A stretch of DNA of 39,985 bases from Synergistaceae bacterium. GTDB taxonomy: Bacteria > Synergistota > Synergistia > Synergistales > Synergistaceae. The notes under the pieces were generated by a model that saw only the letters and a list, made by a program, of their open reading frames with translations, was not told where the DNA came from and did not search any database. Positions 1 through 39,985 of this stretch are shown in pieces. A program made the position numbers and the translations under genes. How positions within the stretch are numbered: position 1 is the first letter of the stretch; each line of letters opens with the position of its first letter. Location of the stretch: contig JAISYM010000138.1 of NCBI GenBank assembly GCA_031269875.1, positions 1-39,985 of the forward strand. Direction: 5' to 3'.

Positions 1-2
1 TT

Positions 3-167
3 CCATCCCGCCGCGACACGCCGAAACAAATGGATATGGTTTGGCATGATGACGAATTTGCCAAGATATACGCTGGGATTCACGTAATGATCGGGACGCC
101 GAGGGCGGTGGAAAAAAGGGCAGGACGCCGAGGGCGGTGGGAAAACGGCAGGACGCGAGGATGGTGA
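3..167 (+). pseudogene. Possible 3' remnant of an open frame, cut by window edge
   Basis: One frame is open from the window edge to a TGA at 165-167. It contains a piece reading PKQMDMVWHDDEF followed by a basic tail that runs into the tandem repeat at 94-205. The first half looks protein-like and recalls, from memory only, C-terminal fragments found next to IS200-type transposase genes. The second half is repeat-derived. No start is visible. It could equally be non-coding. Confidence 0.2.
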
Positions 168-205
168 GAAAACAGCGGGACGCCGAGGGCGGCGTCCCCT
201 ACGGA
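94..205. repeat. Imperfect tandem repeat, about 28 bp x 4, ending in a hairpin
   Basis: The heptamer GGACGCC, or its variant GGACGCG, starts at 94, 123, 151 and 178, so the unit is 27 to 29 bp. Each unit carries GACGC, GAGG and a run of As. The last unit is completed to a palindrome, GGGACGCC...GGCGTCCC at 177-198, followed by CCTACG. There are no unique spacers, so this is not a CRISPR array. Confidence 0.75.
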
Positions 206-245
206 AATTCACGACATATCCGCCGATATTGGCGGGGATGATGAC

Positions 246-270
246 GGGCGCGCGATGCGCGCCCCTACGA
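246..270. repeat. REP-like palindrome followed by CCTACGA
   Basis: GGGCGCGC-GAT-GCGCGCCC forms an 8-bp perfect stem with a three-base loop and is followed by CTACGA. The hairpin ending the tandem repeat at 177-198 has the same design: 8-bp GC stem then CTACG. This suggests that both belong to one family of short intergenic palindromes. Confidence 0.6.
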
Positions 271-309
271 CATTCCGGGGAAAAACACAAAATTATTGCC
301 TTTTGCTAT

Positions 310-336
310 TAAGGCGCGGCGTTTCGCGGACGATAA
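310..336 (+). promoter_or_regulatory. Sigma-28 (FliA-type) promoter for flagellin
   Basis: TAAG at 310-313 and GACGATAA at 329-336 are separated by exactly 15 bases. This matches the FliA/SigD consensus TAAA-N15-GCCGATAA with two mismatches. Transcription would start near 345, giving a leader of roughly 140 nt. The leader carries a small hairpin, CGATGC-CGG-GCATCG, at 438-452, about 30 nt before the flagellin start codon. Confidence 0.75.
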
Positions 337-483
337 TGTTCTTGACGGAATATGGTACAGCTCGCGTCAGGACACGATGGTGCACGGATGCATGTGTGTT
401 TTGGTGTGGCTTGCCTGACTAATGATTTATCCGCTCGCGATGCCGGGCATCGGGCGGATGAAAATTACAGGGAGGTTTTACAC

Positions 484-2904
484 ATGCGTATTCTGCACAA
501 CGTACCCGCTTTACAGAGCTACAACGCGCTTACAAAGACAAATAACTCGCTGTCGAAGTCAATAGAGAGGCTTTCGACAGGTCTTCGCATCAACAGCGCC
601 GCTGACGACGCGGCGGGGCTTGCCATCTCCGAGAAGATGAGGGCGCAGATCAACGGTTTGAATCAGGCGACGAGCAACGCGCAGGACGGCATCTCGATGA
701 TCCAGACGGCGGAGGGGGCGCTGAGTGAGACGCACTCCATGCTCCAGCGTATGAGGGAGCTTGCTGTGCAGTCGGCAAACGACACGCTCACTCAGGAGGA
801 CCGCAGCTATATCCAGGCAGAGGTTGATCAGCTCAAGGAGGAGATCGACCGCATCTCGACTACGACGCAGTTCAACAAAAAACAGCTCCTGGACGGCACC
901 GGCGGCGCGCTCTGGTCTTCTGACAAGCTCGCGACGAAGGTCATAGTGAACGGCGGTCTCCGGACGACGGATCAGTTCGGCCAGAAGGCGGCCGCGGAGG
1001 GCAACTTCAAGATCACCGTCGACGCGATCCCAGGGCAGTCGCAGGTACAGAAGAGCGATATCTTCAAGATCAAACACAAAAACGTGATAATGAACGTATC
1101 CCTCAACAAATTGGACGGCTTCGAGGCCGTGCGAGTAGACGGCCTCCCGCCTGGGGACTACAATGTTCAGGCCGAGGAACCAGCAACAATTGATCAGGAA
1201 TTTGTAGTTCTAAATAATTACATGGCATCAGGAAGTGATATGGAGACACTTCTTGATATAACCGTAGGCGACTTCATAGGGACAAAGGCAGGGGAAAACC
1301 TGAACATCTTGTTGGAAGTTGCGAACGTCAACACAACGAGCGGTTCCGAGAGCGTCACCTTTCGCGCCAAGACTTTCGCGATAGGGGCAGATGGCACCAT
1401 GAACGTCTACAGCGAGGAAAGCTTCGTCGTTACTACAAATGGTTTTTCGACGGGTGCAGCGGCGGTTCCAACTGGCATAGGGCTAAATGTAAAAGATGGA
1501 ATCACTGATGGAGGAATAAAGCTGGATCTTGCCGTTCCCGATGACATTAAAAAATTCACTATTGGGGACAAGGCAGTGTTGAGATATACAGAAGAAGATT
1601 CGACAAGCAGCGCTGACATCCTGCTGACAGTGGATGGTAAGCTGAACAAGGATTGGCCGGAAAAGTGGGATGCAGGGGTAAATACAGGGTTCGAGGTTAA
1701 GTATGCGTTTGAGCAGGCGGAAATAGGTAATAAAGATGTTCACCTGCGTTCTTTCTACCTGAACACGGATAACGGCACTGTTTACGAGGGAGATGTAGTC
1801 CTGACTCTCAATGATAAATTCGCCGACGCTGATTTTACTAATGCCAGGACCGGCGTGAGCTTCGAGGCGTCTTACGTCGGGCAAGTTGCGAAAGGCGACG
1901 TGCAGCTCCGCGATCTCGACAAGTACTGGAACGCCAACGGCAAATTCCTGCTGGAAAGCCCGCAGACGATCCAGATAGTGCAGGGGGACGGGACGAAGAC
2001 GAGCGTAACGCTCTACTCGACGGACACGCTGGAAGACGTTAGGGAGAAGCTGAACGACGCCATAGCGTTCGGCTTGGGCCAGGGGAAGTATTCGCCGAAG
2101 GACAGCGGCAATTTCGTCTCGTTCGTCGAGGACGTGCCCGGAAAGATATTTCCTAACACCGCCGAGTCCGTCGCCGGCACGTTTGTGATCCGCAGCATCA
2201 TACCGGGCACGGACGGGGAGCTGTCGTTCTCCGGCGACGAGGAGATAATCCGGACGTTTTCGCTGAACGTCATTCAGGAGTCGAAGGAGAGCCAGTTCCG
2301 CGTGGCGGTCTACGATGCCCATACGAACGCGACCGTAGCCTCGAACATCAAGATCAGCGGCAATACGCTGTACGGTATAGTGGCGCCCAATGTCGACGTT
2401 CGCTTCGACCCATTGGCGGATATTAAGGCGACGTTTAACGATACGACGCGGAACTTCGCCCTCACGAGCATATCGGGCATTTACGAGACGATCGTCCACC
2501 TCTCCGACAACACGACGATCTTCCAGATCGGGGCGAACGACAGCGAGGACATGGGCGTCGACATCGGCAACATGAGCGCGTTGTCGCTCGGCGTGAGCAA
2601 CGTCATCTTGACGGACAGGGAATCTGCTGCGAAGGCGATAGGCAAGATAGACAACGCGATAGGCCTCGTTTCCAGGCAGCGCGGCAAGCTTGGCGCCTAT
2701 CAGAACAGACTGGAGCACACGATCAACAACCTGACGACCGCCGCGACGAACACGACCGCCGCCGAGAGCCGCATCCGCGACGCGGACATGGCGAAGGAGA
2801 TGATGGAGTTTACGAAACTCAACATCCTCTCCCAGGCCGGCAACTCGATGCTGGCGCAGGCAAACCAACTGCCGCAGAACGTGCTCGCGCTCTTGAGAGG
2901 ATAA
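484..2904 (+). CDS. Flagellin with a very large central domain
   Basis: Structural subunit of the flagellar filament, exported through the flagellar type III system. The ATG at 484 is preceded by GGGAGG and gives the classic N-terminus [14 protein letters not shown]. The open frame continues upstream to 352 but that part is non-homologous and starts only just beyond the predicted transcription start. Conserved N-terminal coiled-coil (D0/D1) signatures include [20 protein letters not shown]. The C-terminal D1/D0 part ends with [14 protein letters not shown]. The protein is 806 residues, far above the usual 270 to 500, because about 500 residues of beta-rich sequence lie between the conserved ends. 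DNA for roughly residues 235 to 450 (bases 1190-1830) is much AT-richer than the flanks, suggesting a domain of different origin. A terminator follows, and glycan-precursor genes lie downstream. Confidence 0.97.
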
Positions 2905-2936
2905 GTTTTATTTACAGCGTCAAAATAGCTTGGCAA

Positions 2937-2975
2937 GCGCGGAGGGGCGTACAGTCGTCCCTCTGCGCAGTTTTA
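2937..2975 (+). terminator. Rho-independent terminator of flagellin
   Basis: GCGCGGAGGG pairs with CCCTCTGCGC around an 11 to 12 base loop, and the stem is followed by AGTTTTA. It lies 33 bp after the flagellin stop codon. Confidence 0.75.
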
Positions 2976-2989
2976 ATAAGCCCGGACGC

Positions 2990-4064
<1,075 letters not shown>

Positions 4065-4137
4065 GGCGCGGTGATCCCTGTGGGAATCGATCCGAATAAT
4101 GGCTTCGTTCGCGCAAATTGCCGGAGGACAAATAGGC

Positions 4138-4212
4138 ATGATAGACGCCAGAAGATGTTGCGACGGCGTAATCGCGAAACTGTCCCGCGACCCGTACTTT
4201 CTTTTGGGATAG
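4138..4212 (+). other. Possible 24-codon leader or remnant ORF
   Basis: An ATG at 4138 with GGAGG ten bases upstream opens a short frame, MIDARRCCDGVIAKLSRDPY and onward, that stops 14 bases before the SpsF-like ATG. It could be a translated leader that couples the two genes, or the start of a deleted gene. No family is recognised. Confidence 0.25.
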
Positions 4213-4226
4213 CCGGGGATATTATT

Positions 4227-4967
4227 ATGAGAACTATAGGCATTATTCAGGCCAGAATGACGTCGACCAGGCTCCCCGGGAAGATACTGATGGAGGTGCT
4301 GGGGAAGCCGCTGTTACAATACGAGCTGGAGCGCGTGCGCAAGATAAAATCGCTCGACCGGATAGTCGTGGCGACGACTATGAACGCTTCTGACGATCCG
4401 GTGGCCGATTTTTGCGAGACGCTGGGCCAGCCGTTCTTTCGCGGTTCGGAGATGGATGTCCTCTCGCGTTTTTACGAAACGGCGGCGGGATATGGCGCGG
4501 ACGCCGTCGTCCGCTTCACGGCGGATTGCCCGCTGATCGATCCCGATATCTCCGAACGCGCCGTAAGACACTATCTCGATAATAAAGACAATCTGGACTA
4601 CTGCGCGGTCGACGTAAAGGAGACGCCGCGCCCGTTCCCCAGAGGGACGGACACGGAGGCTTTCTCCATGAGGGCGCTCGCCGAGGCTTGCCGCGAGGCT
4701 GTTTCTCCGAGCGAAAGGGAACACGTGACGCTTTTTATATACAATAGGCTGGAGCGCTACAGAGCCGTATGGCTGCCAGCCGAAAGAGACCTGTCGGGAT
4801 ATAGGCTGACCGTCGACACGCCGGAAGATTTCGAGCTGATCAGGGCCGTAATAGAACGGCTTTACCCGATAAACCAAGATTTTCGCCTGAAAGACGTCAT
4901 AGAGCTGCTCGATAGCAACCCCGACCTATCGCTGCTGAACGCAACTGTCAAACAAAAAACCGAATAG
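4227..4967 (+). CDS. SpsF-like cytidylyltransferase-family protein
   Basis: Member of the nucleotidyltransferase fold family that includes SpsF and CMP-sugar synthetases such as PseF and NeuA. These enzymes activate a nine-carbon or keto sugar as its CMP or nucleotide derivative. The signature IIQARMTSTRLPGK near the N-terminus is the nucleotide-binding loop, and VRFTADCPLIDP carries the conserved acidic metal site. The ATG at 4227, with GGGGAT upstream, gives 246 residues, normal for the family. A GTG at 4071 would add 52 non-homologous residues and is less likely. Following a PseB-like gene and a flagellin, it probably belongs to glycosylation of the filament or surface. The exact substrate cannot be told from sequence. 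Confidence 0.85.
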   Translation: MRTIGIIQARMTSTRLPGKILMEVLGKPLLQYELERVRKIKSLDRIVVATTMNASDDPVADFCETLGQPFFRGSEMDVLSRFYETAAGYGADAVVRFTADCPLIDPDISERAVRHYLDNKDNLDYCAVDVKETPRPFPRGTDTEAFSMRALAEACREAVSPSEREHVTLFIYNRLERYRAVWLPAERDLSGYRLTVDTPEDFELIRAVIERLYPINQDFRLKDVIELLDSNPDLSLLNATVKQKTE

Positions 4968-5215
4968 ATGATTATACAAAAAATTGTCGTTCCCTGACTA
5001 TGCTGAAATGGAAGTAAAACACGTAAATCTTGTTATTTATTATTGCTTAACGCAGCATACTAAAATTATTTTTATTAATTATCCCATCTTCTCACTCTAT
5101 TCATTCTTTGTATTATAATTTCCACGTTTGCCTATTGACAATTTTTTGTGTAAAAATTAGGATTATCGCATCGAGCAGACAGAGCACAGTTGAATAGGTT
5201 TGGGGGATAGGCTGA
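4968..5215. other. AT-rich intergenic region with paired ACAA-N4-TTGT sites
   Basis: This 248-bp stretch is strikingly AT-rich compared with its neighbours. ACAAAAAATTGTC at 4976-4988 recurs as its exact inverse complement GACAATTTTTTGT at 5137-5149. Each copy contains a dyad ACAA-N4-TTGT. The second copy overlaps the -35 of the promoter at 5135-5163. No coding frame of interest is visible. Confidence 0.6.
5135..5163 (+). promoter_or_regulatory. Sigma-70 promoter of the DauR-like regulator
   Basis: A perfect TTGACA at 5135-5140 and TAGGAT at 5158-5163 are spaced by 17 bases. The start of transcription would be near 5170, giving a leader of about 45 nt. The -35 overlaps the dyad at 5137-5149, so a bound protein would compete with RNA polymerase. 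Confidence 0.75.
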
Positions 5216-5881
5216 ATGATTTCCGCTGAGTGCAACGACATTAGTCCTAAACTTCGTCCTTTCGTTCAGATGGTGGAAGGGCTGGCAAAAATCCTTGGGA
5301 GTGACTGCGAGGTACTGCTTCACGACACCAGCTGCCCGGAACGCTCCATCGTCGCCTGCGCGAACGGTCATGTAACCGGCAGATCGCTGGGCTCACCCAT
5401 GTCGGTTTACGGACTCCAACTCATCAGCTCGGATGTGTTCCGCAAATCACGGTACGTTCACACGTACACCGCAAAAACAAACAACGGAAAGCTCATCAAG
5501 TGCGGGGTGATAGCCATTCGTGACGGCATCGGCGAGATAATAGGGCTCCTCTGCCTGCATTTTGACACCGCTAAGGCCGCGGCCGCCAGAGAACTCTTGG
5601 AAGAACTCTTTCCATCGGACTGGTCCGCCGATATGGAACCGATCAACGAATTTTTCGGCCGGGAGATAGAGGACGTATTCAATAATACATTTCAGGAGAT
5701 GAAGGGGCTATTCGACAAACCAATTTCAGAACTGTCGAAGCCGCAGAAAAAAACTGTCATAAAGAACCTCATCGAAAGCGGTTTTTTCCTTATGAAGGGG
5801 GCTGTAGAGTATATCGCGAGAGAGATGGGCAACAGCAAGTTTACCATTTACGGCTACATCAGGGAAATAGAAAGAGGCTGA
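5216..5881 (+). CDS. YheO/DauR-type PAS-HTH transcriptional regulator
   Basis: Cytoplasmic DNA-binding regulator with an N-terminal YheO-like PAS domain (about residues 10-125; the segment GSPMSVYGLQLI and the stretch KCGVIAIRDGIGEIIGLLCL are typical) and a C-terminal helix-turn-helix (about 165-220, ending in SKFTIYGYIREIERG). The best studied relative is DauR, which controls D-arginine catabolism genes in Pseudomonas. Length, 221 residues, is normal. Start ATG 5216 follows GGGGGATAGG. It stands 23 bp upstream of the iron-sulfur/flavin dehydrogenase operon on the same strand, so control of that operon by an amino acid or a derived metabolite is the likely job. The ligand is unknown. Confidence 0.88.
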   Translation: MISAECNDISPKLRPFVQMVEGLAKILGSDCEVLLHDTSCPERSIVACANGHVTGRSLGSPMSVYGLQLISSDVFRKSRYVHTYTAKTNNGKLIKCGVIAIRDGIGEIIGLLCLHFDTAKAAAARELLEELFPSDWSADMEPINEFFGREIEDVFNNTFQEMKGLFDKPISELSKPQKKTVIKNLIESGFFLMKGAVEYIAREMGNSKFTIYGYIREIERG

Positions 5882-5904
5882 CTTGGAAGGAGGAGGAATC
5901 GTCG

Positions 5905-6243
5905 ATGGATCTTATTGAGGAACACCCGGTGCTTGAATCGTCCAATTTCAGGAGGGGCGAGAAGGTCGAGTTTACATTCGACGGCGTCACTATGGAGGGG
6001 TTCGGCGGCGCTCCGATAGCGGCCGCCCTTCACGCAAACGGCGTCAGAGTCTACCGAGAGACCCCGAACATGAACCGCCCAAGAGGTTTTTTCTGCGCCA
6101 TCGGGAAGTGCAGCAGCTGTTTTATGGTTGTCGACGGGGTACCGAACGTGAGAACCTGCGTCACGCCCTTGGCGGCCGGGATGGAGGTCCGGACGCAGCA
6201 TGGCAGGGGGCGGGCCCGGATCGTTCCCGTTCCAGCAGAGTGA
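5905..6243 (+). CDS. [2Fe-2S] small subunit, HcnA-like
   Basis: Small redox protein of the Fer2_4 type, equivalent to HcnA of hydrogen cyanide synthase and to the ferredoxin part of fused alpha subunits in dye-linked proline dehydrogenases and opine or sarcosine oxidases. Four cysteines, C64, C69, C72 and C85, have the C-x4-C-x2-C-x12-C spacing of a plant-type [2Fe-2S] site. It would pass electrons within the membrane-free complex. Start ATG 5905 has GGAAGGAGGAGG upstream. The next gene begins 12 bp downstream and encodes the flavoprotein to which this domain is fused in many relatives. Size, 112 residues, is typical. Hydrogen cyanide production is not implied. Confidence 0.88.
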   Translation: MDLIEEHPVLESSNFRRGEKVEFTFDGVTMEGFGGAPIAAALHANGVRVYRETPNMNRPRGFFCAIGKCSSCFMVVDGVPNVRTCVTPLAAGMEVRTQHGRGRARIVPVPAE

Positions 6244-6255
6244 GGCGCGGGTAAG

Positions 6256-7353
6256 ATGACAGATTACTCGGCTGATATTCTGATTGTCGGAGGCGGCGCG
6301 GCAGGATTGTCCGCGGCGTCTGAGGCCGCTTCGTACGGATCGAAGGTACTGATCGCAGAGACTGACCTCCAGCTCGGCGGACAGCTCGTCAAACAGACGC
6401 ACAAATTCTTCGGAAGCAAGGATGAGTATGCCGGAACAAGGGGCTACAAAATCGCGGGCATCCTTCTGGACGAGATCAAGGAGAACGCGCGAAACGTCAA
6501 GGTTCTCACCAACACGACGATTACTGGCTACTACAGCGAGGATCAGACGTTCACCGCCATGTGCGGGGAGGAGTCCTACACGCGCATCAAGGCCAAGAAG
6601 GCGATAGTGGCCACAGGCGCGTCGGAGCGGCTAATCCCGTTCCCGAACAACGACATCCCGGGCGTTTATGGGGCCGGCGCCATTCAGACGCTGATGAACG
6701 TCTACGGCGTGACCCCAGGCAGGCGCGTGCTCATGGTGGGCGCCGGCAACATAGGCCTGATCGTCAGCTACCAGCTGATGCAGGCCGGCGTCGAGGTCGC
6801 GGCTGTCGTAGAGGCGATGCCTAAGATCGGCGGATACTGGGTCCACGCGGCAAAGATTCGCAGGCTCGGCGTCCCGATCCTGCTCCGCCACTCCATAAAG
6901 GAGGCGCTGGGTGAAAGGGTCGTAGAGGGCGCCGTGATAATGGAACTCGACGATAAGTTCGCTCCCACCGGAAAGGAACAGAACATCGATTGCGACGTAA
7001 TCTGCCTTGCGGTAGGGCTCTCTCCCACCACAGAGATACTTGCCCAGGCGGGATGCAAGATGAGATATGTGCCGGAACTCTGCGGCTCCGTCGTGGAGCG
7101 GGACCGGACGATGAGGACGTCAAACCCGGATTTTTGGTCCGCAGGCGACGCGACGGGCATAGAGGAAGCGAGCGCCGCGATGGTGGAAGGGCGCATCGCC
7201 GGACTGTGCGCGGCGGAGAGCTTGGGCTTCCCCGTAAAGACGGAAAAATTGGATGAATACTGGACCCGCCTCGATCACCTGAGGGCAGGCGAGGTCGGGG
7301 AAAAGATTCGCACCGGCATCGGCAAGGTGTCACGCGGCGAGTGGGAGGTGTGA
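6256..7353 (+). CDS. FAD/NAD(P)-binding oxidoreductase, HcnB / ProDH alpha-like
   Basis: Two-dinucleotide-fold flavoprotein. GGGAAG at residues 12-17 is the FAD-binding loop, VATGAS near 118-123 is the conserved ATG motif, and GAGNIG at 162-167 is the NAD(P)-binding loop. WSAGDATG near the C-terminus is the second FAD contact. Relatives are HcnB, the OoxA opine oxidase subunit and the alpha subunit of archaeal dye-linked L-proline dehydrogenase, which couples the substrate-oxidising beta subunit to NAD or another carrier. At 365 residues it is shorter than fused alpha subunits of about 480 because the [2Fe-2S] part is a separate gene just upstream. Start ATG 6256 follows GGCGCGGG with a short gap. 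It is followed at 5 bp by the ferredoxin gene. Confidence 0.9.
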   Translation: MTDYSADILIVGGGAAGLSAASEAASYGSKVLIAETDLQLGGQLVKQTHKFFGSKDEYAGTRGYKIAGILLDEIKENARNVKVLTNTTITGYYSEDQTFTAMCGEESYTRIKAKKAIVATGASERLIPFPNNDIPGVYGAGAIQTLMNVYGVTPGRRVLMVGAGNIGLIVSYQLMQAGVEVAAVVEAMPKIGGYWVHAAKIRRLGVPILLRHSIKEALGERVVEGAVIMELDDKFAPTGKEQNIDCDVICLAVGLSPTTEILAQAGCKMRYVPELCGSVVERDRTMRTSNPDFWSAGDATGIEEASAAMVEGRIAGLCAAESLGFPVKTEKLDEYWTRLDHLRAGEVGEKIRTGIGKVSRGEWEV

Positions 7354-7357
7354 CGCA

Positions 7358-7873
7358 ATGAGTGGAAAAGAAGAATCCCTTTTTAACAGCGGCGTGCTGA
7401 CGGACGAGCGTCCCGGAGCGATCCGACCTCCAAAGGAACTGTGGGAGTCCAAGAGGGCCGGGCTCGCGGTGGTTGAGTGTCCTCAGCGTATCCCGTGCAA
7501 CCCGTGCGCCACAAGCTGTCCCGTAGGTTCCATCCTCCCCTTCTCCGACATCAACGACACCCCACGGATCGACTACACAAAATGCACAGGCTGCGCGATT
7601 TGCGTTGCCGTATGCCCCGGGCTCGCCTGCTTCGTCGTGGATCTCACTTTCAGCGAGGACAGAGCGCTCTATAAGCTCCCCTACGAGATGCTGCCCCTGC
7701 CGTCAAAGGGCGAGACAGTCATCTGCCTGGGCAGGCAGGGAGAGGAGCTGGCGCGCGGGACGGTCGAGGCGATAATAGAACCGAAGCGCGATAAAACCTA
7801 TGTCATTCACGTGTCCGCGCCAAAGGAATTTGCGAACGACATCAGAGCGATAAAGACAGGTGACCAGAGATGA
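7358..7873 (+). CDS. Two-cluster [4Fe-4S] ferredoxin subunit (ProDH delta-like)
   Basis: Electron-transfer subunit of 171 residues. Cysteines C41, C47, C50 and C54 and then C76, C79, C82 and C86 form two cysteine groups; the second is a standard CxxCxxCxxxCP site. An extra cysteine sits at 91. The size matches the roughly 20-kDa delta subunit of the four-part Thermococcus dye-linked L-proline dehydrogenase. Start ATG 7358 follows GGGAGG within the end of the preceding gene. It overlaps the next gene by four bases (ATGA), indicating translational coupling. The C-terminal half has no cysteines and probably makes contacts with other subunits. Confidence 0.87.
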   Translation: MSGKEESLFNSGVLTDERPGAIRPPKELWESKRAGLAVVECPQRIPCNPCATSCPVGSILPFSDINDTPRIDYTKCTGCAICVAVCPGLACFVVDLTFSEDRALYKLPYEMLPLPSKGETVICLGRQGEELARGTVEAIIEPKRDKTYVIHVSAPKEFANDIRAIKTGDQR

Positions 7874-8184
7874 GCGACGTTAAAAAAGCTGATAAAGCAG
7901 ACACAGAAGTGGTCATTTGCAGGTGCGAGGAGATCACCTTGGACGAGATCAGGCTTTGGATCGACAGGGGCTGTGAGACGTTCAACGAGCTCAAGAAAGT
8001 CCTTCGCGTCGGCATGGGACCCTGTCAGGGCAGGGGCTGTCAGGAAATAATACTGCGGGAGCTGTCCCGCAGAGCGGGCATTCCGATCGATCAGGTCGAA
8101 TCAGGAACGGTCAGACCGCCCGTCAAGCCCATAAAGACGGGCTTGCTGGCATCGGAAGGAGGTGTGGAAGCATGGGAAGCTTAG
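7870..8184 (+). CDS. BFD-like [2Fe-2S] protein (ProDH gamma-like)
   Basis: A 104-residue protein with a bacterioferritin-associated-ferredoxin-type cluster site: C17 and C19 in ICRCEE, and C52 and C57 in GPCQGRGC. Such domains occur fused to, or beside, sarcosine-oxidase-like and HcnB-like flavoproteins. The size fits the 11-kDa gamma subunit of dye-linked proline dehydrogenase. Residues 75 to 104 form a proline-rich tail without known function. It overlaps the ferredoxin gene upstream by four bases and the next flavoprotein gene by 13 bases, so all are translated from one message. Its role is probably electron relay between the beta and alpha subunits. Confidence 0.88.
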   Translation: MSDVKKADKADTEVVICRCEEITLDEIRLWIDRGCETFNELKKVLRVGMGPCQGRGCQEIILRELSRRAGIPIDQVESGTVRPPVKPIKTGLLASEGGVEAWEA

Positions 8185-9329
8185 AGTGGAAAAACCGGGC
8201 CGACGTCGTAATCGTAGGCGGGGGCATCGTCGGAATATCGACCGCGTATTATCTGGCTGAGTTTGGAAGAAAGGACGTAGTCGTCCTCGAAAAGGGAACT
8301 GTTTGCAGCGGTTCCACCGGCAGATGCGGGGCCGGGATTCGCGCTCAGTGGGGAACTGAGATGAATTGCCGGCTCGGGATAGCGGCTCTCGATATCTTCG
8401 AGACGCTCGAAGACAAATTCGGAATGTCCGTGGGCCTCAACCAGGGCGGCTATCTTCTGGTCGCGTACTCAGAAAATGAGTTCGCGAACCTCAAAAAAGG
8501 GATGGCTCTGCAGAACAGCATTGGCATCGAGAGCAGGGTCGTAACGCTTGCCGAGGCCAGGGAAATATGTCCGGCGCTCGACGCTTCCGATGCCGTCGGT
8601 TTTACGTATCACGCGCGGGACGGTCACGCCGATCCATTCCTGACCACCTTCGCGTACCTGGAGGCGGCGAAGAAGCTTGGCGTCGCGTATTACAGGAATA
8701 CGGAGTGTACCGGCATCACCGTCCGGGGGGACAAGGTCACCGGGGTGGACACGTCGAGGGGGCATGTGGACGCCGATGTGGTCATAAACTGCTCCGGCGC
8801 TTACTCTCAGATAATCGCTAAATTCGCGGGCGTCGATCTCCCCAACTGGGGCGAGCGCCACGAGATAATGGTCACCGAGCCGATTGAGGACGGCGTATGC
8901 CCACCGATGCTGATGAGCTTCTCCGGCAACTACTACATTCAGCAGCGGCCTCACGGTTCCATTATCTGCGGGATGAGCCCGGCCGGGCATCCGCAGGACT
9001 TTCAGAATAGAACCACATGGCAGTTTATAACGGAGATGAGCCGCGTCTTGAACAAGCTCCTGCCTGCGACGAAGGAGATAAGGGTTGTGCGGCATTGGGC
9101 GGGGCTCTACGATATGACTCCGGACGGATCCCCGATAATAGGTGAGACGGATGTCAAGAATTTCTATCACTCCACCGGGTATTCCGGGCACGGGTTCATG
9201 CTCGCGCCCATCGCGGGAAAGGTCTTGGCTCAGCAGCTGACCCGTAATACCCCCGATATAGATTTGAGCGTACTCGATTATCGGCGCTTCGCGCGCGGTG
9301 AGCTCATAATGGAGCCGAATATTACGTAA
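8172..9329 (+). CDS. DAO-family FAD oxidoreductase (HcnC / ProDH beta-like)
   Basis: The substrate-oxidising flavoprotein of the complex. It belongs to the D-amino-acid-oxidase/glycine-sarcosine-oxidase fold (DAO). DVVIVGGGIVGIS with GGGIVG at residues 16-21 is the FAD site; GSTGRCGAGIRAQWG near 45-60 is typical of sarcosine-oxidase-beta and HcnC; the end DGSPIIGETDVKNFYHSTG plus GHGFMLAP is the family C-terminal motif. Length is 385 residues, like the 43-kDa beta subunit of proline dehydrogenase. Start ATG 8172 follows GGAAGGAGGTG. Candidate substrates are L-proline, hydroxyproline, sarcosine or a D-amino acid; the DauR-like regulator leans to an amino acid of D form, but the sequence does not decide. 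Confidence 0.92.
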   Translation: MGSLEWKNRADVVIVGGGIVGISTAYYLAEFGRKDVVVLEKGTVCSGSTGRCGAGIRAQWGTEMNCRLGIAALDIFETLEDKFGMSVGLNQGGYLLVAYSENEFANLKKGMALQNSIGIESRVVTLAEAREICPALDASDAVGFTYHARDGHADPFLTTFAYLEAAKKLGVAYYRNTECTGITVRGDKVTGVDTSRGHVDADVVINCSGAYSQIIAKFAGVDLPNWGERHEIMVTEPIEDGVCPPMLMSFSGNYYIQQRPHGSIICGMSPAGHPQDFQNRTTWQFITEMSRVLNKLLPATKEIRVVRHWAGLYDMTPDGSPIIGETDVKNFYHSTGYSGHGFMLAPIAGKVLAQQLTRNTPDIDLSVLDYRRFARGELIMEPNIT

Positions 9330-9350
9330 GGTTTTACCCGGCGTTCCGCC

Positions 9351-9404
9351 AGGGCGCGGTTGTTTTTTGTGATGTGACGCAGTATCACAAAACAGCCGCG
9401 CCCT
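9351..9404. repeat. Long hairpin after the dehydrogenase operon
   Basis: AGGGCGCGG at 9351-9359 pairs with CCGCGCCCT at 9396-9404, continued inward by TGTTTT/AAAACA and GTGAT/ATCAC with a small bulge, for about 20 paired bases. No T-run follows on either strand, so it is not a textbook terminator. It may protect the 3' end of the operon message or be a mobile palindrome. Confidence 0.65.
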
Positions 9405-9446
9405 TAATGATGTTGGCTCTCGCTGAAACAAATATATGACTATACA

Positions 9447-9651
9447 ATATCTGATATGACTATCAAATTGTCTCATAATGACGAACCCGAGATGACGGAC
9501 CGGCGACTCACTCCGCGAATCGGACCGCTCATACACCTCTGTCCTGAGCTGATTCGCTCGGCCGACATCCATGCCGGCCGCCGATTCGCTGCGTTCGTTC
9601 GCCGGTCCGTCATCTCTTTCCTGAGACAATTGGATAGTCATAATATCTGAT
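9447..9651. repeat. Large interrupted inverted repeat, about 205 bp
   Basis: The outer arms, 9447-9475 and 9622-9651, share TGACTATC(A/C)AATTGTCTCA in inverse orientation. The middle arms, 9489-9506 and 9599-9616, are an 18-bp perfect inverse pair beginning GAGATGACGGACCGG. Inner arms GCGAATCGG at 9514-9522 and CCGATTCGC at 9581-9589 also match. ATATGACTAT is additionally repeated directly at 9434 and 9454. The whole folds into one long cruciform. A 64-codon frame inside it is a by-product. It lies between convergent genes. Confidence 0.8.
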
Positions 9652-9661
9652 GAGAGGCGTT

Positions 9662-10216
9662 TCAGCGAAGGCGCCGGATGAAGTCCGCGTCTGCCGCGGC
9701 GATGTTTCCGTTTATGGAGGAAGCGAGCTCGTCCGGCCTCGTAAGGGCAGCATCGTGGTAGATATACCTCGGCAGGGAAACCGGCGCGCCGTCCACGAAC
9801 TCCGTGTCGGGAGCGCCGTAGGCAAACGAGTAGACGATCTGATCCTTTTCTTCGACGCGCGTCCTGAACGCGAAGAAGGAGAGCAGTACCGCCGCCTCAT
9901 CCATCGACTCGACGACCGTGACGTGATCCAGCGTTCGGAGTCTGTCCTGAGCTATTACCCTGATGGCGGCCTCGAGCGCCGGATCGTCACACGCCGCCGC
10001 GATATAAACAGAGATGCCGCCGCGCTCGTCCTCCAGAAAGAGGGAGGTTTCACGCGTCTCGTCCGCGGAGACGATTACCGCTCCCTCCCCGTCAAGCCCG
10101 TTAAAAGTTTGGCCCGGCTGGAAAGCGGCGTGCCCGACACCGACAAAGCCCGCGGCGCATAACAGAAAGAGTTCCGCTAAAAAGAGGACTCGAAGCGGCA
10201 GCGGCTTTTTTTTCAC
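9662..10216 (-). CDS. Secreted protein of unknown function
   Basis: I do not recognise this 184-residue protein. It starts with a clear Sec signal peptide: basic MKKKPLPLR, a hydrophobic core with LFLAELFLLCAAGFVG, and an AHA/GHAA cleavage region near residue 30. The mature part is acidic, with alternating beta and alpha segments and no cysteines except one in an ACDDP context near residue 75. It appears to be a soluble envelope or periplasmic protein. The start is a GTG at 10216. It is 32 bp downstream of the Cof-type phosphatase gene on the same strand. Its stop lies 10 bp from the large inverted repeat. Confidence 0.7.
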   Translation of the reverse strand: MKKKPLPLRVLFLAELFLLCAAGFVGVGHAAFQPGQTFNGLDGEGAVIVSADETRETSLFLEDERGGISVYIAAACDDPALEAAIRVIAQDRLRTLDHVTVVESMDEAAVLLSFFAFRTRVEEKDQIVYSFAYGAPDTEFVDGAPVSLPRYIYHDAALTRPDELASSINGNIAAADADFIRRLR

Positions 10217-10248
10217 GGTCTATCCGCGCTCCCGGCTGAGCGGCACGG

Positions 10249-11055
10249 TCAGCTCTCCAGTGCGCAGCGCTCGACCGCCCACGCGACCCCGTCCTCATCG
10301 TTCGTGGGGGCTGTATAGTCAGCGGCCGCCCTGATCCTCTCCGCTCCGTTCCCCATCGCGACGCCGACGCCCGCCGATTTTATCATCTCCACGTCGTTCT
10401 CGCCGTCGCCTATCGCCAGCACGTCCGCCATATCGACGCCTATCTCCTCCGCAAGTTTTCGGAGTCCGTTGGCCTTGTTTACGCTTGGGTTCATCATCTC
10501 CACAAAGTTAGCGTTCGATCGGGTGACGTAGAGGTCGTCCCCGAACACATCCTTCATCTCCTTCATTATGGACAGAGCCGTTTCCTCGTCCTCCGTCATG
10601 GCCAGCAGCTTCGTCGGGTTGACAGGCGGGTTGAAAATATCGTCTCCGATAACTTTGCCCGTCACCCCGAAGTGTCTCTTGTATTCCTGAAAGACCTCGG
10701 CGTCCGCGTCTCGAACGTACAGTTCGTCATCAACGTAAGATTGGATGTGAACTTTGCGCTTCAAACATACGTCCAAGACCTTTCTCGCCAACTCCACGCC
10801 GAGCGTCAGATGCCATATCAACTCTCCGTCAGGCCGCCTGAGCATCGCGCCGTTGTAGCAGATCAGCGGGATCTTTATCCCGATCTGTTCGGCGAAGCGC
10901 CTGGCCGAAACGAACATTCGCCCTGTGCATATTGTTGTGGCTATGCCCTTGGCCATAGCTTCCCGCAAGGTTCTCAAATTGCGCTCCGGAATCTTACCGG
11001 TGCTGTCGAGCAGCGTTCCGTCAAGATCGGTGGCAATCAGTTTTACATGAGGCAT
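10249..11055 (-). CDS. Cof-type HAD-IIB phosphatase
   Basis: Cytoplasmic phosphatase of the haloacid dehalogenase superfamily, class IIB, usually acting on sugar phosphates or flavin/nucleotide phosphates. Motif I is DLDGTLLD with nucleophile D10 and acid/base D12. Motif II is TICTGRM. Motif III/IV is represented by a lysine in the KANGLRKL segment and GDGENDVEM. A C2B cap domain lies between residues about 85 and 190. Length, 268 residues, is typical. Start ATG 11055 has GGGGGAAA upstream. The actual substrate cannot be predicted. It is followed by a secreted unknown gene and preceded by an intergenic repeat region. Confidence 0.92.
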   Translation of the reverse strand: MPHVKLIATDLDGTLLDSTGKIPERNLRTLREAMAKGIATTICTGRMFVSARRFAEQIGIKIPLICYNGAMLRRPDGELIWHLTLGVELARKVLDVCLKRKVHIQSYVDDELYVRDADAEVFQEYKRHFGVTGKVIGDDIFNPPVNPTKLLAMTEDEETALSIMKEMKDVFGDDLYVTRSNANFVEMMNPSVNKANGLRKLAEEIGVDMADVLAIGDGENDVEMIKSAGVGVAMGNGAERIRAAADYTAPTNDEDGVAWAVERCALES

Positions 11056-11179
11056 ACACGTATTTCCCCCTTATGGCATATATTAATTATATTATTGCTC
11101 TTGAACGAGAAAAAGGGAATGGTATTAACTCGGAAATAACCTCGAATTTTGGAAAAACGTGTCAGAGAGGGAAAGCGCG

Positions 11180-11301
11180 TTTTTAGGAAAGACCAATTTA
11201 TTACGAGGGGCCTAAAGGGTGAAAATTTAAACCCTTTAGGCCTCAAACTTTCCAAAACGGTAAAATGCCGTTTGGGCTCATTAATCGGCCTTTCCTTTAT
11301 T
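11180..11301. repeat. Inverted pair of dispersed hairpin elements, copies B and C
   Basis: Copy B, plus strand at 11180-11245, has AGGAAAGACCAATTTATTA, a GAGGGG spacer, and then GGCCTAAAGGGT at 11209-11220 paired with ACCCTTTAGGCC at 11231-11242, a perfect 12-bp stem with a 10-base loop. Copy C, minus strand at 11255-11301, has AAGGAAAGGCCGATTAA and its own hairpin, CCAAAACGG/CCGTTTGG at 11253-11274. The two copies face each other tail to tail. They fill the 241-bp gap between the Cof and hemerythrin genes. Confidence 0.75.
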
Positions 11302-11680
11302 TGCCCTTGTAAAAGACCGCGAATTCCTTGTCGTGAATCAGTATGTGATCTTTAAGCCAGCCGATCACGTTTTTGTTTATCGCCTGTGACATTGCAAGGG
11401 TATGCCCCTCTTTCAAGAATTGTTCCCTGAGTTTGCGAAATTCGCCGACATATCCGTCATGATACTTTTTGTGAATCGCTGCCTTCGGGTATTTCGAGTC
11501 GGCGTGCATTTTCTGTTCGTCGTTGAAATGAACGATTATATACTCTCCCAAAAAATCTATAGTCTCCTTGAACCTTTCTTTATTTCCCGCATCCATCAAC
11601 GCGTCGACACGCTTGAACAGCTCCTTGTGCTGTTCGTCAATCTTTGCGATGCCAGTCTCGAGCGACTTAGACCACAACAT
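11297..11680 (-). CDS. Bacteriohemerythrin
   Basis: Oxygen-binding di-iron protein of 127 residues, a single four-helix domain. All seven expected ligands are present: H18 in IDEQH, H51 and E55 in HFNDE, H70 and H74 in HKKYH, H112 and D117 in HILIHD. In anaerobes such proteins are thought to bind and deliver or scavenge oxygen near the cell, sometimes linked to taxis. Start ATG 11680 follows GGAGGGTG. It stands alone between a hairpin at 11832-11866 and a repeat pair at 11180-11301. Its stop codon lies inside the edge of repeat copy C. Confidence 0.95.
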   Translation of the reverse strand: MLWSKSLETGIAKIDEQHKELFKRVDALMDAGNKERFKETIDFLGEYIIVHFNDEQKMHADSKYPKAAIHKKYHDGYVGEFRKLREQFLKEGHTLAMSQAINKNVIGWLKDHILIHDKEFAVFYKGK

Positions 11681-11831
11681 ATCGGCACACCCTCCAAATG
11701 TTATGTTTTTTTAGTAGCCACACGAAATGTATCATATCCAAATCGATTATTCAAGTTTTTTGTTCTCCGGAAGCGCCGCTGATAAGACAGCTCGAAAATG
11801 AAGGCTCGTGTCCATGCCAAGCGCACATACA

Positions 11832-11866
11832 TAGGGAACCCCCTCCACGACTAAGGGGGTTCCCTA
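11832..11866. repeat. Perfect 13-bp palindrome in the hemerythrin/SWIM gap
   Basis: TAGGGAACCCCCT pairs exactly with AGGGGGTTCCCTA around a nine-base loop. No T-run follows on either strand. It may end or stabilise the SWIM gene message, or be a repeat. The rest of the 274-bp gap 11681-11954 shows no credible gene. Confidence 0.7.
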
Positions 11867-11954
11867 AATCTATAAACGTCTCCTACAACGTCTTGTTGCT
11901 AACATTGTCGGTTCTTTTTCCGCGATCCTTTAGTGGCGCATATCCTGTTTTACT

Positions 11955-12671
11955 CTACACTCCGAACAGCGCGCCGATGTCGGCGTCGTCAATTATGCGG
12001 GTTGACTTTTTGCCGGCGTTTTTAAGCATATTTCCCAACTTTTCGTCCACGGATTTCTTGATGAGGGAAGAAAAATCGATGTCGCGCATCGTGAAAAACA
12101 AAAGCGGATCCTGATCCAGGCGCGCGCCTATGCCGTAAAGGGCAGCCGACACGTGCTTGCACATATAGGCCCAGTCAGGGCAGGAGCAGGCGAAACTTAT
12201 CTCCTTCGGCGACGGGAACAGGCCTTTCTCCTGCTGCAAAAATACCCGCTCCAGTTCTTTGGGAAATTTTCCGCCGATAAGTTCCTCCACGCTTCCGATT
12301 CCGCGGCTTATCTGGTCAACGATAGCGCCCCATCTGGCGTCGGGCAGCCCGGCGATTTTTATCAATACCTCGTAGGGTTTTTTTCGGGAGCCCTGCACGA
12401 ACGCGTTTATCTCTCCCTTTGCGATCTGGAGATCCAGCACCATGCCGTTTTTGACGTAGGCTCTCCCGCGCCCTATGCGGTTAGAGTAATCGGCGTAACT
12501 CTCGAGGTTTTTGTTCCATGCCTCTCCCCACCATGTTTTGGCTATTTTCCTGCCCTCCACGATTACCGGGGCGATGTTCGGGTTTTTCTTCCGCATTTTT
12601 TCGAGCTGCTTTTGCGCCTCCGCTTTTCTCTGGGAGACAGGTTTATAATTATAATAATAACCCCACATCAT
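11955..12671 (-). CDS. SWIM zinc-finger protein, partner of the SNF2 helicase
   Basis: A 238-residue protein with a SWIM zinc finger: C162, C164, C171 and H173 in the CSCPDWAYMCKH segment fit CxCx(n)CxH. The N-terminal region, MMWGYYYNY and a basic helix, is typical of bacterial SWIM proteins that accompany SNF2 ATPases, such as the YwqB/YwqA pair of Bacillus subtilis. SWIM domains bind DNA or protein; the precise role of these pairs is not established. Start is one of two adjacent ATGs at 12671 and 12668, with GGAGG located in the last codons of the SNF2 gene three bases upstream. This makes the two genes translationally coupled. Confidence 0.9.
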   Translation of the reverse strand: MMWGYYYNYKPVSQRKAEAQKQLEKMRKKNPNIAPVIVEGRKIAKTWWGEAWNKNLESYADYSNRIGRGRAYVKNGMVLDLQIAKGEINAFVQGSRKKPYEVLIKIAGLPDARWGAIVDQISRGIGSVEELIGGKFPKELERVFLQQEKGLFPSPKEISFACSCPDWAYMCKHVSAALYGIGARLDQDPLLFFTMRDIDFSSLIKKSVDEKLGNMLKNAGKKSTRIIDDADIGALFGV

Positions 12672-12673
12672 CC

Positions 12674-15280
12674 CTAAGCCTCCAATTTGAAGAGATTCAA
12701 GAGCTCGGCGTCGTCCATCTCCGTGATCCAGGTCTCCGCGCCAGACGCTATCACGTCGCCCGCCATCTTTTGCTTTTCCTCCAGCATCGCGTCGATTTTT
12801 TCCTCGATCGTGCCCAATGTGATGAATTTATGCACGATAACGTTCTTTTTCTGGCCTATGCGAAACGCCCTGTCCGTCGCCTGGTTTTCAACGGCCGGAT
12901 TCCACCAGCGGTCGAAGTGGATGACGTGGTTTGCCGACGTGAGGTTCAGACCCGTTCCGCCGGCCTTGAGGGACAACACCATAAACGGCGTGTACTCCTC
13001 GCCGTTGAATCGCTCGACGAGTTCGCCGCGTTTTTTTACCGGCGTGCCTCCGTGCAGGACGAGCCCTTTCCGCCTGAACACGGTCTCCAGGTAATCGGCG
13101 ATCGGCTGAGTCATCTCCTTAAACTGGGTGAAGACGAGCGCCCTCTCCCTCTTTTGGGCTACGGTCTCGCATATTTCGGCGAGCTTTTCGAATTTGCCGC
13201 TGTGGGAGGCGTCGAACGAACTTTGTCCCAGGTACTGGTCCGGATGATTGCATATCTGTTTGAACTTCATTATGCTCGCCAGTACAAGGCCCTTGCGGGC
13301 TATCCCGGATGTATCGGCAAAACCGGCCAAAGCCTTCTCGATATCTTTCACCAGCGCGCCGTACAGGACTGCCTGTTTTTTCGTGAGCTCCGTGAACGCT
13401 TTCACCTCTACCTTGTCAGGAAGGTCGGAGATTACAGCTTTGTCCGTTTTCAACCTGCGCAATATAAAGGGGTTCACTATGTCACGAAGCCTCGAATATC
13501 CCCTTATGTCGTCCTTCAAGCCCTTCGTGAAATTGTCGAACTCTTTTGAACTGCCTAGAAGTCCCTTGTTGAGAAAGTCGAAAATTGACCACAGGTCGGA
13601 GAGCCTGTTTTCGATCGGCGTACCCGTCATAGCTATTTTATGTGACGATTTGAGGGATTTTATGGCTTTGGTCTGCTTCGTGCCGGAATTTTTAATAGCC
13701 TGAGCCTCGTCCAGAACGATCATGTCCCACTCCGTATCCTTCAGCGCGTCCAAGCGGGCGGCCATGCCGTATGTCGTGATGAAGAGGTCCGCGTCGTCTA
13801 TGTCGAATTCCTTGCTGCCCGTGTGAATTATGGAGTACTTGAGCTTTGGGGCGAACTTATCCGCCTCGTTTCGCCAGTTGCAGAGCAGGGAAGCGGGGAT
13901 GACGAGCAGTGTTTTGGCGCCGTTGTGCAGTCGGATATATTCCAGCAGGGCCAAAATTTGGACGGTTTTGCCGAGACCCATATCGTCGGCTAAGAGTGAG
14001 CCGAATCCGAGCGATTTCATCTGTCCGAGCCAGTTGAGCCCGATCTGCTGATAGCGGCGCAGCACGGCGCGGAAATTGTCCCCAGGGGATATGCCGCCTA
14101 TTTTGACCGGATCGGTCAGCCGGCCCCTCACGGCGTTCAACCATTCGCCGTTTGTAATTTCGATAGGGGCGGCTTCGTCGTCCGATTTTCCTCCGTCCGC
14201 GTCGAGCTGCATCCGCATCGCTTCGGCAAAGGTGACATGTCCCGTGGAAGCGGCCTTGTCAAAGGCTTCGAGCGCCGCTTTGAGCTTGTCGTGATCGACT
14301 TCCACCCACTTGCCTTTAATGAGCGACAGCCCGCCCGTCTCCAGCAGCAGGGACTCGATCTCCTCTTTTGACATTTTTAGTCCGCTTAAATAAATTTCCG
14401 GGTCAAACGAGAGGAGGGCCTCCATGCCGACCATAGAGGGCGCGGTATTTCCGATCGAGACCGAGACACAGACGCGGCCTTTTCTCCTCCACCAGTCCGG
14501 GATGCGGCAGATGATCCCGCATTCCTCGTATATCGGGACTTCCTTCAAGAACGTATAGGCTTCGCCTGTGCCGAACTTGAGCGGCGAGAAGAGTTCACCG
14601 CTTTCAACGAGCTCTGAGATCAACGCGCTCTTGTCCACAGCGCGGCTGACGGTCGCGAGCAAGGCAAGCAGCTTGTCCTGATCCTCCTTGTATTCCATGA
14701 GGGCGTTTTTGAGGGGAAGGTGGTTTACTTTTTCTTCGCTGCCCGTGCTGTACGTGGACAAAAAAGCAAAGGGGGCGTCGTCGCGTTTGCTTTCGACGAG
14801 GTGAAAGAACACGCGGCCGACCACATTTATCTCGGAATTTTTACTTTTCAGATAGTCGCCGACCGCGCCGGCGCAGCTTTTTATCTCTTTAGCGAATACA
14901 TCGCCTAAGTTGTTCCATATAGCCTCGACCCAGCGCTCGTCTATGAACTCGATTCCGACCCCGTAGGGCATAGCGCGCAGTATGGCGAATTTTTTCTCAT
15001 CAGTGAGTTTGGACGGTTTCCTCGTGATTTCGATATCGCTGTCGCGTGAAAGCGCTTCGGAAAACTCCCGCGATATGTATTGCAGGTACGCGAGAGTCGG
15101 AGGCAGCTTGTCCTTTTTCGCCGCGAACCCGAGATCGTACATGGCTTTGTACTTGTCGCCGGCGAAGTCGTCGAGCAGGGCCTGATCGAAATAATAATCC
15201 CTGCCTGACGCGGGCGCTGTGTCTAGGAGAAATCCGTCCCTCGTGAAAATTGCCGTCATCTCGTAATTTACATTCGCCAT
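12674..15280 (-). CDS. SNF2-family ATPase (DEAD/DEAH-like helicase)
   Basis: An 868-residue SNF2 translocase. The N-terminal 380 residues form the accessory region seen in bacterial SWIM-associated SNF2 proteins. The ATPase core follows: LLADDMGLGKT (Walker A, about residue 434), VLDEAQ (Walker B), the KIAMTGTPIENR segment (motif III), and in the second lobe VFTQF, LSLKAGGTGLNLT and QATDRAFRIGQ (motif VI). RapA/HepA-like proteins of this class remodel RNA polymerase or protein-DNA complexes. Its own SWIM finger is supplied by the next gene. It begins at ATG 15280, 44 bp from the MobA-HD stop codon. Nothing nearby shows a defence-island setting. Confidence 0.94.
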   Translation of the reverse strand: MANVNYEMTAIFTRDGFLLDTAPASGRDYYFDQALLDDFAGDKYKAMYDLGFAAKKDKLPPTLAYLQYISREFSEALSRDSDIEITRKPSKLTDEKKFAILRAMPYGVGIEFIDERWVEAIWNNLGDVFAKEIKSCAGAVGDYLKSKNSEINVVGRVFFHLVESKRDDAPFAFLSTYSTGSEEKVNHLPLKNALMEYKEDQDKLLALLATVSRAVDKSALISELVESGELFSPLKFGTGEAYTFLKEVPIYEECGIICRIPDWWRRKGRVCVSVSIGNTAPSMVGMEALLSFDPEIYLSGLKMSKEEIESLLLETGGLSLIKGKWVEVDHDKLKAALEAFDKAASTGHVTFAEAMRMQLDADGGKSDDEAAPIEITNGEWLNAVRGRLTDPVKIGGISPGDNFRAVLRRYQQIGLNWLGQMKSLGFGSLLADDMGLGKTVQILALLEYIRLHNGAKTLLVIPASLLCNWRNEADKFAPKLKYSIIHTGSKEFDIDDADLFITTYGMAARLDALKDTEWDMIVLDEAQAIKNSGTKQTKAIKSLKSSHKIAMTGTPIENRLSDLWSIFDFLNKGLLGSSKEFDNFTKGLKDDIRGYSRLRDIVNPFILRRLKTDKAVISDLPDKVEVKAFTELTKKQAVLYGALVKDIEKALAGFADTSGIARKGLVLASIMKFKQICNHPDQYLGQSSFDASHSGKFEKLAEICETVAQKRERALVFTQFKEMTQPIADYLETVFRRKGLVLHGGTPVKKRGELVERFNGEEYTPFMVLSLKAGGTGLNLTSANHVIHFDRWWNPAVENQATDRAFRIGQKKNVIVHKFITLGTIEEKIDAMLEEKQKMAGDVIASGAETWITEMDDAELLNLFKLEA

Positions 15281-15324
15281 CTTACGCCCTCAATCCCCAA
15301 ATAAGAAATATCGCGAATTATATA

Positions 15325-16485
15325 TCAAGCACCCGTCAAGGAGGGAGATGGTTCGAATACAATTCCAGCGAGAGGGCGGCCGGAAATTTTTTCTACCTTC
15401 TTCTGTATATCGGAGGCTTGTTTTATCCTCCGCGCGGCGGCGGCTAACGCGTCGCTCCCGGGGGCGAAGCGCGTCTCCATGCGGAGCATACGGTTTTTCA
15501 GCGTCGAGACGACCTCTCCGTCAGTGATCTTGTCAGACAGATAAAGGAGCTCCGCCTCGCTTACGAGCGGGTCTTTTACCATTTTTCCGGGCAGATCCTT
15601 ATGAGACGCGACAAGGTCGGCTATCTTAGGGTAACCTCTCTCGCGCAGCAGCCTCGCGCCTCGCGCCTCGTGATCCTTCCAGCCTTTCGCGATGTCGTGC
15701 AGCAGACAGGCTGAGCGCAGCAGCTTCCTGTCGATCTTGACACCGCTCGTCTCGAGCGCATCCGCAAGGCGGTCGGCGCAGTCCGCTACGACCCTCATGT
15801 GGCGAATCACCTTTTTCGGCGTCCCGGCAATCGAGAGAAGCTCCGCGCACTCGCCGTCGTCCGGTATTTTTTCACCGATGCAGTAGCGAAGGAGCGTCCT
15901 GTAATCATCCTGCGTGTCCATATCGAGCAGGACAGCCCGATCCGCTGTAGGAACGTCAAGGCTCTTCGTGCAGTCCGCAAGGAGACCGCCGAGACCGCCG
16001 GGACCGTTCCAAGCGAGTATCCGGTTCGTCATCTCGCGGCCTATGAGCGGCGGATGCCCTCTTTCGCCGGCGAAGGTGGGGTAGACTACTTCCGGAGCGC
16101 CGTACCCTTCGTTAAAGGCGTCAATTATGCTCCTGTACGTCGACCGCTTGACGAGCGGGACGTCCACGGGCATGAGAAAAAAGGCGTCCGTCTCGTCCTT
16201 CAGCGCCTTGACCCCGGTCAATACGCTGCTGTACATGCCAGACCTGTACGCCGGGTTAAATACCGTATCGCAATTGAGCCTCAGCGCCTCGAGGCGGACA
16301 GTTTCCTCATGCCCGCCCGTGACGACTGTAATGGATGATACTCCGGACGCCCTCATACGCGTCACTATGACTTCAAGCGCGCTGTCACGGGACATCGGCA
16401 GTAGAGCTTTGCACTCGCCCATCCGTTCGGCGAGGCCGGCGGCAAGAATCAATCCGGATATTTTGCAGCCATCGGGTTTTTTCAT
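15325..16485 (-). CDS. MobA/MocA-like nucleotidyltransferase fused to an HD domain
   Basis: A 386-residue fusion. The N-terminal 200 residues are an NTP_transf_3 nucleotidyltransferase with LILAAGLAERMGECKALLP, the nucleotide-binding loop, plus PVDVPLV for the metal. This class includes MobA and MocA, which add GMP or CMP to molybdopterin. From about residue 230 there is an HD phosphohydrolase domain, with HDIAKGWKDHE near 260. MocA-HD fusions are known in bacteria with molybdenum hydroxylases, where CMP-molybdopterin is likely made; the HD substrate is unknown. The gene follows a molybdopterin-binding protein gene by 9 bp and lies in line with modABC. A molybdenum role is therefore well supported, the exact nucleotide less so. 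Confidence 0.88.
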   Translation of the reverse strand: MKKPDGCKISGLILAAGLAERMGECKALLPMSRDSALEVIVTRMRASGVSSITVVTGGHEETVRLEALRLNCDTVFNPAYRSGMYSSVLTGVKALKDETDAFFLMPVDVPLVKRSTYRSIIDAFNEGYGAPEVVYPTFAGERGHPPLIGREMTNRILAWNGPGGLGGLLADCTKSLDVPTADRAVLLDMDTQDDYRTLLRYCIGEKIPDDGECAELLSIAGTPKKVIRHMRVVADCADRLADALETSGVKIDRKLLRSACLLHDIAKGWKDHEARGARLLRERGYPKIADLVASHKDLPGKMVKDPLVSEAELLYLSDKITDGEVVSTLKNRMLRMETRFAPGSDALAAAARRIKQASDIQKKVEKISGRPLAGIVFEPSPSLTGA

Positions 16486-16494
16486 ACTTGCGCG

Positions 16495-17529
16495 TTAACA
16501 GCCGGACGCGAACGAGCAAACCGGCCAGTGGCACGGTTCGCAATGCTCGCACAGCCCCCCGACTCCCCATTGCCTCACATGGGGCGATGGATCCTCCCCG
16601 GCGAAGACGAAGGGCAGCATCTTGTCGAGAGCGGTTCTGTCGTCGTGTACCACGCAGGCCGGCGAGCCAATTATCGCCGCGCCGCTGCCGTCGTTTCCAT
16701 CGGCCCAGGCAAGCATAAGCATCGCCCCCGGCAGTATCGGAACTCCCCTGAAGGCGATTTTCCGCGCTACCTTCGTTATCCCTCCCGGAGTGCGGTCATC
16801 CGCGTCGACGCTCATGCCGCCGGTGCAAACTATGAGTTGGGCGCCCTCCGCCAAAAAGGCGCTTATCGCGTCCGCGATCGCCTCAGAGTCGTCTGTGGTG
16901 AAACGCTGTCCCATCAAGGCGCCGCCGAAGGCGGAAATTTTCCGCCGAAACTTGCCGGAGAACGCGTCCTCTACGCGCCCCTCCGCCAGCTCTTTGCCGG
17001 TCGTAACCAAGCCGGCTCTGAGCGGTTTGAACGGTATCACGCCGATTGGGGATGCCGTGGCTACCGCGCGCTCGACCCTGTGGCGCTCCATAACGAGCGG
17101 CCTTATCCTGAAACCGGCTATCGGCTGTCCGCTCGAAACCTGTCTGTGAGGGGCAATCGTCGCAAGCACCCAGTCCGGATCCTCGTTGATCCTGTGAACG
17201 AACTGCGGGTCATAGGAGATAAGCCCGTCACAGTTCGACCTGATCGTTATTCGGCCCTCCTCCGGACTGCCCGCCGAACAATTTTTTCCCAAGAGGGCAC
17301 GGCATAAAGCCTCCGCCGCGTCATCCTCGTGCATTTCATCCGCGCCAAGCTCCAGGATAGAGAGGTTTTCTTTGCCCATTTCACGAAGGACGGGCAAATC
17401 CGCTTCGCTGATTATCTGGCCCTTTTTAAATCTGGCGCCTTTCGTGTGGTTCTTGGCGTCTATTCTCGTGAGGTCATGTGCCAGAGGCTTGCCGATCGCG
17501 TCCTCCAGCGTTATGGAAGTCATCTTCAT
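16495..17529 (-). CDS. MoeA/MogA-like molybdopterin-binding protein with cysteine-rich tail
   Basis: A 344-residue protein with a MoCF-type molybdopterin-binding fold; VTTGKELAEGRV around residue 170, the TTDDSEAIADA segment and CTGGMSVDADDRTPGG around 240 are the characteristic motifs. It lacks the full four-domain layout of classical MoeA. The last 18 residues hold five cysteines, C327, C330, C333, C338 and C344, in a CxxCxxCx4Cx5C pattern, which could bind an iron-sulfur cluster or zinc. ATG 17529 overlaps the stop codon of the Fur-family gene by four bases. Its place beside modABC and a MobA-HD gene suggests insertion or delivery of cofactor to a molybdenum enzyme; the function is inferred. 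Confidence 0.86.
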   Translation of the reverse strand: MKMTSITLEDAIGKPLAHDLTRIDAKNHTKGARFKKGQIISEADLPVLREMGKENLSILELGADEMHEDDAAEALCRALLGKNCSAGSPEEGRITIRSNCDGLISYDPQFVHRINEDPDWVLATIAPHRQVSSGQPIAGFRIRPLVMERHRVERAVATASPIGVIPFKPLRAGLVTTGKELAEGRVEDAFSGKFRRKISAFGGALMGQRFTTDDSEAIADAISAFLAEGAQLIVCTGGMSVDADDRTPGGITKVARKIAFRGVPILPGAMLMLAWADGNDGSGAAIIGSPACVVHDDRTALDKMLPFVFAGEDPSPHVRQWGVGGLCEHCEPCHWPVCSFASGC

Positions 17530-18011
17530 CGCGAGCTTTCATCTCCAATTCTTGGGGCGCGCGCCGGGCATTTTGCCTTTGCGGCGCACTCTTGGCAGAA
17601 CCCATAGGCTACGAATTGCTTCCCATTTACGATGTTCCCCTCCGTCACGTCCACTCTGGGCAGGTTTTGATCGAGGAGGCAGATCATTTTGCCGCATGAC
17701 GTGCAGAGGAAATGCGGGTGATTGCCTGGGCACCCTGACGAGTCAGGATTGTGTGCGCAAAAGTGCCACATGCCATCTAATCCCTGAACCTGGTGCGCTA
17801 TGCCTGATTCCACAAATGAAGCGAGCGTCCTGTAGATGGTAACGCGGTCGAGCGTGGGTAGCGCCGACTGGACATCCGAGTGGGACACGGGCTGGCCGGT
17901 CTTTAAAAGGTAACCCAGCACTTCCAGCCGTATCGGCGTGATTTTGATGCCGGCCCGCCGCAACAGGGCCCTTAAGGCGTCTCCGTGATTTTCATTTCGC
18001 GTCTTGACCAA
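17526..18011 (-). CDS. Fur-family metal-responsive regulator
   Basis: A 161-residue Fur-superfamily repressor. The winged helix includes LDRVTIYRTLASFVESGI (about residues 50-70). The metal/dimer domain has HPHFLCTSCGKM and a C-terminal CQEC, giving two CxxC pairs for structural zinc, with H residues in the HNPDSS...NHPH region for regulatory metal. The start is TTG 18011, with GGAGGGG six bases upstream. A TATAAT on the minus strand at 18054-18059 could be its -10. It couples by ATGA overlap to the molybdopterin-binding gene, unusual for a Fur protein, so it may sense metal for that pathway. Whether it is Fur, Zur or another subtype is not decided. Confidence 0.9.
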   Translation of the reverse strand: MVKTRNENHGDALRALLRRAGIKITPIRLEVLGYLLKTGQPVSHSDVQSALPTLDRVTIYRTLASFVESGIAHQVQGLDGMWHFCAHNPDSSGCPGNHPHFLCTSCGKMICLLDQNLPRVDVTEGNIVNGKQFVAYGFCQECAAKAKCPARAPRIGDESSR

Positions 18012-18109
18012 TTCAATCCCCTCCGATTGAAAAAGGCTGACTTGCTTGGGGAAATTATATTGCTAACAGGTCACATCGTATCACATTACGCCGAGTTGGG
18101 AAGTCCGAT

Positions 18110-19222
18110 TTATCGCTGATGGCCTAAAGCGCGCAGCGGCATAATATCACACGGCTTTATCACCGCTTCTACAATATTACCCTCCTCCGCCGCGCCAATC
18201 GCTCCTTTCGGAAGCTCCGCCCTTATGCGCGAGAAATCGAGCTCGGGATCGGAGCCGAGCGGACAAACGTTCACGATCGTCGAAAAGACGTCCTCGATTA
18301 CCCGGAGTACCCGGCAGGGAAACTTATTTACCCGGTTTGCCGCGTTTTCCCACCCGCAAGCGGGCTCTTTTTCAGATATTATGGAGACGTAGTGCGCCCT
18401 CACGCCAATATGGGATATGTCGTGCCCGACAGGTTTTGCGCATTCGAGGTCGACGTTCCAGTCGGCGGCCCGTACCCTGCCGTCCGTTAAACGCTGGACA
18501 CGTGAATAGTTTTTGCAGCCCGACAAAAGCGCCGAAGCCAGCGTTTCGGGGGATTCGAAGAGTTCGCGCGTAGGGCGGACCTTCTCGAACAGCCCCCTGT
18601 CTATCACGCATACGCGATCGCACAACCGCTGAACCTCGTCTCTATTGTGAGATACGTAAAGCGCGTCGCCAGGAAAGCCGTCGAGCGTCCTCGCAAGCTC
18701 GTCCTCCAACTGCCAGCGGAGGTATGAGTCGAGAGCGGACAGCGGTTCGTCGAGCATTATCAGGGATGGATCGCTTGCCATGATGCGCGCTATGGCGACG
18801 CGCTGCTGCTGTCCGCCCGAGAGCTGCGCCGGGTAGTGGTTTTCGAGCCCTTCGATGTAGTATTTTTTAGCGAGGGAGATGAATTTCTCGCGCCGATTTC
18901 TCCCGCCGCCCCGTTTTGAAAGCACAGCCATGATGTTGCCCTCTACGGTCATGTTCGGAAAGAGCGCGTAGTTTTGGAACAGCAGCCCCACGCGGCGCTT
19001 CTGCGGCGAGAGGTTCACCCCCTTGCGCGAGTCGAAGAGCGTCACGCCGTTTGAGACGATCAGTCCCTCGTCGGGCTTCGTGATCCCGGCTATACAGCGG
19101 AGCGTCACGCTTTTGCCGCATCCAGACGCCCCAAGGAGCGCCATCGTCTCGTTCTGGGCTTCGAACTCGGCTTCCAGGGTGAAATCCGCGTATGACTTTT
19201 TAATCTTTACGTATAAGGACAT
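18110..19222 (-). CDS. modC: Molybdate ABC transporter ATP-binding protein ModC
   Basis: ATPase component of 370 residues on the inner face of the membrane. Walker A is GASGCGKS near residue 31, the signature is LSGGQQQRVAIAR near 135, Walker B is LIMLDEP, and the switch histidine is in YVSHNRDEV. The C-terminal 130 residues (beginning about GHDISHIGVRAHYVSI) are a regulatory beta domain as in MalK/ModC-type ATPases; a clear Mop repeat is not evident. It follows modB after 9 bp. Binding-protein and permease neighbours together make molybdate or tungstate the likely substrate; sulfate is less likely. Confidence 0.9.
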   Translation of the reverse strand: MSLYVKIKKSYADFTLEAEFEAQNETMALLGASGCGKSVTLRCIAGITKPDEGLIVSNGVTLFDSRKGVNLSPQKRRVGLLFQNYALFPNMTVEGNIMAVLSKRGGGRNRREKFISLAKKYYIEGLENHYPAQLSGGQQQRVAIARIMASDPSLIMLDEPLSALDSYLRWQLEDELARTLDGFPGDALYVSHNRDEVQRLCDRVCVIDRGLFEKVRPTRELFESPETLASALLSGCKNYSRVQRLTDGRVRAADWNVDLECAKPVGHDISHIGVRAHYVSIISEKEPACGWENAANRVNKFPCRVLRVIEDVFSTIVNVCPLGSDPELDFSRIRAELPKGAIGAAEEGNIVEAVIKPCDIMPLRALGHQR

Positions 19223-19231
19223 GAGACTGGA

Positions 19232-19927
19232 TTACTTATCCGCCTGTTGGACGCGCGCGGCGCCTTTGGGCTTGTCGTATCTGTTTTCGAGCATGTTGAC
19301 CGTCATCATTACCAAAAACGAGATAGTCAGGTTGATGCCGACCCATTTGTAAGCGAGCGAGTCGTTTCCCTCGCGCCAGAGCTGATAGACCGCCGTCGAA
19401 ATAGTAGCGGTCCGCCCCGGAATATAGCCTGTGACCATTGCCGTCGCGCCGAACTCGCCCAAAGCGCGCGCGAAGGCCAGCACAGTGCCGGCGAGGATTC
19501 CCTGTTTGCAGTTTGGGATCATTATCCTCCAGAATATAAAAGTCCCGGAGAGCCCGAGCGTCTGCCCGGAGTAAAGAAGGGTCCTGTCGAACGCCTCGAA
19601 AGCGCCTCTGACCGTTCGATACATCAGCGGAAAGGTGACTATCGTGGTCGCGAATATCGCCGAATACCACGTCATGGTCATCCTGACGCCCCAAAACTTC
19701 AGCGCTGCGGAGCCGACAGGCCCGTATGGACCTATCGTCTTCAGCAGGAAAAAACCGACGACCGTAGGGGGAAGCACCATCGGGAGCGTCAGTACGCAGT
19801 CGAGCGCCCCCTTGACGGCTTTTGGGGCGCGGGCAATATAGTAAGCAGCGCATATTCCGGTGAAAAACGTGATAAACGTCGATATGGACGCGACGCGGAG
19901 TGAATTATAGAGCGGGAACAGATCCAT
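19232..19927 (-). CDS. modB: Molybdate ABC transporter permease ModB
   Basis: Inner-membrane permease of 231 residues with five to six hydrophobic spans. The EAA-type loop, with ALGEFGATAMVTGYIPG near residue 160, is the hallmark of the ModB/CysTW class and contacts ModC. LPMVLPPTVVGFFLL near residue 50 is also typical. The start ATG 19927 has no good Shine-Dalgarno sequence. A GC-rich hairpin lies 17 bp upstream in the modA-modB gap, which may lower its expression relative to the binding protein. It is followed by modC at 9 bp. Confidence 0.92.
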   Translation of the reverse strand: MDLFPLYNSLRVASISTFITFFTGICAAYYIARAPKAVKGALDCVLTLPMVLPPTVVGFFLLKTIGPYGPVGSAALKFWGVRMTMTWYSAIFATTIVTFPLMYRTVRGAFEAFDRTLLYSGQTLGLSGTFIFWRIMIPNCKQGILAGTVLAFARALGEFGATAMVTGYIPGRTATISTAVYQLWREGNDSLAYKWVGINLTISFLVMMTVNMLENRYDKPKGAARVQQADK

Positions 19928-19943
19928 GATTCATTGAAAAGCG

Positions 19944-19975
19944 GCGGGGGCGGGAAATAAGACCGAAGCCCCCGC
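19944..19975 (-). terminator. Intra-operon hairpin between modA and modB
   Basis: GCGGGGGC and GCCCCCGC form an 8-bp GC stem with a 16-base loop. On the minus strand it is followed by CGCTTTTC, a weak T-run. It lies just after the modA stop codon and probably acts as a leaky terminator or a 3' stabiliser of modA mRNA. Confidence 0.55.
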
Positions 19976-19987
19976 GCGCGGCATCAT

Positions 19988-20815
19988 TTAGAGAGCGGCG
20001 AATCCGATTCGCTTGAAGACGTTCTTGCTCGCGTCGCTCTTCAGGAACTCTACGAACGCCTTCGCGGCAGTCTCGTCCTTCGTCCGTTTCAGTATCGCGG
20101 CCGGATATGTAATCGGCGCGTGGCTGCCCGCTGGGGCGTCGGCCACTATGTCCACGCCCTTCGAAGTTGCCGCGTCGGTGCTGTAAACGACGCCGCAATC
20201 GACAGCTCCTGCCTCGACCTGGGTCAAGACCTCTTTAACGTTGCTGGCAAAGCTGATCTTCTTCTGCGCGTTAAGCTGATCCCATAGATTGAGTTTCTTG
20301 TAAATTTCTTCCGAGTACTGCCCGACCGGAACGTCCGAGTTTCCGAGCGCGATCAGCGAAACCTTGTCCGTCGCAGCGTCGGCGAAGTCCTTGATCTCCT
20401 TTGGATTCCTGCCCTTGGGGACTATCAGGACAACCCGGTTCGAGACGATGTTGAAGCGAGTTCCGGGCAGAACGAAGTCGAGCTTTTCCGTGTTTACCTT
20501 GGGATCCGCCGTGATGTCGATCTGGTTCATCTGCCTCTGTCCCGCCGAGATGAAGATGTCGCAGTCCGCGCCCTCCTGAATTTGCGTCTTGAGAGTGCCG
20601 CTGGAGTCGAAATTGCAGACGATTTCAACGTCAGGCGCAACGGTCTTGTAGAGTCCCACGATCTCGTTCAGGGATTCTGTCATCGAAGCGGCCGCGAAAA
20701 CCGTGACGCTCTTGGACGCCGCGAATGAACCAACCGGCAGAACCGACAGCACCGCAAACGCAAGCGCCGCGGTAAACGCGACGCGTTTGAAAATAGATGA
20801 ACCTCTGACTTTCAT
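19988..20815 (-). CDS. modA: Molybdate-binding periplasmic protein ModA
   Basis: Substrate-binding protein of 275 residues. A Sec signal peptide covers about 1-32 (ALAFAVLSVLPVGSFA core). The mature start, KSVTVFAAASMTESLNEI, is the classic ModA motif, in which an AAAS(M/L) serine binds the oxyanion. Other typical segments are FDSSGTLKTQI and GAVDCGVVYSTDA. It resides in the periplasm, or is tethered there; no lipobox cysteine is seen. ATG 20815 follows GGGGGAGG. A near-consensus promoter lies 48 bp upstream. It heads the modABC operon, with a hairpin before modB. Confidence 0.95.
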   Translation of the reverse strand: MKVRGSSIFKRVAFTAALAFAVLSVLPVGSFAASKSVTVFAAASMTESLNEIVGLYKTVAPDVEIVCNFDSSGTLKTQIQEGADCDIFISAGQRQMNQIDITADPKVNTEKLDFVLPGTRFNIVSNRVVLIVPKGRNPKEIKDFADAATDKVSLIALGNSDVPVGQYSEEIYKKLNLWDQLNAQKKISFASNVKEVLTQVEAGAVDCGVVYSTDAATSKGVDIVADAPAGSHAPITYPAAILKRTKDETAAKAFVEFLKSDASKNVFKRIGFAAL

Positions 20816-20862
20816 AAATCATACCTCCCCCAAAATTGTGCAACTCAATAACAATAATGGGA

Positions 20863-20891
20863 ATTATAATGACCTCTCGGGATTAAAGCAA
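20863..20891 (-). promoter_or_regulatory. Sigma-70 promoter of modABC
   Basis: On the minus strand, TTGCTT (20886-20891) and a perfect TATAAT (20863-20868) are spaced by 17 bases, and the start point would be near 20856, about 40 nt before modA. No Moco riboswitch-like structure or classical ModE box is apparent in this short leader. Confidence 0.75.
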
Positions 20892-20954
20892 TAGCGTCCG
20901 TGCGAACTTGAGCGGCGTAATGAGGTTGGTATTTGGGTTGTTTTTGATGTGACT

Positions 20955-21026
20955 TGAAGGTCGTTCGAAAACCGTTTTAGCGCTTCACCCTTCAGGTATC
21001 TAACAATAAATCAGCTTTTCCTTAAA
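20955..21026 (-). repeat. Dispersed hairpin element, copy D
   Basis: On the minus strand the core AAGGAAAAGCTGATTTATTG is followed by TTAGA and GAAGGGTGAAG, as in copies A and B. The distal arm, CTAAAACGGTTTTCG, has diverged. It lies in the 217-bp gap between the CPBP protease stop and the modA promoter, abutting the protease stop codon. Confidence 0.6.
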
Positions 21027-21032
21027 TTGGTG

Positions 21033-21605
21033 TTACCAGACGTGAGGCAGACGCTCGATTATCCACGCCATAGACGGCCAGCTCAGCGGCGCGAACCATA
21101 CCGCCCAAATATTCGAGACGGCGTGGAAGATCGTCGAGGTTGAGATGTTCCCGTGCCTCTCCCTGAGCAAACCCATCACGCAGCCGGGGAAGAATACGGC
21201 GAACAAAAAAATGGTATCCGCTACGAAAACATGCGACAGCGCAAACAATCCACTGGACAGCATTATAGCCCAGAACGCTCCCCAGCGCTTTTTAAAGAGC
21301 GGCAGGAGCCAACCGCGGTAAAAGATTTCCTCGATGATAGCGGCCGACGTTCCGGCAGCCATCAGATTGAGCGATCTCCATAGCGTGCTGTGTCTGGGGA
21401 GGGACTCGAAGGGCCAGTTGACGGAGATGAAAGTGAGCGGGAGCAACACAACCGCCGTAACGACCAGCAGCTCCACGAGGCTCTTTTTCTCTAGTTTCCA
21501 AGAAATTCCGTAATCTCCAGGCGCTTCCTTCCTGAGGCGGCACCACAGAAAGGGCGCTCCCATCAGCGCGACCCCGGCGATAGTCGGTATAACGTAGCCC
21601 GTCAT
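21033..21605 (-). CDS. CPBP-family intramembrane metalloprotease
   Basis: Membrane protein of the CAAX protease and bacteriocin-processing (CPBP/Abi, Rce1-like) family, 190 residues, with six or so hydrophobic spans. The family motifs are seen: EEIFYRGW with the glutamate pair and arginine, then ALSHVF with a catalytic histidine, and a late FHAVSN. These residues form an intramembrane zinc or water-activating site. I use ATG 21605, which overlaps the stop of the PerR-like gene as ATGA; a GTG at 21626 would overlap more and is less likely. Substrates of bacterial members are mostly unknown. Coupling to a peroxide-type regulator suggests expression in stress. Confidence 0.87.
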   Translation of the reverse strand: MTGYVIPTIAGVALMGAPFLWCRLRKEAPGDYGISWKLEKKSLVELLVVTAVVLLPLTFISVNWPFESLPRHSTLWRSLNLMAAGTSAAIIEEIFYRGWLLPLFKKRWGAFWAIMLSSGLFALSHVFVADTIFLFAVFFPGCVMGLLRERHGNISTSTIFHAVSNIWAVWFAPLSWPSMAWIIERLPHVW

Positions 21606-22021
21606 AAATTCCCGCAATTCGAACACAATCCGTAGTGAAACACCTCCGTGCTATCAATAGAGAAAATACCATCCTCGGGTTTCAATTGGATCCGCATCTC
21701 ATGGTCGGAGCGCATGTCTATTATCCTTTTGCACTTGGTACACATAAAATGTGCGTGCGGGTTTGTGTCGGGGTCAAAAAAAACCCTTTTTTCATCAATG
21801 GACAGAATACGGATCATCGACACTTGCGCCAGCAGATGCGCCGTGCTGTAGACCGTCGCGATCGAGAGCGTGGGATAGAGAGGTTTGAGTTCCGAAAAAA
21901 TCATCTCAGCCGACGGATGATCGCGCCTGTTTTCGAGAGACGCCATTATCGCTATTCTTTGGGCCGTCAACTTGGCCCCCCGGTCTTGAAGGTGTTTCAT
22001 CCCCTCTTCAAGTTTCAACAT
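21602..22021 (-). CDS. Fur-superfamily regulator, PerR-like
   Basis: A 139-residue Fur-superfamily repressor. The winged helix contains PTLSIATVYSTAHLLAQ, a variant of the usual TVYRTL helix with serine in place of arginine. The metal domain has HAHFMCTKC and a final LCSNCGN, giving two CxxC pairs for structural zinc. Histidine and aspartate residues in the FDPDTNPHAHF stretch fit a PerR-type iron/manganese site. Start is ATG 22021, six bases after AGGGGGGT; an in-frame TTG at 22027 is adjacent to that site and unlikely. It is 45 bp downstream of frr. PerR versus another subtype is inferred. Confidence 0.87.
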   Translation of the reverse strand: MLKLEEGMKHLQDRGAKLTAQRIAIMASLENRRDHPSAEMIFSELKPLYPTLSIATVYSTAHLLAQVSMIRILSIDEKRVFFDPDTNPHAHFMCTKCKRIIDMRSDHEMRIQLKPEDGIFSIDSTEVFHYGLCSNCGNL

Positions 22022-22066
22022 ATCCAAACCCCCCTGTATAACACATCCATTATATATCGGGTCAAC

Positions 22067-22624
22067 CTAGTCGTCCATTATCTCCCTTTCTTTTTCGGCA
22101 AGGACGGCGTCGATTTTCTTTATCGCCTCGTCCGTCAAATCCTGAACTTCCTTCTGATATTTCTTCAGGTCGTCCTCGCTGATTTTCGAGTCCTTCTCCA
22201 TCTTTTTCAGGTTATCGACTATCTCCCTGCGGATGTTGCGGGTGGCGACGCGCGATTCTTCCGCGTATTTGTTCACGAGTTTCGTGAGTTCCGTGCGCCG
22301 CTCCCTCGTAAGCTCGGGAAGTGTGAGCCTGATGGTCTCCCCGTCAGGATGCGGGTTGATGCCGAGCGGGGAAGCCTGTATCGCCTTTTCCACCGCTTTC
22401 ATAGCGCCTTTGTCCCACACGGTTATGATGATCTGCCTGGGTTCCGGGATGTTTACCGTACCGAGCTGCTTCAGCGGGATGACCGTCCCGAAATAGTCTA
22501 CCTTGATGTCCTCGACGAGAGCCGGGTGGGCTCGCCCAGTCCTGACTCCAGCGTAAGTTCCCCTAAGATGTTCAAGTGCTTTAGCCGCGCGTGTTTTTAG
22601 ATCCTTGATCAACGTACCTGGCAT
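22067..22624 (-). CDS. frr: Ribosome recycling factor
   Basis: Splits the post-termination ribosome together with EF-G. The protein is 185 residues, exactly the usual length. Motifs: LRGTYAGVRTGRAHPALVEDI and the tail, with two long helices of the three-helix bundle, and GINPHPDGETIRLTLPELTRE in the tip domain. ATG 22624 has AAGGAG eight bases upstream; an in-frame GTG at 22633 touches that site and is rejected. It follows pyrH in the conserved rpsB-tsf-pyrH-frr order. Confidence 0.97.
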   Translation of the reverse strand: MPGTLIKDLKTRAAKALEHLRGTYAGVRTGRAHPALVEDIKVDYFGTVIPLKQLGTVNIPEPRQIIITVWDKGAMKAVEKAIQASPLGINPHPDGETIRLTLPELTRERRTELTKLVNKYAEESRVATRNIRREIVDNLKKMEKDSKISEDDLKKYQKEVQDLTDEAIKKIDAVLAEKEREIMDD

Positions 22625-22676
22625 TCGAACCACTCCTTGTCGAAATTAATGTTAGATTCTTCCGCTCGCGGCGCGG

Positions 22677-23393
22677 TCAATCCGATACAGTCGAGCCTAT
22701 TTCGGCGCCATCCACAAGAAGCTTCTTGAGGCTGCCGGCCTCGAGCATGTTAAAGACCACTATCGGCATCTTATTCTCCATGCACAGCGAAAACGCCGCC
22801 GCGTCCATGACCCCAAGCTGCATCTGCAGAGCTTCCATGTAGCTGACACTTGGCAAGCGCTCCGCGTCAGGGAACAACTTCGGATCCTTTCTATATATAC
22901 CATTTACTTTTGTCGCTTTCAATAGGCAATCTGCTTTAATTTCAGACGCGCGCAGCGCGGCGGCCGTGTCCGTCGAAAAATACGGCGAACCGACACCGGC
23001 CGCGAAGATTACAATCCTGCCCTTTTCAAGATGACGGAGGGCGCGCCGCCTGATAAAGGGTTCCGCTATCGTGCGCGACTCTATTGCCGTCTGAACCCTC
23101 GTAGGCATTCCGATGCGCTCTAATGCGTCCTGGAGGGCCAGCGCGTTTATGACGGTGGCAAGCATTCCCATATTATCCGCCTGCACCCTGTCCATTCCCT
23201 GATCTACAGCCTGTGCGCCGCGTATGAAGTTGCCGCCGCCGACCACCATCGCTATCTCTATCTCGGCTTGCGCTACGGAAGCTATTTCGGCGCATATCGA
23301 GTTAATTGCCGCGTACCCCAGCCCGAAGCGTTCATTTCCCGCGAGGATCTCGCCTGAAAGTTTCAGCAGAACGCGTTTATACTTACGAGTCAT
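22677..23393 (-). CDS. pyrH: UMP kinase
   Basis: Phosphorylates UMP to UDP with ATP, in the cytoplasm; bacterial type, an amino-acid-kinase fold hexamer. YKRVLLKLSGEIL is the phosphate-binding N-terminus. MVVGGGNFIRGAQ binds nucleotide, MGMLATVINALALQDALE and TQTAIESR-like segments (here VQTAIESRTIAEP) shape the active site, and FSTDTAAALRA is the ATP-side motif. ATG 23393, with GGGAGG eight bases upstream, gives the usual 238 residues; ATG 23423 would add ten. A strong terminator separates it from tsf upstream. Confidence 0.97.
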   Translation of the reverse strand: MTRKYKRVLLKLSGEILAGNERFGLGYAAINSICAEIASVAQAEIEIAMVVGGGNFIRGAQAVDQGMDRVQADNMGMLATVINALALQDALERIGMPTRVQTAIESRTIAEPFIRRRALRHLEKGRIVIFAAGVGSPYFSTDTAAALRASEIKADCLLKATKVNGIYRKDPKLFPDAERLPSVSYMEALQMQLGVMDAAAFSLCMENKMPIVVFNMLEAGSLKKLLVDGAEIGSTVSD

Positions 23394-23427
23394 TTTACTG
23401 TCCTCCCGTACATTGCCATACAAGCAT

Positions 23428-23456
23428 AAAAAAAGCGAGGGATGTTTTCCCCCGCT
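23428..23456 (-). terminator. Rho-independent terminator between tsf and pyrH
   Basis: On the minus strand AGCGGGGGA pairs with TCCCTCGCT around AAAACA, with one mismatched pair, followed by seven Ts. It lies 16 bp past tsf. The conserved gene order would otherwise be one operon, so pyrH-frr expression must depend on read-through or a promoter not clearly seen. Confidence 0.85.
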
Positions 23457-23471
23457 GTCAATCTGGTTTAT

Positions 23472-24062
23472 CTAGTCTCCGATGGAAAATCTGGAGAACC
23501 TGCGAACCAGTATATTTTCACCCATCTTCGCGATCTCCGCCGTTATCAGATCCTTGACCTTCGTCTTCGGATCGCGGATGTAGTTCTGCTCCAGAAGACA
23601 ATTGTCGCCGTAGAAAGCTTTCACCTTGCCCTCGGCGATCTTGTCGAGGATGTTGGCCGGTTTGCCCTCTTCCTGAGCCTGCCTGCGGTAAATCTCCTTT
23701 TCTCTCTCCAGGTCTTCGGACGGGACGTCCTCCGGAGCGATGTAAGAGGGGTTAGCCGCGGCAACCTGCATACAGAGTTCCTTGCCAAGCGCGCCAAACT
23801 CGTCCGTGCGGGCGACGAAGTCCGTCTCGCAGTTCAGCTCGAGGAGTACGCCGATCTTTCCGTTCGTGTGTATATAGCTGAACACGAGGCCCTGCGAAGC
23901 CGCGCGCCCCGCTTTTTTAGCGGCTTTCGCGAGTCCCTTCTCACGAAGGTAGTCTACGGCTTTCTCAACGTCGCAGCACTCCTGCATCGCGTTCTTGCAG
24001 TCCATCATGCCCGCGCCAGTACGGCTCCTCAGTTCCTTTACGGCTTCCATATCAACGGCCAT
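23472..24062 (-). CDS. tsf: Elongation factor Ts
   Basis: Nucleotide exchange factor for EF-Tu. MEAVKELRSRTGAGMMDCKNAM is the N-terminal UBA-like domain, and the core carries GKIGVLLELNCETDFVARTDEF, here in pieces typical of the TDFV motif that contacts EF-Tu. At 196 residues it is the short form with a reduced second core subdomain, as in Thermus and several other phyla. ATG 24062 overlaps the rpsB stop by one base (TAATG), with GGAAGGAG upstream, so the two are translationally coupled. A terminator follows. Confidence 0.96.
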   Translation of the reverse strand: MAVDMEAVKELRSRTGAGMMDCKNAMQECCDVEKAVDYLREKGLAKAAKKAGRAASQGLVFSYIHTNGKIGVLLELNCETDFVARTDEFGALGKELCMQVAAANPSYIAPEDVPSEDLEREKEIYRRQAQEEGKPANILDKIAEGKVKAFYGDNCLLEQNYIRDPKTKVKDLITAEIAKMGENILVRRFSRFSIGD

Positions 24063-24904
24063 TATACAGACTCCTTCCATCCCTTGCGCTCTTCAAGCTC
24101 CTGGTTCACTACCTTTTCTCCGACCTCGGAGTACGTGTCGTGAAGTTTCTCGCGGATTTCGATTACCTCATTATCAGACTCGTCGGCAGTCTCCTCATCA
24201 GGCCTCTCTTCCACGCCGTCAACACCTTGTCTGCCCTCGATAAACGCGCTGGACATGAGGTTCACGATAAGCTCTATCGCCCTTATCGCGTCGTCGTTGC
24301 CGGGGATCGGATAGTCGATGAGTTCAGGGTCGCAGTTCGTGTCCACTATCGCGATAACGGGTATGCCCAGCTTGCGAGCTTCCATGACCGCAATGGTCTC
24401 CCTGCGCGGGTCGATTACGAAAAGGGCGTCCGGCGCTTCTTTCATATCCTTGATGCCAGAGAGGGATTTTTCAAGTTTGTCGCGCTCTTTGCGGAGCTTG
24501 ATGATCTCCTTCTTGGGATATTTGTTGATCGTGCCGTCGGCGTCCATAGACTGAAGCTCGACCATTCGGTTTACGCGCTTGCGTATCGTCGTGAAGTTCG
24601 TGAGAAGGCCGCCAAGCCACCTCTGGTTGATGAAGAACTGACCGGATCGTACGGCTTCGTCGCGAATGGGGTCCTGAGCTTGACGCTTGGTTCCGACGAA
24701 CAGCACGCTGCCGCCGTTTTTAGCAACCTCACGCACGAAGTCGTAGGCACGTTCCAAGCCTTTCACCGTCTTCTGAAGATCGATGATGTAGATGCCGTTT
24801 CTCTCGGTAAAAATATACGGCTTCATCTTCGGGTTCCATCTGCGTGTCTGATGGCCGAAGTGAACGCCGCACTCCAACAGTTGTTTCATATTGACTACGC
24901 CCAA
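24062..24904 (-). CDS. rpsB: Ribosomal protein S2
   Basis: Small-subunit ribosomal protein needed for late 30S assembly and S1 binding. [18 protein letters not shown] and [11 protein letters not shown] are the canonical N-terminal motifs. [11 protein letters not shown] and [16 protein letters not shown] follow in order. The C-terminus has an acidic, glutamate-rich extension of about 50 residues ([14 protein letters not shown]), somewhat longer than usual. The start is TTG 24904: AAGGAGGAG stands six bases before it, and homologues begin MGVV-MKQLLE; an upstream frame to 25027 falls within the structured leader. Length is 280 residues. Confidence 0.96.
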
Positions 24905-24930
24905 TACTATCTCCTCCTTGTTTTTACCTC

Positions 24931-24990
24931 CGCGAGACTCAACCTGCCGACCACCGCTCGAAGCGGCAACGATCAAACAGTCCTCTCGCG
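24931..24990 (-). promoter_or_regulatory. Structured rpsB leader, candidate S2 autoregulatory element
   Basis: CGCGAGA at 24984-24990 can pair with TCTCGCG at 24931-24937 (minus-strand sense), enclosing a hairpin CCGCT-TCG-AGCGG at 24954-24966. A purine-rich ribosome-binding region follows. S2 is known to repress its own leader in enterobacteria and other groups; here the binding is inferred only from position and structure. Confidence 0.45.
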
Positions 24991-25009
24991 TGTGTTTTAA
25001 GCGCGAAGG

Positions 25010-25038
25010 ATTGTAGCATTTATACATAAAAAAGACAA
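25010..25038 (-). promoter_or_regulatory. Sigma-70 promoter of rpsB-tsf
   Basis: On the minus strand TTGTCT (25033-25038) and TACAAT (25010-25015) have a 17-base spacer. The start point near 25003 gives a leader of about 100 nt, which holds the structure at 24931-24990. The T-rich -35 to spacer part, TTGTCTTTTTT, may also serve the end of the SRP RNA. Confidence 0.75.
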
Positions 25039-25061
25039 GGATATTAAGCGCAGAATGTTAA

Positions 25062-25196
25062 GGAATCGGCCCTCCGCTGGAGACCCAGCAACCCAGTGGC
25101 GCCCGAGGAGCTTCGCTTACCGTTGCTTTCTTCCGAACCTGGCGGGATTCACAATTCCTCGCCGCACGGACTGAGCCTCCAGCGAAAGACCGATTC
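25062..25196 (-). ncRNA. ffs: Signal recognition particle RNA (4.5S-like)
   Basis: The minus strand carries the invariant SRP helix-8 core GGTTCGGAAGAAAGCAAC at 25122-25139: the GGAA-type apical tetraloop flanked by the symmetric and asymmetric loops bound by Ffh. It is followed by GGTAAGC and, further on, GGGTTGCTGGGTCTCC, as in bacterial SRP RNAs. The ends pair: GAATCGG with CCGATTC, and CGCTGGAG with CTCCAGCG. The length of about 135 nt lies between the E. coli 4.5S form and the large Bacillus form. The RNA pairs with Ffh to target nascent membrane proteins to FtsY and Sec. A promoter ends 7 bp upstream. Confidence 0.93.
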
Positions 25197-25203
25197 ACAC
25201 GGT

Positions 25204-25232
25204 ATCCTACCATGACGCGGCGAGTATTGCAA
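25204..25232 (-). promoter_or_regulatory. Sigma-70 promoter of the SRP RNA
   Basis: On the minus strand TTGCAA (25227-25232) and TAGGAT (25204-25209) are 17 bases apart. The predicted start at about 25196-25197 coincides with the first paired base of the SRP RNA. Because TTGCAA is palindromic and the divergent promoter lies 25 bp away, both transcription units share this short region. Confidence 0.78.
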
Positions 25233-25256
25233 CTGTGCCGGCATCCGTCCGTGGAG

Positions 25257-25262
25257 TATAAT
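25257..25262 (+). promoter_or_regulatory. -10 element for the small HTH gene
   Basis: A perfect TATAAT lies 31 bases before the TTG start at 25293. No good -35 is seen at the proper distance (TGTGCC at 25234), so this promoter may need an activator. It also rules out the upstream start at 25212. Confidence 0.5.
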
Positions 25263-25292
25263 GACGTTAGGGGAAAGAAAGGAGTGAGCCTG

Positions 25293-25655
25293 TTGGAACA
25301 GAGCGGCAATCAGGAAAACGACAGGGTATCGAGCCTTGTCGACTCACTGGAGATCGTGACGTCCAGGCTTCTTGAAATGACGGTCGCGAATAACCAGATG
25401 GCCACGTCTCAGACGCCTGAACTCAGGAGGTTGTTTGATTCATGGATAAAGTGCGTATCCGATGAGGCGCTTCGGATCGCCAGGGAGGAGAGAACTTTGG
25501 ATATCGGGAAAATTTCGAGGGACATGGGGATATCATCCTCGTCGGTGATATCGCTCCTCGCGTCCCTCGACCGGCGCGGCGAGCTTGCCATAACTCACGT
25601 CATAACCGCCGACGGAGACGGTCGCAACAAGGATATTTGCGACTGCCTGAGCTAG
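25293..25655 (+). CDS. Small predicted winged-helix protein, next to chromate-type transporter
   Basis: A 120-residue protein I cannot name. The N-terminal half is a helical segment, probably coiled (DSLEIVTSRLLEMTVANN). The C-terminal half, LDIGKISRDMGISSSSVISL and LLASLDRRGELAITHV, reads like a winged helix: helix, turn, helix, then a beta hairpin. Start TTG 25293 has AAAGGAG eight bases upstream and lies downstream of the TATAAT at 25257. The chromate-family genes start 15 bp after its stop, so it may be their local regulator. It could also act on the divergent SRP RNA promoter. Both are inferences. Confidence 0.65.
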   Translation: MEQSGNQENDRVSSLVDSLEIVTSRLLEMTVANNQMATSQTPELRRLFDSWIKCVSDEALRIAREERTLDIGKISRDMGISSSSVISLLASLDRRGELAITHVITADGDGRNKDICDCLS

Positions 25656-25670
25656 GCGGTCAAAGAAAAA

Positions 25671-26204
25671 ATGCGTGAAATTGCTGAAATATTCGCCGTT
25701 TTTTTTAAGATTGGGGCGGTAACCTTTGGCGGAGGTTATACAGTCCTTCCTCTTATGCAGAAGGATATAGCCCTCGATCGTAAATGGGCCTCGAATGAGG
25801 AAATAATCGACTATTACGCGATAAGCCAGAGTATGCCGGGCATAATATGCGTCAATATGTCCATGCTGATAGGGTACAGACGAAAAAAAATCCCGGGGCT
25901 GCTCGCGGCCGGGCTGGGCGTATCCGTCCCGTCGCTGATCATTATTTTAATGGCAGCGATGTTCCTCAAAAATTTCTTATATCTTGATTCCGTACAGCAC
26001 GCCTTTAACGGAATCAAGGTCGCGGTAGCCGTCCTTATATGCGAAGCGGTTCTGAATATGTGGAAGAGCGGAGTCAAGGACTGGGCAGGCAGGCTGATTT
26101 TCGCCGTCACCCTCGCGATCTTCGCCTGTGTCGAAATTTCTCCGGCGTATACGGTCGTCGCGGGCGCGCTTGCCGGAATCCTCATAATGAGGAGGTCGGC
26201 GTGA
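25671..26204 (+). CDS. Chromate-family transporter, first half
   Basis: Membrane protein of 177 residues from the CHR (ChrA) family, which in many bacteria occurs as a single domain encoded twice in tandem. FKIGAVTFGGGYTVLPLMQ and the YAISQSMPGIICVN segment are the family signatures of the first transmembrane region. About five hydrophobic spans are seen. Known relatives export chromate, but many short CHR pairs are of unknown substrate. The stop overlaps the start of the second half by one base (TGATG), so the two are made together and likely form a heterodimer. The first methionine at 25671 follows AAAGAAAAA; the ribosome site is weak. Confidence 0.9.
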   Translation: MREIAEIFAVFFKIGAVTFGGGYTVLPLMQKDIALDRKWASNEEIIDYYAISQSMPGIICVNMSMLIGYRRKKIPGLLAAGLGVSVPSLIIILMAAMFLKNFLYLDSVQHAFNGIKVAVAVLICEAVLNMWKSGVKDWAGRLIFAVTLAIFACVEISPAYTVVAGALAGILIMRRSA

Positions 26205-26767
26205 TGGTCTACGCTTCGCTCATCTTCGAATTTTTAAAGATAGGTGTTTTTTCGATAGGTGGCGGACTCGCGACGCTTCCGTTCCTCTACGATCTCGCGG
26301 ATAAATACGATTGGTTCACCAGGGAGACGCTGATCGATATGATAGCGGTCTCGGAGTCGACTCCCGGTCCGATTGGCCTGAATATGGCCACTTACGCCGG
26401 TTACGCGGCCGGTGGCGTCCCGGGCGGCGTCGCGGCGACTCTCTCTCTTATAACGCCTTCTTTTTTCTTTATTATTCTGATCGTCAAAATTCTGGATAAA
26501 TTCAAAGAAAATAAACTCGTAAAATCCGCTTTTTATGGTATAAGGCCCGCGGTGACCGCGTTAATCGCGTCCGCCGCGATCGAGATATTGAGAATTGCCC
26601 TATTTAGGACTCAAGATTTTATTGACACCAAGAATCTTTCTGATATCCTTAAGTACGGGAATGTTGCGCTGTTTATTATTATATTTTACCTGATCAGAAA
26701 GTTGGGGGGGCACCCGGTTTTTTATATATGCGGAGCCGCCGTGTTTGGTTATTTGTTAAACTTATGA
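26204..26767 (+). CDS. Chromate-family transporter, second half
   Basis: Second CHR-domain protein, 187 residues. FLKIGVFSIGGGLATLPFLYD and SESTPGPIGLNMATYAGY, each here quoted in part, match the CHR signatures seen in the first half but with the usual differences between the N- and C-type domains, including the pair of prolines in TPGPIG. ATG 26204 overlaps the previous stop by one base and has GGAGG 11 bases upstream. Transcription probably starts at 25270. The chemical cargo is uncertain: chromate, sulfate or another oxyanion. The opposite topologies of the two halves make an antiparallel dimer likely. Confidence 0.9.
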   Translation: MVYASLIFEFLKIGVFSIGGGLATLPFLYDLADKYDWFTRETLIDMIAVSESTPGPIGLNMATYAGYAAGGVPGGVAATLSLITPSFFFIILIVKILDKFKENKLVKSAFYGIRPAVTALIASAAIEILRIALFRTQDFIDTKNLSDILKYGNVALFIIIFYLIRKLGGHPVFYICGAAVFGYLLNL

Positions 26768-26804
26768 AATTAAATATTTTGCCTGGGTAATCTGTTTATA
26801 TTTC

Positions 26805-26834
26805 TTGACAGCAATAGTATGTTTGTGATTATAT
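26805..26834 (+). promoter_or_regulatory. Sigma-70 promoter of pilMNOPQ
   Basis: A perfect TTGACA at 26805-26810 is followed, after 17 to 18 bases, by ATTATAT at 26828-26834. The start would be near 26841, giving a leader of about 80 nt before pilM. The gap 26768-26919 shows no gene. Confidence 0.6.
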
Positions 26835-26919
26835 CTTTAATGTAACGGGTCATCTTTTTCGGTTTAATAGCCCGGTTATCTAAAGCCGTTTCAGCTCCAC
26901 TAAAGAAGGAGGCGCCTGC

Positions 26920-27885
26920 ATGGGATTGTTAAGCAAGAAGGCAAGCGGCACGCGGGCCGGACTGTTTGTTTATGGCGGGGTCATGCAATATGTCGAGATC
27001 TCCGAAATGGGCAGGGGGGTATATCGGGTCGAGCAGTGTATAGACGCCCCCTATGATCTTGGCGAGGTGGGGGGAGAGCTCTTTTCAACACAGAAGAAGA
27101 TAGAGGAAAACTTGAGGGCGCTTAAAAAGGCCATAGGAAAAAAGTGGGCCAGTAGGGTTTACGCCGGGATTCAGTCTAAGGATGTTCTCCTTCGCACGTT
27201 TGAACTGCCGCAAATGAGCATAGATGACGCAAGGGACGCCTTCAGATATGAATTCGACAAGTTCTTCCCTATACCGGTCGACGAGGCCGTTTATGACGTC
27301 ACCTTTATCGACAGGCCGCGGCGTGACGATGTCGCCCCCGGCACGTTTGTCGACTGCATTGCGGCGGCCGTGAGAAGCTCGACGGTCGAAAACCTGATGA
27401 TGGCGGCCCAGCGCGTGGATATAAAACTCGGCGGGATAGAACCGTCTCCCGTGGCGATGCTCCGTTGTCTGATGGGTCCGGCGGCGCCGCAGGGTTTTAA
27501 CGTATATGCCCTGGCCGGCGTCGTGAGCAGCATAATTGTCGCTACGTACAGGGATAATGGCATCGTCTACAGGAACACGACGCAATCCTTCGCCACCGAG
27601 GACACCTCCGGGCGCACAATAGATAACTTTACCAGGGATCTCCAGGCTACGGTCAACTTCGCTTCCACGCAGATGAGGGGTTTCTCGGCCGAAAAGATTT
27701 ATATAGGCGGTTACGGCGCGAACCAGGGGGAAGCGATAAACGCGAGTGTCTCTGAGGCGGTGAACTGTCCGGTGTCGATAGTGAATCCGTGGAAAACATG
27801 GAATATAGCAAACCCGCCGACGCAGCAGTATGGGTGGGAAGTGGCGCTTGGGCTTGCTCTCAGACCCGGTGTGGAGGTGAGGTAA
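26920..27885 (+). CDS. pilM: PilM-like actin-fold pilus assembly protein
   Basis: Cytoplasmic actin-like ATPase-fold protein of the type IV pilus inner-membrane platform, 321 residues. PilM binds the N-terminus of PilN at the cytosolic face. Family features include LRTFELPQMSIDDARDAFRYE with the helix before KFFPIPVDEAVYDV, a segment strongly typical of PilM. The end, GWEVALGLALRPG, also matches. It is the first gene in the order pilM-N-O-P-Q. The start ATG 26920 follows AAGGAGG. The nucleotide-binding motifs are diverged, as is usual when there is no clear ATPase activity. Confidence 0.88.
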   Translation: MGLLSKKASGTRAGLFVYGGVMQYVEISEMGRGVYRVEQCIDAPYDLGEVGGELFSTQKKIEENLRALKKAIGKKWASRVYAGIQSKDVLLRTFELPQMSIDDARDAFRYEFDKFFPIPVDEAVYDVTFIDRPRRDDVAPGTFVDCIAAAVRSSTVENLMMAAQRVDIKLGGIEPSPVAMLRCLMGPAAPQGFNVYALAGVVSSIIVATYRDNGIVYRNTTQSFATEDTSGRTIDNFTRDLQATVNFASTQMRGFSAEKIYIGGYGANQGEAINASVSEAVNCPVSIVNPWKTWNIANPPTQQYGWEVALGLALRPGVEVR

Positions 27886-27888
27886 GAG

Positions 27889-28560
27889 ATGCAGGTGCTC
27901 TTCGATTTAAGACCGCAGCACCTCGTACAGGTTCAGGATCAAAAGTTCGACCTAATGAGAGTTTTGGTCGTGGTTCTGTTCGTCGGTTTTGTGGTCGTGT
28001 CAATATTCAACATCGCTAATATGATGCTGAGGCTCAGGGGCCTGAACGCGGAGCTGGACGCCCAAAGAGCGGAGTCGTCCAGTGTCGGCGCGAGTATTTC
28101 CAACCTCGACACTAAGATTGCCACGTTCAGGGAGGCAAGGGAGAGAATAAGAGCTTACTTAGAGTTTACGAGGCAGGATCTGCCCACGGTTGAATTTCTC
28201 TCTGGGCTCGAAGGCGCGGTTAATTCCGGGCTGAAGGTGACCAACTTGGACATCCGCCAGGGCAGCGTAACTTTGCGCGGTTCCGGCATAACGGATCAGG
28301 ACGTAATGGATTTTGTAAACGGACTGGACAGCATGAAATACATGATAACGAAAGTCGACCCGCCCAGCATGACCAAGAGTACTTTGAACAATGTCCTCAT
28401 TACTGATTTTGCCTTGAGCTGCAACATAAAATCTGTCACCGCTATCGGCGAGGCGTTACCCGATATATTGAACATACGAACAACTCCAGCCGAAGAGATG
28501 CCTCGGCCCGATACGGAGGGGCAGGCGCCGGTCCAGGGAGAGGAGACTCCGGTACAATGA
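27889..28560 (+). CDS. pilN: PilN-like inner-membrane pilus assembly protein
   Basis: Bitopic inner-membrane protein, 223 residues. A short cytosolic start (MQVLFDLRPQ, corresponding to the INLLP PilM-binding motif of classical PilN) precedes one hydrophobic span at about residues 25-45. A coiled coil follows at about 46-100, then a ferredoxin-like fold in the periplasm. The C-terminus is proline and glutamate rich. PilN forms dimers with PilO that align the platform with the secretin. It starts 3 bp after pilM, with GGAGGTGAGG upstream, and overlaps pilO by four bases. Confidence 0.82.
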   Translation: MQVLFDLRPQHLVQVQDQKFDLMRVLVVVLFVGFVVVSIFNIANMMLRLRGLNAELDAQRAESSSVGASISNLDTKIATFREARERIRAYLEFTRQDLPTVEFLSGLEGAVNSGLKVTNLDIRQGSVTLRGSGITDQDVMDFVNGLDSMKYMITKVDPPSMTKSTLNNVLITDFALSCNIKSVTAIGEALPDILNIRTTPAEEMPRPDTEGQAPVQGEETPVQ

Positions 28561-29075
28561 AAACCCAGCAGCAGCAAAGAATTTACGGCTTTTTGATAGC
28601 GTTGACGGTCATTCTCCTGGTGCTGGCTCAGGTTCTGCTGCTTCAGACGCTCAAAAAGGTGACGGGCGACCTGATCGGGGCCAAAAATCAGGTGAACAGC
28701 CAGAAGAAGACGCTCAATGATCGGAACGCTCTTGTAAGCGGGTATTCAAAATTCACGGAGGCGCTGCAGCTTCCGGGCAGACAGGACGCGTCCTTCCCAG
28801 CCACCGAGCTGGACCTCTATAACATGGTAGAAAACATAATGATCGCCCGCTCCATCGAGCACACCAATACATCTGCGTCAGGCGGTCAGAACGCGCCCGG
28901 AAGCGAATTGAGGCTCAGGATTACGTTTAACGGGTCGTATTATAATATATTGAAGCTGCTGGCTGAATTTCGGGCTACGCAATTCGTGATAAGGGTAGCC
29001 GATTTCAGCCTGTCAGGGCAGATCGACGGCAAGGTATCTGGCTCCCTGACGATCATAAGCAGGATACGAAGTTAG
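28557..29075 (+). CDS. pilO: PilO-like pilus assembly protein
   Basis: Bitopic inner-membrane protein of 172 residues with the same plan as PilN: a brief cytosolic start, a hydrophobic span at about 10-30 (IALTVILLVLAQVLLLQTL), a coiled-coil stretch containing KNQVNSQKKTLNDRN, and a periplasmic alpha/beta domain with FNGSYYNILKLLAEFRAT, typical of PilO. It pairs with PilN in the alignment complex. ATG 28557 overlaps the pilN stop by four bases. Identity rests on architecture and order more than on sequence motifs. Confidence 0.82.
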   Translation: MKTQQQQRIYGFLIALTVILLVLAQVLLLQTLKKVTGDLIGAKNQVNSQKKTLNDRNALVSGYSKFTEALQLPGRQDASFPATELDLYNMVENIMIARSIEHTNTSASGGQNAPGSELRLRITFNGSYYNILKLLAEFRATQFVIRVADFSLSGQIDGKVSGSLTIISRIRS

Positions 29076-29087
29076 GGAGGGGCAAAT

Positions 29088-29705
29088 ATGGCAGAGGCGG
29101 CAGCTAAAAAATCCAGCGGGCTTCTCTCTAAGTCGTCGGCTCCAGCGACGAGGGTAAAGACAACAAAGTCTGGCAAGAATGGACAGATTGTGATACTTCT
29201 TCTATTGCTCGTGTGTTTCGTGGCAAGCCTTTATTTTTTCAAGCAGACGGTGGACGCGGTTGAGAGATCTTCGAATATACCGGAGCACATTCCGTCGGAA
29301 CCGAGTCAGGAGGTCGTAAATGAATCGGTCGAGGTAGAGAAGCTCGGGAATGATCTCAGCGGAATGACCTCGTCGACGAGCTTGGCGATGCAGACGGCGA
29401 GCATGGCAGAGCAGATCGCCAGGCTGCCTGTTGCGTCTTCGTCGACGCTCTCACCGCCTCCGCCTCCGCAGGAGATACGGGAGGAAATATTTCAACCAGA
29501 CCCGCCTGTAATGCGAGTCAAGGCCGTTATGATAACGGAGGGGGACAGCGTGGCTATCGTAGATATTGTGGGAGAGGAATCCGGGTTGATTGTTCGCCGG
29601 GGAAGTAAGTTCTCAAGCGGCACTGCCAGGGTTACAAAAATAGATTCGAAGGGTGTGACGTTTACATGGATGAAAAAGAGTTACGCGGTGGCGGTAGAAA
29701 GATGA
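29088..29705 (+). CDS. PilP-like or related periplasmic pilus protein
   Basis: A 205-residue protein with a cytosolic basic region (residues 1-40), a single span at about 42-62 (IVILLLLLVCFVASLYFF), a long low-complexity linker with PPPPP at about 125, and a small C-terminal beta domain carrying GEESGLIVRRGSKF and GVTFTWMKK. In gene order it takes the place of PilP, which links PilNO to the secretin PilQ. It differs from PilP of proteobacteria, a lipoprotein, because it has an uncleaved membrane anchor and no lipobox. ATG 29088 follows GGGAGGGG. It overlaps pilQ by four bases. Confidence 0.68.
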   Translation: MAEAAAKKSSGLLSKSSAPATRVKTTKSGKNGQIVILLLLLVCFVASLYFFKQTVDAVERSSNIPEHIPSEPSQEVVNESVEVEKLGNDLSGMTSSTSLAMQTASMAEQIARLPVASSSTLSPPPPPQEIREEIFQPDPPVMRVKAVMITEGDSVAIVDIVGEESGLIVRRGSKFSSGTARVTKIDSKGVTFTWMKKSYAVAVER

Positions 29706-31642
29706 CGAAGCCTGCAAGAAAGGGACTTGTCCGGTGTCTTTCCATTCGCGTTCTGCTGTTGGCGGCGCTTTTTACCGCGATTTCGGCCTTTGCCTCATCC
29801 GCGTTCGCATCCGACGAAGGCTCGTCCCCGTACGGTGACGACAGAGCATTCTTCCTTCCGTCGCCCAAAGGGGTCGATGTGCCTCCCGACGTGACGTCGG
29901 TCGCGGGTACGCCTCAGCCGATAATAGCGGGCATCAAAGTTACGCAGCTCGGTTCGGACGCTCTCCAGCTAAGTCTGCGCGGGCGTATGATCCCCTTACC
30001 GCGCCAGGTGTCGGCGCCGGGAGAGAACCAGCTCGTGATACAGTTTGACAGGATCGGCTTCCCTCAGGTCACGGACAAGCTGGACTGGTGGGAAGATTAC
30101 GAGTGGGATGTTCTGAGACTGCCTCCCCCCGGCCATAATACATGGTGGAAGCAGTATGAATTTCCCCTCTTGAACAGGATCAACGCCGAGAAGTATGGAG
30201 ACGAGGGCGTCCGGCTTACCTTTACGACGAGCAAGCCGCTCGTGATAGGCTCGGTGGAGGGTCTTCCCGGAAACGACAACATGTCCCTTGTCTTGAAGGC
30301 CTATGTTCCTTCTAAGCCGGAACCGGATCCGGTCAAACCGGTCGTTCACGGCAAAGGGGACCCGCTTGGAATAAAGAGCCCGGTCACTCTCCAGTTGAGG
30401 GATGTGGAGTTGAAGTCCGTCTTTATGATGCTCGCGGATACCCAGAGGCTGAATCTGTTCCTGGATCCGTCTGTTCCGGATATGACGATACCGTCCATTA
30501 TTTTTAACGGCGTACCCTTCAACGAGGCCTTCTCCTATCTCCTCAGAGTGGCTGAACTGAGTTACTCCATGACAGGCAATACCCTTGTCGTCGGGAAAAC
30601 GGAGAGCCTCGGGACCCTGCTCGACAAAAACATCACGAGAGGTTATACCCTTGGCTACGCGATCGACGACGGCGGACAGATCCGCTCAGATGTCACAGCG
30701 GCTCTCACAGGGCTTATCCCCCTCGCCAAGCCGCCAACCATCGACAGCAGAAACAGGACGCTTTACGTTACGGCCACTGAAGAACAGCACAGGGAGATAG
30801 CCGGAATTCTGGATAAGCTCGACTCTCCCGGAAAGCAGATAATGATTCAGGCGAGGATCGTGGAGGTTAACGACGACGCGCTGCAGGATCTCCAGCAGGT
30901 GATCTCCGCAGTCTATGACAGGTGGCTCATGAACTTCTCGAACGCAGGCGTTCGCGTTGGCTTTAACCGGAGCAACCGGGCGATGGAGCCTGCTGACATG
31001 AATCTCCCTTATGGAGGCTCTGATCTCAGCAACCCGGTCGTAGTTACAAACACGATGCTCGATGGGGTTGAGAAGACCCTTATGGTAGGGTTGAACGCCC
31101 TTGAAACCAAAAACAAAGGCAAGGTGCTGGCTCACCCGTCAGTTATAGCGATTGACGGGCAGGAGGCTAAGGTCACGCTCAAGACAAATTTGAAATACCC
31201 GACCGGCACCGACTCGAGCGGCAACACATCCTACGCGACGGAGAGCGTCGGCCCGGAACTTACCTTTACGCCGACAATAGGGCGCGATGGGTGGATAACC
31301 ATCAATATAAATATAAATACCGGCAACGTCGTTCAGTTCATTGTCACGGGCTTCAACTCCCAGATCCCAGTCACGGCGACAAGAGACGTGACAACCGTTG
31401 TCCGCGTCCGCGACGGCGAACCGTTCGCGGTCGGCGGACTTTATCAGGAGACGAAATCCACGGCGCGCAGACGTATTCCGGTGGTGGGTTACATTCCGCT
31501 GCTTGGAGAGCTCTTTACCACGAGGAATGAGACTCACAACAAATCTGAGGTCGCTATGATAATCATACCGTATATACTCAACGTATCGGATGAGGGCATC
31601 AAGACGTTCGACCTTCAAAAGTCTCAGCTGTCGACACGATAA
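29702..31642 (+). CDS. pilQ: PilQ-type secretin
   Basis: Outer-membrane secretin of 646 residues that forms the channel for a type IV pilus or a related fibre. After a signal peptide (cleavage near residue 35, in AFASSAFASDE) comes an AMIN-like domain (about 60-180). Secretin N0/N1 domains follow: VTLQLRDVELKSVFMMLADT, YSMTGNTLVVGKTESL. The C-terminal secretin core is recognised by LAHPSVIAIDGQEAKV, GPELTFTPTIGRDG and IPVVGYIPLLGELF, then PYIL. Start ATG 29702 overlaps the preceding stop as ATGA; ATG 29666 in the same frame has no ribosome site. Its presence is good evidence for an outer membrane. Confidence 0.94.
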   Translation: MTKPARKGLVRCLSIRVLLLAALFTAISAFASSAFASDEGSSPYGDDRAFFLPSPKGVDVPPDVTSVAGTPQPIIAGIKVTQLGSDALQLSLRGRMIPLPRQVSAPGENQLVIQFDRIGFPQVTDKLDWWEDYEWDVLRLPPPGHNTWWKQYEFPLLNRINAEKYGDEGVRLTFTTSKPLVIGSVEGLPGNDNMSLVLKAYVPSKPEPDPVKPVVHGKGDPLGIKSPVTLQLRDVELKSVFMMLADTQRLNLFLDPSVPDMTIPSIIFNGVPFNEAFSYLLRVAELSYSMTGNTLVVGKTESLGTLLDKNITRGYTLGYAIDDGGQIRSDVTAALTGLIPLAKPPTIDSRNRTLYVTATEEQHREIAGILDKLDSPGKQIMIQARIVEVNDDALQDLQQVISAVYDRWLMNFSNAGVRVGFNRSNRAMEPADMNLPYGGSDLSNPVVVTNTMLDGVEKTLMVGLNALETKNKGKVLAHPSVIAIDGQEAKVTLKTNLKYPTGTDSSGNTSYATESVGPELTFTPTIGRDGWITINININTGNVVQFIVTGFNSQIPVTATRDVTTVVRVRDGEPFAVGGLYQETKSTARRRIPVVGYIPLLGELFTTRNETHNKSEVAMIIIPYILNVSDEGIKTFDLQKSQLSTR

Positions 31643-31656
31643 GTACGCTCACTAAA

Positions 31657-31688
31657 AAGACCGGCCGCTTCACGCGGCCGATCTTTTT
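31657..31688 (+). terminator. Rho-independent terminator after pilQ
   Basis: AAGACCGGCCGC pairs with GCGGCCGATCTT, with one mismatch, around the TTCAC loop, and is followed by TTTTT. It ends the pil operon. Confidence 0.9.
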
Positions 31689-31743
31689 GTCCATTCGTAT
31701 GGGTTAAATTACCTAAATGTTGTCGCATAAGCGGCTTTACCTT

Positions 31744-31770
31744 TGAAGCCGTTCGATATTTGTGCGATAA
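31744..31770 (+). promoter_or_regulatory. Candidate sigma-28 promoter of cheW
   Basis: TGAA at 31744-31747 and TGCGATAA at 31763-31770 have a 15-base spacer. The CGATAA core and spacing match those at the flagellin promoter (329-336). The start point near 31779 lies some 40 nt before cheW. Confidence 0.5.
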
Positions 31771-31821
31771 TAGGAATATCGTAACAATAGATTGTCAAGT
31801 TTCAGAGTGGAGGTAGAGTTT

Positions 31822-32340
31822 ATGTCTGGGACAGCAGCCGAATTAGCGACCAAACGCGCGGAGAAAAACGAGACGATGGCATTGGAACCGGAGAGGACGC
31901 TGCTCGTGTTTGATCTTGTCAGCGAGCACTGCGGGCTCGACGTCAACCTCGTTAGGGAAATAGTGCATGTCCCGCCGAGGATAACCCGTGTTCCCAACGC
32001 CCCACACTACGTAAGAGGCGTGATCAATCTCAGAGGAACTGTAATCCCAGTACTCGATTGCGCTATGAAAATGGGTGGTCCTTTCACCGACACCACTTCC
32101 GAATCGCGCATTGTCGTAGCCGAGTTTGAGGGTATTCAGTTCGGCGTCCTCGTGGACGCGGTGAGAGAGGTGCGTACGGTGGCCGATTCTCTTATCGAAA
32201 CCGGCGACACTTCGAAGAACGGCACGATCGGAACCGACTACGTTACAGGCGTCGCCAAGATGGAAGACGGACGCCTCATTGTCCTCCTCGACCTTGCCGC
32301 CTTGTTCGATATCAATGAGCTTCTGGAGGAAGAAAATTAA
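31822..32340 (+). CDS. cheW: Chemotaxis adaptor CheW
   Basis: Links chemoreceptors to the histidine kinase CheA. The protein has one CheW domain of two beta barrels: LLVFDLVSEHCGLDVNLVREI, VRGVINLRGTVIPVLDC (RGxINLRG, the CheW hallmark), GVLVDAVREV, and MEDGRLIVLLDL. An extra N-terminal stretch of about 30 charged residues precedes the domain. The total is 172 residues. ATG 31822 follows GGAGGT; upstream frames to 31792 are less likely. It has its own predicted sigma-28 promoter, and cheA or other che genes are not in the window. The next gene begins 28 bp downstream. Confidence 0.94.
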   Translation: MSGTAAELATKRAEKNETMALEPERTLLVFDLVSEHCGLDVNLVREIVHVPPRITRVPNAPHYVRGVINLRGTVIPVLDCAMKMGGPFTDTTSESRIVVAEFEGIQFGVLVDAVREVRTVADSLIETGDTSKNGTIGTDYVTGVAKMEDGRLIVLLDLAALFDINELLEEEN

Positions 32341-32368
32341 ATAGTGGAACGGCGCCATTGGTGAGATA

Positions 32369-33193
32369 GTGATCAGGATAGATATGCACCTGCACAGCAC
32401 CTTTTCCGATGGAACCTGTACCCCGGGCGAAATAGCCGCTCGCGCGGCAGTGAAAAGGATTTCTGTGCTTGCGCTGACAGATCACGATAATCTCGACGGC
32501 GTCCCGCTCTTCAAGCGCGAGTGTGAAAAGCGTTCAATCAAGGCGGTCTCCGGCGTGGAATTATCCTCTAAGTGCACGTTCACAGCGCATATCTTGGGCT
32601 ACAGGTTCGGGAAGCCGGAGATTCTTGAGGACGCCTTGAAATGGGTTGTACAGCGCAGGAACGAGCGAAACAAGCTCATCTGCGCGCGTTTGGCGGAGCA
32701 AGGGATAGATATCAGCGCACAAGAAATCGCGAGTGAAGCTGGGGGGCGCGTAATCGGGCGCCCTCATTTTGCGTCGCTCCTCATAAAGAAGGGTTACGCG
32801 GTCGATTCGCGGGACGCGTTTTCCAAATACCTCGCAAGGGGAGCGCCCGCATACGTGCCGCGCGACGCGTACTCCCCAGGCGACTGCGTAAGGATAATAC
32901 GGGAAGCGGGCGGTCTGCCGGTTCTCGCTCACCCATCCCTTACGGGACTCGAATCAGGCGCGCTTGAAGATTTTTTGGAAGATCTCAAGGGCGCGGGACT
33001 TTGGGGCCTCGAGTGCTTTTCATCCCACTGTTCCCCTGAGGATGCCTTTAAATATCTCCGAATCGCGGAACGGCGCTCGCTACACCCAACCGCCGGCTCC
33101 GATTTTCACGGAGGCAACAGACAGGGCGTTTCATTGGGCGTGCAAGTATCGGAAACATTCATGCCTTGGGCCAGACTGGGAATAGTATTATAA
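32369..33193 (+). CDS. PHP-domain phosphoesterase
   Basis: Metal-dependent phosphoesterase of the PHP family, 274 residues, like YciV/RnaAM and 3',5'-nucleoside bisphosphate phosphatases. IRIDMHLHSTFSDG gives the HxH and SDG metal motif; ALTDHDNLDG, the next aspartate and histidine; HPSLTGLESG and GSDFHG near the end supply the last ligands. Such enzymes remove 3'-phosphates from small RNA pieces or nucleotides such as pAp. GTG 32369 is the likely start, though its ribosome site is weak. It follows cheW with 28 bp and precedes a threonine aldolase. The function in motility, if any, is unclear. Confidence 0.9.
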   Translation: MIRIDMHLHSTFSDGTCTPGEIAARAAVKRISVLALTDHDNLDGVPLFKRECEKRSIKAVSGVELSSKCTFTAHILGYRFGKPEILEDALKWVVQRRNERNKLICARLAEQGIDISAQEIASEAGGRVIGRPHFASLLIKKGYAVDSRDAFSKYLARGAPAYVPRDAYSPGDCVRIIREAGGLPVLAHPSLTGLESGALEDFLEDLKGAGLWGLECFSSHCSPEDAFKYLRIAERRSLHPTAGSDFHGGNRQGVSLGVQVSETFMPWARLGIVL

Positions 33194-33241
33194 TATAAAG
33201 AGGCAGCGCCCACTGTTTTTTTATTATGGAGGAATGTACGA

Positions 33242-34294
33242 TTGAACTGTGAACAGCCCGGCAATATTTTAGATTTCAGGAGCGATACAGTCACGAAACC
33301 GACGGAGGCGATGCGCAAAGCCATGTACAGCGCGCCGGTAGGCGATGACGTTTACGGCGACGACCCGTCTATGAACGAACTTCAGAATTACGCGGCAAAC
33401 CTTCTGGGCATGGAAGACGCAATATACGCCTGCTCTGGGACAATGGGCAATTTAATGGCCCTTATGTCTCACTGCAACAGGGGTGAGGGGGTGCTTATGG
33501 GGGCGAATTCCCACACCTGGAAAAACGAGGGCGGAAATGTCGCAGGCATCGCTGGGGTAATGCCGTTTCCGCTTGACGACTCATCCGGATGCCCGACGAT
33601 AGAATCCATTCGCGGCGCTTATCTGCCATCCGGGAATGTTCATTATGCCCGCACCGTGCTGCTTGTGATGGAAAATACCCACAACAGCGCCGGAGGAGTC
33701 CCAATCTCGGTCGATACGTTCACCAGAGCGGCGCTCGAAGCGAAATCGCTGGGCCTGAAGGTCCACGTGGACGGAGCCAGGATATTCGATGCCGCTGTAT
33801 ACTTCGGAGTCGACGTAAAGGAGTACTCGTCGAAGGTAGACTCCATACAATTCTGCCTGTCGAAGGGGCTCGGCGCGCCGATGGGGTCGATTCTCTGCGG
33901 GCAAGCCGAGTTCATCGAGAGGGCCAGGAAACACAGAAAAGCCCTTGGCGGCGGTCAGAGGCAGTCTGGGATAGCCGCCGCCGCGGGGCTCGTCGCGCTC
34001 AGGGATATGAGGGATCGGTTGGCCGACGATCATAAAAACGCCGCGCTCCTGGCTGTTTTGCTGGCCGGCGCGGGATTGACCGTGGAGGACGTTCCGCACA
34101 GGACGAATATGGTGTATTTTGTCCTTCCAGATTCAAGCAGCGATATTTCCGCGTTTGTCCGCGATTGCGCGGAAAGGGGGCTCCTCTTGGGCTCCGCCGG
34201 CGGACGCCGCATCCGCATGGTCACGCATGTCGGGTTGGATGAAAGCGCCGTGAGGAGCGCGGCCGGTGTTATAAGTGAGGTGCTGGCGCAGTGA
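33242..34294 (+). CDS. ltaE: Low-specificity L-threonine aldolase
   Basis: PLP enzyme that splits L-threonine or allo-threonine to glycine and acetaldehyde; 350 residues, cytosolic. DFRSDTVTKPTEAMRKAM at the start and GDDVYGDDPSMNELQ are signature segments. LKVHVDGARIFDAAV contains the PLP-binding aspartate, and CLSKGLGAPMGS the lysine of the internal aldimine. ENTHNSAGG fits the substrate site. The start is TTG 33242, with GGAGG nine bases upstream. It overlaps the next gene by four bases. In this amino-acid-using setting it may yield glycine for energy metabolism; that is inferred. Confidence 0.95.
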   Translation: MNCEQPGNILDFRSDTVTKPTEAMRKAMYSAPVGDDVYGDDPSMNELQNYAANLLGMEDAIYACSGTMGNLMALMSHCNRGEGVLMGANSHTWKNEGGNVAGIAGVMPFPLDDSSGCPTIESIRGAYLPSGNVHYARTVLLVMENTHNSAGGVPISVDTFTRAALEAKSLGLKVHVDGARIFDAAVYFGVDVKEYSSKVDSIQFCLSKGLGAPMGSILCGQAEFIERARKHRKALGGGQRQSGIAAAAGLVALRDMRDRLADDHKNAALLAVLLAGAGLTVEDVPHRTNMVYFVLPDSSSDISAFVRDCAERGLLLGSAGGRRIRMVTHVGLDESAVRSAAGVISEVLAQ

Positions 34295-35664
34295 ATCGCC
34301 GCGTAATGGAGCGCGCGGAAGCCGAGACTGTCGCCTCCTGGCTGCTTGACAGATCCCTGAAGTCTCCTGAGGTGTCAGGCGCCGATGTCGTTTATTTTTC
34401 CAGCGAATCCCACAGTTTGAGCTTGCTCGATGGTGAGCCCGAGGAGAATGTTTCGGGCGTTTCGGGCGGCATAAGCCTGAGAGTGATTGGAAAGGACGGC
34501 AGGCAGGGAGTGGCGTATGGGAATAATTTCTCGAAGCGTTCCCTCGAAAACATGATCGGGTGGAGCCTCGAAAATTTGCGGTCTTCGGAACCGGAGAAGG
34601 ACATAACGCTCTTCTCGGGCCCTACAAACGCCGATGACAGCGCGCTCGAACTGTTCGACGATTCCGTCGCCGGCTCTATAACACAGGAAAAACGCATGAA
34701 GGCTTGTCTTGAGATGACGGACGCCGCGCGCTCACGTGATTCGAGGGTGGCGTCGGTTCGTTCCGCCTCATGGGGTGATGGATTTGCGGAGTCGCTCTAC
34801 GCTTCTTCCGCCGGAGTCTCGGGCTGGAAGCGTTCGACGTCTGTCTCCTGCGGCGCGGCTGTCGTCATGCAGGACGGGGACTCTCTCGAAATGGGCGCTT
34901 ACGGCAATGGCGAATCTCATCTTGCCGATATTAAATATCACGAATACGCAACGCTCGCCGTGGACAAGACCGCGAGCTTACTTGGCGGCAAGCCGCTCCG
35001 CACTGGAAAATACACGCTTCTCCTGCCGCCTGAGATATCGGCGGCCTTAGCGGACGAGATTGGGGACTTGTTCTGCTCGTCTGTCGTTCACAAAGGCCAC
35101 TCTCTGATGAAGGGTAAGCTCGGGGTACAGATAGCCGGAAGCGCCGTAACGCTGACGGATGACGCCCGTTTGCCGCGCAGGGCCGGTTCCGCGGTGTTTG
35201 ACGGCGAGGGCGTCCCGACGGGGAAGACGATATTGATTGACTCGGGGGTAGCGTCGAACTATCTGTATAACTTGCAGTACGCCGCTAAGGACGGCGTAGC
35301 CTCGACCGGCAGCGCGTCCAGGGGTTTGGGCGGTCTGCCGGACGTGGGGACGTCCAATCTCGTCCTGTCGCCCGGGCCATACTCCGTCGATTTTCTCCGC
35401 AAAGGCGTGGATAGCGGCTTTCTCGTTCTCGAACTGATGGGCCTGCACACGCTGAACCCCGTAAGCGGAGATTTCTCTTTGGGCGCTAAAGGAGTGCGGC
35501 TCCGGGGCGGTCTGCCTGGGGAGCCTGTAGCTGGCGTGACGATATCCGGGAACTTGATAGATATCTTGAAGAAAGTTACGGCGGTCGGAAGCGACCTCAA
35601 ATTTTTTGGCTCAGTTGGCGCGCCGTCGATAGTGGTTGAGGATGTTGTTGTCGCTGGAAATTAA
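34291..35664 (+). CDS. TldD/PmbA-family metalloprotease-like protein, PmbA (TldE) type
   Basis: A 457-residue member of the TldD/TldE family; TldD holds the zinc-binding HExxxH and PmbA/TldE lacks it. This protein has no HExxxH; GLPDVGTSNLVLSPG, FLVLELMGLHTLNPVSGDF and GKTILIDSGVASNYLYNL are the PmbA-type signatures. In E. coli the TldD-TldE pair trims peptides such as microcin precursor and CcdA. No TldD partner is visible here, so it may be encoded elsewhere. The start is GTG 34291 overlapping the previous stop. It overlaps the amidase gene that follows by about 20 bases. Confidence 0.9.
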   Translation: MNRRVMERAEAETVASWLLDRSLKSPEVSGADVVYFSSESHSLSLLDGEPEENVSGVSGGISLRVIGKDGRQGVAYGNNFSKRSLENMIGWSLENLRSSEPEKDITLFSGPTNADDSALELFDDSVAGSITQEKRMKACLEMTDAARSRDSRVASVRSASWGDGFAESLYASSAGVSGWKRSTSVSCGAAVVMQDGDSLEMGAYGNGESHLADIKYHEYATLAVDKTASLLGGKPLRTGKYTLLLPPEISAALADEIGDLFCSSVVHKGHSLMKGKLGVQIAGSAVTLTDDARLPRRAGSAVFDGEGVPTGKTILIDSGVASNYLYNLQYAAKDGVASTGSASRGLGGLPDVGTSNLVLSPGPYSVDFLRKGVDSGFLVLELMGLHTLNPVSGDFSLGAKGVRLRGGLPGEPVAGVTISGNLIDILKKVTAVGSDLKFFGSVGAPSIVVEDVVVAGN

Positions 35665-37339
35665 ACGTTTTCTAAAATACCGCGTGGGGCGTGAAAGTGA
35701 GCCGACCGGCCCGCCCAAGCGTCATTTGAGGCGATTTGCTTTTCTGCTCGCCCTCGCCTTGGTCTGCGCCTTCAATCTCACTAACGTCGCCGGAGCGCAG
35801 GAGATAGATCTCATGCAGGGCAGCGTAAGGAAGGGCGGCGTCCCCATACTTGAACGCGGCGGTTTCAGGTACGCCGCTTTGGATCAAATGCTGACGAATT
35901 TGGGGCTTGCCGCATCGCCAGTCTCAGGCGGTTTGGTCGCCGTGTACTCCGAGAAAAAAATCGAGTTCTGGAGCGGCTCGAACATCGCTCGGGTCAACGG
36001 TACCGTGATGCCCTTGCTGGCCACGGTGTTCTACGAGGACGGACACTGGTGGGGTGAGGCGGACTCGTCGCTTCGGGCGCTAAGTCAGTTTCTGGCGAGC
36101 ACGTCGCGCCCCCATGACCTGAGTTGGTCGACATCGCGAGGCGGCGCTCCCTCCGCGGGCAACATAGAACCCGCTCCCGGAATAGCGCGGCCCGAGGCCG
36201 GCGCGCGCTCCACACCAGCGCCGCGTTCTTCCATAACCGTGACGAAGGTCAGGTGGGGGGAACAGGCGGATTGTTACAGGGCTGTCGTGGATATCTCCTC
36301 TCATACCGAAGTCGAGTTGAAGGAATCCCCGGGGGCGGTGGACGTGATTTTCTCCGGCGCGTCCGTCGATTCTTTCAGTGAAAACAGCCCTTGGGGCCCG
36401 CTCAAGGTGAAGTCCGGCAGGTCCGGAGCGAACGCCGTTTTATCGTTCACTCACGCGGCATCCAGGGTAAGGTCGTTCTGGCTACAGGATCCGCCGCGAT
36501 ACGTGGTGGACTTCTACTTCCAGGGCGTCGGGACCCCAGATGCGCCCGCGGATTTGACGCGTCCGCCGCAAACCGGAACGACACCGCCGATAAAGACCGT
36601 TCCGCCGGCCGCGCCTTCACAGACAAGGCAGGGCCGCTTCCTTGTGGTCGTCGACGCGGGTCACGGCGGTCGCGACCCCGGCGCTGTCGGAAACAGCCTG
36701 AAGGAAAAGGACATAAACCTCAAGGCCGCTATCGAGCTTGCCAACAGCATAAAAAATACGGGCATGGACGTTAAGTTGACCCGCGCCGACGACAGATATC
36801 TGAAGCTGGGTGAACGGACGCTTTTCGCGAATAACGCGAAGGCCGACGTCTTTATAAGTTTGCATTGCAACGCTCTTCCGAGAGGGCAGCACGCCTCCGG
36901 GGTCGAGTTTTACCTTATGGATCAGCCTACAGACCGCGCGGCGTTTAACCTGGCCGTTCTGGAAAACAAGGAACTGGAGGGCGAAACGCATAACGTACTG
37001 GAGGAAAACGCGAATTCCGACAGGAAGACACAGCTTCTTATGAAGATACTTATAGACATGCAGCAAAACGACAAGCTCAACGAGAGCACCACGCTCGCGG
37101 AGTTCATGTACAACAGGACGCGGAGCGCAGGATACTCGCTCAGGAAGGTGAGACAGGCGCCTCTCTTTGTGCTGCGAGGCGCGGAAATGCCGGCGCTTCT
37201 CGTGGAGATGGGCTACATAACGGAGGCTAAGGACGCCAAGAACCTGAATTCTCAGGCGTTCCGCAAAAAGATGATGGACGCGATCGCCTTGGGCATATCG
37301 GACTATCTTAAAAATGGACCCAGTGAAGGAGGGACTTAA
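35642..37339 (+). CDS. N-acetylmuramoyl-L-alanine amidase with AMIN-like domain
   Basis: Peptidoglycan hydrolase that cuts between muramic acid and the stem peptide; envelope located. A hydrophobic segment (FAFLLALALVCAFNL, about residues 32-48) is preceded by a long basic N-terminus, so it is a signal or an anchor. Then come a copper-amine-oxidase-like beta region (about 60-140), an AMIN-type domain (about 195-290), a proline-rich linker, and Amidase_3: VVDAGHGGRDPGAVG, the zinc ligand glutamate in KEKDINLK, SLHCNA and LLVEMGYIT. Start ATG 35642 gives 565 residues; TTG 35636 is possible. It overlaps pmbA's end and joins the GerMN gene by TAATG. Confidence 0.9.
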   Translation: MLLSLEIKRFLKYRVGRESEPTGPPKRHLRRFAFLLALALVCAFNLTNVAGAQEIDLMQGSVRKGGVPILERGGFRYAALDQMLTNLGLAASPVSGGLVAVYSEKKIEFWSGSNIARVNGTVMPLLATVFYEDGHWWGEADSSLRALSQFLASTSRPHDLSWSTSRGGAPSAGNIEPAPGIARPEAGARSTPAPRSSITVTKVRWGEQADCYRAVVDISSHTEVELKESPGAVDVIFSGASVDSFSENSPWGPLKVKSGRSGANAVLSFTHAASRVRSFWLQDPPRYVVDFYFQGVGTPDAPADLTRPPQTGTTPPIKTVPPAAPSQTRQGRFLVVVDAGHGGRDPGAVGNSLKEKDINLKAAIELANSIKNTGMDVKLTRADDRYLKLGERTLFANNAKADVFISLHCNALPRGQHASGVEFYLMDQPTDRAAFNLAVLENKELEGETHNVLEENANSDRKTQLLMKILIDMQQNDKLNESTTLAEFMYNRTRSAGYSLRKVRQAPLFVLRGAEMPALLVEMGYITEAKDAKNLNSQAFRKKMMDAIALGISDYLKNGPSEGGT

Positions 37340-38055
37340 TGAAACCCACAGCCAGGAGAAAATGGAAGAGCAGTGACGAGCCGTCTCCGCGAGAGAGGCG
37401 CGAGATGATAAACAGGGGTGAGTGGGAGGATGAGACGGAGGTTCCTAAAAAAGCGCCTTTCCCCTTTCGCTTGGCGGCGTGGGCCTCGCTCGTCGTGCTC
37501 TTCTTTGCGATAGGGTACGGCGTAACCTCCATGCTTTTCAATTGGATGGACAGGGAACACCCGGAGGCGGCAAGCCCGCCAAATCTCATATCGACCCCGG
37601 AACAGGCGGAGCGTTTGGCGGTCGGGATAAGATCTTCCGATGAAGCGGCGTCCAGACCGGCGTTCGAGACTCTGACGCTCTCAATCCCGGAGGGGTCGGC
37701 CTTCGTCACCAGGCAGATCAGGTGCGACGCCAGTCTGCGGGAAGATGTCATGCTGCAGACGCTCTCGGCGTACATGGATGCGGTGAAGGAGAGCAAGATG
37801 CTGGATCCCGTCGCAAACAGCCTCAACCTCTTTCAGAGCGGAGAATGGCTTTATCTGAACGTCAACCGGAGTTTTTTCGAGTCCATAAAGGCACTTGGGC
37901 AGGAGAAGGCTACGGCTCTGCTCACCGGCCTCGTCAGGACCATATCCATGAATTTCGAGCCCATCACGAAGGTGAAATTCTACGTTGACGGCAAGGAAGT
38001 CAAGGATAAAAAGCCTGTCGACATGACTGTTCCGTGGGGAGTAAAGGGAAGCTGA
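37339..38055 (+). CDS. GerMN-domain membrane protein
   Basis: A 238-residue protein with a basic cytosolic head of about 45 residues, a hydrophobic span at about 46-70 (RLAAWASLVVLFFAIGYG), and an outside GerMN domain with a beta-alpha pattern: TRQIRCDASLREDVM, SLNLFQSGEWLYLNVN, ITKVKFYVDGKEV. GerMN domains occur in Bacillus GerM and in many non-spore-formers next to amidases, where they are thought to help cell-wall hydrolysis. ATG 37339 shares one base with the amidase stop and follows GGAGGG. The rph start follows its stop with no gap. Confidence 0.85.
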   Translation: MKPTARRKWKSSDEPSPRERREMINRGEWEDETEVPKKAPFPFRLAAWASLVVLFFAIGYGVTSMLFNWMDREHPEAASPPNLISTPEQAERLAVGIRSSDEAASRPAFETLTLSIPEGSAFVTRQIRCDASLREDVMLQTLSAYMDAVKESKMLDPVANSLNLFQSGEWLYLNVNRSFFESIKALGQEKATALLTGLVRTISMNFEPITKVKFYVDGKEVKDKKPVDMTVPWGVKGS

Positions 38056-38859
38056 ATGACGCGGGCGGATGAGATTCGGCAGGGGACGGAAACGCAAGCC
38101 CTCAGAACCGGCGGGAGGACGGCGCGCGAGCTTCGCGCCCTCTCCATTGAAAGAGGTTTCAACCTCTACGCGGAGGGCTCCGCGATGATTAAGCTGGGCA
38201 GCACTATAGTGCATTGCACCGCGTCCGTTGAGGACAGGGCGCCGGGCTTTCTCAGGGGCAGCGGGACAGGCTGGCTTACGGCTGAATATGACATGCTTCC
38301 AAGAGCTACGCACGACCGGACGCAGAGGGACGTCCAGAAGGGGCGGATAAACGGGCGAAGCAGCGAAATCCAGCGACTGATAGGCCGGTCTCTTCGATCG
38401 GCGCTCGACCTTGACGCAATCGGAGAGCGGACCGTCTGGATCGATTGTGACGTTCTCCAGGCGGACGGAGGGACGAGAACGGCGTCGATAACATGCGGTT
38501 TCGTCTGTCTGGTCGACGCGATGCGGACGCTGCGGAAAAACCTGTCGCTCCCGAAACTGCCAATGTCGGCTCAAGTGGGCGCGGTAAGCGTGGGCAAGGT
38601 AGGGGGAGCGATGCTGCTCGATCTGGATTATGAGGAGGACAAATCCGCTGATGTCGACTGCAATATCGTGATGAACGGCAAGGGAGAGTTTGTGGAGCTC
38701 CAGGGAACCGGCGAGAACGGTTTTTTCTCCAGATCGGAGTTGGATGAAATCCTATTCGTTGCCGGCGAAGGTTTGCAAAAAATATTCGAGCTTCAAAGGG
38801 AGGTTCTCTCCCTGTCGCCTGAGGAGGCGGAGCTTTTTGACGGGTTTTCCTCCAAATAA
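38056..38859 (+). CDS. rph: Ribonuclease PH
   Basis: Phosphate-dependent 3' exoribonuclease that trims tRNA precursors; cytosolic hexamer. The sequence has LGSTIVHCTASVEDR, GTGWLTAEYDMLPRAT, and RTQRDVQKGRINGRSSEIQ (quoted here in parts), then GRSLRSALDL and IDCDVLQADGGTRTASI. These cover the phosphate site and the catalytic aspartates. Length, 267 residues, is slightly longer than the usual 240 to 250 because of an N-terminal extension of about 15. The end overlaps rdgB by 23 bases, the common arrangement rph-rdgB. Confidence 0.96.
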   Translation: MTRADEIRQGTETQALRTGGRTARELRALSIERGFNLYAEGSAMIKLGSTIVHCTASVEDRAPGFLRGSGTGWLTAEYDMLPRATHDRTQRDVQKGRINGRSSEIQRLIGRSLRSALDLDAIGERTVWIDCDVLQADGGTRTASITCGFVCLVDAMRTLRKNLSLPKLPMSAQVGAVSVGKVGGAMLLDLDYEEDKSADVDCNIVMNGKGEFVELQGTGENGFFSRSELDEILFVAGEGLQKIFELQREVLSLSPEEAELFDGFSSK

Positions 38860-39514
38860 CGGGGTTTTCAGGCTGCTTCTTGCGAGCGGCAACAGGAATA
38901 AACACGCCGAGTTTGCGGATTTTTTCAGGGGCGAAAGCATGTCGCCGCTTGGCATTGAGCTTATAAGTATCGAAAGCCTGCCTGGTGCTGTGGGATGCCC
39001 TAACGTGGATGAGACGGGACAGAGCTATGAGGAAAATGCCCTTCTGAAGGCACAGGCATGGGCCGATTTCTTCAGGATGCCCGCAATAGCCGATGACAGC
39101 GGGCTAGAGGTTCACAGCCTTGGCGGGAGACCGGGGATATTTTCCGCAAGAACAGCCTCCGGCGCGGACGAAAACAGGGTAAGGTGGCTGCTTGGGGAGC
39201 TCGATGGCATAACCGACAGGCGCGCGCATTTTGTCGCGTGCATCGTGATTGCCTTCCCTGAACAACACTTACGCGGGCGCGGTTATTTCGCGTCCCAGGG
39301 CAGCTGCAAGGGCCATATTGCCAATCAACCGGCGGGTATGACAGGTTTCGGATACGATCCGGTCTTCATTCCGGATGGATATGAAAATACCTTCTCAGAG
39401 CTGGGAAAAGAGATAAAATCCACAGTTTCACATCGGGCAAGGGCGATGGAGGGAGTAGCGCAAATGGCCGCTTCTGTGATAAAATATTGGTCGCTGTACA
39501 AGCGGGAAAGCTGA
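38837..39514 (+). CDS. rdgB: XTP/dITP diphosphatase (RdgB/HAM1)
   Basis: House-cleaning pyrophosphatase that removes XTP, dITP and ITP to protect DNA. LLLASGNRNKHAEF binds nucleotide; SYEENALLKAQAWADFF and AIADDSGLEVHSLGGRPGI (in parts) hold the metal and catalytic residues; GFGYDPVFIPDGY and KSTVSHRARAM finish the site. The start is TTG 38837 in the rph gene, with GGAGG nine bases upstream, giving 225 residues; no better start exists downstream before the conserved LLLASGN. It precedes secG by 19 bp and belongs to the same operon. Confidence 0.95.
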   Translation: MTGFPPNNGVFRLLLASGNRNKHAEFADFFRGESMSPLGIELISIESLPGAVGCPNVDETGQSYEENALLKAQAWADFFRMPAIADDSGLEVHSLGGRPGIFSARTASGADENRVRWLLGELDGITDRRAHFVACIVIAFPEQHLRGRGYFASQGSCKGHIANQPAGMTGFGYDPVFIPDGYENTFSELGKEIKSTVSHRARAMEGVAQMAASVIKYWSLYKRES

Positions 39515-39533
39515 CTCAAGGGGGCATATAAAT

Positions 39534-39770
39534 TTGTTTAAAACTATCCTTTCAATTTTATTTTTGTTTTTGTGTATAGGACTGATAGGCGTGATATTGA
39601 TCCAACACAGAAAGTCAGGCGGTTTCAGCGGGAGCTTTGGCGGGGGCGGCACTCAGATGGATATGTCCGGAAGCACTTGGCAGCGTATGTCTTCGCTCAA
39701 CAAGGTCACTTTCGCGATGACGATTATCTTCATACTCTTTTCAATCGTCCTCGTAAAGATGCCCAACTAA
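39534..39770 (+). CDS. secG: Protein translocase subunit SecG
   Basis: Small subunit of the SecYEG channel, 78 residues. Two membrane spans are seen: ILSILFLFLCIGLIGVILIQ near the start, and FAMTIIFILFSIVLV near the end. The loop between, with GGFSGSFGGGG, is typical of SecG. The start is TTG 39534, 12 bases after AAGGGGG. It is the last gene of the run from the amidase to here; a terminator follows after 34 bp. Confidence 0.93.
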   Translation: MFKTILSILFLFLCIGLIGVILIQHRKSGGFSGSFGGGGTQMDMSGSTWQRMSSLNKVTFAMTIIFILFSIVLVKMPN

Positions 39771-39804
39771 CGATCCGGTCCTTACTATTACGTGATAGAA
39801 TATC

Positions 39805-39831
39805 AAAAACCCGCCTAGAAAGCGGGTTTTT
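39805..39831 (+). terminator. Rho-independent terminator after secG
   Basis: AAAAACCCGC pairs fully with GCGGGTTTTT around CTAGAAA. The A- and T-runs make it work on both strands. Confidence 0.92.
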
Positions 39832-39928
39832 ATGCATCTTGGAACGTAAGCGCCAAATAGGCAGTCATTCCATTTCTAAATCATTAGGCTTATAATATTC
39901 CCATGAAAAACCAGAAAGGGGATATTTT

Positions 39929-39985
39929 ATGGCGCGTCCAGCAAAAGGACAGGAAGCGTTGGCAATCGCAAAGAAGATTTTGGAG
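39929..39985 (+). CDS. Start of a gene cut by the window end
   Basis: ATG 39929 follows GAAAGGGG and starts MARPAKGQEALAIAKKILE, 19 codons to the edge. TATAAT at 39891-39896 may be its -10 element, though no good -35 is seen. The basic, alanine-rich start recalls the first gene of some insertion sequences and small HTH proteins, but this is a weak impression. Confidence 0.45.
   Translation, partial: MARPAKGQEALAIAKKILE

Follow-up and report, generated by a model that had tools for sequence, protein, structure and literature searches.

Which compound is oxidised by the enzyme encoded at positions 5216-9329 of this Synergistaceae contig, where do its electrons go, and is such a complex unusual in bacteria? 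The window, that is, the whole stretch of 39,985 nucleotides that was analysed, belongs to a 2.58-Mb draft genome (G000, 94% complete) in which the operon lies on contig C90. The list of its open reading frames holds six closely packed frames at 5216-9329, all on the + strand, and a codon-usage gene finder rates every one of them as coding. The first encodes a YheO/DauR-type regulator of 221 aa (5216..5881; Pfam PAS_6 2e-32 and HTH_22 4e-17). It is followed by a1, an HcnA-like [2Fe-2S] protein of 112 aa (5905..6243; Pfam Fer2_4 3e-30, with an NCBIfam match to the SoxA N-terminus), and a2, an HcnB-like FAD/NAD(P) oxidoreductase of 365 aa (6256..7353; Pfam Pyr_redox_2 2e-37, with a SoxA/PH1363 match). 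Then come gamma, a 2x[4Fe-4S] ferredoxin-like subunit of 171 aa with a C-terminal beta domain (7358..7873; Pfam Fer4 dicluster 2e-6), delta, a BFD-type [2Fe-2S] subunit of 104 aa (7870..8184; Pfam Fer2_BFD 1e-8 and SO_alpha_A3 5e-7), and beta, the FAD catalytic subunit of 385 aa with a DAO fold (8172..9329; Pfam DAO 2e-80). From the regulator to gamma the genes are separated by 23, 12 and 4 bp in gene order, while gamma and delta overlap by 4 nt and delta and beta by 13 nt. A sigma-70-like promoter candidate, TTGACA-N17-TAGGAT, was picked up 5' of the regulator purely by a consensus scan (5135..5163, + strand, 10/12 matches), and a strong hairpin just 3' of beta (9351..9404, + strand, inverted repeat I3; -40.4 kcal/mol, z -5.6) is a candidate terminator. 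The frames, Pfam domains and motifs bear out the original prediction of a five-subunit operon preceded by a DauR-like regulator, with the alpha subunit cut into separate HcnA-like and HcnB-like genes.

Every metal-binding and dinucleotide-binding motif of the operon is intact. The motif C-x4-C-x2-C-x11-C of a1 is present in the window and in 48/48 relatives, a2 has both GGGAAG for FAD and GAGNIG for NAD(P), the eight cysteines of gamma are invariant across 30 aligned relatives, delta has C-x-C...C-x4-C, and beta has GGGIVG and R-x-W. Read from these motifs, the predicted inventory is the one originally claimed: two [4Fe-4S] and two [2Fe-2S] clusters, two flavoproteins and one NAD(P) site. By profile matches, a1 and a2 correspond to the first two parts of the sarcosine oxidase alpha subunit, a1 being the counterpart of the N-terminal part and a2 of the central part of the archaeal/SoxA alpha. 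Delta matches residues 411-491 of 1Y56_A, the alpha chain from P. horikoshii, in its C-terminal domain. The structure model of gamma is confident (pLDDT 88), and a fold search with it gave no confident match to any solved structure.

The nearest solved relative of the window beta is 1Y56_B, from P. horikoshii L-proline dehydrogenase PDH1 (E 5e-79, 35% identity, TM 0.92), followed by sarcosine oxidase beta. PDH1 (alpha4beta4, 1Y56) has the a1, a2 and delta parts in a single alpha chain and has no gamma, whereas the window has separate genes and a gamma; at the NAD site the PDH1 alpha reads TGSKA in place of the GAGNIG of a2. The L-proline dehydrogenase of the Thermococcus PDH2 type is like the window operon in subunit inventory and in the order alpha-gamma-delta-beta, which is that of pdhA-F-X-B in T. 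litoralis and T. profundus (PMC4364671), but its alpha is one gene, whereas the window has two, a bacterial host and a substrate that is only predicted. The T. litoralis cluster groups a racemase, a pyrroline-2-carboxylate reductase and the dye-linked L-proline dehydrogenase (PMC4364671). The kinship that had been claimed with the Thermococcus alpha-beta-gamma-delta enzyme was thus recovered, gene order included; this known archaeal complex has in the locus a bacterial relative that is still uncharacterised. A beta phylogeny had been proposed as a check, and the tree, which was computed without Thermococcus PdhB, gave no firm grouping with one characterised enzyme: 1Y56_B falls outside a starred 38-row clade containing the window beta, and the window beta in turn is not part of the small group around the P. 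horikoshii enzyme, which speaks against the proline reading. By sequence, the window beta is placed in a bacterial clade with no characterised member. Literature searches on PDH1/PDH2 and on the bacterial form of the complex returned nothing useful, and no characterised bacterial member was found in the literature searched; the substrate would therefore fill a gap in anaerobic proline/imino-acid metabolism.

We consider it somewhat probable that the product of the operon, in what would be an anaerobe fermenting protein, is a soluble amine dehydrogenase with five subunits, built like the archaeal alpha-beta-gamma-delta L-proline dehydrogenase. Its substrate would most likely be a proline-type imino acid, with L-proline as the first choice. 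The domains and motifs, the archaeal gene order and 1Y56_B as the nearest solved beta all point this way, as do the residues and gene neighbourhoods described below. The electron path can be drawn with the 1Y56 complex and sarcosine oxidase as models, the motifs being the part of it seen in the window. Beta would take a hydride from the substrate to its FAD, giving a cyclic or open imine, and the electrons would then pass through an FMN that the R-x-W motif leads one to expect where beta meets alpha, through the [2Fe-2S] centres of a1 and delta, and to the FAD of a2, where NAD(P)+ would be reduced. With its two [4Fe-4S] clusters, gamma may provide a second exit, to ferredoxin or another partner. 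In such a scheme a1-a2-gamma-delta would act as a general electron-transfer chassis and beta as the exchangeable part that defines the substrate.

Could the complex instead bifurcate electrons, or work in reverse, with NADH and ferredoxin driving imine reduction? The original prediction had raised bifurcation, and the complex does combine two flavoproteins with an NAD(P) site and a subunit carrying 2x[4Fe-4S]. However, no Etf, Nfn, Hdr or Hyd/NuoF-type module stands out among the family matches, a2 is a flavoprotein of the SoxA/HcnB type, and the fold search with the model of gamma turned up no bifurcating subunit as a confident match. Amine/imine couples lie near -120 mV, NAD+ at -320 mV and ferredoxin at about -420 mV, so that reduction of NAD+ and ferredoxin needs product removal, and by these textbook potentials an oxidation with both acceptors is strongly uphill. 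With no marker found, and with energetics that run opposite to what an oxidation would need, bifurcation was not borne out, and we regard it in either direction as very improbable.

Other clades of the superfamily with similar subunits use opines or sarcosine. A dehydrogenase for sarcosine, an N-alkyl amino acid or an opine, using the same chassis, would agree with the best NCBIfam match of beta, the SoxB subfamily, though this match is far below the cut-off. It would also agree with the pTi locus L182, where a related a1/a2-delta/beta set adjoins a gene of the octopine/nopaline dehydrogenase family, and with the reported position of type-2 OpnDH near the archaeal L-proline dehydrogenase (PMC4575208). 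We nevertheless hold it to be decidedly unlikely, given that the window beta is 35% identical to L-proline dehydrogenase but only 29% to SoxB and 27% to the pTi beta, and that the operon lacks sarcosine oxidase accessories. The heterotetrameric sarcosine oxidase SoxBDAG shares the beta fold and the Fer2_4-Pyr_redox-A3 alpha parts, but it is an oxidase with a folate-binding domain and SoxD/SoxG; Pfam found no GcvT-like folate domain, SoxD or SoxG gene within 5216-9329, and we read the window operon as a dehydrogenase. HcnABC, D-hydroxyproline dehydrogenase and OdhABC also keep a small [2Fe-2S] subunit apart from the FAD subunit. Yet the HcnABC, D-HypDH and OpnDH type has three genes, with the second [2Fe-2S] motif inside the FAD subunit (for example the 466-aa gene of L182) and no 4Fe-4S gamma, whereas the window operon has five genes, among them a separate one for the BFD domain and one for gamma, and so falls outside this type.

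How unusual, then, is the proline dehydrogenase-like operon? A gamma-profile search of named genomes gave at least 590 related loci, 80 of which were inspected. All five parts are present in 64 of these 80, and 50 share the gene order of the window; recurring in this way, the cassette is not a chance assembly. Since a1 and a2 are separate genes in 69 of the 74 bacterial loci that could be assessed, a split alpha is what bacteria normally have, and the view that the split or the complex itself is out of the ordinary was not upheld. The matches listed include Bacillota (Thermosediminibacter litoriperuensis, Pelosinus propionicus, Desulfosporosinus HMP52, Faecalicatena faecalis, Claveliimonas bilis), Fusobacteriota (Propionigenium maris), Spirochaetota, Chloroflexota, Nitrospinota, WOR-3 and others. 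Such operons are common, and mostly unstudied, in anaerobic bacteria, including amino-acid fermenters among the gut Lachnospiraceae and the Synergistota.

In the beta tree the Synergistota betas form two clades, type A, which includes the window beta, and type BC, both starred at 100. The window genome has a second operon, on contig C6, with a beta of type BC; the two betas are 36% identical, against 68-72% for a1, a2, gamma and delta. A and BC are told apart by 16 positions; the residue of L-proline dehydrogenase is found in A only at 8 of them and in BC only at 2, and basal type A betas reach up to 42% identity to 1Y56_B. The gene neighbourhoods of relatives agree with an imino-acid substrate. 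Type A operons adjoin a Cys-Cys proline racemase and an NSS (Na+) symporter in two loci (L057, L058), the former with an ornithine-cyclodeaminase-family gene alongside. In L097 the neighbours, assigned by cluster membership, are of the ornithine-cyclodeaminase family, a symporter and aldehyde:ferredoxin oxidoreductase (AFOR). Genes for the latter enzyme, for which glutamate semialdehyde arising from proline could be a substrate, are also close to L058 and, in Bacillota, to L167 and L175. Type BC operons adjoin proline racemase genes as well (e.g. L061, L062, L073, L076), or, in the genus of the window, an Asp/Glu-type racemase and a symporter. An imino-acid substrate, one of the two options proposed originally, is thus supported as the likely one by the kinship to L-proline dehydrogenase and by proline-related neighbours in relatives. 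No member of the proline racemase family and no orthologous 2-oxoacid:ferredoxin oxidoreductase (KOR) was found in the window genome, so the evidence from gene context comes from relatives, in some of which beta is only about 56-67% identical to that of the window. Two further neighbours were considered. AcnX beside two operons, considered as proof of cis-3-hydroxyproline, was counted as weak because mevalonate-5-phosphate dehydratase and bacterial types that are uncharacterised also belong to the two-subunit AcnX classes (PMC8184944). A small upstream gene in relatives, thought to be RidA, is AcpS, and the idea of an imine deaminase was dropped.

A D-amino-acid dehydrogenase would be read from the same neighbourhoods in another way, the D-amino acid, possibly a basic one, being converted to a 2-oxoacid that 2-oxoacid:ferredoxin oxidoreductase then uses. 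KorABCD-type genes directly follow type A operons in many families (a linkage that was counted towards the proline-type reading too), racemases are linked to the operon across the wider family, and the DauR-like regulator upstream hints at a basic substrate. However, the KOR linkage was rejected as proof of a 2-oxoacid product: in several families housekeeping genes (uvrA, rlmB, nnr, tsaE, tsaB) lie upstream, and the linkage may be inherited synteny. In the 80 inspected loci the neighbours include Asp/Glu-type racemases in 18, the ornithine-cyclodeaminase family in 8 and proline racemase in 3; the Asp/Glu-type racemases stand by neighbouring clades, a sign that the wider family may use other substrates. 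Beta itself is far from DauA (23-24% identity by Foldseek, ranked below L-proline dehydrogenase). The DauBAR D-arginine system shares its type of regulator with the window, but its catalytic subunit is more distant from the window beta than those of L-proline dehydrogenase and SoxB. Within the genus, each of the four genomes (L040, L041, L059 and the window) has the DauR-like gene directly 5' of a1, but few relatives beyond it do. Of the "DauR-controlled" operon first proposed, what was confirmed is the position of the gene, in 4/4 congeners; the control itself is putative. A literature search on DauR/YheO gave nothing useful. On balance we find a D-amino-acid substrate unlikely. By inspection, tsaE/tsaB-like genes were also seen to precede the operon in Thermosediminibacter (L152).

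If the chassis is general and beta exchangeable, how do the A and BC operons of one genome relate? In eight Synergistota genomes (G008, G018, G022, G029, G057, G065, G073, G082) their a1-a2-gamma-delta tracts are 97-99.6% identical in DNA over 2.17-2.26 kb, while their betas are divergent, with about 39% amino-acid identity. As G065 and G073 hardly differ here, these are at most seven independent cases. The identical tract begins at the start codon of a1 or no more than about 25 bp from it and stops near the end of delta, and the sequence outside it is unrelated between the two operons. An assembly artefact was rejected, because G008, G018, G065 and G073 are each assembled as a single contig and the flanks and betas differ. 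Within G018 the two chassis are 97.0% identical, whereas the orthologues of G018 and G022 are 84.5% (A) and 83.9% (BC) identical and their orthologous betas 86-89%. In the chassis tree the A and BC copies are sisters in G018, G057, G065 and G082, while the beta tree separates them by type. Chassis that are more alike within a genome than between species, together with the conflict of the two trees, are the signature of gene conversion, which would keep one electron-transfer chassis common to interchangeable betas. A literature search on gene conversion here gave nothing useful. Intermediate identities also occur, several of them partial (G016 93%, G010 and G044 about 90%, G032 86%, G023 79%). 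In the window genus identity is low, at 64-66% DNA, and the window's own pair, at about 64%, is not homogenised.

We think it reasonably probable that in Synergistota one chassis serves two or more divergent betas, perhaps for two enantiomers or related imino acids. Where the chassis was doubled, recurrent gene conversion bounded by its reading frames would keep the copies interchangeable while the betas diverge, and the window locus would represent a lineage that left this regime and gained its own DauR-type control. This behaviour, the part of the family most worth following, offers a clear example from nature of enzymes evolving as modules, with the electron-transfer part kept identical and the catalytic part exchanged. 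It extends the "subunit-exchange" of Bradyrhizobium opine dehydrogenase, for which exchange of beta on a common alpha/gamma has been reported (PMC4575208), and the homogenised chassis makes that idea directly testable. Gene arrangements in single loci fit a chassis that was shared at first and duplicated afterwards. In basal families, L097 has one chassis and both betas in the order BC-a1-a2-gamma-delta-A, and L095 has two betas in tandem on one chassis; L058 reads a1-a2-gamma-delta-A-BC-a1-a2-gamma-delta. Such a duplication would explain why many BC operons carry beta first.

In eight pairs of operons, each pair from a single genome, the 2.2-kb a1-a2-gamma-delta tract, which encodes the electron-transfer chassis, is 97-99.6% identical between the two operons, while the catalytic beta subunits differ. 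These pairs are L052/L061, L056/L067, L064/L063, L050/L074, L054/L060, L190/L191, L192/L071 and L195/L196. Their near-identity begins at the start of a1 or a short distance from it and stops near the end of delta. In the type A operon of L050 (genome G008; 6968-9237), a2 is divided into two ORFs by a one-base gap relative to the near-identical copy in L074; this is a frameshift or a sequencing error.

Other Synergistota loci (L095, L097 and L058) combine a single chassis with two beta subunits, or follow the order chassis-A-BC-chassis, and these arrangements likely represent ancestral and intermediate states. An uncultured Clostridiales carries two complete five-gene cassettes in tandem (L169:3123-9917).

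The cassette of Thermosediminibacter (L152:3562-9902) is preceded by tsaE-tsaB-like genes, as in many Synergistota, reflecting either conserved synteny or an old transfer between the phyla. Aldehyde:ferredoxin oxidoreductase genes, each adjoined by a 4Fe-4S protein gene, lie near the cassette in two Bacillota loci (L167:10339-12489; L175:7114-9303) and in Synergistota (L058:5143-7314). This enzyme may catalyze the reaction that follows proline oxidation.

In the window, the operon is immediately followed by a palindromic element of about 190 bp (9455-9642), a MITE-like repeat with about 40 copies in the same genome (89-100% identity), many of them at contig ends. Elsewhere in the window, a very long flagellin of up to 850 aa (352-2904) has normal N and C domains and a large centre; ORFs 3' of it resemble, by inspection, PseB and a sugar cytidylyltransferase. 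A short ORF on the minus strand (11297-11680) resembles bacteriohaemerythrin, also by inspection.
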